Assembly: GCA_958295955.1 (NCBI GenBank)
Contig: OY282420.1
Location: forward strand, 1,936,435-2,000,434
Source of the DNA: an uncultured Bryobacterales bacterium
GTDB taxonomy: Bacteria; Acidobacteriota; Terriglobia; Bryobacterales; UBA6623
Length of the DNA stretch: 64,000 bases
Reading direction: 5' to 3'
Shown: positions 1 through 64,000 of the stretch, one piece after another
Numbering within the stretch: position 1 is the stretch's first letter
How the letters are laid out: every line of letters starts with the position of its first letter
Position numbers and translations under genes: made by a program
Notes under the pieces: model-generated
The model's input: only the letters and a program-made list of their open reading frames with translations
What the model was told of the DNA's origin: nothing
The model's database searches: none

Positions 1-2
1 TC

Positions 3-794
3 CTCTCCGCCGAAGAAATCTGGTGCCAAGGCTTTTCCGAACCCAACGCCGGTTCCGACCTGGCGGGGCTGCAAACGCGCGCCGTCTCCGACGGAGACGA
101 CTACGTCATCACCGGACAGAAAATCTGGACCTCGAACTCGCGGATCGCCGACTTCATCTTTCTGCTCGTGCGCACCGCTCCCGACGCGCCCCGCCACAAG
201 GGCATTACCGCCTTGATCGTCGATATGAAATCGCCCGGCGTCAGCGTCAAGCCGCTGCGGCAAATCACCGGCGACGCCGAGTTCGGCGAGGTTTTCTTCG
301 ATGAGGTGCGGGTTCCGCAAGCCAACCGGATAGGCGAAGAGAACAACGGCTGGATCGTGGCGATGAAGACCTTCACCCGCGAACGCGCCAACATCTCCGT
401 TTCCACCAGTGTCCGCCTCCAGCAGCAATGCGGCAACCTGCTCTCCGCCGTCAGGGGCCGCGACATCCCTGTCGACCCCCAATTCCGGCGTGAGGCCGCG
501 CGGGCGTATCTCGACAGCGAATGCCTCCAGCTCACCTGCGAGCGTCTATCCGAGCAGCTTTTCGGCTTCGAGTCCTCGCTGGTCAAGATCGTCGGCTCGG
601 AAGTCAACCAGCGCCTCCAGGAACTCGGCTTGAGCATGCTCGGCCCCGATGCGCCGCTGGTTCCGGACGGCGATTTCGAGAAGACTTGGCAATTCGGCTT
701 TCTGCGCTCGCGCGGCAACACGATCGAAGGGGGCACCTCCGAGATTCTGCGCAGCATCGTAGCCGAGCGCATCTTGGGACTGCCGCGCAAGTAA
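3..794 (+). CDS. Acyl-CoA dehydrogenase, C-terminal part (5' end outside window)
   Basis: The frame is open from the first bases of the window and reads LSAEEIWCQGFSEPNAGSDL, the middle-domain signature of FAD-dependent acyl-CoA dehydrogenases. It continues through the beta-barrel domain (GDAEFGEVFFDEVRVP) into the C-terminal helical domain, ending NTIEGGTSEILRSIVAERIL, the usual GGTSEI helix near the flavin. About 263 residues are present, roughly the last two thirds of a normal 380-400 residue enzyme. The family removes two hydrogens from acyl-CoA thioesters and passes electrons to ETF. Substrate chain length cannot be read from this fragment. The start codon lies to the left of the window. 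Confidence 0.93.
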   Translation, partial: LSAEEIWCQGFSEPNAGSDLAGLQTRAVSDGDDYVITGQKIWTSNSRIADFIFLLVRTAPDAPRHKGITALIVDMKSPGVSVKPLRQITGDAEFGEVFFDEVRVPQANRIGEENNGWIVAMKTFTRERANISVSTSVRLQQQCGNLLSAVRGRDIPVDPQFRREAARAYLDSECLQLTCERLSEQLFGFESSLVKIVGSEVNQRLQELGLSMLGPDAPLVPDGDFEKTWQFGFLRSRGNTIEGGTSEILRSIVAERILGLPRK

Positions 795-822
795 AATAGG
801 CCCGAGCGCCCCAGGCCGGTTA

Positions 823-851
823 TTCGCTTTTGGCGGCGGCCCTGCTATACT
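823..851 (+). promoter_or_regulatory. Sigma-70-like promoter of the S41 protease gene
   Basis: TTCGCT (823-828), a 17-bp spacer and TATACT (846-851) with an extended TGC just upstream of the -10. Predicted transcription start is near 858, leaving a leader of about 24 nt before the ATG at 882. Assigned by eye from consensus and spacing only. Confidence 0.5.
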
Positions 852-881
852 GATGGCGCCCGGACGGCCGGGCTTCCAGCG

Positions 882-2504
882 ATGAAAATAAACGGACGCC
901 GCTTCCGGCTCGGATGCCTTTTCGCTTCGGTATGCGCTCTTGCCCTTGCGCTCGGAGGCGCCGGCGGGCGGGCCGCCCCGCGGACGGACGGCGACCGGGT
1001 CGACGAAAGCTTGCGCAAGTTTACGCATGTCCTGGGAATCATCGAAAACAACTACGCCGACGAGGTCGAGTCCGCCAAGGCCATCTATCACGGCGCGATT
1101 CCGCAAATGCTGCGCGTTCTCGATCCGCATTCGTCGTTCTTCGATCCCGAGGCGTTCAAGCAGCTTCGCGACGATCAAAAAGGGCGCTATGCGGGCGTCG
1201 GCATGCAAATCGGCAACCGCAACGGCGGAACCGTCGTCATCGCGCCCTTCCCGCGCACTCCGGCCTATCGAGCCGGCTTGCGCCCCGGCGATGTCATTGT
1301 CGAAGTCGATAAAAACAATGTGGAAGACATGACGGTCGGCGAGGTTGCCGACCGCCTCCGCGGACCGGCCGATACCGAGGTCCTGATCGGGGTCGAGCGC
1401 CGGGGCCTCGATGAGATGCTCGAGTTCGCCGTGGTGCGCGCCGAAATACCCAGGCCCAGCATTCCGACGGCGTTCCAAATCGAGCCGGGGGTCGGTTTTA
1501 TCAGGATCGACACCTTCAACGAAAACACCGGCCGCGAGCTCGATGCAGCCTTGGCGAAGCTCGACGCCGCGAACCTGCAAGGCGTCATCCTCGACATGCG
1601 GGAAAACCGCGGCGGCCTGCTCAGCGAGGGCGTGCGGGTTTCGGACCGCTTTCTGGAAAAAGGCCAGACGATCGTATCGCATCACGGCCGCGCTTCCCAA
1701 GAGCGCAACTACACGGTGCGCAAGGGCAACGGCGGCAGGAAATTTCCGATGGTGGTGATGGTCAACTGCAATTCCGCCTCGGCCTCGGAAATCGTCGCCG
1801 GCGCCATGCAAGACCACGACCGCGCGCTCGTCGTGGGGCACAGCACATTCGGCAAGGGTCTGGTGCAGACCGTCTATGAGCTTCCGGAGACGTCGGGGCT
1901 GGCGCTGACGACGGCGCGCTATTACACGCCCAGCGGCCGCCTCATCCAGCGCCGCTACGACGGCGTTTCGATGATCGACTACTACAACAATCCCTGCAGT
2001 GAGGGCTATCGGCCGAATCAGGAGGAAGTCCGCTTGACCGACAAGGGCCGGCGGGTCTTCGCCGGCGGCGGCATCACGCCCGACGTCGAGTTCGAGGAAC
2101 GGCGCCCGAACGACTTCCAGTGGATGCTCGTCAGGGAATTCGTCATCAGCACTTTCGCCCAGGACTATACCCGCGAGCATCCCGACCTGCCGCGCGGCTG
2201 GGACGTGACCGGCGAAGTCGTGGAAGAGTTCCGTCTGTTCCTGAACAGCGAGAAGATCGAATATACCCAGGCGGACTTCATCGAAAACGTGGATTTCATC
2301 AAGCGCTTCATCAAGCGCGAGGTCTATAATTCGGCCTACGACATCGAAGAAGGGCAGCGCGTTTACTACGAGTTGGACCCCGACGTGCAACGGGCGGTCA
2401 AGCTGCTGCCCAAGGCCGAGGAATTGTTGAAAGACGACAAGAGCCTCGTCGCCGCGGCCGCGGGAGCGAGGCAGCGGCGCCCCGGCGGCCGGCGGTCGCC
2501 CTGA
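882..2504 (+). CDS. S41 family C-terminal processing peptidase (CtpA-like), secreted
   Basis: A 540-residue protein with an N-terminal signal segment (hydrophobic run LFASVCALALALGG). A PDZ domain follows at about residues 95-185 (GVGMQIGNRNGGTVVIAPF, GLRPGDVIVEVD), then the S41 catalytic domain. The catalytic serine lies in NCNSASASEIVAGA near residue 299 and the lysine in STFGKGLVQT near residue 323, the Ser-Lys dyad of this family. CtpA-type proteases trim or degrade periplasmic proteins from the C-terminus, with the PDZ domain recognising the substrate tail. A C-terminal extension of about 120 residues follows the catalytic core. The ATG at 882 is chosen because it gives the signal peptide and sits downstream of a good promoter. 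Confidence 0.93.
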   Translation: MKINGRRFRLGCLFASVCALALALGGAGGRAAPRTDGDRVDESLRKFTHVLGIIENNYADEVESAKAIYHGAIPQMLRVLDPHSSFFDPEAFKQLRDDQKGRYAGVGMQIGNRNGGTVVIAPFPRTPAYRAGLRPGDVIVEVDKNNVEDMTVGEVADRLRGPADTEVLIGVERRGLDEMLEFAVVRAEIPRPSIPTAFQIEPGVGFIRIDTFNENTGRELDAALAKLDAANLQGVILDMRENRGGLLSEGVRVSDRFLEKGQTIVSHHGRASQERNYTVRKGNGGRKFPMVVMVNCNSASASEIVAGAMQDHDRALVVGHSTFGKGLVQTVYELPETSGLALTTARYYTPSGRLIQRRYDGVSMIDYYNNPCSEGYRPNQEEVRLTDKGRRVFAGGGITPDVEFEERRPNDFQWMLVREFVISTFAQDYTREHPDLPRGWDVTGEVVEEFRLFLNSEKIEYTQADFIENVDFIKRFIKREVYNSAYDIEEGQRVYYELDPDVQRAVKLLPKAEELLKDDKSLVAAAAGARQRRPGGRRSP

Positions 2505-2638
2505 AGCCTGCGGGGAATAGCCGCTCGGCTGATAGACTCGCGCCCGACGCGAGCGGTCCGCGGGCCGTCGGCGCGGCTCAAACCGGGTATCGCCGCCGGT
2601 TCGAAAAGTCGGCGCCGCCGAGACGCGAAGGGAGCATC

Positions 2639-4348
2639 ATGCAGCGTTTGCACGGTGCGCTGGCGATAGCATGCATGTTCGGTCCGGCACTGGTCGGCAC
2701 CGGCGCTTCCGCTCAAACGTTCCCTGCCCGCGAGCATCTCGACGTCGTTGTCGACGGCGCGGGCACTTGGCCCGGTCGGCGGTTTGCGCGGGCCGATTCC
2801 CTGCGCAGCGGTGCGACCGGACGGATTTCGAGCACGGCGGCCCACCAGATCCTCGTCGAGTTGGCGCCCGACGACACCGCTCCCGCGAATCTGTTCGATC
2901 TGAACGGGCGGACGCTGGTCTTCACGCCGGACGGCGCCGGCGGCTACTCGAGGTCGGTCCAATCCGTGGCATGGGAAGACGACATCGGCATACCGGTTGC
3001 GGACGGGGCGGAGATCCAGCTTCAGAGCTTCACGTTCGACTTCGCCGGCCGCAGGTGGGGGTCGTTCTTTGTAAGCCGGCAAGGTCTGATCACGTTCGGC
3101 GAGCCGCTTGCTTACAACTATCAGGAGGACGACAACCGGTTCACCACCATGCGGGAGATCGCCGTCAAGCTCGTGGACGCGCCCACGATCAGCCCGTTGT
3201 TCAAGCCCACGTTCGGCGGAGCTTTCGGCCTTGACTCTTTGGCCGGCCGGCATGTCGCGCACCGGGACGATCGGACCGTCGTAACCTGGTTTGCGGCCGA
3301 CCAGTGGGGACACTACCCCGGCGGTCTTCGACCGAGCACCGCGGACAACCGCTATCAGGCCGTCTTGCACGCCGATGGGCGCATCGCATTCAACTACCGG
3401 AAGATCACCGTTAGTGACGGCATAGTCGGTCTGTTCGACGCTGCTGAAGTCGCCAAGGACCACTTGCTCGCGAGCATCGCCGACCCAACGGATCCCGAGC
3501 TTCCCGGCCACCTCGACTTGCTGGGCGCCGCGGTCTACGCGACGAACGCCGGTTCCAGCGTGATTCTTGAGTTCACGTTGCGGGAGCCGATACCGGAACC
3601 CGGCGCCGGTGAGTTCTACACTTACCGCCTCCATTTCGATACGGACGAGCCGTATTGGGACCACCCGCTCGACTGGTCGGACGAAGATGCCACCTGGATG
3701 ATCGACGTCAGGGAGGGTGGCGAATACACCGCTCGCGGCAAAGGCGTCCGGCAGTTCCTGGGCGGTAAGGGTGAAGCCCGTATCTCGCTGCTGGCCGATG
3801 CCTCGGTTCTTGAAGGTGACGGCCGGAGAATCTCCGCCATGGCCGTCGCCGGCGCCGCCCATTTTAGAGACGATCAGTGGGTCCAAGGCGACTACGACTC
3901 CCGCGCGCTGTTGGAGTTCCCCGCCGGCGGCGGTACACGAGGGGTTGACCTGTCGGCTTCCGATAGCCGTTTTTCTCGGGACCACGCCGAGATATTCCAC
4001 TACCGCGGGCAACCCAACTTGACAGACATCTCTTGCCGCGTCCTGAACGCGCTTGGCGACGAGTTCGATCTGCTCACCTTTCACAGCGAGTTTCGTGTCG
4101 ACAAACAGGAAGCCGGATCGGGTTGGAGCCCTCATTGGCTCAACGCTACAGGAACTGGGCAGCAACTTCGGCCCGCACCGTGCGGAAGCCGGCGGTTCAG
4201 GGGTCATCTTCACCTACCTATATGGTTGCCCGGCATCGTCGTCAACGATCGCGACCCCGGCTTGACGCACGAATTCATGCATACGTGGACCGCTTACCTG
4301 TCGTACGAGAAGAACGGCCGGCGCGAACCCCTCAGCGATACGATTTGA
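2639..4348 (+). CDS. Secreted HExxH (zincin-like) protein, upstream part of a gene interrupted by an in-frame TGA
   Basis: The 569-residue reading frame opens with a signal peptide (MQRLHGALAIACMFGPALV, then GASAQ) after the SD-like GAAGGGAG. The body is beta-rich and resembles large secreted acidobacterial proteins; no named catalytic family could be assigned except for the motif HEFMHTW close to the end, which matches the HExxH zinc-metallopeptidase signature. The frame stops at TGA 4346-4348, but the same frame stays open straight after it (GCHWRVGLHTPAAFPW) and joins the next entry. The two entries therefore probably represent one gene of about 1090 codons. Whether the N-terminal product is made or functional is unknown, and a third zinc ligand cannot be identified. 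Confidence 0.7.
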   Translation: MQRLHGALAIACMFGPALVGTGASAQTFPAREHLDVVVDGAGTWPGRRFARADSLRSGATGRISSTAAHQILVELAPDDTAPANLFDLNGRTLVFTPDGAGGYSRSVQSVAWEDDIGIPVADGAEIQLQSFTFDFAGRRWGSFFVSRQGLITFGEPLAYNYQEDDNRFTTMREIAVKLVDAPTISPLFKPTFGGAFGLDSLAGRHVAHRDDRTVVTWFAADQWGHYPGGLRPSTADNRYQAVLHADGRIAFNYRKITVSDGIVGLFDAAEVAKDHLLASIADPTDPELPGHLDLLGAAVYATNAGSSVILEFTLREPIPEPGAGEFYTYRLHFDTDEPYWDHPLDWSDEDATWMIDVREGGEYTARGKGVRQFLGGKGEARISLLADASVLEGDGRRISAMAVAGAAHFRDDQWVQGDYDSRALLEFPAGGGTRGVDLSASDSRFSRDHAEIFHYRGQPNLTDISCRVLNALGDEFDLLTFHSEFRVDKQEAGSGWSPHWLNATGTGQQLRPAPCGSRRFRGHLHLPIWLPGIVVNDRDPGLTHEFMHTWTAYLSYEKNGRREPLSDTI

Positions 4349-4420
4349 GGTTGTCACTGGCGCGTTGGGCTTCACACGCCCGCCGCCTTTCCGTGGCGCG
4401 GCGGGGACGCCCCGTCCATC

Positions 4421-5917
4421 ATGGCCGCGTTGGGGGGCGGGTTCTGGCGCGACAACGGCGATGGAACCTTCACACCGGCGGCGGCGGGGCGTCTTTTTGA
4501 GAGCGGCCCCTCCTGGCTCGACCTGTACCTGGCGGGACTGGCCTCGGCCGCGGAAGTGCCGGATATGTTCCTGCTGCGGAATCTGCAACCGGTGAACGAG
4601 GGTGACCCATGGGGGCCGCACACCGGCGACAAGGAGATCATCACGATTGAGCAGATCGTCGCAGCCGAGGGGCCGAGGATACCGTCGGCGGCGGAGGCGC
4701 AGAAAGACTTCAATGCGGGCTTCGTGTACCTACTGGATCCCGGGCAGACGCCTGACCCCGACCTGCTCCGCCTGCATGCGGAGTATCGCGACAAGGTCAT
4801 CGAGCATTGGTCGCATGTGACGGGCGGACGATCTCGGATTACGACAGCCGTGCCGGGCTCTCCCAACAGCTCGCCGGTGGCGGTCGGAACGCTGCCCGAT
4901 CTGACGCTGCGCGCCGGCGGCGCGGCGGTAAAGGTAGAAGTGGCGGCAGCGTTCCGCGACCCGGACGGGGGGCTGTTGACCTTCAGAGCGACCTCGTCGG
5001 CGCCGACTGTGGCGACGGTGGCGGTGTCGCGGAGCGTGCTGACGGTGACGCCGGCGGCAGCGGGGACGACGACGGTGACGGTGACGGCCACGGATACCGG
5101 CGGGTTGAGCGCGATGCGGCAGTTCGCGGTAGCCGTGGCGGCTTTTCCCGTTATCTCCGAGGGCGGGGTGGCGCCGGCCAACGGAACCCCTCTCGTGAAG
5201 CGCATTTCCCCCAACGCTCTCATTTCCGTCTTCGGACGGGATTTCGCGCCGCAAGGAGCGCCGACGCTCAGCCCCGCGCTCGACGCCTCCGGCAGGGTTG
5301 CCGCCGTTTTGGCCGGCGCCTGCCTTGAGATCGGCGGCCGGCGCGCCCCGCTGTTCGCGGTCACGCCGACCCAGATCAACGCCCAGGTCCCGCACGACCT
5401 GACGGGGGAGCAGGCAACGGTGACGGTCGTCCGCGGCTGCGGGACGGCGAACGCACGGCGCAGCGAAGCGGCAAACGTTGCCGTCGCCGCCGTCTCGCCG
5501 GCGTTCTTCAACGTGGTTAGCAATCCCGACGGGCGCAACCCGCTGGCGGCGCTGCACGGCGGCGGACCGGCTCTGGTCGGCGCGCCGGAGTTGGGGGCGG
5601 AGTTCACGCCGGCCGCGCCGGGCGAGACGGTCACGCTGTACGGAACCGGTTTCGGGCCGACCGAGCCGGCCATCGAAGCGGGCCGCATTCCGGGCGCCGC
5701 GGCCAACCTGGTTCACCCGATCTCGTTTACTGTCGGCGGCATCGCCGTTCCCCCGCAAGACGTGCTTTACGCGGGCGCGTCGCCCTGCTGCGCGGGACTA
5801 CAGCAGTTCGCGCTGCGCCTGCCCGCTTCCCTGCCCGACGGCGACGCGGCCGTCACGGCGTCAGTGCTCGGCGTTTACACTCCCCAAGGGCCGTTCCTCA
5901 CTGTCCAACGCCGATAA
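4421..5917 (+). CDS. Downstream part of the interrupted secreted protein: Ig-like domain plus TIGR03437 (Solibacter) C-terminal domain
   Basis: Same reading frame as the preceding entry; coding sense begins immediately after the TGA at 4346-4348, and the first internal ATG is at 4421. About 498 residues. The first 130 continue the secreted protein (GGGFWRDNGDGTFTPAAAGR). Residues about 155-240 form an Ig/cadherin-like repeat (LPDLTLRAGGAAVKVEVAAA, a run of T and V). The last 250 residues carry the TIGR03437 pattern: ISPNALISVFGRDFA, TPTQINAQVPHDL, LYGTGFGPTEPA and VLYAGASPCCAGLQQFALRL. That domain is characteristic of Solibacter and relatives and its function is unknown. No SD sequence is evident at 4421, so independent translation is doubtful. 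Confidence 0.7.
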   Translation: MAALGGGFWRDNGDGTFTPAAAGRLFESGPSWLDLYLAGLASAAEVPDMFLLRNLQPVNEGDPWGPHTGDKEIITIEQIVAAEGPRIPSAAEAQKDFNAGFVYLLDPGQTPDPDLLRLHAEYRDKVIEHWSHVTGGRSRITTAVPGSPNSSPVAVGTLPDLTLRAGGAAVKVEVAAAFRDPDGGLLTFRATSSAPTVATVAVSRSVLTVTPAAAGTTTVTVTATDTGGLSAMRQFAVAVAAFPVISEGGVAPANGTPLVKRISPNALISVFGRDFAPQGAPTLSPALDASGRVAAVLAGACLEIGGRRAPLFAVTPTQINAQVPHDLTGEQATVTVVRGCGTANARRSEAANVAVAAVSPAFFNVVSNPDGRNPLAALHGGGPALVGAPELGAEFTPAAPGETVTLYGTGFGPTEPAIEAGRIPGAAANLVHPISFTVGGIAVPPQDVLYAGASPCCAGLQQFALRLPASLPDGDAAVTASVLGVYTPQGPFLTVQRR

Positions 5918-5975
5918 GGGAACCGCGGCATGGGGAATATCCGGCAGTACGGCATGAACGGGAAAGGCGCCGGCA

Positions 5976-6004
5976 TTGCAACCCGCGCGCAACTTTGCTA
6001 GAGT
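5976..6004 (+). promoter_or_regulatory. Sigma-70-like promoter of the envelope operon
   Basis: TTGCAA (5976-5981), a 17-bp spacer and TAGAGT (5999-6004), with TGC immediately before the -10. It lies in the 234-bp gap before the DUF465 gene and would give a leader of about 140 nt. Assigned by eye. Confidence 0.45.
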
Positions 6005-6151
6005 AAATCCGCTTCGGATGACGAATCCGCTCACCCCGCGGCAGTCCCCACACCCCACGGCGCGGCCGTTCCGCCGGCCCCGCGCAGCGGCTCCGGAACA
6101 GAGCCGCGGGACCGCTCGGCATCTTCAATCCGCAGGAGGAAAGCGTACGCC

Positions 6152-6385
6152 ATGCAAATGCCCGAATCAGTCAGGATAGCCGCCGAGTTGATGGAATCCA
6201 ACCCGGAATTCCGCAAGCTCAAGCAGCAACATGCGGATTATGAACGCCGCCTCAACGAGCTCGGCGAACGGCGGTATCCTTCCCTGGAAGAGCAAATCGA
6301 AGAAACGCGCCTCAAGAAGCTCAAGCTCAACTTGAAAGACCAGATGCAGCAGATCGTCGACCGGCACGCGGCGCGCGTCTCGTAG
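6152..6385 (+). CDS. DUF465 (YdcH-like) small protein
   Basis: A 77-residue, highly charged, all-helical protein. The C-terminal half (LEEQIEETRLKKLKLNLKDQ followed by MQQIVDRH) matches the DUF465/YdcH pattern of a short coiled-coil hairpin. The start is supported by a strong SD (AGGAGGAAAG, about 8-9 nt upstream of ATG). It is the first gene of a co-directional group with psd, pssA and lptE; the gap to psd is 43 nt. The biochemical role of the family is not known. Confidence 0.8.
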   Translation: MQMPESVRIAAELMESNPEFRKLKQQHADYERRLNELGERRYPSLEEQIEETRLKKLKLNLKDQMQQIVDRHAARVS

Positions 6386-6428
6386 CAAGCCCGGCGCGGC
6401 TGCCGCACCCTTCGCTTGCAACGCGGCC

Positions 6429-7055
6429 ATGATCAAGGACGGAATCTACTACGGCATCGGCTGCGCCGCCGCGGCGGCGGCCGTCGCTTGGCTGCTGACG
6501 CCTCCTGCGGCTGCGCCGTTCCTGGTGATCGGGGCCTTCTGCCTTTACTTTTTCCGCGATCCGCAACGCCGCATCCCCGCGGGTCCGGTCTGCGTCTCGC
6601 CGGCCGACGGCAAGGTTGTGCAGGTCCGCGAGCTTGCCGGCGGCCGCACGCAGATCGGCATTTTTCTCAACATTTTCGACGTTCACGTCAATCGGGCGCC
6701 CATCGGCGGGCGCGTGCAGCGCGTCGCCTACCGGCGCGGCCGTTTCCTGCCGGCCTACAACGATCTCGCCTCCTCCGGCAACGAGCAGAACACCGTGGTC
6801 ATCGAAGAAGAAAGCGCCGGCGGCGGGAGCGTGGTGGAGGTCAGGCAAATCGCCGGCTTGATCGCGCGCCGCATCGTGTGCCATAACAAAGTCGGCGACC
6901 GAGTGCGCAAAGGAGAACGCTTCGGGCTGATTAAGTTTGGCTCGCGGGTCGATATTTTGCTGGGGCCCGAATGGAAAATTACCGCCGCCGCCGGGGACAG
7001 GGTAGTCGGCGGCAGCTCGATTCTGGCCGAAAAACGGAGCTCGCGGACGGCATGA
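6429..7055 (+). CDS. psd: Phosphatidylserine decarboxylase proenzyme, short type
   Basis: A 208-residue protein with two N-terminal hydrophobic segments and the family landmarks CVSPADGKVVQV (about residues 57-68), IGIFLNIFDVHVNRAP (about 77-92), NEQNTVVIEE and the C-terminal GGSSILAE. The GSS motif near residue 198 is the self-cleavage site that generates the pyruvoyl cofactor in short-type enzymes. The enzyme converts phosphatidylserine to phosphatidylethanolamine in the inner membrane. Its stop codon overlaps the start of pssA (ATGA at 7052-7055), so the two successive steps of PE synthesis are translationally coupled. Confidence 0.95.
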   Translation: MIKDGIYYGIGCAAAAAAVAWLLTPPAAAPFLVIGAFCLYFFRDPQRRIPAGPVCVSPADGKVVQVRELAGGRTQIGIFLNIFDVHVNRAPIGGRVQRVAYRRGRFLPAYNDLASSGNEQNTVVIEEESAGGGSVVEVRQIAGLIARRIVCHNKVGDRVRKGERFGLIKFGSRVDILLGPEWKITAAAGDRVVGGSSILAEKRSSRTA

Positions 7056-7915
7056 ACATTCGCAAAAGCAGACGCGACAGCCCGCCTTACGCATTGCCGA
7101 CGCTGTTCACGGTCGGCACGCTTTTCTGCGGGTACTACACCCTGATGAAAACGCTGCAGGCGATGGCCTTGCCGGCGTCCGAGGCCGCGCAGGCGTCCCG
7201 CCTGTTCGATTTTGCCGCGATCTCCATCGGTATCGCCGTGTTTACGGACGGACTCGACGGCCGCATCGCCCGCTTGACCAAGTCCACCAGCGAGTTCGGC
7301 GCCGAGCTCGACTCCCTGGCCGACTGCATCACGTTCGGCGTGGCTCCGGCCGCGCTGGCCTTCGCCTGGGGCGTGCGCGGCCTGCAAATCGAGCAGGGCG
7401 GTATCTTCGGCGAGTTGCTTTCGCCGATCGGCTATTTATGCACCTTCTTGTTCCTGACCTGCGGCGCCGCGCGTCTGGCCCGCTTCAACGTGCAGAAGAA
7501 TCCGCGGCCCAAGAACCCCGGCAGACCGGATCGCAAGTATTTCGTCGGCCTGCCCATCCCGCCCGCCGCCGGCCTGTTGGCCGCCGTCGTTCATGTCCGC
7601 TCGGGACGGCCGATCGAGGCGTGGTGGCCGTGGGGCCTGCTCTGGTGCCTGTTGATCGCCTGCCTGGGGGCGCTGATGATCTCCGGCTGGCGCTACCGCA
7701 GCTTCAAAGATCTGAACTTCATGCGCAAGCCGTCTCTGGGCGTGGTCTTTTTCGCCACGATGATCTTCCTGATCTGGAATTTCTCACGGCCCGTTCTGCT
7801 GACCATGGCCTCGGCTTTCGTGCTCAGCGGGGTGGTCACGCGCATCGGCGGCCTGCGGCAGCGAACTCTCTCCCGCGCCGCGGAACCCGCTCCCGGCAAC
7901 CCGCGCATAAACTGA
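7052..7915 (+). CDS. pssA: CDP-diacylglycerol--serine O-phosphatidyltransferase
   Basis: A 287-residue polytopic membrane protein. The CDP-alcohol phosphatidyltransferase signature D-G-x2-A-R-x8-G-x3-D-x3-D is complete: DGRIAR, then G and two aspartates in FGAELDSLAD (about residues 69-92). It makes phosphatidylserine from CDP-diacylglycerol and serine, the substrate of Psd encoded just upstream. The ATG at 7052 is chosen over an upstream in-frame ATG at 6971 because it gives the ATGA overlap with psd and starts at MNIRKSRRDSPPYALPTLFT, typical of the family. Confidence 0.95.
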   Translation: MNIRKSRRDSPPYALPTLFTVGTLFCGYYTLMKTLQAMALPASEAAQASRLFDFAAISIGIAVFTDGLDGRIARLTKSTSEFGAELDSLADCITFGVAPAALAFAWGVRGLQIEQGGIFGELLSPIGYLCTFLFLTCGAARLARFNVQKNPRPKNPGRPDRKYFVGLPIPPAAGLLAAVVHVRSGRPIEAWWPWGLLWCLLIACLGALMISGWRYRSFKDLNFMRKPSLGVVFFATMIFLIWNFSRPVLLTMASAFVLSGVVTRIGGLRQRTLSRAAEPAPGNPRIN

Positions 7916-7920
7916 ATGCA

Positions 7921-8454
7921 ATGGTCTCCGCCAAGAGTTGCAGCACGGCCGCGCTCCCGGCTCTGCTGCTCGCCGTAACAACCGCTTGCGGCTACCGCCT
8001 GGCCGGCCGGGCCGACACCTTGCCCGACAACATCCGCACCATTGCCGTCCCGGCTTTTACCAACGCCACGACGGAATTCAAAATCGAGCAGTACCTGACG
8101 CAGGCGGTCGTCCGCGAATTCATTACGCGGACGCGCTACAACGTCGTGAGCGACGAAAACAACGCCGACGCCTTGTTGCGCGGCACCGTTGTCACCTTTC
8201 ACGCAGTCCCGCAGAACTTCGATCCGGTGACCGGCCGCGCCACGAGCGTCACCACGATTACGCGCGTACACGTCGATCTGTGGGATCGCGCACAGGGCAA
8301 ATCCCTCTACCTCAACCCCAATCTCGAGCAGCGCGAAACCTATGAAGTCAGCGCCGACCCCGACGCCTTTATCGAGGAACGCGGCGCGGCTCTGCAGCGC
8401 GCCAGCCGGACGATGGCCGGAACGCTGGTCTCGGCGATTCTCGAAGGTTTTTAG
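7921..8454 (+). CDS. lptE: LPS-assembly lipoprotein LptE
   Basis: A 177-residue protein starting 5 nt after pssA stops. The N-terminus is a lipoprotein-type signal ending TTACGYRLAG, with the lipidated cysteine near residue 23; the lipobox is slightly degenerate. The mature part begins CGYRLAGRADTLPDNIRTIA, the conserved LptE N-terminus, and contains NATTEFKIEQYLTQAVVREF. LptE plugs the LptD barrel in the outer membrane and helps insert lipopolysaccharide. Its presence here supports a diderm with LPS-like lipids. The gene sits at the end of a phospholipid operon and directly before a sulfatase gene. Confidence 0.88.
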   Translation: MVSAKSCSTAALPALLLAVTTACGYRLAGRADTLPDNIRTIAVPAFTNATTEFKIEQYLTQAVVREFITRTRYNVVSDENNADALLRGTVVTFHAVPQNFDPVTGRATSVTTITRVHVDLWDRAQGKSLYLNPNLEQRETYEVSADPDAFIEERGAALQRASRTMAGTLVSAILEGF

Positions 8455-8455
8455 C

Positions 8456-9799
8456 ATGCGCAACCGCGGCATCATGCGCATCGCCGGCGCTTTTCTGCTA
8501 TTGACGGTTGCTCTCTCGGCCGCGGACCGTCCGCCCAACATCCTGCTGATCACTGCCGACAACCTGGGCTACGGCGACCTCGGCTGCTACGGCAACAGAG
8601 AAAATCTGACGCCCAACATCGACCGTCTCGCCGCTCAAGGGGTTCGCCTCACTGACTTCTACACGGCCGGAGCGACCTGCACGGTTTCCCGCGCCGCTCT
8701 GCTCACGGGGCGCTATCCGCAGCGCATCGGTCTGAACCACCAGCTCAGCGTCGAAGAAAACCGCCGCGGCATCGGCCTGCCCCACCGCGAAAAGCTCATC
8801 CCCCAATACCTCAAGCCGCTGGGATACGCCACCGCCTGCTTCGGGAAATGGAACATCGGCTTCGCCCCCGGCAGCCGTCCCACCGAACGCGGCTTCGACG
8901 AATTCCTGGGAATCCGCAGCGGCAACGCCGACTACTACACCCACGTTTACGACGGCGAGCACGACCTTTACCGGGGCGTCGAGCCGGCCTACGTTTCGGG
9001 CTATTCGACCGACCTGTTCGCCGCAGCCGCTTGCGAGTTCATGCGCCGCCGGCAAGGCGGGCCGTTCTTCGTCTATCTCCCGTTCAGCGCCGTGCATTAC
9101 CCGAAAGCCAGAAACAAGCGTCCCGGCGAACCCAATATCTGGCAGGCGCCGCCGCGGTTTTTCTTCCAATACGGCTATCTACCGGACACGACGGACCCCA
9201 AGGAGCGCTACCGCGCCGCGGTCACGGCTCTCGATGCCGGCGTCGGGCGCGTCCTGGAGCAGTTGGACGCCCTCGATCTCGCCTCCGAAACGCTCGTCTT
9301 CTTCTACTCGGACAACGGCGCCTTCATGAGCCCAGGGAGCGGTCTCGAAGTCGCCTCCAACGCGCCCCTGCGCGGCGGCGGCAACACTTTATGGGAAGGC
9401 GGCATCCGCGTCGCGGCCATCGCCCGCCGGCCGGGGCGGATACCCGCGGGTTCGGTCGTCGGCGAGCCGCTGATCAGCCTCGACATCCTGCCGACGCTGC
9501 CGGCGGCCGCCGGAGCGCGCATCCCCTCCGCCCCGCAACTCGACGGCCGCGACATGAGCCGCGCGCTGGAAGGCCGCAAAAGCCCGTCTCCGCGCGCGAT
9601 GTTCTGGCGTTACCGGGGCGCCGAGGCAGTGCGCAGCGGCCGCTACAAGATACTCCGCGCCGCCGGGGACGAGCCCTTCCGACTCTTCGATCTTGCAACC
9701 GACGCAGCCGAGACGAAAGATCTGGCCGCCGAGAAACCGCAGGTCCTGACCCGCCTGCAAGCGGACTTCGAAAAATGGCTGCGCGATTTCAACAACTGA
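8456..9799 (+). CDS. Secreted sulfatase family protein with a variant CTVSR active-site motif
   Basis: A 447-residue protein starting one nucleotide after the lptE stop; ATG 8474 is an alternative start. After a signal peptide (IAGAFLLLTVALSAA) the type I sulfatase fold begins at NILLITADNLGYGDLGCYG, where the Asp pair binds the metal. The catalytic motif near residue 75 reads CTVSRAALLTGR. Type I sulfatases normally have C/S-x-P-S-R, the cysteine being oxidised to formylglycine; here Val (GTT) replaces Pro. Further landmarks are GKWNIGF, HYPKARNK, YSDNGA and LDILPTL. The family hydrolyses sulfate esters, often of polysaccharides. With the Pro missing, maturation may be impaired or the target may be a phospho- or phosphonate ester. 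Confidence 0.88.
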   Translation: MRNRGIMRIAGAFLLLTVALSAADRPPNILLITADNLGYGDLGCYGNRENLTPNIDRLAAQGVRLTDFYTAGATCTVSRAALLTGRYPQRIGLNHQLSVEENRRGIGLPHREKLIPQYLKPLGYATACFGKWNIGFAPGSRPTERGFDEFLGIRSGNADYYTHVYDGEHDLYRGVEPAYVSGYSTDLFAAAACEFMRRRQGGPFFVYLPFSAVHYPKARNKRPGEPNIWQAPPRFFFQYGYLPDTTDPKERYRAAVTALDAGVGRVLEQLDALDLASETLVFFYSDNGAFMSPGSGLEVASNAPLRGGGNTLWEGGIRVAAIARRPGRIPAGSVVGEPLISLDILPTLPAAAGARIPSAPQLDGRDMSRALEGRKSPSPRAMFWRYRGAEAVRSGRYKILRAAGDEPFRLFDLATDAAETKDLAAEKPQVLTRLQADFEKWLRDFNN

Positions 9800-9815
9800 C
9801 CGCGGCGCCTGTCTT

Positions 9816-9836
9816 GCTAGCCGCTATCCACTGCCA
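9816..9836 (+). repeat. Degenerate 7-bp tandem repeat at the sulfatase/DUF3604 junction
   Basis: Three successive heptamers: GCTAGCC, GCTATCC, ACTGCCA. The central unit matches the RCTATCC unit found at 63345-63372 and, reverse-complemented, at 40304-40324. It lies in the 37-bp gap between two convergent genes. Confidence 0.4.
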
Positions 9837-12446
9837 TCACCTACGCTCTTCGCCCCCCAGCCAAATGGGGGACGACCAAGCGCGGGCGCCGTCGAGTTGA
9901 TCGGCGCGCACATAGTAGTAGTCGCCCGCTTGCGCCTCGTCCCGGTCGACGTATTCGAGCTCGTATTCCAGCGGCTGATCGTCGGCGATCAGTTGGAAGC
10001 CGACCGCGTCTCGATCTTTTCCACTTGAAGCGTCCACGGAGGCATAACCGCCGCGCAAGCGGTTCAGCGTGAATTCCAGAGTTTGGGCCGGGAGTTTCCG
10101 CGTCGGTCTTACGGGCGTGGGCGACTTGCCCCACTCTTGCGACGATTCAAGCTCGATCGTGATCGTGGTCGACGGGGACGCGCCCTCGAGCTCGAGCAGG
10201 AGGTTGTCCGCCCGCCCGCGGGTGCCGGTCGAGAATTCGATTTTGCCGGCGCCGCTCGGATCGATTTTCGCCCATTCCTTGTGGCGGTTGTCGAACATTG
10301 GGCGTATGCCCGCGAGTTCGGCGCCGCTGACGGTCAGGGTTCCGCTCCACGTGCGGTAGCCGCGGGGATTGTCGCGAAAGTGTGGTTGGGAAGCGGATTC
10401 GAAACCGACCAGCAGCCGGGTTTTGCCGCCGAGATCGGCCGGCGCGGCGCGTTTGGTGTAAACCGTCCGCCCATTCTTGACGACGTGCAGGGCGGTAATG
10501 GGCGCCGTACCGATAGCGCGCGCCCGCAGGCGGCGGTCGCGGGTAAACGGCGCGCGCGCGCCCATGCCCACTCCGTTCATTTCAAGGTCGAGGATAATGC
10601 GCTGCGCGCCGGTGACCGCGTAGCCGCGGCGTTGCTTCAAGCCTGCGAAGATGGCGTCGGCGGTTTTCTCGCGCGCCAGAACGCCCGCCAATCCGCCGAA
10701 CTGGCTCAGCGACGAAGCCGGCTGGCGGCTCGACGTGGAGCTGTATCCGGGGTGCGCGCGGTGGTCGTCGGACGCCGCCAGAAAGCCGACGCGGTAGCCC
10801 TGGCGGAGATAGTAGTTGCCGAACCACTCGAAGGTGCCGTGCATCGACATGATTTCGATCATGCTCTCCATATCCGGGTCGTTCCGGCGCCAGTCGCCCG
10901 CCTGGTGGGCATGCGGGATGATGACCACGTCGTTCGTGTCGTAGCGCTCGCGCAGGCCCTGGTAGAGCTCGCTCAGCGACGGCGCGATCTGAGCGCCGAC
11001 CCGCTCGCGGCGTTGGGGCGTGCGGAAAAAAACGTTGTGATGGCCGCCCCACTGGCGGCGGACGGTCCATTCGTACCCCAGAAAGGCGATGAACTTGCCC
11101 GGCTCGGAATAATGGACGACGGCGCGGCGCATGGCTTCCCACTCGGCGTCGGTGAGCCAGATGTCGTGCTCGGAGAGTCCCGAGAAATCGAGTCGGGCGT
11201 CGTCGCGGGCGAAGGCGTAGGAGCGGTCGAGGGAACCCTGTCCCTCGGCCATGCCGGTGTGGGTATGCGTCTCGCCCCAGTAGAGGCGGTAAGCGGGGTT
11301 TTTACGCACCCAGACAGGGTTGCTGAGCGCTTCGATCTTGCCGTCGGCGGCGGCGATCTTGAAACGGTAAATCCCCTCTTCTGCGAGCTCGATGTCTTCG
11401 ATGAGTCGAATGGCCGGGCCGCCGGCGTCGAAGCTGCGGAAATGCTTGCCGTTGAGCGTGATCTCGGCGGCGGGCATGCGGCCGGAGGCGCGGTTGTAAA
11501 CGAAGTCTTCCCAGCGGATGGAAAGGTCGAAAGGCTCGCCCGGCTCGACGATCGACGGAACGACCGCGCTGACGCCCTCGGCTTCGCCGCCGGCGATTGC
11601 GTAGGACGGCCATTCGGGCGTCAGGAAGCGGCCGCCGCCGTCGTGGTCGATGTAGATCGGCAGCATGGCCTGATCGGTGGCGAACGTCTGTTGCCGCCGG
11701 CCTTCGCCGCCGCCCGAACGGTCGCCGTAAACGATGGTCACGGTGTCGCCGGCGCGCAGCGTCCCCTGCTCCACAAGGAAGGTCGGCATGGGCGCCGGAG
11801 CGCGGAACCCGCCGTGCATGCCGACGAGCGGCACGGTGGTCTTGCCGAGCTTGACGGCGGGGTTGGAGGCCGACGCGGAGAGGTAGTTGTCCCCCGCGGG
11901 ATCGTCGAATTGCAGACGCCCGCCGTCGGCCTGGAGTTGGCGGGCGACCATGATTCTCGCGCCGGGCTCGAGGGGCTTCTCGCCGACCGTGTAGATCTGC
12001 TCGATGGTCTGATAGGAGCCGACTCGAATCGTATCGGCGGTCTTGAGCACGGCCTTGCCCAAGGCGCGGGGTTGCTCGTCCTTGACGGTGAACTCGTAGA
12101 TGTAATTGTCGAGAGAGCGCATGGCGGCGGCCGTCGGCGGCTCGCCGCCGCGCTTCGAGTCGCCCAAGACGCGCGCGGCGGAGGCGACCGCGAGCGTGGC
12201 GTTGACCGGGACCGGGCCGCCCGTCAGCGAGTAGGCGTTGATCCACTGCCAAAGTGTGTCGAGCCGCAATTCGATGTTGGCCGCGGAAGTGGGGTTCGCG
12301 CGCGCATCCTGCTTCAGAGCATCCACGGCTGCGCGCAGGCCGGGCGCGAGATAGTCGTCACGGTTCCCCCGTTGAGCGGTTCCTTGCGAAATCCATAAGG
12401 CGGCGCCGGCCGCCGCGGCGAGTGCTGCGAGATACAAACGTTTCAT
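9837..12446 (-). CDS. DUF3604 domain-containing secreted protein, PHP-like metal hydrolase fold
   Basis: An 869-residue protein with a signal peptide (MKRLYLAALAAAAGAALWIS). The central DUF3604 region starts near residue 385 with YRLYWGETHTHTGMAEGQGS and continues with FSGLSEHDIWLTDAEWEAM, YEWT, GHHNVFFR, IPHAHQAGDW and AASDDHRAHPGYSS. The spaced HxH, EHD, HxH and DDH motifs look like the metal ligands of a PHP/amidohydrolase-type barrel, so a metal-dependent hydrolase is plausible, but no substrate is known for the family. Beta-rich domains flank the core. It is transcribed divergently from the VWFA gene, 66 bp apart, with a possible -10 (TACAAT, minus strand 12466-12461). Confidence 0.85.
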   Translation of the reverse strand: MKRLYLAALAAAAGAALWISQGTAQRGNRDDYLAPGLRAAVDALKQDARANPTSAANIELRLDTLWQWINAYSLTGGPVPVNATLAVASAARVLGDSKRGGEPPTAAAMRSLDNYIYEFTVKDEQPRALGKAVLKTADTIRVGSYQTIEQIYTVGEKPLEPGARIMVARQLQADGGRLQFDDPAGDNYLSASASNPAVKLGKTTVPLVGMHGGFRAPAPMPTFLVEQGTLRAGDTVTIVYGDRSGGGEGRRQQTFATDQAMLPIYIDHDGGGRFLTPEWPSYAIAGGEAEGVSAVVPSIVEPGEPFDLSIRWEDFVYNRASGRMPAAEITLNGKHFRSFDAGGPAIRLIEDIELAEEGIYRFKIAAADGKIEALSNPVWVRKNPAYRLYWGETHTHTGMAEGQGSLDRSYAFARDDARLDFSGLSEHDIWLTDAEWEAMRRAVVHYSEPGKFIAFLGYEWTVRRQWGGHHNVFFRTPQRRERVGAQIAPSLSELYQGLRERYDTNDVVIIPHAHQAGDWRRNDPDMESMIEIMSMHGTFEWFGNYYLRQGYRVGFLAASDDHRAHPGYSSTSSRQPASSLSQFGGLAGVLAREKTADAIFAGLKQRRGYAVTGAQRIILDLEMNGVGMGARAPFTRDRRLRARAIGTAPITALHVVKNGRTVYTKRAAPADLGGKTRLLVGFESASQPHFRDNPRGYRTWSGTLTVSGAELAGIRPMFDNRHKEWAKIDPSGAGKIEFSTGTRGRADNLLLELEGASPSTTITIELESSQEWGKSPTPVRPTRKLPAQTLEFTLNRLRGGYASVDASSGKDRDAVGFQLIADDQPLEYELEYVDRDEAQAGDYYYVRADQLDGARAWSSPIWLGGEERR

Positions 12447-12474
12447 CGGGAGTTGGAATTATTGTATCCGCATA

Positions 12475-12503
12475 TTGACGCGGCGGAGCGCCGATGGGAT
12501 ACT
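12475..12503 (+). promoter_or_regulatory. Promoter of the VWFA gene with almost no leader
   Basis: TTGACG (12475-12480), a 17-bp spacer and GATACT (12498-12503). The expected start of transcription (about 12510) is only about 3 nt before the ATG at 12513, so the mRNA would be leaderless or nearly so. Confidence 0.55.
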
Positions 12504-12512
12504 TCAAGTGCC

Positions 12513-13601
12513 ATGTACGCGCGAATCGCAGCGGGGCTCTTGCTGGCGGCGGCGGCAGTCGGGCAGACACCGGGCGGCGGACAGGCGCCCGACCCGGTGG
12601 AAGAAGACCCCGGCTTGATCATCTCAGTCGAATCGAAGCTCGTGGTCGTGCCCTTGCACGTGTACCGCAAAAACAATTCCGTCGGCGGGCTCGACGCCGA
12701 CGCTTTCGAATTGCTCGAAGACGGCGTGGCGCAAAACATCGCCTTCGTCGAAGGCCCTGCCGGTCCGGGCGAAGACCCCAACAAAGGCCGCACGGTGCCC
12801 ACCGAGATCATCTTGCTGATCGACGTCAGCCACAGCGTGATAAAACCCGGATTGCTCGACATCCGCACGATCCGCAGCGCCATGCTCGACGGACTGCGGG
12901 AAGACGTCTCGATTTCGCTCTATGGCTTCGCCTGCAACCTGAAACGCTTCAGCGGACCGACGCGCGACCCCGCCAAGCTGCAAGCGGCGCTCGAAGCTGC
13001 TTACGCCGCCGAGGCGGGCTGCAGCCGCGTTTACGAGGCGATCATGCAAACGGTGCGCGACGCAGCCAACCGCGGCGGCAACGTATCGCGCATGATGGTT
13101 GTTTTCTCCGACGGATTCAGCACCACAGACCTCAGTACGGACTTGGTCGTGCAATCGGCGAACGCCTTCGGCATCCCGCTCTATCCCGTGATATTGGGCC
13201 ACGAGCAAATTGTCGACAGGGCGTATCGCGGGGGGTCGGGGCATCGCGCGCCGGCAAACCCGAATGCGGGCGGCCCGTGGCAATTGCGCACGCCGACGAG
13301 GAACAATCCGAATGCGGGCAACCAGAGGCAGGCGCGGGCCCGCGAGCAGGAATCCCGCCAAAAAGAATTCGCCGATATCGGCCTGCAAACCGGCGGGCGC
13401 AGCTACGACCTGAGCGTCATCAACAACATGGTCATCCGCCGAATCCTGAAGTCGCTCGCTACGCTGGCGCAGACCGAGTACGTTGTCGGCTATTACCCGA
13501 GCAGCGTGGACGAACCGCTCACTGCGCATACGGTGGAAGTCCGGCTGAAAAACCAGAAGGTCGGCAAGCTGTACGGCGGCCGGCGGCTGATCGTTCACTG
13601 A
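12513..13601 (+). CDS. VWFA-related acidobacterial protein (TIGR03436-like), secreted
   Basis: A 362-residue protein with a signal peptide (MYARIAAGLLLAAAAVGQTP). A conserved N-terminal segment (SVESKLVVVPLHVYRKN, DADAFELLEDGVAQNI) precedes a von Willebrand A domain with the MIDAS sequence LIDVSHS near residues 108-114 and a second ligand region at VFSDGFSTTDL. This is the arrangement of the VWFA-related domain family that is expanded in Acidobacteria. VWA domains bind protein partners through a divalent metal; the partner is unknown. ATG 12513 is preferred to the in-frame ATG at 12453 because it opens directly with the signal peptide and lies just after a good promoter. Confidence 0.88.
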   Translation: MYARIAAGLLLAAAAVGQTPGGGQAPDPVEEDPGLIISVESKLVVVPLHVYRKNNSVGGLDADAFELLEDGVAQNIAFVEGPAGPGEDPNKGRTVPTEIILLIDVSHSVIKPGLLDIRTIRSAMLDGLREDVSISLYGFACNLKRFSGPTRDPAKLQAALEAAYAAEAGCSRVYEAIMQTVRDAANRGGNVSRMMVVFSDGFSTTDLSTDLVVQSANAFGIPLYPVILGHEQIVDRAYRGGSGHRAPANPNAGGPWQLRTPTRNNPNAGNQRQARAREQESRQKEFADIGLQTGGRSYDLSVINNMVIRRILKSLATLAQTEYVVGYYPSSVDEPLTAHTVEVRLKNQKVGKLYGGRRLIVH

Positions 13602-13628
13602 CGCCGCGCGCAAGCGCGCCTGGACCGT

Positions 13629-13634
13629 TATACT
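13629..13634 (+). promoter_or_regulatory. -10-like hexamer 10 nt before the DUF1080 gene
   Basis: TATACT with 10 nt to the ATG at 13645. No convincing -35 is seen at the expected distance. Listed because the same close spacing recurs at several genes. Confidence 0.35.
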
Positions 13635-13644
13635 CGCACTAGAG

Positions 13645-14496
13645 ATGCGCTCGCTGTGCTTTTTCTTTGCCGTTCTATTGGCCGCGCCGGCGTCCGCCGC
13701 GCAGGCGCCGGACAAGGAAGAGTGGATCCAGCTCTTTAACGGCAAGAATCTCGACGGCTGGATTCCCAAAGTCAGGGGCTACGCGGCAGGAGACAACTTC
13801 GGCGATACTTTCCGTGTCCGCAACGGCGCCATACAGACCGGCTACGAGGCTTACGACGGGCCTTTCAACGAGCGCTTCGGGCATATTTTCTACGAGAAGC
13901 CCTTCTCCTACTACATCCTCGCGGTCGAGTACCGCTTCATCGGCGAGCAGGCGCAGGACGGCCCGCGCTGGGCGGTGCGCAACAGCGGCGTTATGCTGCA
14001 TTCGCCGCCGCCCGCAAGCATGGGCAAAGACCAGAACTTTCCGATTTCGATCGAGGTGCAGTTGCTGGGCGGAATGGGGGAAGGCGAGCGGACGACGGCG
14101 AACTTGTGTACGCCCGGCACGCACGTCGTGTTCGCCGGCCGGCTCGAAACCCGGCATTGCACGAAGTCGCAATCGAAAACCTATCACGGCGAGCAATGGG
14201 TGCGGGCCGAGGTGATGGTGCTGGGCAGCGCGGTCATCCGCCACATGCTGGAAGGCGAGACGGTTCTCGAATACGAGCTGCCGCAGATCGGCGGCGGCAA
14301 TGTAGAGGGGCATGACCCGGGGGCCGTGCGGAACGGCGAGTTGCTCGACGGCGGATACATCTCGCTGCAGAGCGAGAGCCACCCGGTGGAGTTCCGTAAA
14401 GTCGAGTTGTTGAACCTGGCCGGCTGCATGGACCCCGCCGCGGCGAACTACAAGAGCTATTACGTGAAGTCGACTCCCGCGGCCTGCCGCTACTGA
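13645..14496 (+). CDS. DUF1080 (3-keto-disaccharide hydrolase-type) secreted protein
   Basis: A 283-residue protein with a signal peptide (LCFFFAVLLAAPASAAQ). It contains the DUF1080 landmarks EWIQLFNGKNLDGWIPK (about residues 28-44), FRVRNGAI, AVEYRF, NSGVMLHSPP, HVVFAGRLET and GYISLQSESHPVEFRKVEL. The C-terminal GCMDPAAANYKSYYVKS tail is typical of one branch of the family. Some members hydrolyse 3-keto-glucosides; the fold is a concanavalin-like beta sandwich. It stands alone between the VWFA gene and a convergent TolB-like gene, with no obvious sugar operon. Confidence 0.88.
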   Translation: MRSLCFFFAVLLAAPASAAQAPDKEEWIQLFNGKNLDGWIPKVRGYAAGDNFGDTFRVRNGAIQTGYEAYDGPFNERFGHIFYEKPFSYYILAVEYRFIGEQAQDGPRWAVRNSGVMLHSPPPASMGKDQNFPISIEVQLLGGMGEGERTTANLCTPGTHVVFAGRLETRHCTKSQSKTYHGEQWVRAEVMVLGSAVIRHMLEGETVLEYELPQIGGGNVEGHDPGAVRNGELLDGGYISLQSESHPVEFRKVELLNLAGCMDPAAANYKSYYVKSTPAACRY

Positions 14497-14529
14497 GAAG
14501 GCGCAAGACGGCCGGACCGTCGAAGCGCC

Positions 14530-15573
14530 TCACTGCATCCAGTCGGCAACGAAGATGTTGAACTCGTAGCGCGACTTGGCGTTGCGGTCGGAGCTGAAAA
14601 CCAGTTGCCTGCCGTCGGGAGAAAACTCGGCGAACGAGGTGAAACCGCCGAAATCGGTCACCTGGCGCAGGTTGGAGCCGTCGAGGTCGATCAAAAACAG
14701 GTCGAATTCGCGGCTGCCACAGTTGTTTTTATTCGACGAGAAGACGATGCTCCTGCCGTCGGGCGTGAACTGCGGGGCGAAGCTCGCACAGCCGAAATCG
14801 GTAATCCGCTTCACGCCGCTTCCGTCGGCGTCGGCGATGAAGAGCTCCATTTTCATGGGCGCGGTCAGATTGTCGGCCAGAAGCTCGGCGTAGCGCGCGG
14901 AGGCTTCGCCTTCCGCCGGGTGGTTGGCCCGCCAGACCAGTTTCGCGCCGTCGGGCGAATAGAATGCGCCGCCGTCGTAACCGAACGATGCGGTAAGTTG
15001 CTCCTTGCCCAAGCCGTCGGGGTTCATCGACCACAATTCGAGGTCCCCCGAGGACTTCGAGGTGTACACGATTTTGCCGGTCTTCCAGTTGACGGTGGCT
15101 TCGGCGTCGTAGCCCGCGGCGTCGGTCAGGCGCTGGGGCGCGGCGCCCCGCTCGTCCGTCAAAAAGATGTCGTAGCCGGCGTGGACGGGCCAGACGTAGC
15201 CCTTGCTGCGGTCCGGGCGCGGCGGGCAGGCATCGCCGGCCAAGTGCGTCGAGGCGTAAACGATGCTCTCGTTATCGCCCAGAAAGTAGCCGCAGGTCGT
15301 CACGCCCTTGCCGGTCGAGACGCGGCGCACGTCGGAGCCGTCGGCGTTCATCACGTAAATCTGGTCGCATTCGGCGCCGTTGCGGGTGGATTGGAACACC
15401 AGCTTCCGGCCGTCGGGCGACCAGTAAGCCTCGGCATTCTGTCCGCCGAAAGTCAGTTGGCGGATGTTTTCGAGAAAAGCGCGGCTCTCGGCGGGCGCTT
15501 GGGGAGACTCGGCAGGGCGCCCGCAGGCCGAAAAGCATAGCGCGGCGGCGAGAGGAATGAAAAAAATTCGCAT
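14530..15573 (-). CDS. TolB-like beta-propeller lipoprotein (PD40 repeats)
   Basis: A 347-residue protein starting with a lipoprotein signal (MRIFFIPLAAALCFSACGR; lipidated Cys at residue 17). The mature protein is a series of PD40/WD40-like repeats: YWSPDGRKLVFQS, SIVYAS, FYSPDGAKLVWRA, QFTPDGRSIVFSSNKNN and EFSPDGRQLVFSSDRN. This is the repeat type of TolB and DPP-IV propellers. It lacks the N-terminal TolB domain, so it is probably not the Tol-Pal TolB but a surface or periplasmic propeller with an unknown partner. It is transcribed away from smc across an AT-rich spacer. Confidence 0.85.
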   Translation of the reverse strand: MRIFFIPLAAALCFSACGRPAESPQAPAESRAFLENIRQLTFGGQNAEAYWSPDGRKLVFQSTRNGAECDQIYVMNADGSDVRRVSTGKGVTTCGYFLGDNESIVYASTHLAGDACPPRPDRSKGYVWPVHAGYDIFLTDERGAAPQRLTDAAGYDAEATVNWKTGKIVYTSKSSGDLELWSMNPDGLGKEQLTASFGYDGGAFYSPDGAKLVWRANHPAEGEASARYAELLADNLTAPMKMELFIADADGSGVKRITDFGCASFAPQFTPDGRSIVFSSNKNNCGSREFDLFLIDLDGSNLRQVTDFGGFTSFAEFSPDGRQLVFSSDRNAKSRYEFNIFVADWMQ

Positions 15574-15840
15574 GGGATCCGCTCCGAGATATTATGTTAA
15601 CCGATTGACAAGAAACGACATATATGGATATGGACATCTATATTTAGTATTTTGTTGAGGGTGTGCTACAAAATCTTGTTGCAAAGTTCCACTTGCCTGA
15701 GTTACTCTGACGATGACGCTACGCCTGCGGATGGGGCGCCGATCGCGGTGCAATGCCCGATTGAAAGTCCTTCTCAGCCCAACCCGCGCCCCATCTCCGG
15801 GCGTTTGGCGCATCGCCGGGGTCGTGCGAGGTAAAGCGCG
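15574..15840. promoter_or_regulatory. AT-rich divergent intergenic region between the TolB-like gene and smc
   Basis: About 100 bp at 15585-15690 is much richer in A+T than the rest of the window. A perfect TTGACA is at 15605-15610 on the plus strand, but the facing -10 (ATATGG or TATGGA) is poor. A second candidate pairs TTTAGT (15643-15648) with an extended TGC-TACAAA (15667-15672), spacer 18. Both would read toward smc. No gene was recognised in the gap. Confidence 0.35.
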
Positions 15841-18800
15841 TTGCTGAAGCTCAAAAAAGTCGAGCTGCTCGGCTTCAAATCTTTCTGCAACCGCGAGGAG
15901 TTGCGCTTCACCGGCAACGGCATTGCGGCGGTGGTCGGGCCAAACGGCTGCGGCAAATCGAATATCGGCGACGCAATCAGTTGGGTGCTCGGCGAGCAGT
16001 CGGCGAAGTCTCTGCGCGGCCGGCGCATGGACGACGTGATTTTCAATGGCTCGCGCGACCGCAAGCCGGCCGGACTGGCGGCGGTGACGCTGACGCTGCT
16101 CGATCCCGACGCCGGCCTCGAAGCGCCGCTCCACGGCCGGCGCAACGGCAACGGGGCGCCGCTCCCGCGGGGCGCGCGGCCGGGCGAGGTCACGGTCACC
16201 CGCAAGCTGTTTCGCAGCGGGGAGAGCCGTTACCTGCTGAACGGCAAGACGGTTCGCCTGCGCGACGTTCACGATCTTTTCATGGGCACGGGGCTCGGCC
16301 CGAATCACTACGCGATCATCGAGCAGGGGCGCATCGGGCAGATCTTGAGCGCGCGACCGGTTGACCGGCGCTCGTTCATGGAAGAGGCCGCCGGGGTCAC
16401 CAAGTTCAAAGCGCGGAAGCGGCTGGCGGAGTTGAAGCTCGAAAACGCCGGACGGAATCTCCACCGCGTCAACGATATCCTGCAGGAGATCGTTCGGCAG
16501 GCCAATTCCCTCAAGCGCCAGGCGGCGAAAGCGGAACGTTTCGAGGAATACCGCGGGCTGCTCGGCGAGGCGCTGGCGCGGCTCTCCGGCTGCCGTTTCC
16601 GCCGCATGGACGCGCATCGAAAACGTCTCGCGGCCGAAGCGCAAGCGGCGGAAAACGCCTTCAGGGAGCGCTATGCGCAAGCCGAGTCGATAGAGCGCGA
16701 ACTGGCCGAGAAGCGCGGCAACGAACGGGGCTGGGAGGCGCAGGTCGAGTCTTCGCGCGAGGAGCTCGCCCGCTTGACCGTCGATGTAGAGCGGCTGAAG
16801 GCGCGCGTCGAGCAGCAGTCCCGCGCGGCTGCGGAGAACGCGGCGCGCAAGCAGCAAGCGGAAATCGACATCGCCGACATAGACCGGCGCCTGGAAAGCC
16901 TGCGCGTGGAGATGCGCCAAGGCGAAAAGACCGCGCGGGATGCGCATGCCGCATCCGCCGCGGTGCAGGAAAGCCTGCAAGCGAAAAATTCCGCAATCGC
17001 GGACGAGCAGCAGGCGCTCCAGGCGCTGCTGACGGAGGAAGAGGCGGGCCGCGCCCGGACCGCGGCGCTTCTGAACACCCTTGCCGAAGCCCGCGGCCGT
17101 CTTGGCAAACTCGAGGAATTCCTGGCCGGAAACGCGAGGCTGGCCGAGCAGGAGCGGCTGCGGGAGGAGGCCGCCGCCGAGGAGTTGCGGCAGTGCGGGG
17201 AACGCCGCAAGCAGCTTGCCGAGCAGACCGCGGCGCTGCAAAACCGCATCGAGGAAGCAGTCCGCGAGCGCGGCGAGTTGCAGGCGGCTATCGAATCTCT
17301 CGAACGCCGGCGCCAACGCCATGAACGGGAAGCGGACGGGCTGCGCGGAGACGTTTCGCGGCTGGCGGCCCGGCAGGAGTCGCTCAACGAGATCCTGTCG
17401 CACCGGGCCTACATGACCGAATCGGTCAAGGGCATCTTCGACGCGGTTGCGCGCAAGCCGGTCGAGGGCTTCAAGCCGCTCGGGATTCTGGCGGACTACA
17501 TCGAGGTCGACGCCGATTACGAACGCGCCGCCGAAGAATTCTTGCGCGAAGAGTTGGAATACATCGTCGTCAGCAACTGGGACGAGGCGCGGGAGGGGGC
17601 GCGGCTGATGCGCGGCGACCTCGCCGGGCGCGCGGCGTTTCTGGTCCGCCCGCGGCAGCCGCTCTCCGAGGAGACGCTCGGACCGGGGCCGGAAGAAGGC
17701 GTTTCGGGGCGGCTGGCCGACCATGTTCGGCTGAGCGGCGGGCTCGCGGCGTCCGCTGCGGCGCTGCTGCCGAAACTGCGCCGCTGCCGGCTCGTCGAGG
17801 ACGCGGAGGTTGCGCAGCGCCTGGCGGCGCGGCATCCCGACGATTACTTCCTCATGCCCGACGGCTCGTGCTATCGCGGCCATACGCTGAGCGGGGGCGG
17901 GAAGACGTCCGCCGGCCCGCTTGCCTTGAAACGCGAGCTGCGCGAGTTGACGCCCAGGATCGCCGACGCAGAGAAGCGGTTCGCCGGCGCGTCGCAGGCG
18001 GCGGCGGCGGCGGCGGCGGCGGCCGCATCCCGAACGGAGCGCCTGGAGGCGGTTCGGGCCGAGTTGCAAACGCTGGAAAAAAGCGCGTTGGAGGCCGCGC
18101 ACGAGTTGCGCCGGACGGACGACCGGATGCGGCGGCTGGAGACGGCGGCGGCCGCGGCGGCCGGCGAAATCGAGCGGCTGCGGGACGAGTCGGCGCAGGC
18201 GGGCAAGCGCTACGAAGAGCAAGCCGCTTCCGCCGCGCAATACGATGAGGAACGCCTGGAGTTGGAGGCGCGCCTGGCGGAGTTGACCGGCCGCGGGCGG
18301 CAGCAGCGCGAACGGCTGGCGGCGCTCGGCGAGCGGCAAGCCGCGCTGCGCGCCGAAGCGGCCGCGCTGGAAGAACGGCGGCGCGCGGCGGCGGCGGCGC
18401 TGGAATCGGCGCGCCGCGCTTGCGGCGAGCAACAGCAGCAGCAAGAAAGAGTTGCGCGGCAAATCGACCGCTGGGATGAAGAACGCGCGCGCCTGCTGGC
18501 CGACAACGAGAGCCTCAACGCCCAAATCGATACCGGCGCGGCGCGGTGCGCGGCATTGCAACGGATCGTCGAGGAGACGGCCGGAAACCTCAAATCCTCG
18601 CGGGAACGCAGCGCGGCGCTCGCCGGCGAGCTCAAGCAGCAGCGCGAGGCGGTCGAGCTTGAGCGGCGGGAGCTTTCCGGCAAGCAATTGGCTCTGGTTC
18701 AGGCGCAGGCCGATCTGAAGCATCTCGACGAAACCTGCCGGGTCGAGCTGGGCAAGCCCATCGACGAGGTCGCCCGCCAGGCCCCCGCGGACCCGACCGA

Positions 18801-19530
18801 CGACGACCTGCGCGAAGCCGAGGAAGAATACCGCGGATTCAAGGAGAAAATCGAGCGGCTGGGCGCCGTCAACGTCCTGGCGCGCGAGGAATACGCAGAG
18901 GTCGAGCAGCGCCGGACGTTCCTCGAAACGCAACACCGCGACTTGCTGGCGGCCGTCGAGGATACGCGGCAGACGATCCGCGAGATCGACGCGGCTTCGC
19001 GCGAGAAGCTCGAAGAGGCTTTTCACGCGGTGAATCGAAACTTCGGCAAGATGTTCGCCACGCTGTTCGGCGGCGGCATCGGCGAGATGCGCTTGACCGC
19101 TGCGGAAAACCCCGACGAGTCGGGCATCGACATCGTCGCCCAGCCGCCCGGCAAACGCCTGCAGAACATCGCGCTGCTCTCCGGCGGCGAAAAATCGCTG
19201 ACCGCGCTGGCCCTGCTGATGGCCACCTTCCAGTACAGGCCCAGTCCGTTCTGCGTGCTGGACGAGGTCGATGCGGCGCTGGACGAAGCCAATAACATCC
19301 GCTTCCGCCGTTTGTTGCGGGAAATGAGCGACCGCACGCAATTTATCGTCGTCACCCACTCCAAGACGACCATAGAAATTGCGGAATGCCTTTACGGCGT
19401 GACCATGAGCGAGCCCGGCGTGTCGGGGCTGGTTTCGGTGAGGACCGCGGACGGCCCGCCGCACGCTCCGCCCGCCGGCAGGCGGAGCGCCGTTGCCGCC
19501 GGCGCTCCCGGCCAACCGGCTTGGCGCTGA
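15841..19530 (+). CDS. smc: Chromosome segregation protein SMC
   Basis: A 1229-residue protein, the usual bacterial SMC length, starting at TTG 15841 after GAGGTAAAG. The N-terminal ATPase half has MLKLKKVELLGFKSFCNREE and Walker A GPNGCGKSN near residue 40, with NHYAIIEQGRIGQI as the Q-loop region. Long coiled coils flank a hinge at about residues 530-640 (LGILADYIEVDADYERAAEE). The C-terminal head has the ABC signature LSGGEKSLTALALL (about residue 1118) and Walker B FCVLDEVDAALDEAN. SMC with ScpAB compacts and resolves chromosomes; scpA and scpB are not in the window. An Ala run near residue 720 is encoded by a GCG triplet repeat. Confidence 0.97.
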   Translation: MLKLKKVELLGFKSFCNREELRFTGNGIAAVVGPNGCGKSNIGDAISWVLGEQSAKSLRGRRMDDVIFNGSRDRKPAGLAAVTLTLLDPDAGLEAPLHGRRNGNGAPLPRGARPGEVTVTRKLFRSGESRYLLNGKTVRLRDVHDLFMGTGLGPNHYAIIEQGRIGQILSARPVDRRSFMEEAAGVTKFKARKRLAELKLENAGRNLHRVNDILQEIVRQANSLKRQAAKAERFEEYRGLLGEALARLSGCRFRRMDAHRKRLAAEAQAAENAFRERYAQAESIERELAEKRGNERGWEAQVESSREELARLTVDVERLKARVEQQSRAAAENAARKQQAEIDIADIDRRLESLRVEMRQGEKTARDAHAASAAVQESLQAKNSAIADEQQALQALLTEEEAGRARTAALLNTLAEARGRLGKLEEFLAGNARLAEQERLREEAAAEELRQCGERRKQLAEQTAALQNRIEEAVRERGELQAAIESLERRRQRHEREADGLRGDVSRLAARQESLNEILSHRAYMTESVKGIFDAVARKPVEGFKPLGILADYIEVDADYERAAEEFLREELEYIVVSNWDEAREGARLMRGDLAGRAAFLVRPRQPLSEETLGPGPEEGVSGRLADHVRLSGGLAASAAALLPKLRRCRLVEDAEVAQRLAARHPDDYFLMPDGSCYRGHTLSGGGKTSAGPLALKRELRELTPRIADAEKRFAGASQAAAAAAAAAASRTERLEAVRAELQTLEKSALEAAHELRRTDDRMRRLETAAAAAAGEIERLRDESAQAGKRYEEQAASAAQYDEERLELEARLAELTGRGRQQRERLAALGERQAALRAEAAALEERRRAAAAALESARRACGEQQQQQERVARQIDRWDEERARLLADNESLNAQIDTGAARCAALQRIVEETAGNLKSSRERSAALAGELKQQREAVELERRELSGKQLALVQAQADLKHLDETCRVELGKPIDEVARQAPADPTDDDLREAEEEYRGFKEKIERLGAVNVLAREEYAEVEQRRTFLETQHRDLLAAVEDTRQTIREIDAASREKLEEAFHAVNRNFGKMFATLFGGGIGEMRLTAAENPDESGIDIVAQPPGKRLQNIALLSGGEKSLTALALLMATFQYRPSPFCVLDEVDAALDEANNIRFRRLLREMSDRTQFIVVTHSKTTIEIAECLYGVTMSEPGVSGLVSVRTADGPPHAPPAGRRSAVAAGAPGQPAWR
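17998..18021 (+). repeat. (GCG)8 trinucleotide repeat inside smc
   Basis: Eight uninterrupted GCG triplets encode polyalanine in the second coiled-coil arm of SMC. A slippage change by one triplet would stay in frame. Confidence 0.8.
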
Positions 19531-19688
19531 CTCCATTCGCGGAATGCGGCGCCCCCGATTCGCTCGGGGCGGGTGTATGATGAATAGACGATGAATCCGT
19601 AATCGATCGGAATCTCAGGCGTCGGCGCGGCGCTTGCCGGTATCGTATTGTCGGCCATGCGCCGCATGGAGCAGCGCCGGCATGGCGT

Positions 19689-19736
19689 GATTCGTCGCCG
19701 TATGCTTCAATGAGGGAGGCGAATCTCGCTTGAAGC
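19689..19736 (+). promoter_or_regulatory. Two interleaved inverted repeats in the leader of the TPR gene
   Basis: Stem A: GATTCGTC (19689-19696) with GGCGAATC (19718-19725), including one G-T pair. Stem B: GCTTCAA (19704-19710) with TTGAAGC (19730-19736). The stems cross, so they would form a pseudoknot or exclude each other. Stem B ends directly before the SD AAGGAGG (19737-19743). The arrangement suggests control of translation but could be chance. Confidence 0.35.
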
Positions 19737-19752
19737 AAGGAGGAAGGGAGCG

Positions 19753-20550
19753 ATGGCAGGCTTCCGCAGGGCGTCGGCGATCCTGCCCGCGGCGTTGGCA
19801 TGCGCCGCGGTCGTCTCCGGTCAGTTGATCGACCGTACCGGGGAGCCGGGCCGCTTTGAGCTTCCCGATTCCGGGCTGACGCTCGAAAAGCGCGCCGATA
19901 TTTACATGGCGCGCAAAATGTACCGCGAGGCCCAGGAAATCTACGGCCAAGCGCTCGAAAAAGAGCCCGGCTCGGCCCGCATTCACAACAAGCTGGGCAT
20001 CTCCTGCCACCAGCAAACGAACTTCGGCTGCGCGCGCCGCCATTACGAGCGAGCCTCCAAGCTCGACAAGAAGTACAGTCAGGCGGTCAACAACCTGGGC
20101 ACGGTTTACCATGCCGAAGGCCGCCACAAGAAGGCCGCCCAAACCTACCGGCGGGCGCTGAAGATCACGCCCTACTCCGCCTCGATTCACAGCAACCTCG
20201 GCACCTCGTTATTCGCGCGCGGCAAGTTCAAGGACGCCTCGAAAGCCTATCTGACGGCGCTGCAACTCGATCCCCTCGTTTTCGAGCACCGCGGCTCGAA
20301 CGGCACGCTGCTGCAGGAGCGCTCGGTCGGCGACCGCGGCAAATACTATTTCTTCATGGCCAAGGCCCACGCCCAAGTCGAACTCTACGACAAGGCCCTG
20401 CTCTACATCCGCAAAGCGTTGGAAGAAGGATACGTCCGGCGCGGGAAGATCGCCGCCGAGAAGGCATTCGAGCCGATGATCGAGATGCCCGCGTTCCAGC
20501 GCGTCGTCTTTCCCCAGGTGGCGGCTGCCGGCGGCCCGCCGGACCCGTAG
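19753..20550 (+). CDS. Secreted tetratricopeptide repeat protein
   Basis: A 265-residue protein with a signal peptide (FRRASAILPAALACAAVVSG). At least three TPR units are seen from residue 50: ADIYMARKMYREAQEIYGQA, then LGISCHQQTNFGCARRHYER, then LGTVYHAEGRHKKAAQTYRR and LGTSLFARGKFKDASKAYLT. A C-terminal region (KYYFFMAKAHAQVELYDKAL) adds a further helical pair. TPR stacks bind proteins; the partner is unknown. The start is fixed by a very strong SD, AAGGAGG, followed by GGGAG. The gene precedes tRNA-Phe. Confidence 0.85.
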   Translation: MAGFRRASAILPAALACAAVVSGQLIDRTGEPGRFELPDSGLTLEKRADIYMARKMYREAQEIYGQALEKEPGSARIHNKLGISCHQQTNFGCARRHYERASKLDKKYSQAVNNLGTVYHAEGRHKKAAQTYRRALKITPYSASIHSNLGTSLFARGKFKDASKAYLTALQLDPLVFEHRGSNGTLLQERSVGDRGKYYFFMAKAHAQVELYDKALLYIRKALEEGYVRRGKIAAEKAFEPMIEMPAFQRVVFPQVAAAGGPPDP

Positions 20551-20723
20551 GGCCGTCAACGGCGCCAACGCCGGCATCGCTCTGCGCTGCCGTATGCTCA
20601 GCGGCCGCTACGAAGACTTGCGGGCAAACCGCCCTGCCGCGCCTGCCAAAATCTCAAATATCCGACCTGTGCCCTGCGGCCGATTGACCTTTGCCGCCGG
20701 CTGCCCATAAAATAAAGACGGTT

Positions 20724-20799
20724 GCCTAGGTAGCTCAGGTGGTAGAGCGCGGCCCTGAAAAGGCCGGCGTCGGCGGTTCAACTCCGTCCCTAGGCACCA
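20724..20799 (+). tRNA. tRNA-Phe (anticodon GAA), CCA encoded
   Basis: All arms fold by eye. Acceptor GCCTAGG/CCTAGGC; D stem GCTC/GAGC; anticodon stem CGGCC/GGCCG with loop CTGAAAA, anticodon GAA at 20757-20759; T stem GGCGG/CCGTC with loop TTCAACT. The discriminator is A and CCA is encoded at 20797-20799. A run of six T at 20831-20836 after CCCTGCGGG may be a weak terminator. No integrase or att-like duplication was seen next to it. Confidence 0.95.
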
Positions 20800-20859
20800 T
20801 CTCAATTCCCCGATTCTGCTTCCCTGCGGGTTTTTTCGGCTTGAGCTTCTATTCGCGGC

Positions 20860-20865
20860 TATAAT
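20860..20865 (+). promoter_or_regulatory. TATAAT -10 box upstream of the ankyrin gene
   Basis: A perfect TATAAT lies 52 nt before the GTG start at 20918. The -35 is not clear at 16-18 bp spacing. Its position argues against the in-frame ATG at 20864 being the translation start. Confidence 0.4.
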
Positions 20866-20917
20866 GACCGCGGCGTTTCGGGGACGCCCCCGGCGCAGCC
20901 GCGGAAGGAGTCGCATC

Positions 20918-22879
20918 GTGAGCAAACCCCTGCCCACCCGCGCGCTTCCCGCGAAAGCCGATCTCAAACAACTGAAGCGCCAAGCGAAGGAACTGCTGCG
21001 CGCCTACCGCGCCGGCGGCGCCGGCGCGGCCGCGGAGGTTGACGCGCATTACCGGGGCGCCGGCCCCGCCGCCTTTGCGCTCGACGACGCGCAACTCGTG
21101 TTGGCGCGCAGCTACGGCTTCGACAGTTGGCCCAAGCTGAAGGCATACGTCGCCGGCGCCACGATCGAGCGATTGGCCGCAGCCGTGCGCAGGGACGATG
21201 CGCAAAGCGTGGACGCGATGCTCCGCTCCCGGCCGGAATTGGTCAACATGAGCCTCTCCGAGAGCGACGAGCACAGGCCGCTGCATTTTGCCGTGCTCGG
21301 GCGCTTGCCGCGAATGGCGCGCCTCTTGATGCGGCGCGGCGCCGACGCGCACGAAGGGATATACCCGCATCGATCGGCGACAACGGCGATGACGTTGGCC
21401 CGCGAGCGCGGCTACGACGAGATCGCCGCGATTATTCGCGAGGAGGAGCGGCGGCGCGGCGAGACGCGGTCCGCGGACGGCCCGGCAACCGCTGCGCGCG
21501 ACCGGCTCACGCGAGCCGTCATCGACGGCGATGCCGGCGCGGTCGGCGCCATGCTCGACGGCGACCCCGCGCTGCTCGAGGCGCCGAACCGCAGAGGTTG
21601 GCCGCCGCTGCACGTTGCGGCCGCGATGGGCAACGCCGTGATCGTCCACGAGCTCCTGGGGCGGAAAGCCGATCCCAACCGGCCCGGCCCCGACGGCCGC
21701 TTTCCGCTCGACTGCGCCGTGGGAAGGGGTTGGCAAAACGCCGTCGAAGCGGAAAAGTTTGCCGCCGCGGCCGCTCTCTTGCGCGCGGCCGGCGCCGAGC
21801 TTACCGCCCGCGCCGCCGTCGCGCTGGGAGATGCTGAGCGGCTTTGCGGACTCCACGCAGCGGGGTCACTCGTCAATCCCGTCGAGCATTGGGGCGGGCT
21901 GCTGACGATAGCCGTGCGGCACGACCGCATCGACATGCTCGAGCTGCTGCTGGATTTGGGGCTCGACCCCGACGAGCGCATGGCTTTCGAGGATTTGGAA
22001 GGCTCGGTGCAGAGTTGGGGCACGCCGCTGCGCAGCGCCGCCGTTGCAGGAAAGTTCGCGGCGGCGAAGCTGCTGCTCGCACGCGGCGCCGACCCGAACG
22101 GAAAGATTTACGCCAGCGGTACGCCCGTGTTCGCCGCCTATGGCCGGCGCGACCGGGAGATGGTCCGCTTGCTGCAAAGCTATGGCGGGCTGGTCGACGC
22201 CGTGACGCCGGCGCACTACCGGGAGACCGAGCAAGTCGGGCGGATACTCGCCGCCGCGGACGCGGGAGCGCTGCCCGAAGGGACGGACACAAAGGCCGAG
22301 CTCGTGGAAGATATCCTGTGGAGCGCGGCCTGCGGCGGCGACCCCGATATCGTGCGCATGGCGCTCCAGCGGACCGACTGGACGCGCGGCGACCCGCGCT
22401 GGCGGCGCATTCTTGCCCAGCCGACCCGTTTTTGGAACCACATGCGCGGCTCCTGGGCGCATTCCGATCTCGACCGCGGGACGTATCTGCGTTGCTTTCA
22501 ACTCGTGCTCGAGCGGTGCGACGTGAACGTCCCCGGGCGCTTCGGCAATTCCATCCTGCACCAGATCGCCGCCTCGCGCGATCACCTGACGGCCGGCGAG
22601 CGGATTGCCTTCGCCAACGCGGCGCTCGACGCCGGCGCCAAGCTGGATTGCCGCGACGATCTGTTGCAAAGCACGCCGCTGGGATGGGCCTGCCGCTGGG
22701 GCCGCGTCGAATTGGTGGAGCTCCTGTTAAGCCGCGGCGCGGAAGCGGTTGAAGAAGACGCCGAACCCTGGGCCACGCCCCAGGCGTGGGCACAAAAAAT
22801 GGACCGCGACGACGTGACGGCTATCCTCCGGCGCCACAACGAAGCACGGCGAAAACCGGAAGAGCGTCGATCTCGATAG
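20918..22879 (+). CDS. Ankyrin-repeat protein
   Basis: A 653-residue protein without a signal peptide. GTG 20918 is preferred to ATG 20864 because it follows GGAAGGAG by 7 nt and the ATG overlaps the -10 box. Residues about 10-90 form a charged helical N-terminal domain (LKQLKRQAKELLRAYRAG, LARSYGFDSWPKLKAYV) often found before ankyrin repeats in this type of protein. Ankyrin units include RPLHFAVLGRLPRMARLLMRRGADAH (20 shown of 26 not exceeded in motif sense), WPPLHVAAAMGNAVIVHELL, TPLRSAAVAGKFAAAKLLLA and TPLGWACRWGRVELVELLLS. Ankyrins mediate protein binding; no partner gene is evident. The reading frame is intact. Confidence 0.85.
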   Translation: MSKPLPTRALPAKADLKQLKRQAKELLRAYRAGGAGAAAEVDAHYRGAGPAAFALDDAQLVLARSYGFDSWPKLKAYVAGATIERLAAAVRRDDAQSVDAMLRSRPELVNMSLSESDEHRPLHFAVLGRLPRMARLLMRRGADAHEGIYPHRSATTAMTLARERGYDEIAAIIREEERRRGETRSADGPATAARDRLTRAVIDGDAGAVGAMLDGDPALLEAPNRRGWPPLHVAAAMGNAVIVHELLGRKADPNRPGPDGRFPLDCAVGRGWQNAVEAEKFAAAAALLRAAGAELTARAAVALGDAERLCGLHAAGSLVNPVEHWGGLLTIAVRHDRIDMLELLLDLGLDPDERMAFEDLEGSVQSWGTPLRSAAVAGKFAAAKLLLARGADPNGKIYASGTPVFAAYGRRDREMVRLLQSYGGLVDAVTPAHYRETEQVGRILAAADAGALPEGTDTKAELVEDILWSAACGGDPDIVRMALQRTDWTRGDPRWRRILAQPTRFWNHMRGSWAHSDLDRGTYLRCFQLVLERCDVNVPGRFGNSILHQIAASRDHLTAGERIAFANAALDAGAKLDCRDDLLQSTPLGWACRWGRVELVELLLSRGAEAVEEDAEPWATPQAWAQKMDRDDVTAILRRHNEARRKPEERRSR

Positions 22880-22906
22880 ATCGGGACGCTCCCATGCCTC
22901 CGCTCA

Positions 22907-22929
22907 GCGCCCTCCGGTTAAAAGGGCGC
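22907..22929. repeat. Hairpin between the ankyrin gene and the methyltransferase pseudogene
   Basis: GCGCCCT (22907-22913) and AGGGCGC (22923-22929), a 7-bp perfect stem with a 9-nt loop, in the gap between a plus-strand gene and a minus-strand pseudogene. No T run follows on either strand, so it is not a typical intrinsic terminator. Confidence 0.4.
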
Positions 22930-22933
22930 GCGC

Positions 22934-23316
22934 TCAAAACAGGCCGCTTTGGCCTAGGGAAACCGTGTTGGATTGCGAGTGATTGGCGTAGGCGCCCCGG
23001 CCCGGATCGTATTCTTCAGCCTGGTTGCCTCAGCCGAACCAACCCCGGCGCGGCCCGCGGGCGAACAACTCGACGAACGGCCCCGGACTGCACGCCTCGA
23101 TCAAATCGTATTGCTCGTCCGGCTTCTGCCGGGCCGCAGCGTCCCGGCGTTCTTGCCGCGGACATCGAACAGGATCATTTCGGTCACGTTGCGAAGGTAG
23201 CAGCCGCCGTCCTTTCTCATCTTGTACCGGACGATGTTCGTTTTGTAGCCGAAGCCCGGCAGCCAAGCAGCGGTCGGCCGACGCCGGCCGCCATCATCCA
23301 TGATAGTCCGTAACAT
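22934..23316 (-). pseudogene. Decayed MT-A70 family DNA adenine N6-methyltransferase fragment
   Basis: Reading the minus strand from 23316, one frame gives AAWLPGFGYKTNIVRYKMRK and then YLRNVTEMILFDVRGKNAGT. A different frame from about 23140 gives QKPDEQYDLIEACSPGPFVE and LFARGPRRGWFG, then a TGA at 23030-23032, then GNQAEEYDPGRGAYANHSQS until a stop at 22934. Together these follow the order of the C-terminal half of MT-A70 methyltransferases (RNxTE, LFGVRGK, KPDEQYxxIE, ELFARG, WGNQ). The TGA sits where WGNQ normally has Trp, consistent with TGG to TGA. The catalytic DPPW part is missing. One frameshift, one nonsense codon and small deletions mark it as dead. Such enzymes are common in phages and mobile elements. 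Confidence 0.75.
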
Positions 23317-23353
23317 GCTGAATAATAATTGATTACTGCCGATCCGGCGGGTT

Positions 23354-23382
23354 TTGACGAGGCTCGTTCAGTCCAGTAAAAT
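23354..23382 (+). promoter_or_regulatory. Sigma-70-like promoter without an adjacent start codon
   Basis: TTGACG (23354-23359), a 17-bp spacer and TAAAAT (23377-23382). The predicted start is near 23389, about 180 nt before the aldo/keto reductase ATG. It may drive that gene with a long leader, a short RNA, or be a leftover of a lost gene. Confidence 0.45.
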
Positions 23383-23554
23383 ACCCGTGTTTCCACCATC
23401 GGATACGGGGAATATCGGCAGACTACGACACGCGCAGCCAGACCGCCGAAGACCAAGCCCCAGGGCCGGCACGCCCTCTCGACCGCCTTCGTCCGTAACG
23501 CAGCACAGGCCGGGCGCTACTGCGCTCGCGCCCCGCAGCGGGCGCTTCACCGTA

Positions 23555-23560
23555 TATACT
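23555..23560 (+). promoter_or_regulatory. TATACT -10-like hexamer 6 nt before the aldo/keto reductase ATG
   Basis: If used, transcription would start at about the A of ATG 23567, making a leaderless message. No good -35 is visible. The same close spacing is seen at other genes in this window. Confidence 0.35.
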
Positions 23561-23566
23561 GTTCGC

Positions 23567-24583
23567 ATGATGTCCGACTCACGCCGCAACTTTGTCAAAG
23601 GTTCCTTGGGAGCGCTCTCGATGTCCGCCCTTGCCGGCCGGGCGCTCGCGCAGAAAAATTCAGCGAACGGCATTCCGACGCGGCGCCTGGGCCGCACCGG
23701 CGAGCAGGTCTCGATACTCTGCATCGGCGGCGCGCATCTCGGCCGCGCGGCGCAAGACGACGGCGAAAAGGCCGGTCTCAAGCTCGCCCACGCCGCGCTC
23801 GACAACGGCGTTTCTTTCTGGGACAACGCCTACATGTACCTCGACGGCTATGCCGAAGAGTTCATGGGCAGAGCGCTCAAGGGGCGCCGGGACAAAGTTT
23901 TTCTGATGACGAAAAACTCCGGCCGCGACTACAAATTCGCCAAGGAGTGCCTGGAGACCAGCCTGCGGCGCTTGCAGACCGATTCCCTCGACTTGTGGCA
24001 ATTCCACGAGACCAACTACGACAACGACCCCGACTGGGTATTCGAGAAGGGCGGGCTGAAGTTCGCTCTCGAAGCGCAGAAGGCGGGCAAGGTGCGCTAC
24101 ATCGGTTTTACCGGACACAAGCACCCGCGCATCCACACCAAGATGCTGAACAAGGGCTACGACTGGGCCACGGCGCAGATGCCGATCAACCCGATGGATT
24201 ATTTCTACAGGTCGTTTCAGCGGGAGGTCGTGCCGCTGTGCGCGGCGAAAGACGTCGGCGTGCTGGGCATGAAGTGCCTCGGCGGCGGCCGCCGCGTCGC
24301 CGAGATTCCCTCGACGACGAAAGTCACGGCGGAAATGTGCGTCCGCTGGGCGCTGAGCCTGCCGATTTCGTCGCTCGTGCGCGGTTATCTCAACATGGAT
24401 CAACTCATGGCCGACGTAAAGATCGCGCGCGGCTTCAAGCCGCTGGAGGAAGCCGAACGCAAGCGGATCATGGCGCTGGCCGCGCCCGAGGCCGGCGACG
24501 GGCGCCACGAGCTATTCAAATCGACTCAATTCTACGACGGACCGGTTTACCGCAAGATGCACGGCTTCGCCGTGGATGCGTAG
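23567..24583 (+). CDS. Aldo/keto reductase with Tat signal
   Basis: A 338-residue protein. The N-terminus has a twin-arginine signal (SRRNFVKGSLGALSMSALAG). The mature enzyme starts IPTRRLGRTGEQVSILCIGG and has the AKR landmarks FWDNAYMYLDGYAEEFMGRA (Asp and Tyr of the catalytic tetrad), VFLMTKNSG (Lys), LDLWQFHETN (His) and RYIGFTGHKHP. AKRs reduce carbonyls with NADPH; Tat export fits a folded, cofactor-loaded enzyme as seen in many acidobacterial and planctomycetal oxidoreductases. ATG 23567 is chosen because it opens the Tat signal; ATG 23570 is equivalent. Confidence 0.9.
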   Translation: MMSDSRRNFVKGSLGALSMSALAGRALAQKNSANGIPTRRLGRTGEQVSILCIGGAHLGRAAQDDGEKAGLKLAHAALDNGVSFWDNAYMYLDGYAEEFMGRALKGRRDKVFLMTKNSGRDYKFAKECLETSLRRLQTDSLDLWQFHETNYDNDPDWVFEKGGLKFALEAQKAGKVRYIGFTGHKHPRIHTKMLNKGYDWATAQMPINPMDYFYRSFQREVVPLCAAKDVGVLGMKCLGGGRRVAEIPSTTKVTAEMCVRWALSLPISSLVRGYLNMDQLMADVKIARGFKPLEEAERKRIMALAAPEAGDGRHELFKSTQFYDGPVYRKMHGFAVDA

Positions 24584-24667
24584 CAGCCGGCGGAATCGGC
24601 TACAATTGAGCTTCCTCGTTCGCCGCGGAGAGCGGCCGGCCCGTTCGAGCGGAGTTATCCGACTTTC

Positions 24668-26011
24668 ATGGCAAAGATTCTTTTCGGCACCGACGGCATT
24701 CGCGGCCGAGCCGGCGAGCCGCCGCTCGACGAGGCGACGACGTTCGCCATCGGCGCCGCGCTCGCGGAGCGTCTCGCGCAGACGAAAAGGCCGTCGGTGC
24801 TGATCGGCGCGGACCCGCGGGAGTCGAGCGCGGGCATCGCGCAAACTCTCGCCGCCGGGATCGAATCCCGCGGCGTGGCCGTACACTACGCCGGCGTGAT
24901 CCCCACTCCCGGCGTCGCCTACGCCACGGAGCGGGGCAGTTTTTCATCCGGCGTGATGATCTCGGCCTCGCACAACCCTTTTGAAGACAACGGGATCAAG
25001 GTGTTCGGACCGTTCGGGTACAAGATGCCCGACGAACAGGAAGCGGAGACTGAAGAAGCGGTTTTCCGGCTGCTTGCGGGACATTTGCAGCCTTCGCGGC
25101 TCGATCTCGCGGGCGACCCGGAAATTGCCCGCGGCTATGTCCGTCATCTGCTCGACGTTGCCGCCCCCGACCTGAGCTCGGCGGGGCTGCGGGCCGTCGT
25201 CGATTGCGCCAACGGCGCGGCGTCGGCTCTCGCGCCGCCGGTGTTCGAGGCTCTGGGTATCGAAGCGGAGTTCCTCGCCAATCGGCCGGACGGCCGGAAT
25301 ATCAACCGCGGCTGCGGCTCGCTGCACATGGATGCGCTCGCCGAACGCGTTGTGGAAAGCGCGGCGGACCTCGGCGTTGCCTTCGATGGAGACGCCGACC
25401 GTTGCCTGCTCGTGGACGAAAAAGGCCGGCGCCTCAACGGCGACAATATCCTGCTTGCGGCCGGAGTCCAGATGAAGCAACGCGGGCAACTGCACGAAAA
25501 CAGGGTGGTCGCGACGGTGATGTCGAACATCGGGCTCGAAAAGGCGTTGGAAGGCGAAGGCATCGCGCTCTCGCGGACGCCCGTGGGCGATAAGCACGTT
25601 CTCGAGGAAATGCTGCGCTGCGGCGCCGCCCTGGGAGGCGAGCAATCGGGGCACGTGATTTTCGGCGACCACGCTACCACCGGCGACGGGCTGCTGACGG
25701 CGTTGACCATGATGGGTATCGCCGCCGAGCGGGGCGAACCGTTCAGCGTCCTCAGGCAGCGTCTCAAAGTGTTTCCGCAAAGGCTCGTCAACATCCGGGT
25801 CAAGGAGCGGAAGCCGTTCCGGCAAATCCCCGCGCTGCAGCAAGCCGTCGCTGAAAGCGAGTTGGAGTTGGCCGGGAGCGGGCGCGTCCTGGTGCGCTAT
25901 TCCGGGACGGAGCCGCTCGTGCGGGTCATGGTCGAAGCCGAACGCGCGGAGGATGTCGCGCGGCACTCCACGAAGCTCGCCGATTTGTTCGCCAAGCGCC
26001 TGGGAGCATGA
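24668..26011 (+). CDS. glmM: Phosphoglucosamine mutase
   Basis: A 447-residue protein with the alpha-D-phosphohexomutase layout. The phosphoserine loop is ISASHNPFEDNGIKVFGP near residues 98-115. The metal loop is AFDGDADRCLLVDEKG near residue 240, the sugar-binding loop is GGEQSGHVIF near 322-331, and the phosphate-binding loop is VRYSGTEPLVRVMVEA near 410-425. It interconverts glucosamine-6-phosphate and glucosamine-1-phosphate for peptidoglycan and LPS synthesis. The start matches the family (MAKILFGTDGIRGRAGEPPL). It appears to be a single-gene unit here. Confidence 0.95.
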   Translation: MAKILFGTDGIRGRAGEPPLDEATTFAIGAALAERLAQTKRPSVLIGADPRESSAGIAQTLAAGIESRGVAVHYAGVIPTPGVAYATERGSFSSGVMISASHNPFEDNGIKVFGPFGYKMPDEQEAETEEAVFRLLAGHLQPSRLDLAGDPEIARGYVRHLLDVAAPDLSSAGLRAVVDCANGAASALAPPVFEALGIEAEFLANRPDGRNINRGCGSLHMDALAERVVESAADLGVAFDGDADRCLLVDEKGRRLNGDNILLAAGVQMKQRGQLHENRVVATVMSNIGLEKALEGEGIALSRTPVGDKHVLEEMLRCGAALGGEQSGHVIFGDHATTGDGLLTALTMMGIAAERGEPFSVLRQRLKVFPQRLVNIRVKERKPFRQIPALQQAVAESELELAGSGRVLVRYSGTEPLVRVMVEAERAEDVARHSTKLADLFAKRLGA

Positions 26012-26057
26012 GCCGGCCGCTGCGGCGCGGTCTGCAAGGCGGCCTCGCGGGCGCCGG

Positions 26058-26324
26058 CTACAAGCCCCCCAACCGGTCGGCGGCGATCGATTGGTCGATG
26101 AGCATTACGGGGATGTCGTCGTCAATGCGGTAAACGGTCCTGCCGTCGGTGGTGATGAGGCCCTCGGAAAACGGCTGCTCTACGGCGGCGCCGTCGGCAT
26201 ATTCAACCTTTCCGGCCTCGATCAGCGCGTTCAGCCTGGCGACCTGGTCCTCGCTCATCATCTCGACGGGAACCTTCGACTGCGGGCAACAAAGGATTTC
26301 CAGCAACTCCTGACTGATGGGCAC
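26058..26324 (-). CDS. Trm112/YcaR-like small protein lacking most zinc cysteines
   Basis: An 88-residue protein starting ISQELLEILCCPQSKVPVEM, the conserved Trm112 opening, and ending YRIDDDIPVMLIDQSIA, the conserved closing. Trm112-type proteins usually have two Cys pairs for zinc; here the first site keeps CC but then has QSK, and the second pair is replaced (ITTDGRTVYRI). In eukaryotes Trm112 activates methyltransferases; the role of bacterial versions is poorly defined. It has an SD-like GGAGGG upstream. It converges on glmM with 46 bp between the stops. Confidence 0.75.
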   Translation of the reverse strand: MPISQELLEILCCPQSKVPVEMMSEDQVARLNALIEAGKVEYADGAAVEQPFSEGLITTDGRTVYRIDDDIPVMLIDQSIAADRLGGL

Positions 26325-26411
26325 GCGATCCCTCCGATTCGTATTCGTCCATCTTAGCGGACATCTCCGCGGCCGGGGATCTCTCTCGGTACCCCGGCCG
26401 TGAGAAACTGA

Positions 26412-28007
26412 ATGCTCATGTTCAACCGGCGGCAGTTCCTGGGCGCCGCGGCCGGCGCGGCGGTCCCCGCGGCGGAAGCGGCCGCGGATGAGTTATCGGC
26501 CGTGCGGCTCTGTTTCGCGGCGGACACGGACAAGCTGCGGCAGGCGATTCCCGTTCCGCTGCAGCCGGCCGAGCCGGGGCGCGTGGTCGTCGAGTTTCAC
26601 CGCGGCGCGGCGGGGGCGCGTTGCCGGATCGCCGCGCTTGTCGCTTTCCGGGGCGAGCAGTATCTGCTGCCGCTGGCCGTTTGGCTCTCGAATCCGTTCG
26701 AATTGCGCGCCGCCCGCGAATTTCTCGGCTTGCCGGCGTTTGCCGGCGCCGTCACGATCGGCGGCGGCGTCTTCAGCCTGCGCATTGCGGGAACCGAATT
26801 GTTTCGCGCCGCGGTCGCCGGGCAAGCCGGACCGCCCCTCGACGCCGACCGGCCGCCCCTATTGACCTACCGCTATTTGCTGCAGCCGGATTGGCGGAAG
26901 GGACCCCTCGATAGGGGCGCGCCGGTCGAGTTATGGCGTCTTGCCGACGGCTCGAACGCAGGTTGGGAAACGCTCCCGACCGATGCGGCAACCGTTGCCG
27001 GCGGGTTCGACGGAGCGTTTGCGCTCCTCGGCGTTGCGCAGCCGGTTGCCGTCGCCGGGCGGCGGGAACGGTTGGCGGATGCGCCGCCTGCCCGGGAGTT
27101 CGTGGAGGCGGTTCCCGCCGCGGCCTTCGAGCCGTTTGCGTTTCGAGCTTATTCCGCCGATGCCCCGGGGCTCGTTCCGCCAACGCCGGGGCGCCTGCGC
27201 GCGCGGGCCGCAGCGCGGGCGGTCGAGGCTTACCGCAGCCGGCGGGAAACCGTTGTCGAAGGCGTCACGATCGTCGAGGTCGAAGTCAGCGTCAACCGCG
27301 AGCGGCACGCCGCATTGCTCCCGCCCGGCTGTCAAGCGATGCTCAGACCGTCGCTGAAGCTGTTTGCCGTTCGCGGCCTGGAAGACCCCGCGTTGGACGA
27401 GGCGTGGCTGCTGGCCTACTGTCTGCTCGACAACCGCGCGGTCTGGTACGCCGTCTCGCACCTGAAGCCGTCGGCGGCGGGCGCGGAGTTCGGACGGGAA
27501 GTTTTCGGTTACCCGACGAAGACCGGCCAAGTGGACTCGTTCGTCAGTCCGCTCGGCTTTGGCGCCACTCTGCGGCGTCATGGCCGGGTTCTTCTGCATG
27601 CCGAAGGCGGCTTCGAGGGCTTCTCGACCGGCACGTCGCTGGCGCGGATTGAAATCGCCGCTTTGCGTCTGCGCCCCGAATTTCACGGCTCTCCGCGGGC
27701 GGGCGACCTGGTCGTTCAGTCCTGGTATTACCAGGGACTGCGCAAGCGCGTTGCCCCGCAGACCCTGCAATTCGACTTTCCGATGCCGCCCGCCGGGGCC
27801 GCGAACGCCGGCCTGGACGCCTGGCACGAGTTCGGGCCGGCGCGGATCGCCTCCGTTTCGATCATCGACAGCGGCGCGCTGCAGCGAACGCCCGCCCGCA
27901 TAGCGGGGCGGGTGGACGACATCGACCGGTATTACCGCGACCGCTGCGACGGCAGGCTGCCCTGGGAGCCGTTGCCATCGACGGAGAGCGCCAAGCGCCG
28001 CACCTGA
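26412..28007 (+). CDS. Tat-exported protein with two acetoacetate decarboxylase-like domains
   Basis: A 531-residue protein with a Tat signal ([20 protein letters not shown]). Residues about 30-140 resemble the ADC fold: DKLRQAIPVPLQPAEPGRVV, then PLAVWLSNPFELRAAREFLG and LPAFAG. A second copy lies at about residues 300-450: HAALLPPGCQAMLRPSLKLF, then EFGREVFGYPTKTGQVDSFV and RIEIAALRLRPEF. ADC has adjacent lysines after GYP, the first being the Schiff-base residue. The second domain has TK there and the first has AF, so the catalytic lysine seems lost in both, keeping only the neighbouring lysine in domain two. A binding or non-decarboxylating role is likely. The annotation rests on motif similarity by eye. 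Confidence 0.6.
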   Translation: MLMFNRRQFLGAAAGAAVPAAEAAADELSAVRLCFAADTDKLRQAIPVPLQPAEPGRVVVEFHRGAAGARCRIAALVAFRGEQYLLPLAVWLSNPFELRAAREFLGLPAFAGAVTIGGGVFSLRIAGTELFRAAVAGQAGPPLDADRPPLLTYRYLLQPDWRKGPLDRGAPVELWRLADGSNAGWETLPTDAATVAGGFDGAFALLGVAQPVAVAGRRERLADAPPAREFVEAVPAAAFEPFAFRAYSADAPGLVPPTPGRLRARAAARAVEAYRSRRETVVEGVTIVEVEVSVNRERHAALLPPGCQAMLRPSLKLFAVRGLEDPALDEAWLLAYCLLDNRAVWYAVSHLKPSAAGAEFGREVFGYPTKTGQVDSFVSPLGFGATLRRHGRVLLHAEGGFEGFSTGTSLARIEIAALRLRPEFHGSPRAGDLVVQSWYYQGLRKRVAPQTLQFDFPMPPAGAANAGLDAWHEFGPARIASVSIIDSGALQRTPARIAGRVDDIDRYYRDRCDGRLPWEPLPSTESAKRRT

Positions 28008-28014
28008 CGCCCGT

Positions 28015-29394
28015 TCAGGCCGTCAGTTCCTCCAGCCGCTTCAGGCTCTGCTTGTAATAGGCCATGCCCTTCCACAGCAGGACGGTGGAAACCGTATGCG
28101 CAACCAGCGTCAGCGACAGCAGCGAATAACGCACGCCCTCGACCCCGTAGTTCTGCTCGCTGAACACGTAGTCGGTGAGCGCGCCGGTCAGCAGCGGGCC
28201 GACGCCCAAGCCGATAAAGTTCACGATGAGCAGGTAGATGGCCGAAGCCTGCCCGCGCATGTTGTTGGGCATGATTTCCTGCATCGCGGCAGGCGCGACC
28301 CCGTGCGGCATCGACGACGTATAGACCGAACCGACCAAAAACGCCATGGACACCCAGGCATTGCCTACCAACGGATAAACGATGCCGAACGGAAACCAGA
28401 TCCACGAGGCGATGAATCCGATGCGCATCTTGGCGTCGCTGCTGCCTCTCCGCCTCAGGATGTCGGCGAACCAGCCGCCGGTAAAAATGCCCAGCGACCC
28501 GGCGACGAACACGACCGTACCGTAAATCAAACCGAACTGGGCGGCGTCCCATTCATGCACCCGCTTGAACATCGACGGCACCCAGGCGCCGGTGCCGTAG
28601 TTCGAAAACGACAGCATGGCGAAACCCAGGTTGTGGCAGAACATCGTCTTCCAGTTCAGTCGAAAATAGGCCGCGACCTGCGAGAACGGCACGGCGATCG
28701 ACCCTTTGCCCACGCTCGACCGCAGCAGCCCGCGGCGCGCGGGCTCCTTGACCGTCAGCAGCAGAACGGGAAGCATCAGCAGACCGGGCAAGCCGACCAT
28801 GAGGAAGACCTTTTGCCAGGGCGCCACCTCGCCCAAAACAGGCAAATGCCAGGGCAAGGTCTTCCTGACATAATCGACCGCGGGCCCGCCGATCAGGTAT
28901 GCGGCTCCCGCGCCGAAGTAGATGCCCATCGTGTAGAAACCGATGGCCGTTCCGATCCGTTCTTTGCGAAAACAGTCGGCGATGATCGAGTAAGCGCTGG
29001 GAGAAAGCGTCGCCTCGCCGATGCCGACGCCCACCCGCAGCAGCGCCATCTGAACGAAATTGCGGGCAAAGCCGCATCCCGCGGTGAGCAGGCTCCACAC
29101 CGTCAGGCCGAAAGCGATCAAGCCCTTGCGCCCGCGGCTGTCGGCCAAGCGGCCGAAGAGCACGCCGAACAGCGCATAACAAACGCCGAAGGCCGGCCCC
29201 ATCAAAACGCCGGCCTGCCAGTCGTACTCGAGATCGAGTCCTTCCTTGAGATCGTCCACCATCAAGCTCAGAATCTGACGGTCGGTGAACGAAAAGATGT
29301 AGATGACCATCAATACCGAAACGATGTACCAGCAGTAACGTTCCGGGGGATAGGGCTGCTCCGCGGGCGGCGGCGCCTCTGCATGGTCGGCCAT
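28015..29394 (-). CDS. Major facilitator superfamily transporter, Spinster-like
   Basis: A 459-residue protein with 12 predicted membrane segments. The N-terminal half has FSFTDRQILSLMVDDLKEGL and the loop 2-3 motif FGRLADSRGRKGLIAFGLTV, followed by RVGVGIGEATLSPSAYSIIA, typical of the Spns/spinster and hexuronate-like MFS group. The central loop (LTVKEPARRGLL) separates the two six-helix bundles. Substrates of bacterial members are mostly unknown and may include organic acids or lipids. It converges with the ADC-like gene (8 bp between stops) and lies downstream of the deaminase gene on the same strand. Confidence 0.88.
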   Translation of the reverse strand: MADHAEAPPPAEQPYPPERYCWYIVSVLMVIYIFSFTDRQILSLMVDDLKEGLDLEYDWQAGVLMGPAFGVCYALFGVLFGRLADSRGRKGLIAFGLTVWSLLTAGCGFARNFVQMALLRVGVGIGEATLSPSAYSIIADCFRKERIGTAIGFYTMGIYFGAGAAYLIGGPAVDYVRKTLPWHLPVLGEVAPWQKVFLMVGLPGLLMLPVLLLTVKEPARRGLLRSSVGKGSIAVPFSQVAAYFRLNWKTMFCHNLGFAMLSFSNYGTGAWVPSMFKRVHEWDAAQFGLIYGTVVFVAGSLGIFTGGWFADILRRRGSSDAKMRIGFIASWIWFPFGIVYPLVGNAWVSMAFLVGSVYTSSMPHGVAPAAMQEIMPNNMRGQASAIYLLIVNFIGLGVGPLLTGALTDYVFSEQNYGVEGVRYSLLSLTLVAHTVSTVLLWKGMAYYKQSLKRLEELTA

Positions 29395-29439
29395 AAGCGC
29401 GGTGCAAGGGTAACACAGCCGGCGCCGCGGGGGCGGCGC

Positions 29440-30441
29440 TTAGCTCAGGTGGATCTGCCGCACTTTTACGCCGGCCTCCGCCAGCAAGCCTCGGGCCACT
29501 TCATTCAGCGGGTAGTCCAGGTTGTAGGCCACTTCCTCGATGCCCGCGTTGATGATGATCTTCGTGCAGATCAGGCAGGGCGAAAACGTCGTGTAAAGCG
29601 TGGCGCCCCTCACGCCGATGCCGTGATACGCGGCCTGGACGATGGCGTTTTCTTCCGCGTGGGAGCAGAGACAGTCGCCCAGGGCGGTTCCGCTGTCGGC
29701 GAACGAATTGCAACGCGGACAGCCGCCTTCATTGCAGTTCTTCACGCCGCGGGGCGTGCCGTTGTAACCGGTCGAGATAATCCGCCGATCCTTGACGATG
29801 ACCGCCGCGACCTTGCGCTTCATGCAGTTCGACCGCAGCGTCGCGATCCTGGCAATCTGCATGAAGTATTCGTCCCAGTCGGGGCGCTTCACCTGCATCA
29901 GCCAACCGCCGGCGATGCTGTCGATGTTCGCTTGCAACTCGGCGACCGAGCCGGCGTTCACGATCGTTTCGTCCGCCTTGCGCCAAGTCGCGCGCAACTG
30001 CTGATGCGCCGCGCCGCCGCCCTCCATCTCGCGTTCTTCCTGCTCGACGAATTCCGCGAACGAAGCGGGGGCGCGCTCGCCGCCGCGGGCGCAAACGCGC
30101 TCGAACCGCACTGCGCGCGGCGCGTCGAGATGCAGCAGCCGGAACGCCCCCGTCTCGCGCAGAGACTCGACTTCATACGGACTGCGAATCGAGTCGATCA
30201 CATAATGCCGGTCGGACCGCAGCTTGCGTTTGATGCGCTCGGCCAGCACCGCCGGGCCGAATTCGGCGCGCAGGCGGTTTCCCTGCTGAATCAGATTCTC
30301 CCGATTCGGCTCCAGCTTCAAACGGGCCGACTCTTCGCGGATTTCATCCGAAAGCGAATGGAATTCGAACCCCTTCTTGCGCAGGTGATCCGCGGCGGCG
30401 GTCTTACCCGACCCGTTTGCGCCCGTCAGTCCAATGATCAT
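29440..30441 (-). CDS. Deoxycytidylate deaminase with N-terminal P-loop kinase-like domain
   Basis: A 333-residue two-domain protein. Residues 1-180 form a nucleoside-kinase-like P-loop domain with an intact Walker A, GANGSGKT (7-14). Residues 186-333 are a dCMP deaminase: KRPDWDEYFMQIARIATLRS, STGYNGTPRG, the catalytic HAEEN (261-265) and PCLIC (288-292). Extra cysteines C236, C241, C244, C257 and C259 suggest a second zinc site. The layout and the deaminase sequence closely resemble yeast Dcd1 (RPSWDSYFM, NCFNGGCPRCN, CLCLHAEENA, from memory), except that yeast has lost the P-loop. Phage-defence dCTP deaminases (AvcD type) also join a P-loop domain to a deaminase. A housekeeping dUMP supply role or an antiviral role are both possible. 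Confidence 0.88.
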   Translation of the reverse strand: MIIGLTGANGSGKTAAADHLRKKGFEFHSLSDEIREESARLKLEPNRENLIQQGNRLRAEFGPAVLAERIKRKLRSDRHYVIDSIRSPYEVESLRETGAFRLLHLDAPRAVRFERVCARGGERAPASFAEFVEQEEREMEGGGAAHQQLRATWRKADETIVNAGSVAELQANIDSIAGGWLMQVKRPDWDEYFMQIARIATLRSNCMKRKVAAVIVKDRRIISTGYNGTPRGVKNCNEGGCPRCNSFADSGTALGDCLCSHAEENAIVQAAYHGIGVRGATLYTTFSPCLICTKIIINAGIEEVAYNLDYPLNEVARGLLAEAGVKVRQIHLS

Positions 30442-30729
30442 GTGCAGCCGATCTTCACATGGTACGTCAGCGGCAAGCCCGCGCCCCGCCGCGGAAAGCC
30501 CGGCGCCGTCCGGCGCAGCACAATTTCAGACGCCGCCTTGAAAAACACGCGAAACGAGCTGCGAGTCATGCTAGTTTGGGATGAAACGGTTATCACGGCG
30601 TTTGCAGACCGCGATACAGGCTTTTTACGGCAGCGTTCGGTCGACCTCCGTTGGTCGGGCCGCTATTCCGCCAAGCAGCGTACTGGAGCAGGGGAATCCC
30701 AAGACGGGTCGACTCCGCCGTAGGTTTTT
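30442..30729. other. Intergenic region between the deaminase gene and hppA
   Basis: The 288-bp gap between divergent genes holds no recognised gene, riboswitch or convincing promoter. It includes a T-rich patch just before the hppA ATG and no clear SD. Codon-like openness on the plus strand here is a high-GC artefact. Confidence 0.4.
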
Positions 30730-32787
<2,058 letters not shown>

Positions 32788-32848
32788 CGCTTGTTTTCGG
32801 GGCGGCGCCGTGCCATGATTAAGGCCGCGCAGGAATTGCGTTGTCGTC

Positions 32849-34684
32849 ATGAACCGCCGCCTTGCCCTGTTTCTCTGTTTCGCCTGGCTTGCCCCGCAAG
32901 CGGCGGCCCAAAGCGCCGTCATCGCGATCGACACTCCGATGGCGCCCCCGGAGTGGGCGCTCATGCAACGCGCGCTCTTGCAGGCGAACTCCGCGGCGGT
33001 CGAAGCTTTCGCCGCAAAATATCTCGACGAGCGCGGATACCTGCTGCACACGCCCCGCTGGGGAACGCTCGACGGCCCCGACGACGCCATCGAGACCTTC
33101 TACAACTGGACGCTGCTGCACGCGCTGGGCGGCTCCGATTCCGTCCTGGAGCTTTACAAGAAGGGTCTTGAGGGCCATCTGCGCCAGTACGGCGAGTTGC
33201 GCACGGAACTGACTCCACTGGCCAAGAACGGCGCATACCACAAGGAGTTCATCACGCAGTCGGACTGGTTCCACACCGCAGAAGGAATGCGCGCGTTCTT
33301 TCTGTGGGGGCATTCGGAGCCGGAGAATGCGCTGCTCGTCGGCCGCATGAAGAAATTCATGGCGATGTACAACGGCGAAGACCCCGAGATTCAGAATTAC
33401 GATCCGGAAAAAAAGATCATCAAGAGCATCTGGAACGGCTCGTTGGGGCCGATGCTGCGCCGCGCCACGGTGTACGACTGGGTCGGCGACCCCGTGCCGG
33501 GAAAATTCCACCTGCTGCACAACCCGTCCCGCATGGAGAAGCTGCTCGACCTCGAAGAGTGGTACCCGCGCATGTTGGCCCACTGCGAGGAGTATCTCGA
33601 TTCGGTCGGCGACAACTTTCTCAACCTGGCGGCGACGCTGCTGAGCGTGAACGCCTACGCCCTTACCGGCGAGCAAAAATATCACGACTGGACCGTCGAA
33701 TACCTGGATGCCTGGAAGGAACGCGCGGCGGCGACCGGCGGCATGATCCCGTCCAACATCGGACTCGACGGCAAGCTCGGCGGCGCACACGGCGGGCAGT
33801 GGTGGAAGGGCACCTACGGCTGGAATTTCACGATCTTCGACGGCGAGTTGCAACAGATCGCGCACCGCAACTACTTCACCAGCGCAAGTTTTCAAGGTTT
33901 CGCCAACGGCTTGCTGATGACCGGCGACCAGTCTTACATCGACGTCTTGCGCAAGCAGATGGATCTGGTGCTGGCGGCCAAGAAGGTCGAGAACGGCAAA
34001 ACGCTGCTGCCGCGCATGTACGGCGACCCGCGCGGCTACAAATACGACGGCGAGCCCGAGTTCTACCAGTACGAGCCCATCACCTACTCCGACCGGCTGG
34101 CGGAAATCTACCTCTGGTCGATGAACCGCGAAGACCTGGCCCGCGTCCCGCTTGCAGACGAGCCCTGGCTGGCTTTTCTGGAAGGCAAGAACCCCGCATA
34201 CCCGATCGAAGCGATGAAGGCGGATTTCGAGCACATCCGCGAGAGAGTGGAATTCATGGGCAACGATCCGACGTCGGCCGACACGCGCCTGGCCGACTAT
34301 CTCTTGCGCGTCGTCCCGCCGGCGACCGATACGCTGACGCAACTCACCGTCGGCGGCTATTTCCCCCGAGGGCGCATCTGGGTGCTGCACAGCCGCGTGC
34401 GCTACTTCGATCCGGACCGCCGCCGCGCCGGCCTACCGCCGGACGTGGCCGCGCTGGTTCACGAATTGAAGGACGATGCGGTGACCGTCACTCTGGTCAA
34501 CCTGAATCAGGTCGAGCCGCGCAACCTCGTCGTGCAGGCCGGGGCCTACGCCGAGCACCTCTTCACGGAGGCGGACGGCAGCGCCTTGACGGTCCGCTTG
34601 GCGCCGGGCGCAGGCAAGAAACTCACGCTGAAAATGAAACGTTACGTCAACCGCCCGACACTGGCCTTCCCCTGGAACCGCTAG
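32849..34684 (+). CDS. Secreted protein of unknown function, helical-toroid-like
   Basis: A 611-residue protein with a signal peptide (RRLALFLCFAWLAPQAAAQS). I do not recognise a named family. The body is rich in aromatic residues and regularly spaced helices: DDAIETFYNWTLLHALGGSD, WFHTAEGMRAFFLWGHSEPE, NFLNLAATLLSVNAYALTGE, WWKGTYGWNFTIFDGELQQI and FQGFANGLLMTGDQSYIDVL. This pattern is reminiscent of (alpha/alpha)-toroid glycosidases or lyases, with a C-terminal beta domain (VTVTLVNLNQVEPRNLVVQA) such as those enzymes often carry. A carbohydrate-active role is inference only. It follows hppA by 61 bp and converges with a solute symporter gene. Confidence 0.75.
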   Translation: MNRRLALFLCFAWLAPQAAAQSAVIAIDTPMAPPEWALMQRALLQANSAAVEAFAAKYLDERGYLLHTPRWGTLDGPDDAIETFYNWTLLHALGGSDSVLELYKKGLEGHLRQYGELRTELTPLAKNGAYHKEFITQSDWFHTAEGMRAFFLWGHSEPENALLVGRMKKFMAMYNGEDPEIQNYDPEKKIIKSIWNGSLGPMLRRATVYDWVGDPVPGKFHLLHNPSRMEKLLDLEEWYPRMLAHCEEYLDSVGDNFLNLAATLLSVNAYALTGEQKYHDWTVEYLDAWKERAAATGGMIPSNIGLDGKLGGAHGGQWWKGTYGWNFTIFDGELQQIAHRNYFTSASFQGFANGLLMTGDQSYIDVLRKQMDLVLAAKKVENGKTLLPRMYGDPRGYKYDGEPEFYQYEPITYSDRLAEIYLWSMNREDLARVPLADEPWLAFLEGKNPAYPIEAMKADFEHIRERVEFMGNDPTSADTRLADYLLRVVPPATDTLTQLTVGGYFPRGRIWVLHSRVRYFDPDRRRAGLPPDVAALVHELKDDAVTVTLVNLNQVEPRNLVVQAGAYAEHLFTEADGSALTVRLAPGAGKKLTLKMKRYVNRPTLAFPWNR

Positions 34685-34730
34685 CGCGGGGCCGGTCCGC
34701 TAGCGCGGGCCGATCCGCTGCGCGGCCGGC
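34678..34730 (+). repeat. Tandem 18-19 bp repeat after the secreted orphan gene
   Basis: Two near-identical copies of CCGCTAGCGCGGG(G)CCG(G/A)T at 34678-34696 and 34697-34714, then a degenerate third (CCGCTGCGCGGCCGGC, 34715-34730). The first copy overlaps the stop codon. Each unit contains the palindrome GCTAGC. Confidence 0.6.
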
Positions 34731-34804
34731 GGAGAGCAAGACGAGGCGGGCGGACAGTTGAATTGGGGCGGTTGGTCATTGGATTTGCGCCCGTTGCGGC
34801 TCCG

Positions 34805-36571
34805 TCACGAAGCGGCGACGCGGCGCCACAGCCAGGCCACGCCGCAGCACGAGCAAACGGCGGCGAGCGCGGCCGCCGCCGCGGGAGCATAATCGCCGTA
34901 CAGCGCGAACCCGGCGGCAAACAAAAAACCGTAAACCGCCGCCGAGCCCAACGCCGACGCCAGCAGCGGCGCGGCCAACGCGGCATTCCCCCCGCCGTTC
35001 CCGCCGGCAAGCGCCGCAATCGGCTTCCACCCCGGGCCGCCGGGCCGGATCTTGCGATAGAACGCAAGCAGCGTCCGCTCGTCGGTCGGCGCGGTCGCCA
35101 GAGCGGTTCCGATCCAGAACACCGAGGTCAGGGCGACTCCGATCAGCAGCTTCAACCAATCCGACAAGGCATCGCCCACGAAGAATTGCATCGCCAGCGC
35201 AACGCCGAACGAAGAGATCATGGCGGCCAATTCAGCTTGGGCGTTGATCCGCCACCAGAACCAGCGCAGCAGATACAGCAGTCCCGTGCCGGCCCCGATC
35301 TGCAGCAGAATCTGGAATATCTGCAGAGCGTTCTCCAGGGTCAAGGCAAGAGCGCAAGCGCAAAGCATCAACGCCGCCGTGGCGGCGCGCCCGACCCAGA
35401 CAAGCCGCGCTTCGGACGCCGCGCGGTCGATGAAGCGCCGGTACACGTCGTGAACGAGAATCGAGGCTCCCCAGTTGACCATCGTCGACATCGTGGACAT
35501 GTAAGCCGCGGCCAGCGAGGTCACCACCAGACCCAGCAGCCCCGCGGGCAGAAAGGTCAGCATCGCCGGATAGGCCAGGTCGTTGCGCATGATTTGCGCC
35601 TCGACGTGGGGGAATCTGCGCTGCATGTCGGCCACTTCGGGGAAGACCGCCAGCGACGCCAAGGCAATCAGGATCCAGGGCCAGGGCCGCAGCGCGTAAT
35701 GCAGCAGGTTGAACAGCAAGGTCGCGCCGACGGCGTTGTTTTCGTCCTTCGCCGAAAGCATGCGCTGCACGACGTAGCCGCCGCCTCCCGGCTCGGAGCC
35801 CGGATAATACGCCGCCCACCACTGCACCAGCAGCGGGATCACGAAAAGCGGCATGGCCTCTTCCCAAGTCAACTCGTCGAACGTCGGCCAAAAGGCAAGC
35901 CGCCCGCGGACTTCGGGATGCTCCAGCAACCCGCTCAGCCCCCCGACTTCGGGCATGCCGACGATGTAAACAGCGGCCCAGACCGAGCCGACCATGGCCA
36001 TCGCGAATTGGATCATGTCGGTCAGCAGCACTCCCGACAGGCCGCCCAAAGCGCTGTAGATCAGGGCCGCGCCCGCGGCGATGGCGAGAGTTTCGAGAGG
36101 CGACCAGCCGAACATGACCGAACCGATCTTGACCGCGGCCAACGACACCGCGGCCATCACCAGCACGTTGTAGAGCAAGCCCAGGTAAACCGCTCGAAAA
36201 CCGCGCAAGAAGGATGCGGTCTTCCCCGAATAGCGCAACTCGTAAAACTCGATGTCGGTCGAAACGCCGGACCGCCGCCAGAGCTTCGCGTAAAGAAAAA
36301 CCGTGAGCATTCCGCTCAGCAGAAACGCCCACCAAGTCCAATTGCCGAAGACGCCCTTGCTGCGCACGATATCGGCGACAAGGTTGGGCGTGTCGGTCGA
36401 GAACGTCGTCGCAACCATCGAAATTCCGAGCAGCCACCAGGGCTGCCGCCGCCCGGCAAGAAAAAACGAGGCGAAATCGTTTCCCGCCGTGCGGGCGGCG
36501 TACAAGCCGATGCCCAGCGACAGCGCGAAGAAGGCGCCGAGAATCCACCAGTCGAGAGCGGTCAGTTGCAT
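34805..36571 (-). CDS. Sodium:solute symporter family transporter (SSS)
   Basis: A 588-residue protein with about 14 membrane helices. It starts LDWWILGAFFALSLGIGLYA, then FFLAGRRQPWWLLGISMVAT and FSTDTPNLVADIV, the conserved opening of SSS proteins. The family sequence SALGGLSGVLLTDMIQFAMA lies near residue 195, and MSTMSTMVNWGASILVHDVY near residue 360 is the other hallmark. SSS carriers use a Na+ gradient to import sugars, amino acids or carboxylates. The exact substrate is not evident, though the motif spacing resembles the sugar/inositol-type subgroup. The start MQLTALDWW is supported by the family N-terminus. Confidence 0.9.
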   Translation of the reverse strand: MQLTALDWWILGAFFALSLGIGLYAARTAGNDFASFFLAGRRQPWWLLGISMVATTFSTDTPNLVADIVRSKGVFGNWTWWAFLLSGMLTVFLYAKLWRRSGVSTDIEFYELRYSGKTASFLRGFRAVYLGLLYNVLVMAAVSLAAVKIGSVMFGWSPLETLAIAAGAALIYSALGGLSGVLLTDMIQFAMAMVGSVWAAVYIVGMPEVGGLSGLLEHPEVRGRLAFWPTFDELTWEEAMPLFVIPLLVQWWAAYYPGSEPGGGGYVVQRMLSAKDENNAVGATLLFNLLHYALRPWPWILIALASLAVFPEVADMQRRFPHVEAQIMRNDLAYPAMLTFLPAGLLGLVVTSLAAAYMSTMSTMVNWGASILVHDVYRRFIDRAASEARLVWVGRAATAALMLCACALALTLENALQIFQILLQIGAGTGLLYLLRWFWWRINAQAELAAMISSFGVALAMQFFVGDALSDWLKLLIGVALTSVFWIGTALATAPTDERTLLAFYRKIRPGGPGWKPIAALAGGNGGGNAALAAPLLASALGSAAVYGFLFAAGFALYGDYAPAAAAALAAVCSCCGVAWLWRRVAAS

Positions 36572-36632
36572 GGGGATTCAGGATCGCGATTCAGTCCCCT
36601 ATTGTCCCCAAGCGCGGCCTCGAGGCTTGCCG

Positions 36633-38441
36633 TCAGCCGCGGGGCATGGTTTTCAAGGCGATGCCCAACTCGGTCAGGTTGCGCGGCGGCACGACGTTCG
36701 GCGCCGCGCACATGAGGTCAGTGCCCTTGGCCGTCTTGGGGAAGGCGATGACGTCGCGTATGGTCGCCGCGCCCGCCAGCAGCATAATCAGGCGGTCGAG
36801 TCCGAGAGCGATGCCGCCGTGCGGCGGGGCGCCGTATTCGAGCGCGTCCAGGAGGAATCCGAATCGACGCCGGGACTCTTCGGCGGTGAACCCGAGCGCC
36901 TCGAAGACTTTGGCCTGCACCGCGCGGCTGTGGATACGAATCGAGCCCGAGCCGAGCTCGACGCCGTTGAGCACAAGATCGTAGGCTTTCGAGCGGCAGG
37001 CGGCCGGGTCGGTTGCGAGCTTTTCGATGTCGTCGTCGTGGGGCGACGTAAAGGGATGGTGCGAGGAGTTCCAGCGGCGCTCGTCTTCGCTCCATTCGAA
37101 CATCGGAAAATCCATGACCCACAGCAAGCGCAGGTCTTTTTTGTCGAACAGCCCGTGCCGGTCGGCGAAGGCGCGGGCGATCCGCAGCCGCAGGTTTCCG
37201 GCGGCCGTAAATACGGCGTGTTCGGGGCGGGGCGCGGCGATTTTTTCGCGGGCCGTGCAAAGCGCCAGAAAGTCGCCTTCCGCGGCGCCGAGCCGGTCTC
37301 TGACCGCGGCCATCTGCGCGGGCATTTTCGCGGCAAGGCCGTTGGCGTCGTCGAAGATGCGCAGACCCTGCTCCGCGGCGTACTCGCGGAACTGCTCGCG
37401 CTCGCGCCGCGTGAGCCGGCCGACGGACGGCGTGCGGATGGCGGCAAGCGGACCCTCGAGCGGCAGATCTCGCGGGCCGATGATGTCGTCCACGCGGGCC
37501 ATGGGCGGCAAGCGCAGGTCGGGCTTGTCGCTGCCGTACTTTTCGACGGCCTGGCTATAAGGCAAGCGGGGCAGAGGGAGCCGGGGAACCGCCGCGCCGG
37601 CCGCCGCGCACACCGCGGCCATCAGGTTTTCGACGACGCCGAGCACGCCGTCTTCCCGCACGAACGACATCTCGACGTCGATCTGCGTGAACTCGGGCTG
37701 GCGGTCGGCGCGCAAATCCTCGTCGCGGAAACAGCGCACGATCTGGAAATAGCGGTCGTAGCCGCCGATCATCAGCAACTGCTTGAAAATCTGCGGCGAC
37801 TGCGGCAGGGCGTAAAAATTGCCGGGATGGATGCGGCTGGGCACCAGAAAATCGCGCGCGCCCTCGGGAGTCGAACGCGTCATGAACGGGGTTTCGATTT
37901 CGAGGAATCCCTGCGCATGGAACGACTCGCGAATCGCCAGGTTGACGTCGTGCCGCAGGCGGAGGTTGCTCTGCATCCGCGGGCGCCGCAGGTCGATGTA
38001 GCGGTGCTTGAGGCGGTTGTCCTCGCCGACGGCGGCCTGTTCCTCCTCGTCCAACTGAAACGGCGGGGTCGCGGACGTATTGAGGACGTAGAGCTTCGCG
38101 GCTTGCAACTCCACGGTTCCCGTTGCGAGATTGGAGTTGATCGTATCGGCGCCGCGCTTGACGATCGGGCCTTCGACCGCGATCACGAATTCGTTGCGCA
38201 GCATTTCCGCTTTCGCGTGGGCTTCGGCATTGACCTCGGCATTGAACACGACCTGGGAGATGCCGCTGCGGTCGCGCAGGTGGATGAAGTACAACCCGCC
38301 GAGGTCGCGGCGGCGGTGGACCCAGCCCATCAGCACCGCGCGGCTGCCGACGTCGCTTTCGCGGATCTCTCCGCAGTAATGGGTCCTGGTCAAGTTTCCC
38401 AGCGGGTCGAGGGAAACGGGCCGGTGAGCTTGCTCCGTCAT
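36633..38441 (-). CDS. aspS: Aspartyl-tRNA synthetase, bacterial type
   Basis: A 602-residue class IIb synthetase. The N-terminal OB fold reads [20 protein letters not shown]. Motif 2 is [20 protein letters not shown] and motif 3 is [20 protein letters not shown]. The large GAD insertion between motifs 2 and 3 (about residues 285-430) shows the bacterial architecture. The residue after RRRD is Leu; in non-discriminating enzymes this position is often His, so the enzyme may charge only tRNA-Asp, but gatCAB is not in view to help judge. The start is 4 nt after the stop of the carbonic anhydrase gene, so the two are co-transcribed. Confidence 0.95.
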
Positions 38442-38445
38442 GCGG

Positions 38446-38955
38446 CTAGGGTTCTGCGAGATACCGCCGGCTCAACTCGACGTAGCGCTCGGCGTTGAGG
38501 CGGATACGCGCTACCTCGTCTTCGCTGACGGCGCGCTTCACCGCGGCGGGAACGCCCGCGACCAGGCTGCGCGGCGGGATCCGCTGCCCGCCGAGGACGA
38601 CCGCGCCCGCGGCGACGATCGACCCGGCGCCGATGCGGGCCTTGCTGAGAATCGTTGCGCCCATGCCGATCAAGCACTCGTCCTCGACGACGCAGCCGTG
38701 TACGGTGCAGGAGTGCCCGACGACCACGCGGTCGCCGATGGCGAGCGGCGCGTCAGCGTCTTCGTGCAGGCAGCTATTATCTTGCACGCTGGTTTCTTCG
38801 CCGATGGCGATGGCGGCGGTGTCCGCCCGCACGGTCACATTGCACCAGATGTTGGAACGCGCGCCGACGCGCACCTGTCCGATGAGCTCCGCGCTCGGAT
38901 CGATATAGGCGTCGGCCGCGACGAGCGGACTGTGGCCGCCGAAACTTCGAAGCAT
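38446..38955 (-). CDS. Gamma-class carbonic anhydrase family protein
   Basis: A 169-residue left-handed beta-helix protein built from hexapeptide repeats: [60 protein letters not shown] and [20 protein letters not shown]. Three histidines (LHED, GHSC, VHGC) occupy the positions of the trimer's zinc ligands in gamma carbonic anhydrases and YrdA-like proteins. Activity as a carbonic anhydrase is plausible but unproven for many members. The start at 38955 is chosen for the SD GAGGAA and the family length; a longer in-frame reading upstream is not homologous. It precedes aspS with a 4-nt gap. Confidence 0.88.
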
Positions 38956-39089
38956 GGATTTTCCCGGGACTTCCTCGGAAACACGCGCGGAGTCGAGAGA
39001 AGCTCTTGGTATTGAATATGCAGGGCCGGCGCGGGCAGCCGCGGCGCCCTTCCTCAAAAGATAGCACAGGCGCGCCCGACGGGCCGGTT

Positions 39090-39095
39090 GATACT
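39090..39095 (+). promoter_or_regulatory. GATACT -10-like hexamer 10 nt before fabV
   Basis: Same hexamer and similar spacing as at the VWFA gene, but without a good -35. Predicted leader is only a few nucleotides. Confidence 0.3.
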
Positions 39096-39105
39096 CTGGG
39101 ACTTC

Positions 39106-40323
39106 ATGCCCGAGCAAATCGTAAAGCAGCGTTCCCGCGGATTCATCTGCGTCAATGCGCACCCGGCCGGCTGCGCCAAGAACGTGGAAGATCAAATCGC
39201 CGTGATCGCGGCGAACCGGCCCGCCGCGGCCGCCGGAGCGAAGAACGTCCTCGTCGTGGGCGGCTCCACCGGGTACGGCCTGGCTTCGCGCATTGCCGCC
39301 GCCTGGGGCTGCGGGGCGAAGACTCTCGGCATCTTTTTCGAGAAAGAACCGTTCGGCAAGCGCACCGCGACGGCGGGGCATTACAACAGCGCAGCCTTCC
39401 ACCGCGCCGCCGAACGCGACGGCCTGTGGGCCGCGAGCCTCAACGGCGATGCCTTTTCCGATGCGATCAAGGAGCGCGCCGCCGCGGTCATCCGCGCGGA
39501 AATGGGCGCCGTCGATCTTGTGGTTTACAGCTTGGCGGCGCCCAAGCGCACGAACCCGCGAAGCGGCGAAACGTTCGCCTCCGCGCTGAAACCGATCGGC
39601 GAACCCTATAGCGGCAAAACCGTCGATCCGATAACGGCGGAGGTAACCGAGGCAACCGTCGAACCCGCGTCCGCAGAGGAGATTGCGCAGACGGTCAGGG
39701 TGATGGGCGGCGAGGACTGGCAATGGTGGATCGAGAAGCTCGCGGGCGAGGGCCTACTCGCGGACGGCGCGCGGACGGTTGCCTATTCGTACATCGGCCC
39801 CGAGCATACCTGGCCGATCTACCGCGACGGCACGGTCGGCGCGGCGAAAAAACACCTGAAGAAAACCGCGGACGCGCTCGACGAGCGGCTGCGCCGGACG
39901 ATAGGCGGGGCGGCCTACGTTTCCGTCAACAAAGCGGTGGTCACGCAGGCTTCGGCGGCCATCCCGATGATTCCGCTGTACGTCAGCCTTCTGTTTCGCG
40001 TGATGAAGCGCAAGGGCGTTCACGAGGGACCCATCGAACAGATGAAGCGCTTGTTCTTCGAGCGCCTTGCGCCCGGGACGGCGCCGGCCGTCGACAGCGA
40101 GGGCGCGATCCGCCTGGACGACTGGGAGATGCGCGAGGACGTTCAGCAAGAAATTGCCGAGCTTTGGCCGAGTGTGACCAGCGAGAATCTCGGCGAGCTT
40201 GCCGACTTCGCCGGGTTCATGCGGGATTTCAACCGCTTGTTCGGTTTCGAGGTCGAGGGCGTCGATTACGAGCAGCCCGTGGAATCGGAGATTGTCGGCC
40301 GGTGGATAACGGATAGCGGGTAG
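39106..40323 (+). CDS. fabV: Enoyl-[acyl-carrier-protein] reductase FabV
   Basis: A 405-residue protein with the FabV signature. It starts IVKQRSRGFICVNAHPAGCA, has the nucleotide-binding stretch VLVVGGSTGYGLASRIAAAW near residues 45-65, and the active site Y-x8-K in AYSYIGPEHTWPIYRDGTVG followed by AAKKHL (about residues 227-252). FabV reduces trans-2-enoyl-ACP with NADH in the last step of fatty acid elongation and is known for low triclosan sensitivity. Start 39106 is preferred to 39088 because it matches the family's N-terminus. The stop codon lies within a 7-bp tandem repeat. Confidence 0.95.
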   Translation: MPEQIVKQRSRGFICVNAHPAGCAKNVEDQIAVIAANRPAAAAGAKNVLVVGGSTGYGLASRIAAAWGCGAKTLGIFFEKEPFGKRTATAGHYNSAAFHRAAERDGLWAASLNGDAFSDAIKERAAAVIRAEMGAVDLVVYSLAAPKRTNPRSGETFASALKPIGEPYSGKTVDPITAEVTEATVEPASAEEIAQTVRVMGGEDWQWWIEKLAGEGLLADGARTVAYSYIGPEHTWPIYRDGTVGAAKKHLKKTADALDERLRRTIGGAAYVSVNKAVVTQASAAIPMIPLYVSLLFRVMKRKGVHEGPIEQMKRLFFERLAPGTAPAVDSEGAIRLDDWEMREDVQQEIAELWPSVTSENLGELADFAGFMRDFNRLFGFEVEGVDYEQPVESEIVGRWITDSG

Positions 40324-40324
40324 C
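40304..40324 (+). repeat. 7-bp tandem repeat across the fabV stop codon
   Basis: Three heptamers GGATAAC, GGATAGC, GGGTAGC. On the minus strand they read GCTACCC, GCTATCC, GTTATCC, matching the RCTATCC unit at 63345-63372. The fabV stop (40321-40323) is supplied by the last unit. Confidence 0.55.
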
Positions 40325-40386
40325 GGCCGGCAAGACCGTCGGCGCGGGCCGGCAATTTTCTCGGAACGACGCGGTTTAATAGAAAA

Positions 40387-41484
40387 ATGCTTCGACTCGC
40401 AATCCCGGCGGTTGCGCTTGCAGCTTTGCTCGCAGCGCCGCTCGCCGCCGCCGACTGGCCTCTCTTCCTCGGCAACCCCGACCGCAACGCCGTCTCCCCC
40501 ACGCCGCTCGACCCGCCGCTGGAGACGGCCTGGACCTACGAAGCCCCCGGCGGGGTTGACTCGACCGCCATCATCGTCGACGGCGCCGTTTACTTCGGCG
40601 AGATGGACGGCCGTTTTCACGCCGTGGACCTCGAGACCGGCGAAGCCCGTTGGGTTTATCAGGCAAACCTGGGGGTTCCCGCATCGGGCTGCGTTAGCGG
40701 AGGCGCGGTTTTCTTCGGCGACGAGGACGGCTACTTCCATGCCGTCGATATCGAAACGGGCAAGAAGCGCTGGGTTTTCGAGGGCTTCGCGGAATTCCTC
40801 TCGTCGCCGATATGCCTGGACGACGCGGTGCTCGTGGGCTCTTACGACGCCAACCTCTATGCCTTCGACCCGGCAAGCGGCGCCGTCAAGTGGAAATACG
40901 CGACCGACGACCGCGTCAACTCAAGCCCGGCGGTCGTTGCAGGAAAGACCTTTATCACGGGCTGCGACGGCAAGTTCCGGGTTATCGACGTCGCCTCCGG
41001 GGAAGAAGACTCCTTCGTCGATATGCAGGACTACGTCGCGGCTTCGCCCTCGGTGGTGGGCAATCTCGCCTACGTCGGCACCTTCGGCAACGAGGTTCTT
41101 GCCATGGACTGGAAAAAGGGCGAAATTCTCTGGCGCTACCATCATCCGCAAACGCAGTTCGAATTCTTCGCCTCGCCGGTGGTCAGAGACGGCCTGGTCG
41201 TCATCGGCGGGCGCGACAAGAAAGTGCATGCCATCGACCAGCGGACGGGCGAGCTCGTATGGGAGTTCACCACCCGCTCCCGCGTCGATTCTTCGCCCGT
41301 CCTGGCCGGAGACGTCATCTGGGTCGGCTCGATGGACGGCAACCTCTACGCCCTCAATCACGCCGACGGCGCGCTGCTATGGAAATTCACGCTCGGAGGC
41401 CGCGTCGTCGCCTCGCCCGCGATCTCGGGCGACCGGCTGGTCATCGGCTCGCGCAGCGGCGAGGTGTTCTGTTTCAGGAAATAA
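40387..41484 (+). CDS. Secreted PQQ-type beta-propeller repeat protein
   Basis: A 365-residue protein with a signal peptide (AIPAVALAALLAAPLAAADW). The mature protein consists of about seven PQQ-like blades, each with the pattern VYFGEMDGRFHAVDLETGEA or similar, for example VFFGDEDGYFHAVDIETGKK, LVGSYDANLYAFDPASGAVK and IWVGSMDGNLYALNHADGAL. The fold is that of BamB and quinoprotein propellers, but there is no lipobox and no PQQ-binding residues are evident, so it is likely a scaffold or binding propeller. A TTTAAT hexamer lies 6 nt before the ATG, again suggesting a minimal leader. Confidence 0.85.
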   Translation: MLRLAIPAVALAALLAAPLAAADWPLFLGNPDRNAVSPTPLDPPLETAWTYEAPGGVDSTAIIVDGAVYFGEMDGRFHAVDLETGEARWVYQANLGVPASGCVSGGAVFFGDEDGYFHAVDIETGKKRWVFEGFAEFLSSPICLDDAVLVGSYDANLYAFDPASGAVKWKYATDDRVNSSPAVVAGKTFITGCDGKFRVIDVASGEEDSFVDMQDYVAASPSVVGNLAYVGTFGNEVLAMDWKKGEILWRYHHPQTQFEFFASPVVRDGLVVIGGRDKKVHAIDQRTGELVWEFTTRSRVDSSPVLAGDVIWVGSMDGNLYALNHADGALLWKFTLGGRVVASPAISGDRLVIGSRSGEVFCFRK

Positions 41485-41494
41485 GCGGGGCCGC

Positions 41495-41713
41495 CTACGT
41501 CTCGGAAGGGGCCGCGCCGGTCGATTCTTCTTCTTCCTCGAGTGGCGCCAGCCCCAGATCCGCGGGGTCCATGGCTTCGATCGGGGGGCCGCTGCCGTCA
41601 TTGACTTTCACGGCTCTGCGCTGCTGCTTTTTCTCGTCCTTGTCGCGGCGCCTGTTCACGCGGGCCAACTCCTTTTGACGTTTCTGGAATCTTGTGTTCG
41701 ATCGGCTTGCCAA
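41495..41713 (-). CDS. Small highly charged protein of unknown function
   Basis: A 72-residue protein starting at TTG 41713 with a strong SD (GGAGGG, 7 nt upstream). The first half is very basic (TRFQKRQKELARVNRRRDKD, EKKQQRRA) and the C-terminal part acidic (LAPLEEEEES). Similar short basic KRQKE-type proteins are widespread in bacteria, often near housekeeping genes, with no known role. RNA or ribosome binding would fit the charge but is inference. It is convergent with the propeller gene. Confidence 0.6.
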   Translation of the reverse strand: MASRSNTRFQKRQKELARVNRRRDKDEKKQQRRAVKVNDGSGPPIEAMDPADLGLAPLEEEEESTGAAPSET

Positions 41714-41821
41714 TGGTCAAACCCTCCATTCGTCTTTGAGACGCGCCCAAGGCGCAGGCGTATTTCAGTAGTATGACAGATTCGCGCCCCCGCGCCGCGG
41801 CGGAGTGATGCAGGCCCCGCG

Positions 41822-42706
41822 TTAAGCGGCCGGCTTGAGCGCGCTCGGGACAGCAACCGATTCTTCCAGGTTTTTCAACCCCGGCGCATAGACATTGCGG
41901 ACGAGACCCAGCATTTCGAGCAGGCGGATCTGCAGATAACCCAGGTCCAACTCGTACCAGGCCATGCCGTGACGCGCCGATACCGGATGCGCATGGTGGT
42001 TGTTGTGCCAGCCCTCGCCGAACGTCAGCAGCGCGACCCACCAGAGATTGCGCGAATCGTCGGTCGTCGCGAACCGCCGGCTGCCCCACATGTGCGTCGC
42101 CGAGTTCACCAGCCAGGTGGCATGCAGCCCGACCACGACGCGCAGGGGAACCGCCCAGAGCATCATCCCCAAGCCGCCGAACGCCAGGAAGGCGAAGCCC
42201 GAAAGCATCAGCGGAACCCAATGCCATTCGTTGAGCACGCGGTAGAATTTTTCCTTTTGCAAGTCGGGGGCGTATTTGCCGAGCAGCTTGGTGTTGTTGT
42301 GCATCGCCTTGCCGAACATGATCCAGCCCATATGCGCCCAGAAGCCGCCGTGCCGCGGCGTATGCGGATCACAATCGGTGTCAGAGTACTGATGATGGCA
42401 GCGGTGCGTGGCCACCCAGTAGATCGGTCCGCCTTCCAGAGCCAGCGTGCCGCAAACCGCCAGGAAGCGCTCCAGCCACTTCGGCGCCTTGTAGCCGCGA
42501 TGGGTATGCAAGCGGTGATAACCCATCCCGATGCCCCAACTGAGAGCGACCCAATAGACCGCCGCGGCGGCCAGCAGATTGCTCCAACTGAAGAAGAACG
42601 GCGCCGCAACCGCGCCGATATGAAAAAAGACCAGGACTATGAAGGTAACTGTGTTCAGGGCGGTTCTGTCGCCGAAATCGGGGGGATGCCGAGGGTCGTT
42701 CACCAT
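41822..42706 (-). CDS. Acyl-CoA desaturase (delta-9 fatty acid desaturase family)
   Basis: A 294-residue membrane protein with the three histidine boxes of stearoyl-CoA-type desaturases: HRLHTHRGY (about residue 55-63), HRCHHQYSD (about 92-100) and HNNHHAHPV near residue 227. These bind the di-iron centre that inserts a cis double bond into a fatty acyl chain. Four hydrophobic helices are visible. ATG 42706 is chosen because it follows AGGAG by 8 nt; a longer in-frame ATG at 42748 exists. With fabV, psd and pssA in the same window, membrane lipid genes are well represented. Confidence 0.92.
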   Translation of the reverse strand: MVNDPRHPPDFGDRTALNTVTFIVLVFFHIGAVAAPFFFSWSNLLAAAAVYWVALSWGIGMGYHRLHTHRGYKAPKWLERFLAVCGTLALEGGPIYWVATHRCHHQYSDTDCDPHTPRHGGFWAHMGWIMFGKAMHNNTKLLGKYAPDLQKEKFYRVLNEWHWVPLMLSGFAFLAFGGLGMMLWAVPLRVVVGLHATWLVNSATHMWGSRRFATTDDSRNLWWVALLTFGEGWHNNHHAHPVSARHGMAWYELDLGYLQIRLLEMLGLVRNVYAPGLKNLEESVAVPSALKPAA

Positions 42707-42789
42707 GCTTCGTCTCCTGCCTGCCGGGCTGAAAAATTGCCTCGTCATTCACCGTAACAACCGAGCCGCTCAGCCGGAACGGCCTCAAT

Positions 42790-42811
42790 GTAATAGTTGG
42801 GTAATAGCTGG
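42790..42811 (+). repeat. Tandem 11-bp repeat upstream of the desaturase gene
   Basis: GTAATAGTTGG followed directly by GTAATAGCTGG (one mismatch), between the DUF1592 gene's end and the desaturase start. Confidence 0.5.
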
Positions 42812-42823
42812 GCCGCTTCGCGG

Positions 42824-45454
42824 CTAACGGGCGCGGAAGGATTCGCTGCGGACGACCGCCGCGATCAGATCGCGGAAGCCGCGCCCGCGGGTCTCCACGT
42901 CGGCCGTAATCCGCTCGACAACCTTGCGGTCGCCGTAGGTCAGCGGCCGCCCGGCAGCATAAATCAGCAGCTTTTCCGTCAGGCAGCGCGAGAACGCGTC
43001 GGGGCGGTCGAGGACATAGCGCTTGAGATCGGTGACGTCCTCCAGCCGGACGCCGTCGGGCATGACGCCGGCCGCGTCCACCGGCGGGCCGACTGCAACG
43101 CCGCTGCCGATGGAGGAATAGAACTCTTCCTGCAATGTCTCGGCGCCGTCGGGCGGCCGGATGTAGCGCGGATAATGATCGCGCCAGCGGCCGACGGGGT
43201 CGAAGTTCTCCAGCACCATGCCCAGCGGGTCGATCCGCTGGTGGCAACTTGCGCAGGTCGGGTCCGTGCGGTGGCGGTTGAGTTGGTCGCGCATGGACGT
43301 TGCGCCGCTGGTGTCCGGCGCGATCGCGGGCACGTTGGCCGGCGGGTCGGGCGGCGGCGCGCCGAATACGTTTTCCAGCAGCCAAACCCCGCGCTCGACG
43401 GGGTGGGTGTCGACGCCGTTGGCCGTGGCCATCATCACCGCCGCCAGTCCCAGAATCCCGCCGTGCCGGCCGCCGCGGGCGAAGGCGACCCGGCGCATCT
43501 CGTTGCCTTGCAAATCGCCGCCGTAGATTTTGTTCAGACGGGCGCTGCGGTAGCTGAATCCGGGATCGATGAAAGTTTCCACGGGATGGTTTTCGCGAAT
43601 CATCTCGGCGAAGAACAACTCGGCCTCGTCGATCATCGCCCGGCGGTCCTGGTCGATGAACTTGAGCAGCCGCGGGTCGGGCATGATGTCTTGCAGCAGG
43701 CGCGTTCCCAGCCACTGGCCGGTGAAGCTGCGGATGAAGCTCCAACTCTGCGGACTGTCCAGCAGCCGCAGCGTTTCGCGCTCGAGCACGGCCGGGTCCG
43801 ACAGCTTTCCCTCGCGGGCCGCGGCCGTCAGCCGGGCGTCGGGCGGGGAAGAGGTCAGGAAGTAGCTCAAGCGGCTCGCCAGATCGAAGTCGTCGAGGCG
43901 GCCGGGGCGCAGCCCCCGATACAGGAAGCGGGGCGATACGAGCGCCCGCCGAATGGCCAAGTGCAGCCCGGCTTCCAGGCTCTCCGCCTGCATGGCGAGC
44001 GCCGCGTAGGCGGCGACCTGCGCATCGCTCGCGGGCCGGCGGAAAGCGCGGGAGAGAAAGCGGCGCAGGATCGTTTGCGCATGATCCCGGTCGGAGGCGC
44101 CCGCCGCGCGCTCCCCGAGGAAGCGTTGCTTGCGGGCCTTGCGGGCGCGCGTCTCGTCGTCTTCGATCGGCCGCAGCGGCCCTTCGACGGCAACGTCCGT
44201 CAGATCGAGCGCCGGACCGAAGCGGTGCATCTCTTCATGCACGAACCCCTTGATCCAGTTGTGCGGGCCTGCGGCCAGGCCGCCTCCCCAGCGCTCCGGC
44301 ATTTTGTCGAGACGCGGGTCGTTCAGGTCGAGCTTGCCGCTTGCCATCAACGCCTTGGTCGCCGCGTAAAGCTGCTCTTGCGTCGTACCTCGGGGGCCGC
44401 CGCCGAAGGCCAGCATCGCCGCGTAGTAAAGCCGGTCGGCCTGGAGCCTCTCCGCCAGAAACGTCGTGGAATACTCCCGCCTCGGCGGGTCGGAGTAGGC
44501 CGGGCCGTTCTCCCAGTGCAGCCCGAAAACTTCGCCTTTGAAGAGCTCGATGTCGGCGCTCAGAGACTGCGGCGCCCCGCGGTCGGGTTGCACGTCGATC
44601 TCGGCGAGCTTGCGAACCTTGCCCAAGGGATCGTAAACCTGCTCCGTCTTCGGCTTGGCGTAAACGCCCAGGCGCAGCGGCGCGCGCCGCCGCGGGTAAA
44701 ACATCTTGTCCGTTTGGAAAACCGAGGCGGCGACGGACAGGCGGTAAACGCCGCTCGCGGCGGCCTCGAAGCGCGCTGGCCAGACGGCCGAGTTGGCCAT
44801 ATTGCGCGACGACACCAGTCGATAGCGGCCGGCGGCGGTCTTCCCGCCCTCGCTCGTGGCGAGACCGGCAACGCCCAGCGGATAACGTCTGCTCTCAACG
44901 GCAAGCGGACCGCGCTCGGGCGGAAAAACCTCGTCCGCTACGCGGGTCGCCGTCTCCAGAAGTTGCGCCAGCAGCGGCGGCGACAGGATCAGCCCTTCGG
45001 CGACGTTGTCGAAGCCGTGCGCCGAATCGTCGGCGGGGAAGGCGTCCGCAAGGCGGAACTCCGGCAAATCGAACAAATCGCGGATCGTGTTCTCGTATTC
45101 CCCGCGGTTGAGCCGGCGGGGAACCGCGCCGCCGACGCCCGCATGTTCCAGCAGCCGCTCGTCGAGCCAGGCAACCATCCGCCGCCGTTCCGCCGCCGGC
45201 GGCCGCGCCGCGCCCGGCGGCGGCATTTCGCCGCGGGCGAGGGCGTTGTAAACGCGCTCCCAATGGGCAGTCGACTCGGGCTCATGCCAGTCCACCGCGG
45301 CCGCGTCGAGGCGGACGCCGGCCTGCGCCGCCGCGCCGGAATGGCAGGCGGAACAGTGCCCCTCCAGGAACCGCCGCGCGGGCTCGGGGAGCGCTTCCGC
45401 GCCCCGCGCCGGCGCGGCGGCCAACATGCCGACAATAACCAGAAACAGCGGCAT
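42824..45454 (-). CDS. DUF1592-type multidomain protein with two c-type haem motifs
   Basis: An 876-residue secreted protein (signal VIVGMLAAAPARGAEA). An N-terminal haem-binding CSACH motif (residues 34-38) is followed by the DUF1587/DUF1595/DUF1592/DUF1588/DUF1585 order typical of planctomycete-type cytochrome proteins: RRLNRGEYENTIRDLFDLPE, LSRAFRRPASDAQVAAYAAL, FDLASRLSYFLTSSPPDARL and VFGAPPPDPPANVPAI. A second CASCH motif lies near residue 735 (CASCHQRIDPLGMVLENFDP). The C-terminal DUF1585 part ends YAAGRPLTYGDRKVVERITA. Such proteins are always found with DUF1552 partners; redox chemistry on an unknown substrate is likely. Start ATG 45454 opens the signal peptide. Confidence 0.9.
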   Translation of the reverse strand: MPLFLVIVGMLAAAPARGAEALPEPARRFLEGHCSACHSGAAAQAGVRLDAAAVDWHEPESTAHWERVYNALARGEMPPPGAARPPAAERRRMVAWLDERLLEHAGVGGAVPRRLNRGEYENTIRDLFDLPEFRLADAFPADDSAHGFDNVAEGLILSPPLLAQLLETATRVADEVFPPERGPLAVESRRYPLGVAGLATSEGGKTAAGRYRLVSSRNMANSAVWPARFEAAASGVYRLSVAASVFQTDKMFYPRRRAPLRLGVYAKPKTEQVYDPLGKVRKLAEIDVQPDRGAPQSLSADIELFKGEVFGLHWENGPAYSDPPRREYSTTFLAERLQADRLYYAAMLAFGGGPRGTTQEQLYAATKALMASGKLDLNDPRLDKMPERWGGGLAAGPHNWIKGFVHEEMHRFGPALDLTDVAVEGPLRPIEDDETRARKARKQRFLGERAAGASDRDHAQTILRRFLSRAFRRPASDAQVAAYAALAMQAESLEAGLHLAIRRALVSPRFLYRGLRPGRLDDFDLASRLSYFLTSSPPDARLTAAAREGKLSDPAVLERETLRLLDSPQSWSFIRSFTGQWLGTRLLQDIMPDPRLLKFIDQDRRAMIDEAELFFAEMIRENHPVETFIDPGFSYRSARLNKIYGGDLQGNEMRRVAFARGGRHGGILGLAAVMMATANGVDTHPVERGVWLLENVFGAPPPDPPANVPAIAPDTSGATSMRDQLNRHRTDPTCASCHQRIDPLGMVLENFDPVGRWRDHYPRYIRPPDGAETLQEEFYSSIGSGVAVGPPVDAAGVMPDGVRLEDVTDLKRYVLDRPDAFSRCLTEKLLIYAAGRPLTYGDRKVVERITADVETRGRGFRDLIAAVVRSESFRAR

Positions 45455-45468
45455 GGACGTCGGTTCCC

Positions 45469-46734
45469 CTACAGCAGATACTCGTTCATATTGCTCTTGG
45501 CGCCGGCGAAGCGCTCAATCTCGACGCCGAATTGCTGCATCACCGTGAGATAAAGATCCCCCAGCAGCCGCGGAGCGGGACCTTCGCGCTCGATCTTGCG
45601 GTGCGCGCCGTGGCGGAACCCCCCGCCGGCGAGCACCGTCGGCAGGTTGCTGTTGTCGTGCGTATTGGCGTTGCCCATGCCGCTGCCGAAGACGACGACC
45701 GTGCTGTCGAGCAGCGGCCGGCCCCAAGCGTCCCTGCCCGCCCGCAGCCGCTCCAGGAAGGCGCCGAACCGTTTGACGTGCTCGGTTCCCACCAAGTTGT
45801 ATTCGGCGATTTTCGAGGGGTCGTTGCCGTGATGCGACAGGCCGTGGTAGCCCGCGCTCAGCCTGCGGCCGCCGATGGTGAAAACCTGGCTCCAGCCGGG
45901 AATCAGGAAAGTCAGCACGCGCGTGGAATCGGTGGTCAGGGCGAGCGCCATCAAGTCGTACATGATCGACTCGCATTCCAGCGCCAAATCCGGGGCGACC
46001 GGATCGAATTCCGGCAGCGGATAATCGACCTTGGGCATCGGCTTGTCGAGCCAGTCACGCTGTTTTTGGAGCTTCTTCTCCACGCCGCGCAGCGAGGCGA
46101 AGTATTCGCCGAGCTTCTCGCGGTCTTTGCCGCCGAGGCGCCGCTCCAGACCCCGGGCTTCGTCCAGGACGCCGTCGAGGACGCTGCGGTTGCCGGCAAG
46201 CAGCGAATCCATGCGCTCCTTGTCGGCCGCGGAGCCGAACAACGTGCGGTAGAGCACGCTCGGCCGGCCGATCATCGGCAGCGCCACGCCCTCCGGGGTG
46301 AAGCTGAGCCTGGCGTCGCCGGGCGGCTTGCCGCAAGTCACCTGCAGCGATTCGAAGCGGGTTTGCTCGCCGACCTTCGCCGCGACGAGTTGATCCAGCG
46401 ATACGCTGCCGGAAGCCGAGCCGCTCATCCAGGCTCTCCAGCCCAGATGCCCGTTCCGGCCGCGGTGGTCCAGGCCGGAAAAAACGGTCATCTCGTTGCG
46501 CAACGAGCGCAGCGGCTGCAGCACCGGCGATATTTCGTAATCCCGCCCGCTCCGCGCCGGAAAGAAATCGGGCTGATGGAAGCCGAGATAGGTCCCCGCG
46601 CAGACCAGCCGCCGCGGCCGCTTGTCCGCCGCCTGCCCGCCGCGGGCGCGGCGCGGCGCGAACGCCTCCAGCATGGGCAGCGCGAGGCTGCCGCCCACTC
46701 CCCGCAGAAACTTGCGCCGATCGGGCCGCTCCAT
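45469..46734 (-). CDS. DUF1552 family protein with Tat signal
   Basis: A 421-residue protein starting with a twin-arginine signal (ERPDRRKFLRGVGGSLALPM). The body carries DUF1552 features: FFPARSGRDYEISPVLQPLR, GLDHRGRNGHLGWRAWMSGS, LSFTPEGVALPMI, GLSHHGNDPSKIAEYNLVGT and LDSTVVVFGSGMGNANTHDN. The fold is related to sulfatase/alkaline phosphatase-like DUF1501 proteins, but activity is unknown. The DUF1592 gene follows 14 nt downstream on the same strand, so the two form an operon. ATG 46734 is preferred because it puts RR at the correct place; a longer in-frame reading exists to 46779. Confidence 0.9.
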   Translation of the reverse strand: MERPDRRKFLRGVGGSLALPMLEAFAPRRARGGQAADKRPRRLVCAGTYLGFHQPDFFPARSGRDYEISPVLQPLRSLRNEMTVFSGLDHRGRNGHLGWRAWMSGSASGSVSLDQLVAAKVGEQTRFESLQVTCGKPPGDARLSFTPEGVALPMIGRPSVLYRTLFGSAADKERMDSLLAGNRSVLDGVLDEARGLERRLGGKDREKLGEYFASLRGVEKKLQKQRDWLDKPMPKVDYPLPEFDPVAPDLALECESIMYDLMALALTTDSTRVLTFLIPGWSQVFTIGGRRLSAGYHGLSHHGNDPSKIAEYNLVGTEHVKRFGAFLERLRAGRDAWGRPLLDSTVVVFGSGMGNANTHDNSNLPTVLAGGGFRHGAHRKIEREGPAPRLLGDLYLTVMQQFGVEIERFAGAKSNMNEYLL

Positions 46735-46817
46735 CGTTGCGATTCTAACACAGCCGGGGCCGGCAAAGGCTCTGTACAAATTTTAACCAACGGAGCCGCC
46801 CGGTCGTCCGCTCCGGA

Positions 46818-46846
46818 TTGACAACGGAGCTTTCCGGTGCTACTCT
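46818..46846 (+). promoter_or_regulatory. Sigma-70-like promoter of the TonB-dependent receptor gene
   Basis: TTGACA (46818-46823), a 17-bp spacer and an extended TGC-TACTCT (46841-46846). Predicted start near 46853, leader about 25 nt containing AGGGGAA before the ATG at 46878. The in-frame TTG at 46818 is the -35 box, which argues against starting the protein there. Confidence 0.6.
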
Positions 46847-46877
46847 CTTGCAGAAAGGATTTTCAGGGGAAACTCTC

Positions 46878-49800
46878 ATGAGCTTCAGAAAAAATTGTCT
46901 TTGGGGTTTGCTGGCAGTCTTGCTTTGCTTGACGTCGGCCTTTGTTCCGACAGCCGACGCGCAGGTTCTCTACGGGTCGATTGTCGGTACCGTCTCCGAT
47001 GAAAGCGGCGCGTCGATTCCCGGCGCGACGGTCTCCATCATGAACACGGCCACCGGCGCAAGCCAGGAAGGGTCGACATCCGAAGACGGCATTTACCGCT
47101 TCGTCAACGTGCAGGCCGGAAGCTACGACGTGACCGTCGGCGCCGAAGGATTCAGCACGTTTATTTCCGAGGGCGTCACGGTGACGGTGAACACCGTCAC
47201 CCGCGTCGACGCGAGCATGCAGATCGGTCAAGTGACCGAGCAGATCACCGTCGAGGCCACGGCCGCCCGCTTGCAGACCGAAAAGGCCAGCACCAGCGCG
47301 GAGATCACGGCGGCGGCCGTGAGCGAGTTGCCGTTGCCCGGCTTCCGCAATTACCAGACTCTGGTCAACCTGGTGCCCGGCGCGACGCCGGCGCGTTTTC
47401 AGAACTCCATTCTCGATACGCCCGCGCGCTCGCTCAGCACGAACATCAACGGCACCAACCGCAACAACAACGTGACGCGCATCGACGGCGCGGCCAGCAT
47501 CAACGTCTGGCTGCCGCATCATGCCGGCTACATTGCCCCGGCCGACACGGTCGAGACGGTCAATATCACGACCGGCTCGGGCGAAGCCGAGCAGGGGCTG
47601 GCCGGCGGCTCTTCGACTACGGTCGTCACCAAATCGGGAACGAACGAGCTGCACGGCTCGACGTTCTGGTTTCATGACAACCAGCGCCTGCGCGCGCGCA
47701 ACTTCTTCTCGTCGGTCAAGCCGGTCAGCAACTACAACAACTTCGGCGGCACCCTGGGCGGCCCGATCGTGCGTAACAAGCTGTTCTACTTCTTCGGCTA
47801 CGACAAGACCACGCAGCGCGTGGCCGGCGTCCGCACCGGGGACACGGTGCCGACGCCCGAGCACCGCGCCGGTAACTTCAGCGACGCCGGCGTGACGATC
47901 TACGATCCCTTGTCGGGCGTTCAAGACGCCTCCGACCCCGCCTTCGCAACGGACCGCATGCCGTTCGACAACGCAACTGTTCCCATGAGCCGGCAGAGCG
48001 TGATCGCGCGGCGGGTGCAGGACTACTACCCGCAACCCAACCAGTCGGGCACGATCGCCAACTACCACTCCGCCGGCGCGCCGCCCTTCGCCCGCCAGCA
48101 GATCGACCCCAAGATCAACTACAACCACAGCGAGAAATACAGTATCTGGGGCAAGTACTCCAACATGCTGGCGCCGGTCTCGGGCACGGCGATCTTCGGC
48201 GAAGCGGGCGGCCCGGCGCCCGGCGGCAGCCCGGGCAACGCCGACACGCAGGTGAATCTGTTCACCATCGGCCACACCTACACCTTCTCGCCGACGTTCC
48301 TCTACGACGGCGTCGTCGGTTTCTGGCGCCAGGATCAGGAGGTGCGGCCGCTCGATTACGGCAAGGACTTCGACCTGGGCATCCCCGGTATCGGCGGCGA
48401 CGACCCGCGGCAGAAAGGCTTTCCCAACATCCGACCGGGGGGAGGCTACACGAATCTCGGCTCGCCCGGCTGGCAGCCGCTCGAGCGGATCGAGCAGAAC
48501 TGGACCACGAGCCAGAACTTCACCTGGATCAAAGACAGGCACCAAATCCGTTTCGGGTTCGACTTCATCTTCCTGACCCTCAATCACTGGCAGCCCGAGC
48601 TGGGCGGCGGCCCGCGCGGAGTGATCGACTTCAACGGCGACGTTACCGCCCTCAAGGGCGGCGCCGCGCCGGAGGACGCCAACACGCGCGCGGCTTTCCT
48701 GTTGGGACAGACCAGTCGCATGCGCAAGGCCCTGCAGCACATCGTCGCCACCGGGCGCGAGAAGCAGTTCGCCTTCTACCTGACCGACCGCTACCAGGCA
48801 ACCGACAAGCTGACGCTCAATTTGGGCCTGCGCTACGAGAACTACCCGTTGATGCAGCGCGACGACGGCGTCGGCATCGAGGTGTACGACGCGCAGACCA
48901 ACAAGATGACCGTCGGCGGCTTGGGCGGCATCCCCACGGCCAACGGCCTGTCGGTGAGCAACAAGCTGTTCTCGCCGCGGGTCGGCCTTGCCTACCGTGT
49001 CGACGACAGCACGGTGATTCGGGCCGGCTACGGCCTGAATTTCAGCCCGATCCCCTGGTCGCGTCCGTTGCGCGGGCAGTACCCGGTGACGGTGACCTTC
49101 GACTTTCAGCGGCCCGGCACCTTCCAGCGCTTGCGCACGTTGGCCGAAGGCATTCCGCCGGTGGTCGGCCCGGACCTGAACAACCAGCCGATCGACGTGC
49201 CGCTGACGGCTTCGCTGCGCAGCCCGTATCCCGGCTCCACGATCGACCGCGGCTACACCCAGTCGTGGAACTTCACCATCGAGAGGCGCCTGCCCGCGGA
49301 CATCATCACCAGCATCGGCTACGTCGGCACGGCCTCGATCGGCATGTTCGCCGACCGCGACATCAACGCCTCGCGTCCGGGCGAAGGCAACGCCGGCCGG
49401 CCGTTCGCCGCGATTACCGGCCGCAGGGTCAACATCAACATGTGGGACAGCTACTTGAACTCGAACTACCACTCGCTGCAAGTGGCCATCAACCGCAGCT
49501 TCTCGAAGGGTCTTTCGCTCAAGGGCGCCTACACCTACTCGAAGGCCATCGGCATGGCCGACGACGAGGGTTGGGCGGGCGTCGCCTGGGATCACCTCGA
49601 CGTCTTCCACCGCAACCGCTCGCGCGCCGGCTTCGACCGCGAGCAGATGTTCCAGATGGGCTTCGTTTACGAGCTGCCGATCGGCGCCGGCAAGGCGCTG
49701 GCCACCACGGGCGCCGCCTCGCACGTCCTCGGCGGCTGGCAGATCAGCGGCATCGCCGCGCTGCTCAGCGGCCAACCTTTCGATATCCGCGCGTCGAGCG

Positions 49801-50180
49801 CCTCGCTCAACGCGGCGAGCGCGCTGCAGACGGCCGATCAGGTGGGCGAAGTGCGCAAGATCGGCGCCGTCGGATCGGGGACGAGCTTCTACAACACCGA
49901 CGCCTTCGCCCCGGTCACCGAGCAGCGCTTCGGCACGAGCGGCAGGAACATCCTCGACCGGCCCGGCGTGACCAACCTCGACTTGAGCATCATGAAGAAC
50001 ATGGCGCTCAGCGAAAAAGTCAACGCTCAGTTCCGCGCGGAGTTCTTCAACTTCACCAACACTCCGCAGTTCGGCCGCCCGAGAAACAACGTTTCCTCAG
50101 GCAATTTCCTGGCGGTCGTCAGCACGGCAAGCTCGGCCAGCGACCGGCAGATTCGCCTCGGTTTAAGATTTAGCTGGTGA
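46878..50180 (+). CDS. Oar-like TonB-dependent receptor with carboxypeptidase-regulatory domain
   Basis: A 1100-residue outer-membrane protein. After the signal peptide (LWGLLAVLLCLTSAFVPTAD) comes a carboxypeptidase-regulatory-like domain at about residues 30-110 (GSIVGTVSDESGASIPGATV, GIYRFVNVQAGSYDVTVGAE). The plug follows (LPLPGFRNYQTLVNLVPGAT, NINGTNRNNNVTRIDGA) and then a long beta barrel ending in aromatic residue W (IRLGLRFSW). This Oar/SusC-like form is greatly expanded in Acidobacteria and imports large substrates using TonB energy. A perfect intrinsic terminator lies 29 nt after the stop. It is divergent from the DUF1592/DUF1552 operon. Confidence 0.93.
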   Translation: MSFRKNCLWGLLAVLLCLTSAFVPTADAQVLYGSIVGTVSDESGASIPGATVSIMNTATGASQEGSTSEDGIYRFVNVQAGSYDVTVGAEGFSTFISEGVTVTVNTVTRVDASMQIGQVTEQITVEATAARLQTEKASTSAEITAAAVSELPLPGFRNYQTLVNLVPGATPARFQNSILDTPARSLSTNINGTNRNNNVTRIDGAASINVWLPHHAGYIAPADTVETVNITTGSGEAEQGLAGGSSTTVVTKSGTNELHGSTFWFHDNQRLRARNFFSSVKPVSNYNNFGGTLGGPIVRNKLFYFFGYDKTTQRVAGVRTGDTVPTPEHRAGNFSDAGVTIYDPLSGVQDASDPAFATDRMPFDNATVPMSRQSVIARRVQDYYPQPNQSGTIANYHSAGAPPFARQQIDPKINYNHSEKYSIWGKYSNMLAPVSGTAIFGEAGGPAPGGSPGNADTQVNLFTIGHTYTFSPTFLYDGVVGFWRQDQEVRPLDYGKDFDLGIPGIGGDDPRQKGFPNIRPGGGYTNLGSPGWQPLERIEQNWTTSQNFTWIKDRHQIRFGFDFIFLTLNHWQPELGGGPRGVIDFNGDVTALKGGAAPEDANTRAAFLLGQTSRMRKALQHIVATGREKQFAFYLTDRYQATDKLTLNLGLRYENYPLMQRDDGVGIEVYDAQTNKMTVGGLGGIPTANGLSVSNKLFSPRVGLAYRVDDSTVIRAGYGLNFSPIPWSRPLRGQYPVTVTFDFQRPGTFQRLRTLAEGIPPVVGPDLNNQPIDVPLTASLRSPYPGSTIDRGYTQSWNFTIERRLPADIITSIGYVGTASIGMFADRDINASRPGEGNAGRPFAAITGRRVNINMWDSYLNSNYHSLQVAINRSFSKGLSLKGAYTYSKAIGMADDEGWAGVAWDHLDVFHRNRSRAGFDREQMFQMGFVYELPIGAGKALATTGAASHVLGGWQISGIAALLSGQPFDIRASSASLNAASALQTADQVGEVRKIGAVGSGTSFYNTDAFAPVTEQRFGTSGRNILDRPGVTNLDLSIMKNMALSEKVNAQFRAEFFNFTNTPQFGRPRNNVSSGNFLAVVSTASSASDRQIRLGLRFSW

Positions 50181-50208
50181 ACCGGGCGAGATTGCAAACC
50201 AACCCAAG

Positions 50209-50239
50209 GCGGCTCCCTCTGCGGAGGGAGCCGCTTTTT
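50209..50239 (+). terminator. Rho-independent terminator after the TonB receptor gene
   Basis: Perfect 11-bp stem GCGGCTCCCTC (50209-50219) with GAGGGAGCCGC (50224-50234), loop TGCG, then TTTTT (50235-50239) and C, TTT. It lies inside the long reading frame of the downstream TPR gene when that is started at 50177, which is why a later start is preferred for that gene. Confidence 0.9.
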
Positions 50240-50245
50240 CTTTCC

Positions 50246-51757
50246 TTGGCCCGCGCGGCGCGGCCGCGGCTTGCGCATCTGCTCCTGTCGGCGGCCGCCG
50301 TGCTTGCCGCGCAGCCGGACAACCCCGCAACCGTGGCTGCAAACGCCCGGCGGGCCATGGCGGAGGGCCGCTTCGCTCAAGCCGCCGAGCTCTACGGCAA
50401 GCTGTATCCGCTGGCGCCCGACGACTTCGGCATGCTGGTCAACCTGGGCATGGCGCGCAGTCTGGCCGGACGGCACGCCGAGGCGGTCGAGCCGCTCGCC
50501 AAGGCCGTCGCCAAGAACGCAAGCGCGTTTCCGGCGCAGCTTTTTCTGGGCAGCAGCTACTTCAGCCTGGGCCGGTTCGACGCTGCCGCCAAAGCCCTGG
50601 AAGCGGCGGCGAAGCTCAATCCCCAACACGCGCCGGCGCGGCGCATGCTGGGCGCAGCCTACGCCGCGCTCGAACGGCCGGGCGGCGCGCTGCCGCACCT
50701 CGAAAAACTCACCGCCCTCGAGCCGGACTCCCCCGGCGCCTGGGCCGCGCTGGGCAAAGCCTACGCCGCGCTGGCGCGGCAAGCCTTCGCCGCGCTCGAA
50801 GCGGCCGCGCCCGAATCGGCCTACATGCTGCAGTTGGTCGGCGATATCCGCTTCAGCGCCGCGCAATACCCCAGCGCGTTCTATCTCTACCGCCAAGCGC
50901 TGGAGCGCGAGCCGGGCCGGCGCGGCCTGCACGCCGCGATTGCCGAGATCTACCGCCGCACCGGGCGGGACGCATGGGCGGACGTCGAGCAGGCCAAGGA
51001 AGCGGCGCTTGCCGCCATAGACTGCGCAACCGAGCGTTTCGCATGTCTCTTCGCTCAAGGCAAGCTCGACGAGTTGCGCCGGGCGGCCGCCGGCCTCGAT
51101 AGCGCCGAGGGCCGGTACTGGACGGCGCAAGCGTGCAATCTCCTCGCGGAGCGGGCCTTCGCGCGCCTGGAGGGGATGCCGCCTTCCGCCGCCGTCCATA
51201 TCGCGCGGGCCGAAGTCCACAAGGAAATGCGCCGATTCGACGCCGCCGCGGAACAATGGGCCGCCGCGTTGGCGCTGCAACCCGCGGACGCCGACCTCGA
51301 AGCGGAGCTTGCGGGCGCGCTCTACCAGTCCCGCCAATTCGACAAAGCCGAGCCGCGCCTCCGCGCGCTGCTGCAAAAATTTCCGCGGGAGGCCGAGTGG
51401 CCGTTCATGCTCGGCGATATCCTGCTCAGCCGCCAACAGGCGGAAGAGGCGGCGCCCCTGCTGGCCAAAGCGGTCAAGCTCGACCCGGACCTACTGCCGG
51501 CGCACCACGCCTTGGGGCGCGCCTACGCGCAGGCCGGGCGCGACGCCGACGCCATTCCGCACCTCGAGAAGGCGTTGCCGCTCGACGACGACGGCAGCCT
51601 GCTCTACCAGCTCGCGCAAGCCTACCGCGCCGGCGGCGACCGCGAGGCGGCCGCGCCGCTGCTCGAGCGCTACCGGCAAATCCAAACCGCGCAGCGCCGG
51701 GCAGCCGAAGAGTTTCGCGGCGACATCCGCATCACGGCCCCGGATCAGGCTCCCTGA
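50246..51757 (+). CDS. Secreted tetratricopeptide repeat protein
   Basis: About 503 residues from TTG 50246, which gives a classic signal peptide (MARAARPRLAHLLLSAAAVL, then AAQPD). GTG 50177, overlapping the receptor's stop codon, is an alternative but would place the terminator hairpin inside the gene. About ten TPR units follow: ANARRAMAEGRFAQAAELYG, LFLGSSYFSLGRFDAAAKAL, MLGAAYAALERPGGALPHLE, LAGALYQSRQFDKAEPRLRA, MLGDILLSRQQAEEAAPLLA and LGRAYAQAGRDADAIPHLEK. TPR proteins of this size often pair with CRTAC1-type proteins in Acidobacteria. It converges with and overlaps the CRTAC1 gene by 26 bp. Confidence 0.85.
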   Translation: MARAARPRLAHLLLSAAAVLAAQPDNPATVAANARRAMAEGRFAQAAELYGKLYPLAPDDFGMLVNLGMARSLAGRHAEAVEPLAKAVAKNASAFPAQLFLGSSYFSLGRFDAAAKALEAAAKLNPQHAPARRMLGAAYAALERPGGALPHLEKLTALEPDSPGAWAALGKAYAALARQAFAALEAAAPESAYMLQLVGDIRFSAAQYPSAFYLYRQALEREPGRRGLHAAIAEIYRRTGRDAWADVEQAKEAALAAIDCATERFACLFAQGKLDELRRAAAGLDSAEGRYWTAQACNLLAERAFARLEGMPPSAAVHIARAEVHKEMRRFDAAAEQWAAALALQPADADLEAELAGALYQSRQFDKAEPRLRALLQKFPREAEWPFMLGDILLSRQQAEEAAPLLAKAVKLDPDLLPAHHALGRAYAQAGRDADAIPHLEKALPLDDDGSLLYQLAQAYRAGGDREAAAPLLERYRQIQTAQRRAAEEFRGDIRITAPDQAP

Positions 51758-53411
51758 CGGTCACCACCCGGTCCACGGCGACGTCGCGCAAGATCTGGCG
51801 GACGCCGCTCGGCCACAGGATTTCGACTTCTTCGAGAGCCGCCTCCGGCCCCAACCCGAAGTGAACCCCCGCGTGGCTCGACGAAGCGTAGCCCACCGCG
51901 CTGCCCGCCTCGTTCCATTGCCCGCCGATGCGCACGCGCGCGCCGAAGCCGCCGCGGTTGCTGCGCCGTCCGACGAGCTTGAAGCGCGCCCAGTGATTGC
52001 GGGTCGCCGTCGTGTTGCGCCACAACTCGGCCGGCGCGTTGAGGCTGCTGACCACGATATCGATCAAGCCGTCGTTGTCGAAGTCGGCGAACGCGCAGCC
52101 GCGGTGCGCCGCCGCGGCGTCGGCGAATCCGGCCTCGGCGGAGCGGTCGGCGAAGCGCCCGCCGTCGTTTTCCAGCAGGCTGTTCGTTTGCGCGTAGCGG
52201 TAGCTCTCGGTGCGCTCGACCAGGTCGTTGACGTGCGCATTGGCGGTGAAGAGGTCTTTATCCCCGTCGTTGTCGAAATCCACGAAACCGTTGCACCAGC
52301 CGGCCTTGTCGGCGACGGCCTTGGCGATCCCGCCGGCAAAGGTCGCATCGGAGAAAAAGCCGTCCCCCTCGTTGCGGAACAGCGGAAACGTCTCGCCCGA
52401 CAGGGCGGTAACGTGGATGTCGGGCCGCCCGTCGTTGTCGTAGTCGCGGAAATCGGCGCCCATCGAAGCCACCGGCTTGCCGTGGTCGAGCAGCGCCACG
52501 CCGCCGAGCAGCGCATCTTCTTCGAATGCGCCGCCGCCGTCGTTGCGGAAAAGAAAATTGGGCAGATTGTCGTTGGTCACGAAGGCGTCGAGCGAGCCGT
52601 CCGCATCGTAATCGGCGAAGGCGACGCTCATGCCGCGCCCCTTGTGGGCGGCGATGCCCGCGGCGGCGGATACGTCGGCGAAGCGCCCGCCGCCCAGATT
52701 GCGGTACAGCCGGTTGGCGATCGGCGCAAAATACTGCGGATGGCAGTAAACGCGCAGGTTCGCCGCGCGGTCGCCGCAAAAGCGGTCTTCCTCGACCGAC
52801 CATTCCGCGTAGTTCACGACGAAAAGATCGAGCAGGCCGTCACGGTCGTAATCGAACCACCCGGCGGCCACCGACCAGCGATCGCTTGCGATGCCCGACG
52901 AGGCGGTAACGTCGGCGAAAGAGCCGTCCCCCTCGTTGCGGTAAAGCAGATTGCGGAACACGCCGGCGACGAACAAATCATTGTCGCCGTCGTTGTCGAA
53001 ATCGGCCGCCGCCGCGCCCATCGAATACCCGGCGCCGCCGACGCCGGCCTCGGCGGTGACGTCGCGGAAACGCCGGCCGCCTTCGTTGCGGAAGAGCCGG
53101 TTGAGGAATTTCTCGTCCGACTTGACCAACGCGGGACCGGCCGCGCCGTTGGTGAAGAAAATATCCGTGAACCCGTCGCCGTCATAGTCGAACGCCGCCA
53201 CCCCGCCGGCCATCGTCTCGATGAGGCGTTTGCGGGCGGTGGCGTGATTGTCGAGCGTGAACAGCAGCCCGGCCTCGGCGGCGGCGTTCTCGAAACGCGG
53301 CCGGCCGCTCAGAGCCGCCGCGCAGAAGAGCGGCAGCAGCGCCGCGAACAGCGGCGCGGCCGAACGCCTGCGCGGAGAAAACGCGGCGTAGCGCCTCATC
53401 CGCCGTTGCAT
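51732..53411 (-). CDS. CRTAC1 family protein: FG-GAP/VCBS repeats plus ASPIC/UnbV domain
   Basis: A 559-residue secreted protein (signal APLFAALLPLFCAAALSGRP). Multiple FG-GAP/VCBS repeats with calcium-binding loops are evident: VAAFDYDGDGFTDIFFTNGA, AAADFDNDGDNDLFVAGVFR, DYDRDGLLDLFVVNYAEWSV, DFRDYDNDGRPDIHVTALSG and DFDNDGDKDLFTANAHVNDL. The C-terminal about 100 residues match ASPIC/UnbV (WARFKLVGRRSNRGGFGARV, VHFGLGPEAALEEVEILWPS). The fold is an integrin-alpha-like propeller that binds Ca2+. Function in bacteria is unclear; adhesion or carbohydrate binding is inference. ATG 53411 is chosen to open the signal peptide; ATG 53399 also fits. Confidence 0.9.
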   Translation of the reverse strand: MQRRMRRYAAFSPRRRSAAPLFAALLPLFCAAALSGRPRFENAAAEAGLLFTLDNHATARKRLIETMAGGVAAFDYDGDGFTDIFFTNGAAGPALVKSDEKFLNRLFRNEGGRRFRDVTAEAGVGGAGYSMGAAAADFDNDGDNDLFVAGVFRNLLYRNEGDGSFADVTASSGIASDRWSVAAGWFDYDRDGLLDLFVVNYAEWSVEEDRFCGDRAANLRVYCHPQYFAPIANRLYRNLGGGRFADVSAAAGIAAHKGRGMSVAFADYDADGSLDAFVTNDNLPNFLFRNDGGGAFEEDALLGGVALLDHGKPVASMGADFRDYDNDGRPDIHVTALSGETFPLFRNEGDGFFSDATFAGGIAKAVADKAGWCNGFVDFDNDGDKDLFTANAHVNDLVERTESYRYAQTNSLLENDGGRFADRSAEAGFADAAAAHRGCAFADFDNDGLIDIVVSSLNAPAELWRNTTATRNHWARFKLVGRRSNRGGFGARVRIGGQWNEAGSAVGYASSSHAGVHFGLGPEAALEEVEILWPSGVRQILRDVAVDRVVTVREPDPGP

Positions 53412-53507
53412 GTCTCTGCGCCGCTCGCGAAGCCGAGCGACCGCGCCCGGGAACGGCGCGGGGCGACGGGCTGCGAGCGATTCCCCCAGATTCCTTATCA
53501 TAAGGAA

Positions 53508-54515
53508 ATGAGCCTCAAGCAGAAGAAAACGAGACCGCGAAGCCGCTTTTTGCCGGCGCTCGCGCTGTTGCTGACGCTGCCGCCGGCGGGGTTGCCCGGC
53601 GGGGCCGCCGCCGCGGCGGACTTTTCCTGCGCCGACAAGCAGGTCGCCGCCCAAGGCATCCGCACGCGGGACGACATCCGCGCCTTCGTGCTGTGCGCCG
53701 CCGAGTACGTGCGCGAGATGGGGACCGAAGAGGCGTACCGCGCGTTCCACGAGGACGAGCGCTGGCGCAGCGGCGCGTACTATCTTTTCGTGGACACGCT
53801 CGACCCGAGCGGCGACGAGGTGACCACGCTCGTCTATCCCCCCGACCCAAGCCTGGAGGGAATCCCTTCCGGCGATTACCCCGACGATTTCGGCGCCGAC
53901 ATCCACGCCGAGCGCTACCGCATCCTCAAGCAGGCCGGCCGCGGCTGGTGGTACTACGGCTGGACGGACTTCACCACGGGGCTGATCGAGCCCAAGGCAA
54001 GCTACGTGGCCGCGATCGACTGGAACGGCGTCGAAGCGCTCGTCGGCGCCGGGATTTACGAAGACGATCTTCCCGGCACTTGCCATCCGCCGGTGGTGAA
54101 TGCCGGCAAGCTCGCGGCCGAGCCCTCGGAGGATGCGCTGAAAACGTTTGTGAACTGCGCGGCGCGGGAAGTCGAAACGGGGGGCTGGTTCGGCCTGTTG
54201 CAGTTGAGACGCGGCCGGCGCTGGCGCGACGGCTCGATCTACGTCTTCGGCTTCGACGAGTCGGGCAACCAGTTGTTCAGCGGCAATCCCGTCCGGGTCG
54301 ATCGCCGGGACACGCTCGAGTGGGGTTCCGATCCGCTGTCTCTTTTCAGCGGCAGGGACGCTTTCAAGCTGGCCATGACGTTCGGCGAAGCCTACTTTTA
54401 CTACAGCGCGGTCGATCCCGCGACGGGCCGCATGAGGGACAAGGTCGGCTTCGTCAAGCGAACGGTCGCCCAAGGCGCGCCGGTGCTGATCGGAGCGGGT
54501 TACTACGTCGATTGA
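53508..54515 (+). CDS. Secreted protein with two tandem Cache domains
   Basis: A 335-residue protein with a signal peptide (FLPALALLLTLPPAGLPGGA) and no transmembrane anchor after it. Two related modules follow: residues about 40-190 (DDIRAFVLCAAEYVREMGTE, GRGWWYYGWTDFTTGLIEPK, SYVAAIDWNGVEALVGAGIY) and about 205-335 (EDALKTFVNCAAREVETGGW, GEAYFYYSAVDPATGRMRDK, VGFVKRTVAQGAPVLIGAGY). The aromatic core and the closing GAGxY in both copies are typical of single-Cache (sCache_2) ligand-binding domains. Cache domains usually sense small organic acids in front of a signalling output; here no kinase or chemotaxis domain is attached. TAAGGA serves as the SD. Confidence 0.8.
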   Translation: MSLKQKKTRPRSRFLPALALLLTLPPAGLPGGAAAAADFSCADKQVAAQGIRTRDDIRAFVLCAAEYVREMGTEEAYRAFHEDERWRSGAYYLFVDTLDPSGDEVTTLVYPPDPSLEGIPSGDYPDDFGADIHAERYRILKQAGRGWWYYGWTDFTTGLIEPKASYVAAIDWNGVEALVGAGIYEDDLPGTCHPPVVNAGKLAAEPSEDALKTFVNCAAREVETGGWFGLLQLRRGRRWRDGSIYVFGFDESGNQLFSGNPVRVDRRDTLEWGSDPLSLFSGRDAFKLAMTFGEAYFYYSAVDPATGRMRDKVGFVKRTVAQGAPVLIGAGYYVD

Positions 54516-54529
54516 GCGCGCCCGCGGCC

Positions 54530-55423
54530 TCAGCTTATCGAGGCCGCGTAGATCACGGCGATCGTCCGCTCCAGCATGGCGTTGAACTCGTCGTCGCTCT
54601 GCCCGGCGCTCAGCCCTTCCGCCAGCGCGCGCGAAAAGCTGGCCACGACGCCGGGGTTGCGGGCGAGGCGCCGATTGGCCTCCTCGCGCGAATAGCCGCC
54701 GGACAGCGCCACTACCTTGAGCACCTTGTCGTGCTCCACGAGGTCCGTGTAGAAGCCGTCTTCCTCGGGCAGCGTGAGCTTGAGCATGATGCTCTGCCCG
54801 GCCGCCAAGCGATCCAGTTCGGCGCGGATCGCCGCCTTCAACAGCCTTTCGGCCGCGGCCTTGTGCGGGCAATGGATATCGACTTCCGGCTCGATGATGG
54901 GCATCAAGCCCGCCGCGGCGATACGCCGCCCGATCGCGAACTGCTGCCTCGCTACGGCTTCGACGCCGGAGGCGCTCGCCTGCTTGACCACCGAGCGCAT
55001 CTTGGTGCCGAAAATCCGTTTCGCCTTCGCCTTCTCGAGCAGCGCGTCCAGGCCCGGCATCGGTTTCATGAGCTGCGCGCCGTCTTGCTCCGCGGCCAGG
55101 CCCTTATCGACCTTGAGGAAAGGAACCACCTGCTTGACGTTCCACAGGTAATCGGCCGAGGGGCGCCCTTCGATGTCGCGGTCCATGGTGTTCTCGAACA
55201 GGATCGCGCCGAATACGCGGTCGCCGTCGAACGCCGGGCTGGTCACGATGCGCGAGCGCATGCGGTGAACGACCGCGAACATCTCGTCGTCGTTCGACCA
55301 GGCATCGCTGTTGACGCCGTACAGCTTCAGCGCCTTGGGCGTGCTGCCTCCGCTCTGGTCCAAGGCGGCAATGAAGCCGTTGCGGGTTTTGATTTTCTCG
55401 AACTGTCGATCGAAATCGCTCAT
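54530..55423 (-). CDS. Fructose-bisphosphate aldolase, class I (staphylococcal type)
   Basis: A 297-residue protein close in length to the 296-residue bacterial class I aldolases. It begins DFDRQFEKIKTRNGFIAALD and QSGGSTPKALKLYG, then FGAILFENTMDRDIEG, QVVPFLKVDKGLA (Schiff-base or neighbouring lysine region), LMPIIEPEVDIHCPHK and IMLKLTLPEEDGFYTDLV, and ends with the SGGYSREEANRRLA phosphate-binding loop. It cleaves fructose-1,6-bisphosphate without a metal, unlike class II enzymes. Start 55423 is fixed by GAGGAG 6 nt upstream. It is divergent from the PspC gene and alone on its strand. Confidence 0.92.
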   Translation of the reverse strand: MSDFDRQFEKIKTRNGFIAALDQSGGSTPKALKLYGVNSDAWSNDDEMFAVVHRMRSRIVTSPAFDGDRVFGAILFENTMDRDIEGRPSADYLWNVKQVVPFLKVDKGLAAEQDGAQLMKPMPGLDALLEKAKAKRIFGTKMRSVVKQASASGVEAVARQQFAIGRRIAAAGLMPIIEPEVDIHCPHKAAAERLLKAAIRAELDRLAAGQSIMLKLTLPEEDGFYTDLVEHDKVLKVVALSGGYSREEANRRLARNPGVVASFSRALAEGLSAGQSDDEFNAMLERTIAVIYAASIS

Positions 55424-55552
55424 GGAACTCCTCGGGATCTGCAACTGGGGAAGGGGGAGGGGAAGCGCGCCGGCGCAGCTTTCTTTTCAGTTTAGCGGAC
55501 GGCGGCCTCCAAACGGAACGCCCGGCCGCCGTCCGGGTCCGGCGGCCGTCCC

Positions 55553-55581
55553 TTGTCAACCTTGCGCCGGTGCGCTAACCT
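55553..55581 (+). promoter_or_regulatory. Promoter of the PspC/kinase group, nearly leaderless
   Basis: TTGTCA (55553-55558), a 17-bp spacer and TAACCT (55576-55581). Transcription would begin near 55588, 3 nt before the ATG at 55591, and no strong SD is seen. Confidence 0.5.
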
Positions 55582-55590
55582 CATAGTGAG

Positions 55591-55926
55591 ATGTTTTGTC
55601 CGACTTGCGGCTATGCGATCGAGGAAGACGACCGCTTCTGCCGCGAATGCGGGCGCGGCATGAGCGGAGAGAATCCGGCCTCGGCGGCGCGGTTGTTCCG
55701 CCGCGACATGGGCCGGCGGAAGTTGGCCGGCGTTTGTTCGGGCTTTGCGCGCTACTTCGCCAAGGACGCGACGCTCATCCGCATCGTCTGGGTGGGCGCC
55801 GCCATCGTCCCTCCGCTGTTCCCCGGCCTCATGGCCTACGGCATTTGTTGGCTGCTGATGCCGGCGGATGAAAGCGAAGCATCCGGCAACGACGGCCCGA
55901 ACGAGCAGGCAACCGCTCAGGAGTGA
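55591..55926 (+). CDS. PspC domain protein with N-terminal zinc ribbon
   Basis: A 111-residue protein. Residues 3-23 hold a short zinc-ribbon (CPTCGY and CRECGRG). Residues about 35-95 form a PspC domain: RRDMGRRKLAGVCSGFARYF, AKDATLIRIVWVGAAIVPPL and MAYGICWLLMP, with one or two membrane helices. PspC-type proteins sit in the inner membrane and in enterobacteria help sense envelope stress; in other phyla their partner is often unknown, and no pspA is in the window. It starts a plus-strand group with the GHMP kinase (18-nt gap). Confidence 0.9.
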   Translation: MFCPTCGYAIEEDDRFCRECGRGMSGENPASAARLFRRDMGRRKLAGVCSGFARYFAKDATLIRIVWVGAAIVPPLFPGLMAYGICWLLMPADESEASGNDGPNEQATAQE

Positions 55927-55944
55927 GCCGCAGCCCCGGGGCAC

Positions 55945-56934
55945 ATGATCGAGACCGTTGCCTACGCCCGCGCCGGCCTGCTGGGAAATCCCTCGGACGG
56001 CTATTTCGGAAAGACGATCGCCTTCACGCTCAAGAATTTCCGCGCCCGCGTCCTGCTCTACCCGAGCGCGCGGCTGGAGATCAAGCCCTCGGCGGTGGAC
56101 ATGCCCATTTGGGAGAACCTCGCCGACTTCCGCGAGGCAACGCTCTGGCGGGGATACTACGGCGGAATCCGCATCATCCGCGCGCTGCTGATGCGCTTCT
56201 CCGATTACTGCGCCGCCGAGGGCATCGCGCTCCACGACCGCAATTTCACCATCGAATACGAATCGAACATCCCGCTGCGGCTGGGGCTGGGCGGCTCGTC
56301 GGCGATTATCGTCGCAGCCTTGCGCGCCTTGATGCAGTTTTACGGGACGGCTATTCCGAAGCCGGTCCAGGCCAACCTGGCGCTCGAAACCGAAACGAAA
56401 GAGTTGCGCGTGAACGCGGGCTTGCAAGACCGCGTGGCTCTCGTGTACGAAGGCGTGGTTTACATGGATTTTGCGCGCGAGGCGATGGAAAAGCGGGGCC
56501 ACGGCGAATACGTGTCGTTGGACCCCGCCTTGCTGCCGAACCTGTACGTCGCCTACCGCACCGACTTGAGCGAGGGCACGGAGGTTTTCCACGACAATAT
56601 CCGCGGCCGGTTCGCGGACGGCGACCCGCAGGTTGTCGCCGCCATGCGGCAGTGGGCGCAAATGGCCGAGGCCGGACGGCAGGCGCTGCTCGCCGGCGAC
56701 ACGGCCAAGCTGAACGCGCTGATCGACGCCAACTTCGATCTGCGCTCGCGCCTCTACCGTATCGGCGAGGGGAACCTGGCGATGATCCGCGCCGCGCGCG
56801 CGGCGGGGGCGACGGCCAAGTTCGCCGGATCGGGGGGCGCGATCACGGGCACGTACCGCGATGCGGCCCACTTCGAGGAGTTGCGGCGGGCGTTCGCCGC
56901 CCGCGGCATCGCCGTCGTCCGGCCGAAGGTTTAG
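55945..56934 (+). CDS. GHMP kinase family protein resembling plant glucuronokinase
   Basis: A 329-residue GHMP kinase. It starts AYARAGLLGNPSDGYFGKTI and has the phosphate-binding loop PLRLGLGGSSAIIVAALRAL near residues 110-129, NAGLQDRVALVYEGVVYMDF near 155-175, and the C-terminal FAGSGGAITGTYRD loop. From memory, plant glucuronokinase shows the same spaced blocks (VGLLGNPSDVYFG, GYYGGVRLL, NIPRQTGLSGSSAI, GLQDRVAQVYGGLVHMDF, GHGIY). That enzyme phosphorylates D-glucuronate at C1. Related bacterial genes are annotated only as GHMP kinases, so the substrate is inference. It is followed 78 nt later by glgC, a nucleotidyltransferase gene. Confidence 0.82.
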   Translation: MIETVAYARAGLLGNPSDGYFGKTIAFTLKNFRARVLLYPSARLEIKPSAVDMPIWENLADFREATLWRGYYGGIRIIRALLMRFSDYCAAEGIALHDRNFTIEYESNIPLRLGLGGSSAIIVAALRALMQFYGTAIPKPVQANLALETETKELRVNAGLQDRVALVYEGVVYMDFAREAMEKRGHGEYVSLDPALLPNLYVAYRTDLSEGTEVFHDNIRGRFADGDPQVVAAMRQWAQMAEAGRQALLAGDTAKLNALIDANFDLRSRLYRIGEGNLAMIRAARAAGATAKFAGSGGAITGTYRDAAHFEELRRAFAARGIAVVRPKV

Positions 56935-57012
56935 CCCGGCCGCGGCGAACGCCCGGACACTCGTTTCGCAGGGAACAAGGCGCGCTAGACTGGACGGTAT
57001 AAAGCCGTCTTC

Positions 57013-58266
57013 ATGCAACATGTCAATGTCCTCGGATTGATTCTGGCGGGAGGAAAAGGGACGCGCCTGCACCCGCTTACCAAGGAACGCAGCAAGCCGG
57101 CGGTTCCTTTCGGCGGAAAATACCGCATCATCGACTTCGTTCTCAGCAATTTCGTCAATTCGGGAATCTATTCCCTGTACGTCCTCACCCAATTCAAGAG
57201 CCAGTCGCTGCTCCAGCACATGGGCAAGGCATGGCAGTTCTCGCAACTGCTGTCCGATCAATACATCCTGCCCGTGCCCGCCCAGATGAGGCGCAGCGAG
57301 AAGTGGTATCAAGGCACCTCGGACGCCGTTTATCAGAACCTCCATCTCATCGAGCTCTCGCGCCCCGAGCTGGTCGCGGTCTTCGGCGCGGATCACATTT
57401 ATTACATGGACATCCGCCAAATGATTGACTTCCACCAAAAAAAGGGCGCCCGGGGCACCGTCGCCGCTCTGCCGATCCCCGTATCCCAGGCCGGGCGTTT
57501 CGGCACTATGCAAATCGATGCCGACTGGCGCATTATCGGTTTCCACGAAAAAATCGCGCGCCCGCCCGAAATCCCCGGCCGCCCCGGCTGGTGTCTGGCT
57601 TCGATGGGCAACTATATTTTCGAAACCGGCGTGCTGGTCAGCGAGCTGCGCCGCGACGCCGCCCGCCCCGACAGCGATCACGATTTCGGCAAGAACATGC
57701 TGCCCGAGATCGTGCAGGAAATGCCGATCTACGCCTACGACTTCCACTCGAACGCCGTCCCCGGCGAACTGCCTCACAACCGCGGCTACTGGCGCGACGT
57801 GGGCGCCATCGAAGCCTATTACGACGCCAACATGGATTTACGCTCGCCCAAGCCGGCCCTGAACCTTTACAACTACCAGTGGCCGCTGCAAACCGCGGCC
57901 TACCCGGCCGGCCCGTCGCGGTACTCGGCCGACACCGAGGGGAACGTCGGCCGCGCCGTCGATTCGGTCGTCTCGGAAGGCAGCATCATTTACGGCTCGG
58001 AGGTCAACCGGTCGGTGCTGGGGCGCAAGGTATTCGTCGACCGCGGCGCCACCGTCGAGGAATCCATCGTCATGGCGCGCTGCCACATCGGCGCGGGCGC
58101 GAAAATCCGCCGCGCGATCATCGACAAGAACGCGCGCATCCCCGCCGGCGCGCGCATCGGCTTCGACGAGCAGCAAGACCGCGAGCGCTACCACGTCTCC
58201 GCCGGCGGCATCGTCGTCGTCGAAGGCTTCCGCACGCCGATACCCACCGCCTCCGTCGCCGTCTGA
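57013..58266 (+). CDS. glgC: Glucose-1-phosphate adenylyltransferase (or close sugar-1-phosphate nucleotidyltransferase)
   Basis: A 417-residue protein with the nucleotidyltransferase signature LGLILAGGKGTRLHPLTKER and SKPAVPFGGKYRIIDFVLSN at the N-terminus, then KSQSLLQHM, ADHIYYMD, and the family GYWRDVGAIEAYYDANMDL near residue 258. The C-terminal third is a left-handed beta-helix with hexapeptide repeats (VSEGSIIYGSEVNRSVLGRK, CHIGAGAKIRRAIIDKNARI). It makes ADP-glucose for glycogen from glucose-1-phosphate and ATP. No glgA or glgB is in the window. It sits between a sugar-1-kinase-like gene and an M13 peptidase, 13 nt before the latter. Confidence 0.92.
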   Translation: MQHVNVLGLILAGGKGTRLHPLTKERSKPAVPFGGKYRIIDFVLSNFVNSGIYSLYVLTQFKSQSLLQHMGKAWQFSQLLSDQYILPVPAQMRRSEKWYQGTSDAVYQNLHLIELSRPELVAVFGADHIYYMDIRQMIDFHQKKGARGTVAALPIPVSQAGRFGTMQIDADWRIIGFHEKIARPPEIPGRPGWCLASMGNYIFETGVLVSELRRDAARPDSDHDFGKNMLPEIVQEMPIYAYDFHSNAVPGELPHNRGYWRDVGAIEAYYDANMDLRSPKPALNLYNYQWPLQTAAYPAGPSRYSADTEGNVGRAVDSVVSEGSIIYGSEVNRSVLGRKVFVDRGATVEESIVMARCHIGAGAKIRRAIIDKNARIPAGARIGFDEQQDRERYHVSAGGIVVVEGFRTPIPTASVAV

Positions 58267-58279
58267 AAGAGAAATCGTT

Positions 58280-60292
58280 ATGCGATCGGTCTTGATCCTG
58301 CTGGCCGGCGCCCTCGCGCCGCATCTGGGGGCGCAACCCGTAAAGCCCCCGATGCCGGGCTTCGACATCGCCGCGATGGACACCGCCGCGGACGCCTGCG
58401 ACGACTTCTACCGCTTCGCCTGCGGAACCTGGCTCAAGCAGAATCCGGTCCCCGCCGACGAGCCGCGTTGGGGCCGCTTCAACGAGCTCCGCGACCGCAA
58501 CCTCTTTTTGCTGCGCGAAATCCTGGAAGAGGTCAGCGAACCCGACGATGCCGGGGACGCCGTGCAAGCCATGATCGGCGACTACTACGCCGCCTGCATG
58601 GACGAACCCGCTATCGAAGCCCGCGGCGCCGCCCCGCTCGACACGCTGCTCGACGCAGCCGCCGCCCTGAAATCCAAAGCCGATCTGCCCGCGTTTCTCG
58701 CCGATCTCCACCGGCGACGGATCGCGGCGTTCTTTCGCTTCGGGGCGACCGAGGACTTCAAGGACGCCGCGAAGATCATTGCCGACGTCGACCAAGGCGG
58801 CCTCTCGCTGCCCGACCGCGACTACTATCTCAAAGACGACGCGGACGCGAAGAAGCTGCTCGACAAATACGTTGCCCACGTTGCAGCCATGTTCCGCCTC
58901 GCCGGCGCGGACAACGCGAAGGAGAAAGCCCAAGTCGTCCTGCGCATGGAAACCGCCCTGGCCGAGGCTTCAATGGACCGCACGGCCCGCCGCAATCCCG
59001 ACAACGTTTACCACATCAAAACCCTGGCCGAGCTCGACGCGCTCGCCGGCGCATTCGCCTGGAAGGCGTATTTCCAAGCGTCCGGCGCCCCCGCCTTCGA
59101 CTCCCTCAACGTCAGCTCGCCGGGATTCTTCGCGGGCCTCGACGAGCAACTCGCCGCAACCGGCCTCGACGACCTGAAAACCTACCTTTCCTGGCAAATC
59201 GTCCGCGCCGCCGCCCCGCTGCTGCCGAAGCGCTTCGTCGACGAGAACTTCGCGTTCTTCGGCAAGGCGCTGCTGGGACAAAAGGAGCAAACTCCCCGCT
59301 GGAAGCGCTGCGTCCGCCGGGTGGACAGACATCTCGGGGAAGCCTTGGGGCAAGAGTACGTCCGCAGGCATTTTCCGGCCGAAGCGAAAGAGCGCATGCT
59401 CGAACTGGTTCACGGCTTGGAGGCCGCGCTGGCCGCAGACATCGAAACCCTCGACTGGATGACCGGCGAAACCAGGCAACAGGCGCTCGTCAAGCTCAAG
59501 GGCATCTCCAACAAAATCGGCTACCCCGACGAATGGCGCGACTATTCCGGCCTGGTCATCGAGCGCGGAGACGCTTTCGGCAATGCGCGCCGCGCCTCCG
59601 CCTTCGAGTTCGCCCGACAACTCGCAAAAATCGGTACGCAGACCGACCCCGACGAGTGGTTCATGAGCCCGCCCACGGTCAACGCCTACTACAACCCGCT
59701 GCACAACAACATCAATTTCCCCGCCGGCATCCTGCAGCCGCCTTTCTTCGACATGGCGCTCGACGACGCCGTGAACTACGGCGCGATCGGAGCCGTCATC
59801 GGCCACGAGTTGACGCACGGTTTCGACGATCAGGGCCGCCGCTTCGACGCCGAGGGCAACCTGCGCGACTGGTGGACCGCGGCCGACGCCAAGGCATTCG
59901 AAGAACGGGCGCAATGCTTCGTCGATCAGTACGCCGGCTACACCGCCGTCGGCGACACCCGCCTGAACGGCAAGCTGACCCTGGGCGAGAACACGGCCGA
60001 CAACGGCGGCCTGCGCATCGCTTACATGGCGCTTAAAGAGCGTTTGAAAAAGAATCCGGCCGGTAAAATCGACGGCTTCACCCCCGAGCAGCGCCTGTTC
60101 CTGGGCTGGGCGCAAGTCTGGTGTCAAAACATGACGGACGAGTTCGCCAGGATGCAGGTCACCAGCGATCCGCATGCGCCGGGAAGGTTCCGCGTCATCG
60201 GCGTGGTGTCCAACTCCCCCGAATTCCGCGAAGCTTTCGGCTGCGGCCCCAATCAGGCAATGGCGCGCGAAGAATCCTGCCGCGTGTGGTAG
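58280..60292 (+). CDS. M13 family metallopeptidase (neprilysin/PepO type), secreted
   Basis: A 670-residue protein with a signal peptide (RSVLILLAGALAPHLGAQPV). The N-terminal M13 domain begins MDTAADACDDFYRFACGTWL. The catalytic zinc motif HELTHGFDDQGRRF is near residues 509-522 and the second motif ENTADNGGLRIAY near residue 572, together giving HExxH and ExxxD. The substrate-binding NAYYNPLHNNINFPAGILQP and the closing CGPNQAMAREESCRVW (the usual CxVW end) are present. M13 enzymes cut short peptides after hydrophobic residues. The 13-nt gap from glgC suggests co-transcription, though a functional link is not obvious. Confidence 0.95.
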   Translation: MRSVLILLAGALAPHLGAQPVKPPMPGFDIAAMDTAADACDDFYRFACGTWLKQNPVPADEPRWGRFNELRDRNLFLLREILEEVSEPDDAGDAVQAMIGDYYAACMDEPAIEARGAAPLDTLLDAAAALKSKADLPAFLADLHRRRIAAFFRFGATEDFKDAAKIIADVDQGGLSLPDRDYYLKDDADAKKLLDKYVAHVAAMFRLAGADNAKEKAQVVLRMETALAEASMDRTARRNPDNVYHIKTLAELDALAGAFAWKAYFQASGAPAFDSLNVSSPGFFAGLDEQLAATGLDDLKTYLSWQIVRAAAPLLPKRFVDENFAFFGKALLGQKEQTPRWKRCVRRVDRHLGEALGQEYVRRHFPAEAKERMLELVHGLEAALAADIETLDWMTGETRQQALVKLKGISNKIGYPDEWRDYSGLVIERGDAFGNARRASAFEFARQLAKIGTQTDPDEWFMSPPTVNAYYNPLHNNINFPAGILQPPFFDMALDDAVNYGAIGAVIGHELTHGFDDQGRRFDAEGNLRDWWTAADAKAFEERAQCFVDQYAGYTAVGDTRLNGKLTLGENTADNGGLRIAYMALKERLKKNPAGKIDGFTPEQRLFLGWAQVWCQNMTDEFARMQVTSDPHAPGRFRVIGVVSNSPEFREAFGCGPNQAMAREESCRVW

Positions 60293-60339
60293 GCCGCCGC
60301 GCAGCCGGTGGAGAGCGGCAAGAAAGAGCGCAAGCGGCT

Positions 60340-60753
60340 TCAGGCGGCGAGGCGCTTGTCGAGGTCTGCGAGAATGCCGGCCCAGACGCGATGGCCGTCC
60401 CGCGATTCTTCGTCAGGGAATCCTTTGTGCGTGAGTCGTAAATCGGTTCCCGTCCCGTTGCGGGCGAGCTCGATGGTGACCACGGTTTCCAGTCCCTTGG
60501 TCGCCCACGTCAGCTAGGTCAGCTCCACCAGCTTGTCTTCCTCAAGCCGCAAAAACCTCCCGTAATGCGGATGCCGCTCGCCCTCGAATTGCGTTTCGAA
60601 GAAAAACGGGGCGCCGGCCTCGGCTTCCATGCGCACCGTCTCGGGCACGGCGAACCAGACATCGAACTGCTCGGTCCACGCGCGGTAGAGCGTCTCGGGC
60701 GCCGCCGTCATCGCCCGCTCGACCGTCAACTGAAATTCGCCCTTGGGTTTCAT
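60340..60753 (-). pseudogene. SRPBCC (AHSA1-like) protein gene interrupted by an in-frame TAG
   Basis: The minus-strand frame of 137 codons encodes an AHSA1/SRPBCC domain: [45 protein letters not shown], then a TAG at 60514-60516, then LTWATKGLETVVTIELARNG, TDLRLTHKGFPDEESRDGHR and VWAGILADLDKRLAA with a normal TGA at 60340-60342. Both halves are in the same frame and together give the full family length (about 135 residues). Only the single stop breaks it. The truncated 79-residue product would lack the C-terminal helix that closes the ligand cavity. TGG to TAG at a Trp codon would explain the change. Confidence 0.8.
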
Positions 60754-60888
60754 TGCCGTTCATTGTCGCAAGCTCGTCCGGCGCATACGGATGCCGGATC
60801 ACGGCAACTACCGGCTGTATAACGAGTTGCAGGCAGCGCCCGCATCAGTGGTTATGGATAGCTCTCGGCGCCGGAGCAGCCGAAACGG

Positions 60889-61104
60889 TCAACTCGCTTC
60901 CACCGTCAAACGGCGGCTCGAAGCAGTCTCTTCGTCGCCGAGGAAGAAGCCGCCGTATAGCTTTCGATATTCCTCTGCGGTGTAAAGGACCTCGTCATCC
61001 CTTATCGGGGGATTATCGGGATCGTTTTCCGCTTCCGCGGTGATCCGGACATCCTCCTCGGGTGTGTTGTACGGGACTGGTTTCCGGCGCATCGATCCAA
61101 TCAC
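60889..61104 (-). CDS. Small protein downstream of BrnT, possible antitoxin without a recognisable DNA-binding domain
   Basis: A 71-residue acidic protein starting at GTG 61104, overlapping the BrnT stop by 4 nt (GTGA). Residues 25-45 read AENDPDNPPIRDDEVLYTAE, somewhat like the DNPxWTxEDF segment of BrnA-type antitoxins. BrnA normally carries a ribbon-helix-helix after this; here the C-terminus is only FFLGDEETASSRRLTVEAS, and no RHH was found in any frame downstream. Gene order (toxin then antitoxin, overlapping) matches brnTA operons. It is called a possible antitoxin from position and acidity only. Confidence 0.55.
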   Translation of the reverse strand: MIGSMRRKPVPYNTPEEDVRITAEAENDPDNPPIRDDEVLYTAEEYRKLYGGFFLGDEETASSRRLTVEAS

Positions 61105-61433
61105 TCCTCGGGGTGTATATCCCGCTGCTCATTATAGCTTTTTATTTCTCTGTTGTTGGCTTTGCGTAGGCTGATGATCCGCAATTTCTTGTCGCGCGCG
61201 GTGAAGGCCGCAACATACAGGCGGCCGGCAATGACGCCGAGGGCGGTTTGCCGCCACTCCTTATGTTTTCCGTGCCGCCACGGCGGCTTGAACACTGCTG
61301 TGTCCCACTCGAAGCGCTGCATGTCCGCGAAGTCGATGCCGCGCTTTTTCAGTGTTTCTTGGCGTTTGTTTTCGTCCCACTCGTATGCCTCGGGGGCGCC
61401 GCGGCGCGGGTGGCGCAGTGCCGAGAACAGCAT
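61101..61433 (-). CDS. brnT: BrnT family toxin (RelE-fold ribonuclease)
   Basis: A 110-residue protein. The BrnT core starts YEWDENKRQETLKKRGIDFA and continues with ALGVIAGRLYVAAFTARDKK and LRIISLRKANNREIKSYNEQ, the family's typical FxWDxxKxxxNxxKHGxxF, LxVxxTxR and RIISxRxAxxxExxxY order. BrnT toxins are RelE-like RNases whose activity is held back by BrnA. Residues 1-16 before the core (FSALRHPRRGAPEA) extend the usual start, so the real start may be nearer to the core. It lies 17 nt after the isomerase gene on the same strand, which is unusual for a toxin-antitoxin pair. Confidence 0.82.
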   Translation of the reverse strand: MLFSALRHPRRGAPEAYEWDENKRQETLKKRGIDFADMQRFEWDTAVFKPPWRHGKHKEWRQTALGVIAGRLYVAAFTARDKKLRIISLRKANNREIKSYNEQRDIHPEE

Positions 61434-61450
61434 CGCTCTTTTGTCGGCCT

Positions 61451-62290
61451 TCAGCCGCTTTGCCGCCGCCCGGCGCGGCCGAACAGGCGCCGAAACGCGG
61501 CGATCGTCGCTTGCGCCGCCGCCTGCGGATTCGGCAGCGGGAATGCCTCGGCCGAGGCGTAGCCGTCGTAGCCGATTTCTTCCAGCGCCGCGGCGATCGG
61601 GCCGAAGTCCAGGTGGCCCATGCCGGCGGCCCGCCGGTTGGAATCGACGAAATGCACGTGCCCGATCGAGCCGTCTCCCGCTCGAATCGCCGCCGCGATG
61701 TCCGCTTCTTCGATGTTCATGTGGAACAGGTCGGCGAGCAGCTTGACGTTGTCGCCGTCGAGCGCGCGCAGCAGCGCGGCGCCGTCCGCGACCGTGTTGA
61801 CCAAGTTGGTCTCGTAGCGGTTCAGCGGCTCGTAGATGAGCGCGGTTCCCTTTTCGCCGGCGTAAGCGCCAAGCTCGTTCAGCGCCGCGGCGAGCAATTC
61901 CAAAGCGGCCGGGCGATCGAGCTCTCCGCCCCAACGGCCCTGCATCGAGCCGACGATCGCGGGCGCGTTGCAAGCCGCGCCGAAGTCGATGATCTCGCGG
62001 ACGAAATCCACGGCCTTGCGCCGCCGCCGCGCAGCGGGGTCGGTCAAGCTGAGACCGTGGATCACCATGCCCGCGCCCGTGCCCACTGCGGCGACTTCGA
62101 GCCGATGCCTGTCCTGCAGACGCCGCAACTCGTCAAGGTCGACCGCGTCGGGGGAGGGCGCGAAAATCTCGACCGCATCGAAGCCCAACTCGGCGGCGAT
62201 GCGGCAAGCCGCGCCGAGGTCGTCCCAAAAGACAAACGGGCCGCCCCGCGCTTGCGCAACGAGGCTGACGGTAACCGCCGAGCGGATCAT
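61451..62290 (-). CDS. Sugar phosphate isomerase/epimerase, hydroxypyruvate-isomerase-like TIM barrel
   Basis: A 279-residue xylose-isomerase-like TIM barrel. Metal- and substrate-binding strands include LGFDAVEIFAPSPDAVDLDE, APAIVGSMQGRWGGELDRPA, GTALIYEPLNRYETNLVNTV, VKLLADLFHMNIEEADIAAA and IGHVHFVDSNRRAAGMGHLD, with the catalytic Glu/His set spread over them. The family interconverts keto acids or sugars with Mn2+ or Mg2+. The start overlaps the stop of the upstream dehydrogenase by 4 nt (ATGA), so the two enzymes are translationally coupled and probably act in one sugar or sugar-acid pathway. Confidence 0.88.
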   Translation of the reverse strand: MIRSAVTVSLVAQARGGPFVFWDDLGAACRIAAELGFDAVEIFAPSPDAVDLDELRRLQDRHRLEVAAVGTGAGMVIHGLSLTDPAARRRRKAVDFVREIIDFGAACNAPAIVGSMQGRWGGELDRPAALELLAAALNELGAYAGEKGTALIYEPLNRYETNLVNTVADGAALLRALDGDNVKLLADLFHMNIEEADIAAAIRAGDGSIGHVHFVDSNRRAAGMGHLDFGPIAAALEEIGYDGYASAEAFPLPNPQAAAQATIAAFRRLFGRAGRRQSG

Positions 62291-63318
62291 GCTTCCTCGC
62301 CGACCTCGATAACGGCTTTAATCACGCCGGATTCCGGCCGCACGTACGCGTCGAAGTTGTCGATTACGGCGTCGAACGCCGTGCGGTGCGTAATCCACGG
62401 GTTGGTGTCGATCGTGCCGTCTTCGATCAGCCCGATGATGCGCCTGAAATCGCGCGGCAAGGCATTGCGCGAGCCCTTGACGGTCATCTCGGGCCTGTGC
62501 AGAGCCGGATGAAGGAACGAAACCGCCTGCGTGGTAATGCCGACGTAAACGAGCGTGCCGGTATGCGCCACGTATTGCAGCGCGGCGCTCATCGAGCGGT
62601 TGCTGCCGGTGGCGTCGGTAACCACTCGGTACATGTCGCCGCCTGTCGCCTCGCGCATTTGCTCGCGCTCGCCGCCGTCCTTGAAGACGATCGTATGCTC
62701 GACTCCGTAGCGCTCGCGGCAAAAGGCGAGCCGCGACTCGACCATGTCCATGACCGTAATTCTGGCGCCGGTCAGCCGCGTGAACTCGAGCGTCGCCAAG
62801 CCGATCGGGCCGGCGCCGATAATCAAAACGCGGTCGTCTTCCCGGGCGCCGCCGCGGTCGGTGGCGTGGCAGCCGATGCCCAGCGTTTCCACCAGCGCAA
62901 GCTGCTCGAACGAAAGTTGCGTCGAGGGGTGCAGCTTTTCCGCGCGGATCAGAAACCGGTCGCACAAGCCGCCGTCGATCATCACGCCGATGACTTCAAG
63001 CGTTTCGCAGCAGTTCGAGGCGCCGCGGCGGCAGGCAAAGCAGGCGCCGCAATTCATGTACGGCTCGACGCTGCAGCGGTCGCCGGGCCGCACGTTGGCG
63101 ACGCCCTCGCCCACCTCGAGAACCGTGACCCCGAGCTCGTGGCCGGGAATCCGCGGATAGCGGAAAAACGGCATCTTGCCGAGGTACCCGCTGTAATCGG
63201 TCCCGCAAATGCCCATGCGCTCGGTGCGCACCAGCGCCTGCCCCGGCCCGGGCGGCCCCGGTTCGTCGATCTCGACGTATTCGAAATGCTTCGGCTCCAT
63301 GAGTCGAATCGCTCGCAT
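62287..63318 (-). CDS. Zinc-dependent medium-chain alcohol/polyol dehydrogenase
   Basis: A 343-residue MDR enzyme. The catalytic zinc ligands are in RMGICGTDYSGYLG and PRIPGHELGVTVLE; the structural zinc lobe is MNCGACFACRRGASNCCETL near residues 88-107. The Rossmann fold reads VLIIGAGPIGLATLEFTRL near residue 165, with an acidic residue (MDMVESR) after the second strand, favouring NAD+. Relatives include threonine, sorbitol and L-gulonate dehydrogenases. It is the first gene of a minus-strand operon with the isomerase, and precedes the BrnT pair. Confidence 0.9.
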   Translation of the reverse strand: MRAIRLMEPKHFEYVEIDEPGPPGPGQALVRTERMGICGTDYSGYLGKMPFFRYPRIPGHELGVTVLEVGEGVANVRPGDRCSVEPYMNCGACFACRRGASNCCETLEVIGVMIDGGLCDRFLIRAEKLHPSTQLSFEQLALVETLGIGCHATDRGGAREDDRVLIIGAGPIGLATLEFTRLTGARITVMDMVESRLAFCRERYGVEHTIVFKDGGEREQMREATGGDMYRVVTDATGSNRSMSAALQYVAHTGTLVYVGITTQAVSFLHPALHRPEMTVKGSRNALPRDFRRIIGLIEDGTIDTNPWITHRTAFDAVIDNFDAYVRPESGVIKAVIEVGEEA

Positions 63319-63344
63319 CGCTTGCCGCTCCTCCTCGCTGCCTA

Positions 63345-63372
63345 ACTATTTACTATCCGCTATCCACTATCC
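63345..63372 (+). repeat. 7-bp tandem repeat upstream of the dehydrogenase gene
   Basis: Four heptamers ACTATTT, ACTATCC, GCTATCC, ACTATCC. The same RCTATCC unit occurs at 9816-9836 and, inverted, at 40304-40324. It lies 27 bp upstream of the minus-strand dehydrogenase start and 39 bp before the lipoprotein ATG, in the divergent gap. Confidence 0.65.
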
Positions 63373-63379
63373 TTGTAGA

Positions 63380-63393
63380 GGAACGATCGTTCC
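63380..63393. promoter_or_regulatory. 14-bp perfect palindrome, operator-like
   Basis: GGAACGATCGTTCC lies between two divergent genes, 18 nt before the lipoprotein ATG and directly before its SD. The palindrome and position suit a dimeric regulator, but no regulator gene is adjacent. Confidence 0.4.
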
Positions 63394-63411
63394 CTGCAGG
63401 AGGCTTGACCG

Positions 63412-64000
63412 ATGGAAAAAATGAAAATTGCCGCATCCTTCGCCGCGGTTCTGTGCGCCGCCGCTCTGGGCTGCGCCGCCCCCGAGCCGGAGGCCGCCTC
63501 CGCGCCGGCCGAACGCGGTCCGCGCACGCAGCCCGGCACGGAGATGGGCTTCTACGCGCCGGCCCAGCACGATCTTTACGACGGCAAGTTCATCATCTCC
63601 GGCGCGCGCATCTACCAGGTCGGAACGCTCAACGACGAAAGCCCGTGGGACCACATGGGCAACGACGGCTCGACGCTGCGCCCCGTCGAAGGCACGGCCG
63701 AAATCGACGTCGATGAAATCAACAACACGGGCTCGTTCCGCGCGGAATTGAAGCTGCCCGAAGGCGACTACGTGATCGACCTCAAGGAAATCAAGGAGTT
63801 CTCGCCCTGTCAGGACGGCGGCATCGCGGCCTTCCTGTTCGAGCACGGCGACTCCGGCTGCGGCGACGCCAACTGGCCCAAGAGCATCCTCTACGTCGCC
63901 GGCTGGGGACTGGGGTCGGCTACGCTCAACGGCGAGACGCTCTACGACAACTACGAGATCCACTTCATGGTGACCCAGGGAATGCGCAACCGCGACTTGG
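63412..64000 (+). CDS. Lipoprotein of unknown function (3' end outside window)
   Basis: The frame is open from ATG 63412 to the window edge (about 196 residues). The SD is GCAGGAGGC, 8 nt before the ATG. The signal peptide MEKMKIAASFAAVLCAAALG ends with a lipobox Cys (GCAAPEPEA), and the mature protein begins with a Pro/Ala/Glu-rich linker. The body has a beta-rich pattern: DLYDGKFIISGARIYQVGTL, STLRPVEGTAEIDVDEINNT, GSFRAELKLPEGDYVIDLKE and SILYVAGWGLGSATLNGETL. I do not recognise the family. Two closely spaced Cys residues (SPCQDG and SGCGDA) may form a disulfide. Confidence 0.8.
   Translation, partial: MEKMKIAASFAAVLCAAALGCAAPEPEAASAPAERGPRTQPGTEMGFYAPAQHDLYDGKFIISGARIYQVGTLNDESPWDHMGNDGSTLRPVEGTAEIDVDEINNTGSFRAELKLPEGDYVIDLKEIKEFSPCQDGGIAAFLFEHGDSGCGDANWPKSILYVAGWGLGSATLNGETLYDNYEIHFMVTQGMRNRDL

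Follow-up and report, generated by a model that had tools for sequence, protein, structure and literature searches.

What a P-loop domain does when it is joined to a dCMP deaminase, and whether such a protein serves nucleotide metabolism or phage defence, is the question raised by a gene on the minus strand of the window, the 64,000-nucleotide stretch of DNA from an uncultured Bryobacterales bacterium that was analysed here. The gene occupies positions 29440-30441, an open frame with exactly these bounds from ATG to stop, and encodes a protein of 333 aa in which a nucleoside-monophosphate (NMP)-kinase-like N-terminal part is followed by a C-terminal dCMP deaminase. Our preferred reading, to which we assign a probability of about 0.65, is a housekeeping bifunctional enzyme that combines dCMP deaminase with a (d)CMP kinase replacing the CMP kinase Cmk (TIGR00017).

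Architecture and conservation of the fused protein

Pfam matches on the 333-aa protein covered residues 3-124 (AAA_18, E 2e-10) and residues 188-306 (dCMP_cyt_deam_1, E 4e-25), and the Walker A motif GANGSGKT is found at residues 7-14 (30400-30423; minus strand, as for all features of this gene). These results bore out the preliminary description, made from the letters of the DNA, which had claimed a P-loop domain joined to a deaminase with the P-loop intact. Full-length conservation at 49-74% identity in dozens of genomes shows that the fused frame is not a product of chance, and its AF2 model reached a pLDDT of 87.9 and a pTM of 0.75. An 875-aa frame on the plus strand across 28096-30723, antisense to the fused gene and to an MFS neighbour, is probably a high-GC artefact.

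The deaminase half (residues 186-333; 29443-29886) scored 88.2 bits against PF00383, for which the gathering score is 25, and residues 185-333 of the AF2 model matched dCMP deaminase structures with Z-scores between 17 and 21 (20.7 for the S. mutans enzyme, 2hvw). Both in fold and in sequence its neighbours are dCMP deaminases; against the model for ComEB-type dCMP deaminases, TIGR02571, the score was 113.9 bits and thus below the cut-off of 219.45. Residue conservation was read from 45 aligned homologues representing many phyla, in which H261 and E263 of the catalytic H-A-E motif (29653-29661) were invariant, together with C289 and C292 of the zinc-ligand segment C-L-I-C (29566-29577), part of the motif P288-C289-x-x-C292. 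A further set of cysteines, C236, C241, C244, C257 and C259 (29665-29736), was likewise invariant and probably forms a structural zinc site. The fold and the H-A-E and P-C-x-x-C motifs are shared with the unfused dCMP deaminases of S. mutans (2hvw), T4 (1vq2), human (DCTD, 2w4l) and S-TIM5 (4p9c), all of which are without a kinase domain, and we predict with high confidence that the C-terminal half acts as a dCMP deaminase. An unfused deaminase with the cysteine motif NCNEGGCPRC, as in the fused protein, was also observed on a 318-kb contig of a viral collection (L164:2468-3028), which is possibly that of a giant virus.

The kinase domain (residues 1-182; 29896-30441) adopts an NMP-kinase fold in the AF2 model (residues 1-181), with Sulfolobus SSO1041 as the top structural match (3lw7; Z 22.6, 1.8 Å over 166 residues) and weaker matches, at Z of about 15, to UMP/CMP kinase and to CMP-bound mycobacterial CMK. 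SSO1041, of the adenylate-kinase-related UPF0200 type (3lw7, 3h0k), is the nearest solved relative at 25% identity and has the S/D, R and D..R...E positions in common with the kinase half; unlike the latter, it is a stand-alone archaeal protein with AMP in the crystal, and a search for an established function of SSO1041 returned none. The residues of the kinase half that are invariant in the 45 homologues comprise G7, G12 and K13 of Walker A, S29, D32, R58, S84, R86, E90, the LID arginines R112, R115 and R119 (30085-30108), Q147 and N162. The segment SLSDEIR (residues 29-35; 30337-30357) is predicted to bind the NMP, and its S29, L30, S31, D32 and R35 are at least 90% conserved in fused and unfused kinases alike. 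In the Walker-B-like segment D-S-I-R-x-P-x-E (residues 83-90; 30172-30195), which is predicted to bind the acceptor as well, S84, R86 and E90 are invariant and D83 is at least 90% conserved among fused kinases, while D83, R86 and E90 each reach at least 90% among the unfused ones. E90 was considered as a cytosine-specifying residue and dropped, the identical Glu being present in SSO1041, which was crystallised with AMP. The 333-aa protein gave no match to the Cmk model TIGR00017 and 17.3 bits against the archaeal (d)CMP kinase model TIGR02173, below its cut-off of 102.1. We propose that the kinase half works like a CMP kinase from outside these two families, its predicted reaction being like that of Cmk and its sequence family a different one.

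Distribution of the fused gene, the kinase and Cmk

In the family of the window, a full-length orthologue was found in 15 of 18 genomes (67-74% identity among the others), the kinase half only in one, and no match in two genomes that are 74% and 93% complete; here and below, gene absences are the outcome of genome searches. Fused proteins of about 330 aa occur in at least ten bacterial and archaeal phyla. By the names in record titles, the bacterial carriers belong to Acidobacteriota, Omnitrophota, 'Deltaproteobacteria', Elusimicrobia/Elusimicrobiota, Nitrospirae, Gemmatimonadetes/Gemmatimonadota, Myxococcota and Sumerlaeota, and the archaeal (DPANN) carriers are Micrarchaeota, Diapherotrites and a Woesearchaeon. 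A recent fusion with an unrelated P-loop domain, the case that the preliminary description had held against its own interpretation, is not what these searches returned: the fusion is common to many phyla, DPANN archaea included. In other Acidobacteriota the kinase is encoded as a separate gene, which in about 16 genomes directly adjoins a deaminase gene, with small overlaps and with either the kinase first (e.g. L143-L152) or the deaminase first (L153-L157). The deaminases beside an unfused kinase are of the dCMP-deaminase type.

Across 199 Acidobacteriota genomes, the kinase, whether fused, beside a deaminase gene or alone, was present without Cmk in 69 and Cmk without the kinase in 118; both were found in none and neither in 12, several of which are incomplete or come from families whose other members have one. 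The distribution of the kinase is complementary to that of known CMP kinases, with Cmk in 0 of the 69 kinase genomes, a count in which phylogeny is ignored, as it is in the naive Fisher value of 2e-41. Families were uniform in this respect, 31 having the kinase, 34 having Cmk and none being mixed. Cmk was found in 0 of 16 searched genomes of the window's own family (f1) and in 7 of 7 genomes of another family of the same order (f3); the two genomes of a further family (f2; 81% and 64% complete) were both without a full-length Cmk match, and the Cmk search gave a signal in 14 of 14 control genomes. Two more families of CMP kinase, TIGR02173 and Cytidylate_kin2 (PF13189), each scored over cut-off in 0 of 8 genomes of the own family. 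None of TIGR00017, TIGR02173 and PF13189 exceeded its cut-off in 35 of 45 tested Acidobacteriota carriers of the kinase, these three models defining the CMP kinase searches; a PF13189 protein was present in about 10 of the 45.

In other phyla, 32 of 38 bacteria with the fused gene (38 of the 62 source genomes being bacterial by record title) were without Cmk, a count in which some absences may be gaps, as completeness was not given for the 62 genomes. The fused gene and Cmk were found together in six bacteria, four Gemmatimonadota and two Omnitrophota, and TIGR02173 scored over cut-off in two Micrarchaeota genomes and one Auribacterota genome among the fused-gene carriers. Since f1 and f3 differ inside one order and the pattern recurs outside the phylum, it comprises more than one contrast. 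The exclusion is moreover specific to Cmk, because the kinase coexists with the true dCTP deaminase Dcd in 31 genomes. A literature search, mainly of non-subscription papers, returned no description of a CMP kinase-dCMP deaminase fusion or of Cmk loss in Acidobacteria.

The family member that retains the kinase half only (G002) encodes it as a 182-aa gene (L173:4898-5443) that is oriented divergently to hppA, the arrangement also seen in the window; the deaminase half is gone, and this kinase groups with the fused kinases of the family with a support of 98. Dcd is present and Cmk absent in this genome; the deaminase half is thus missing, and the kinase half kept, where another enzyme covers dUMP supply. 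The kinase was presumably retained for the phosphorylation of CMP and dCMP.

For the supply of dUMP and its further use, the host genome of the window encodes a ThyX-type protein of 488 aa and a 168-aa frame with dUTPase motifs; the search for Dcd gave no match over cut-off in this genome. The ThyX-type protein (L171:269-1732, minus strand) contains two Thy1 matches in one frame, and this doubled form recurs across the order. Within the order, a genome encodes either Dcd or a gene of the dCMP-deaminase type, only G025 having both; six f3 genomes (G030, G036, G044, G046, G047 and G053) have neither over cut-off. In these six genomes we observed a protein of 375-428 aa that matches Dcd once or twice below cut-off. 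Beyond the order, dUMP has a further source besides the fused gene, since Dcd coexists with it in 20 of 22 genomes, and Dcd was over cut-off in 18 of 37 genomes of other groups. Exclusivity towards dCTP deaminase, which holds in the window's order except for G025, fails across the phylum and was rejected as a general rule; the phylum-wide coexistence agrees with the report that dCMP and dCTP deaminases are not mutually exclusive (PMC10733785).

Proposed function and competing explanations

The domain architecture, the conservation of the active sites, the exclusion of Cmk and the kinase-only orthologue are outcomes of the computation; from here on we infer the identity of the substrates, catalysis by the kinase half, its reversibility and any channelling. 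The N-terminal half would be an active NMP kinase for CMP and dCMP, standing in for the Cmk that is absent from the host, and the C-terminal half would convert dCMP to dUMP, feeding the ThyX of a host that has dUTPase and is without dCTP deaminase. The protein would thereby sit at a branch point from which dCMP proceeds either to dCTP or to dUMP and dTTP, with both fates held in one protein. NMP kinases are reversible, so dCDP may also serve as the point of entry. Phosphorylation of CMP and dCMP by the kinase half is probable in view of the correlation with Cmk, the conserved catalytic residues and the fold. A housekeeping role had been one of the options in the preliminary description and is supported, whereas the apparent replacement of Cmk by the kinase half had not been foreseen there.

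The P-loop domain might instead be a nucleotide sensor, in which binding of an NTP or dNTP would tune a housekeeping dCMP deaminase without any transfer of phosphate. dCMP deaminases are classically regulated by dCTP and dTTP, the fold matches included S. mutans dCMP deaminase in complex with dTTP, and a deaminase is kept beside a degenerate N-terminal domain both in a protein from a viral collection (L163, described below) and in a provisional yeast sequence. However, the complete set of NMP-kinase residues is invariant, the same residues are found where the kinase stands alone or is encoded separately, G002 keeps the kinase after the loss of the deaminase half, and regulation alone would not predict exclusivity towards Cmk; we consider such a sensor unlikely. 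Exclusivity also weighs against the possibility that the domain phosphorylates a different acceptor (dTMP/dUMP, dephospho-CoA or a broad range of dNMPs) and that the absence of Cmk is a coincidence of lineage. This would accommodate the weak matches to a phage dNMP kinase (phrog_139), a thymidylate kinase (phrog_2107) and dephospho-CoA kinase, as well as the binding of AMP by SSO1041, yet it is made improbable by the perfect exclusion of Cmk in one phylum, the strong Cmk deficit in others and the genomic pairing of the kinase with a dCMP-type deaminase.

The preferred reading, a bifunctional housekeeping enzyme, also has to be set against a role in phage defence by nucleotide depletion, an option raised earlier for this protein on account of anti-phage dCTP deaminases such as AvcD. 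The latter resemble the fused protein in layout, with a deaminase behind an N-terminal kinase-like domain that is homologous to that of the fused protein; hhalign aligned the fused protein to an AvcD-type protein of an E. coli plasmid along both domains, and the PADLOC dCTPase model scored 197 bits on it. The curated model for anti-phage dCTP deaminases, NF041025, however, reached 149.4 bits (residues 1-236) against a cut-off of 400. AvcD differs further in its length (about 500 aa), its inserts, an extension at its C-terminus, its accessory nature and its P-loop, which is altered in all three AvcD-type proteins that were read (GAIGSGVKT, YPLGTDRE and SPVGIRHE). Genuine NF041025 proteins are rare and separate, being found in 2 of 61 relatives (L133 in G003, 451 bits; L134 in G056, 425 bits), and G003 holds its AvcD-type gene in addition to the fused housekeeping gene. 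The P-loops of L133 and L134 are without the GK[ST] signature.

An accessory, defence-type distribution is not seen for the fused gene, which is a core gene (15 of the family's 18 genomes) with hppA beside it in related loci. This divergent neighbour (30730-32787, plus strand; PF03030) encodes a membrane H+-pyrophosphatase, serves as a marker of the locus rather than as part of the enzyme, and adjoins the fused gene in Bryobacterales loci and the kinase-only gene in G002. The genes around the fused gene in the window are metabolic. The sole tRNA gene in the window is that of tRNA-Phe(GAA) at 20724-20799 (plus strand).

AvcD-type deaminases are inhibited by RNA (PMC10511110), and an inhibitory RNA had been suggested for the 288 bp (30442-30729) that separate the fused gene from the divergent hppA. 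No sign of it was found there: an Rfam search returned no match upstream of the fused gene and one sub-threshold match inside hppA, the region contains no notable repeats, and the upstream sequences of six relatives, compared by eye, showed no obvious conservation. AvcD-type identity was rejected on the score of 149 against 400 bits, the core distribution and the conserved hppA locus, and we regard a role of the fused protein in nucleotide-depletion defence as highly improbable. It looks like a core enzyme of thymidine supply rather than a phage-defence protein, and defence libraries can evidently assign substantial, sub-threshold scores to an apparent core metabolic enzyme.

Relation to fungal Dcd1 and AvcD

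The two-part layout and the deaminase motif NCxxGGCPRCN ... CLCxHAEENA are shared with fungal Dcd1, for which we used a provisional S. cerevisiae sequence (300 residues, probably incomplete). In hhalign this sequence aligned to the fused protein with an E-value of 9e-49 and 37% identity, mostly over the deaminase half, and it is plausible, judged on this sequence, that the fused deaminase is of the same subtype as yeast Dcd1. The N-terminal part of the yeast protein we take to be without Walker A and the other kinase residues. The provisional sequence entered the deaminase tree as a single sequence on a long branch, so that its placement is unreliable, and viral contigs searched with it gave only a weak match, to its N-terminal part.

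In the deaminase tree, the branches of which are long, the fused forms cluster apart from the adjacent-gene and AvcD-type deaminases, although only 43% of bootstrap trees contain a branch that separates them from all other sequences. The tree favours an independent origin of the fused and adjacent-gene pairings of kinase and deaminase, a single clade of both not being rejected (AU p 0.095). Fused enzymes of this kind are plausible ancestors of fungal Dcd1 and AvcD. A more far-reaching scenario would make the bifunctional (d)CMP kinase-dCMP deaminase ancestral and a widespread replacement of Cmk, with a kinase that works partly in reverse (dCDP to dCMP, passed to the deaminase), and would derive from it both Dcd1, by decay of the kinase, and AvcD, by its conversion to regulation or sensing; taken as a whole, we consider this rather unlikely.

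If the fused protein does combine a (d)CMP kinase with a dCMP deaminase, the missing CMP kinase of many Acidobacteriota and of several uncultivated phyla would be given a named gene, an orphan NMP-kinase family near UPF0200 would gain a function, and the unexplained N-terminal domains of the fungal dCMP deaminase and of AvcD-type enzymes would have a simple origin. A protein encoded on an 11-kb contig of a viral collection (L163:456-1313) has an intact deaminase and a shortened N-terminal domain, in which Walker A is absent and the kinase motifs are lost, and may thus parallel what is said of fungal Dcd1.
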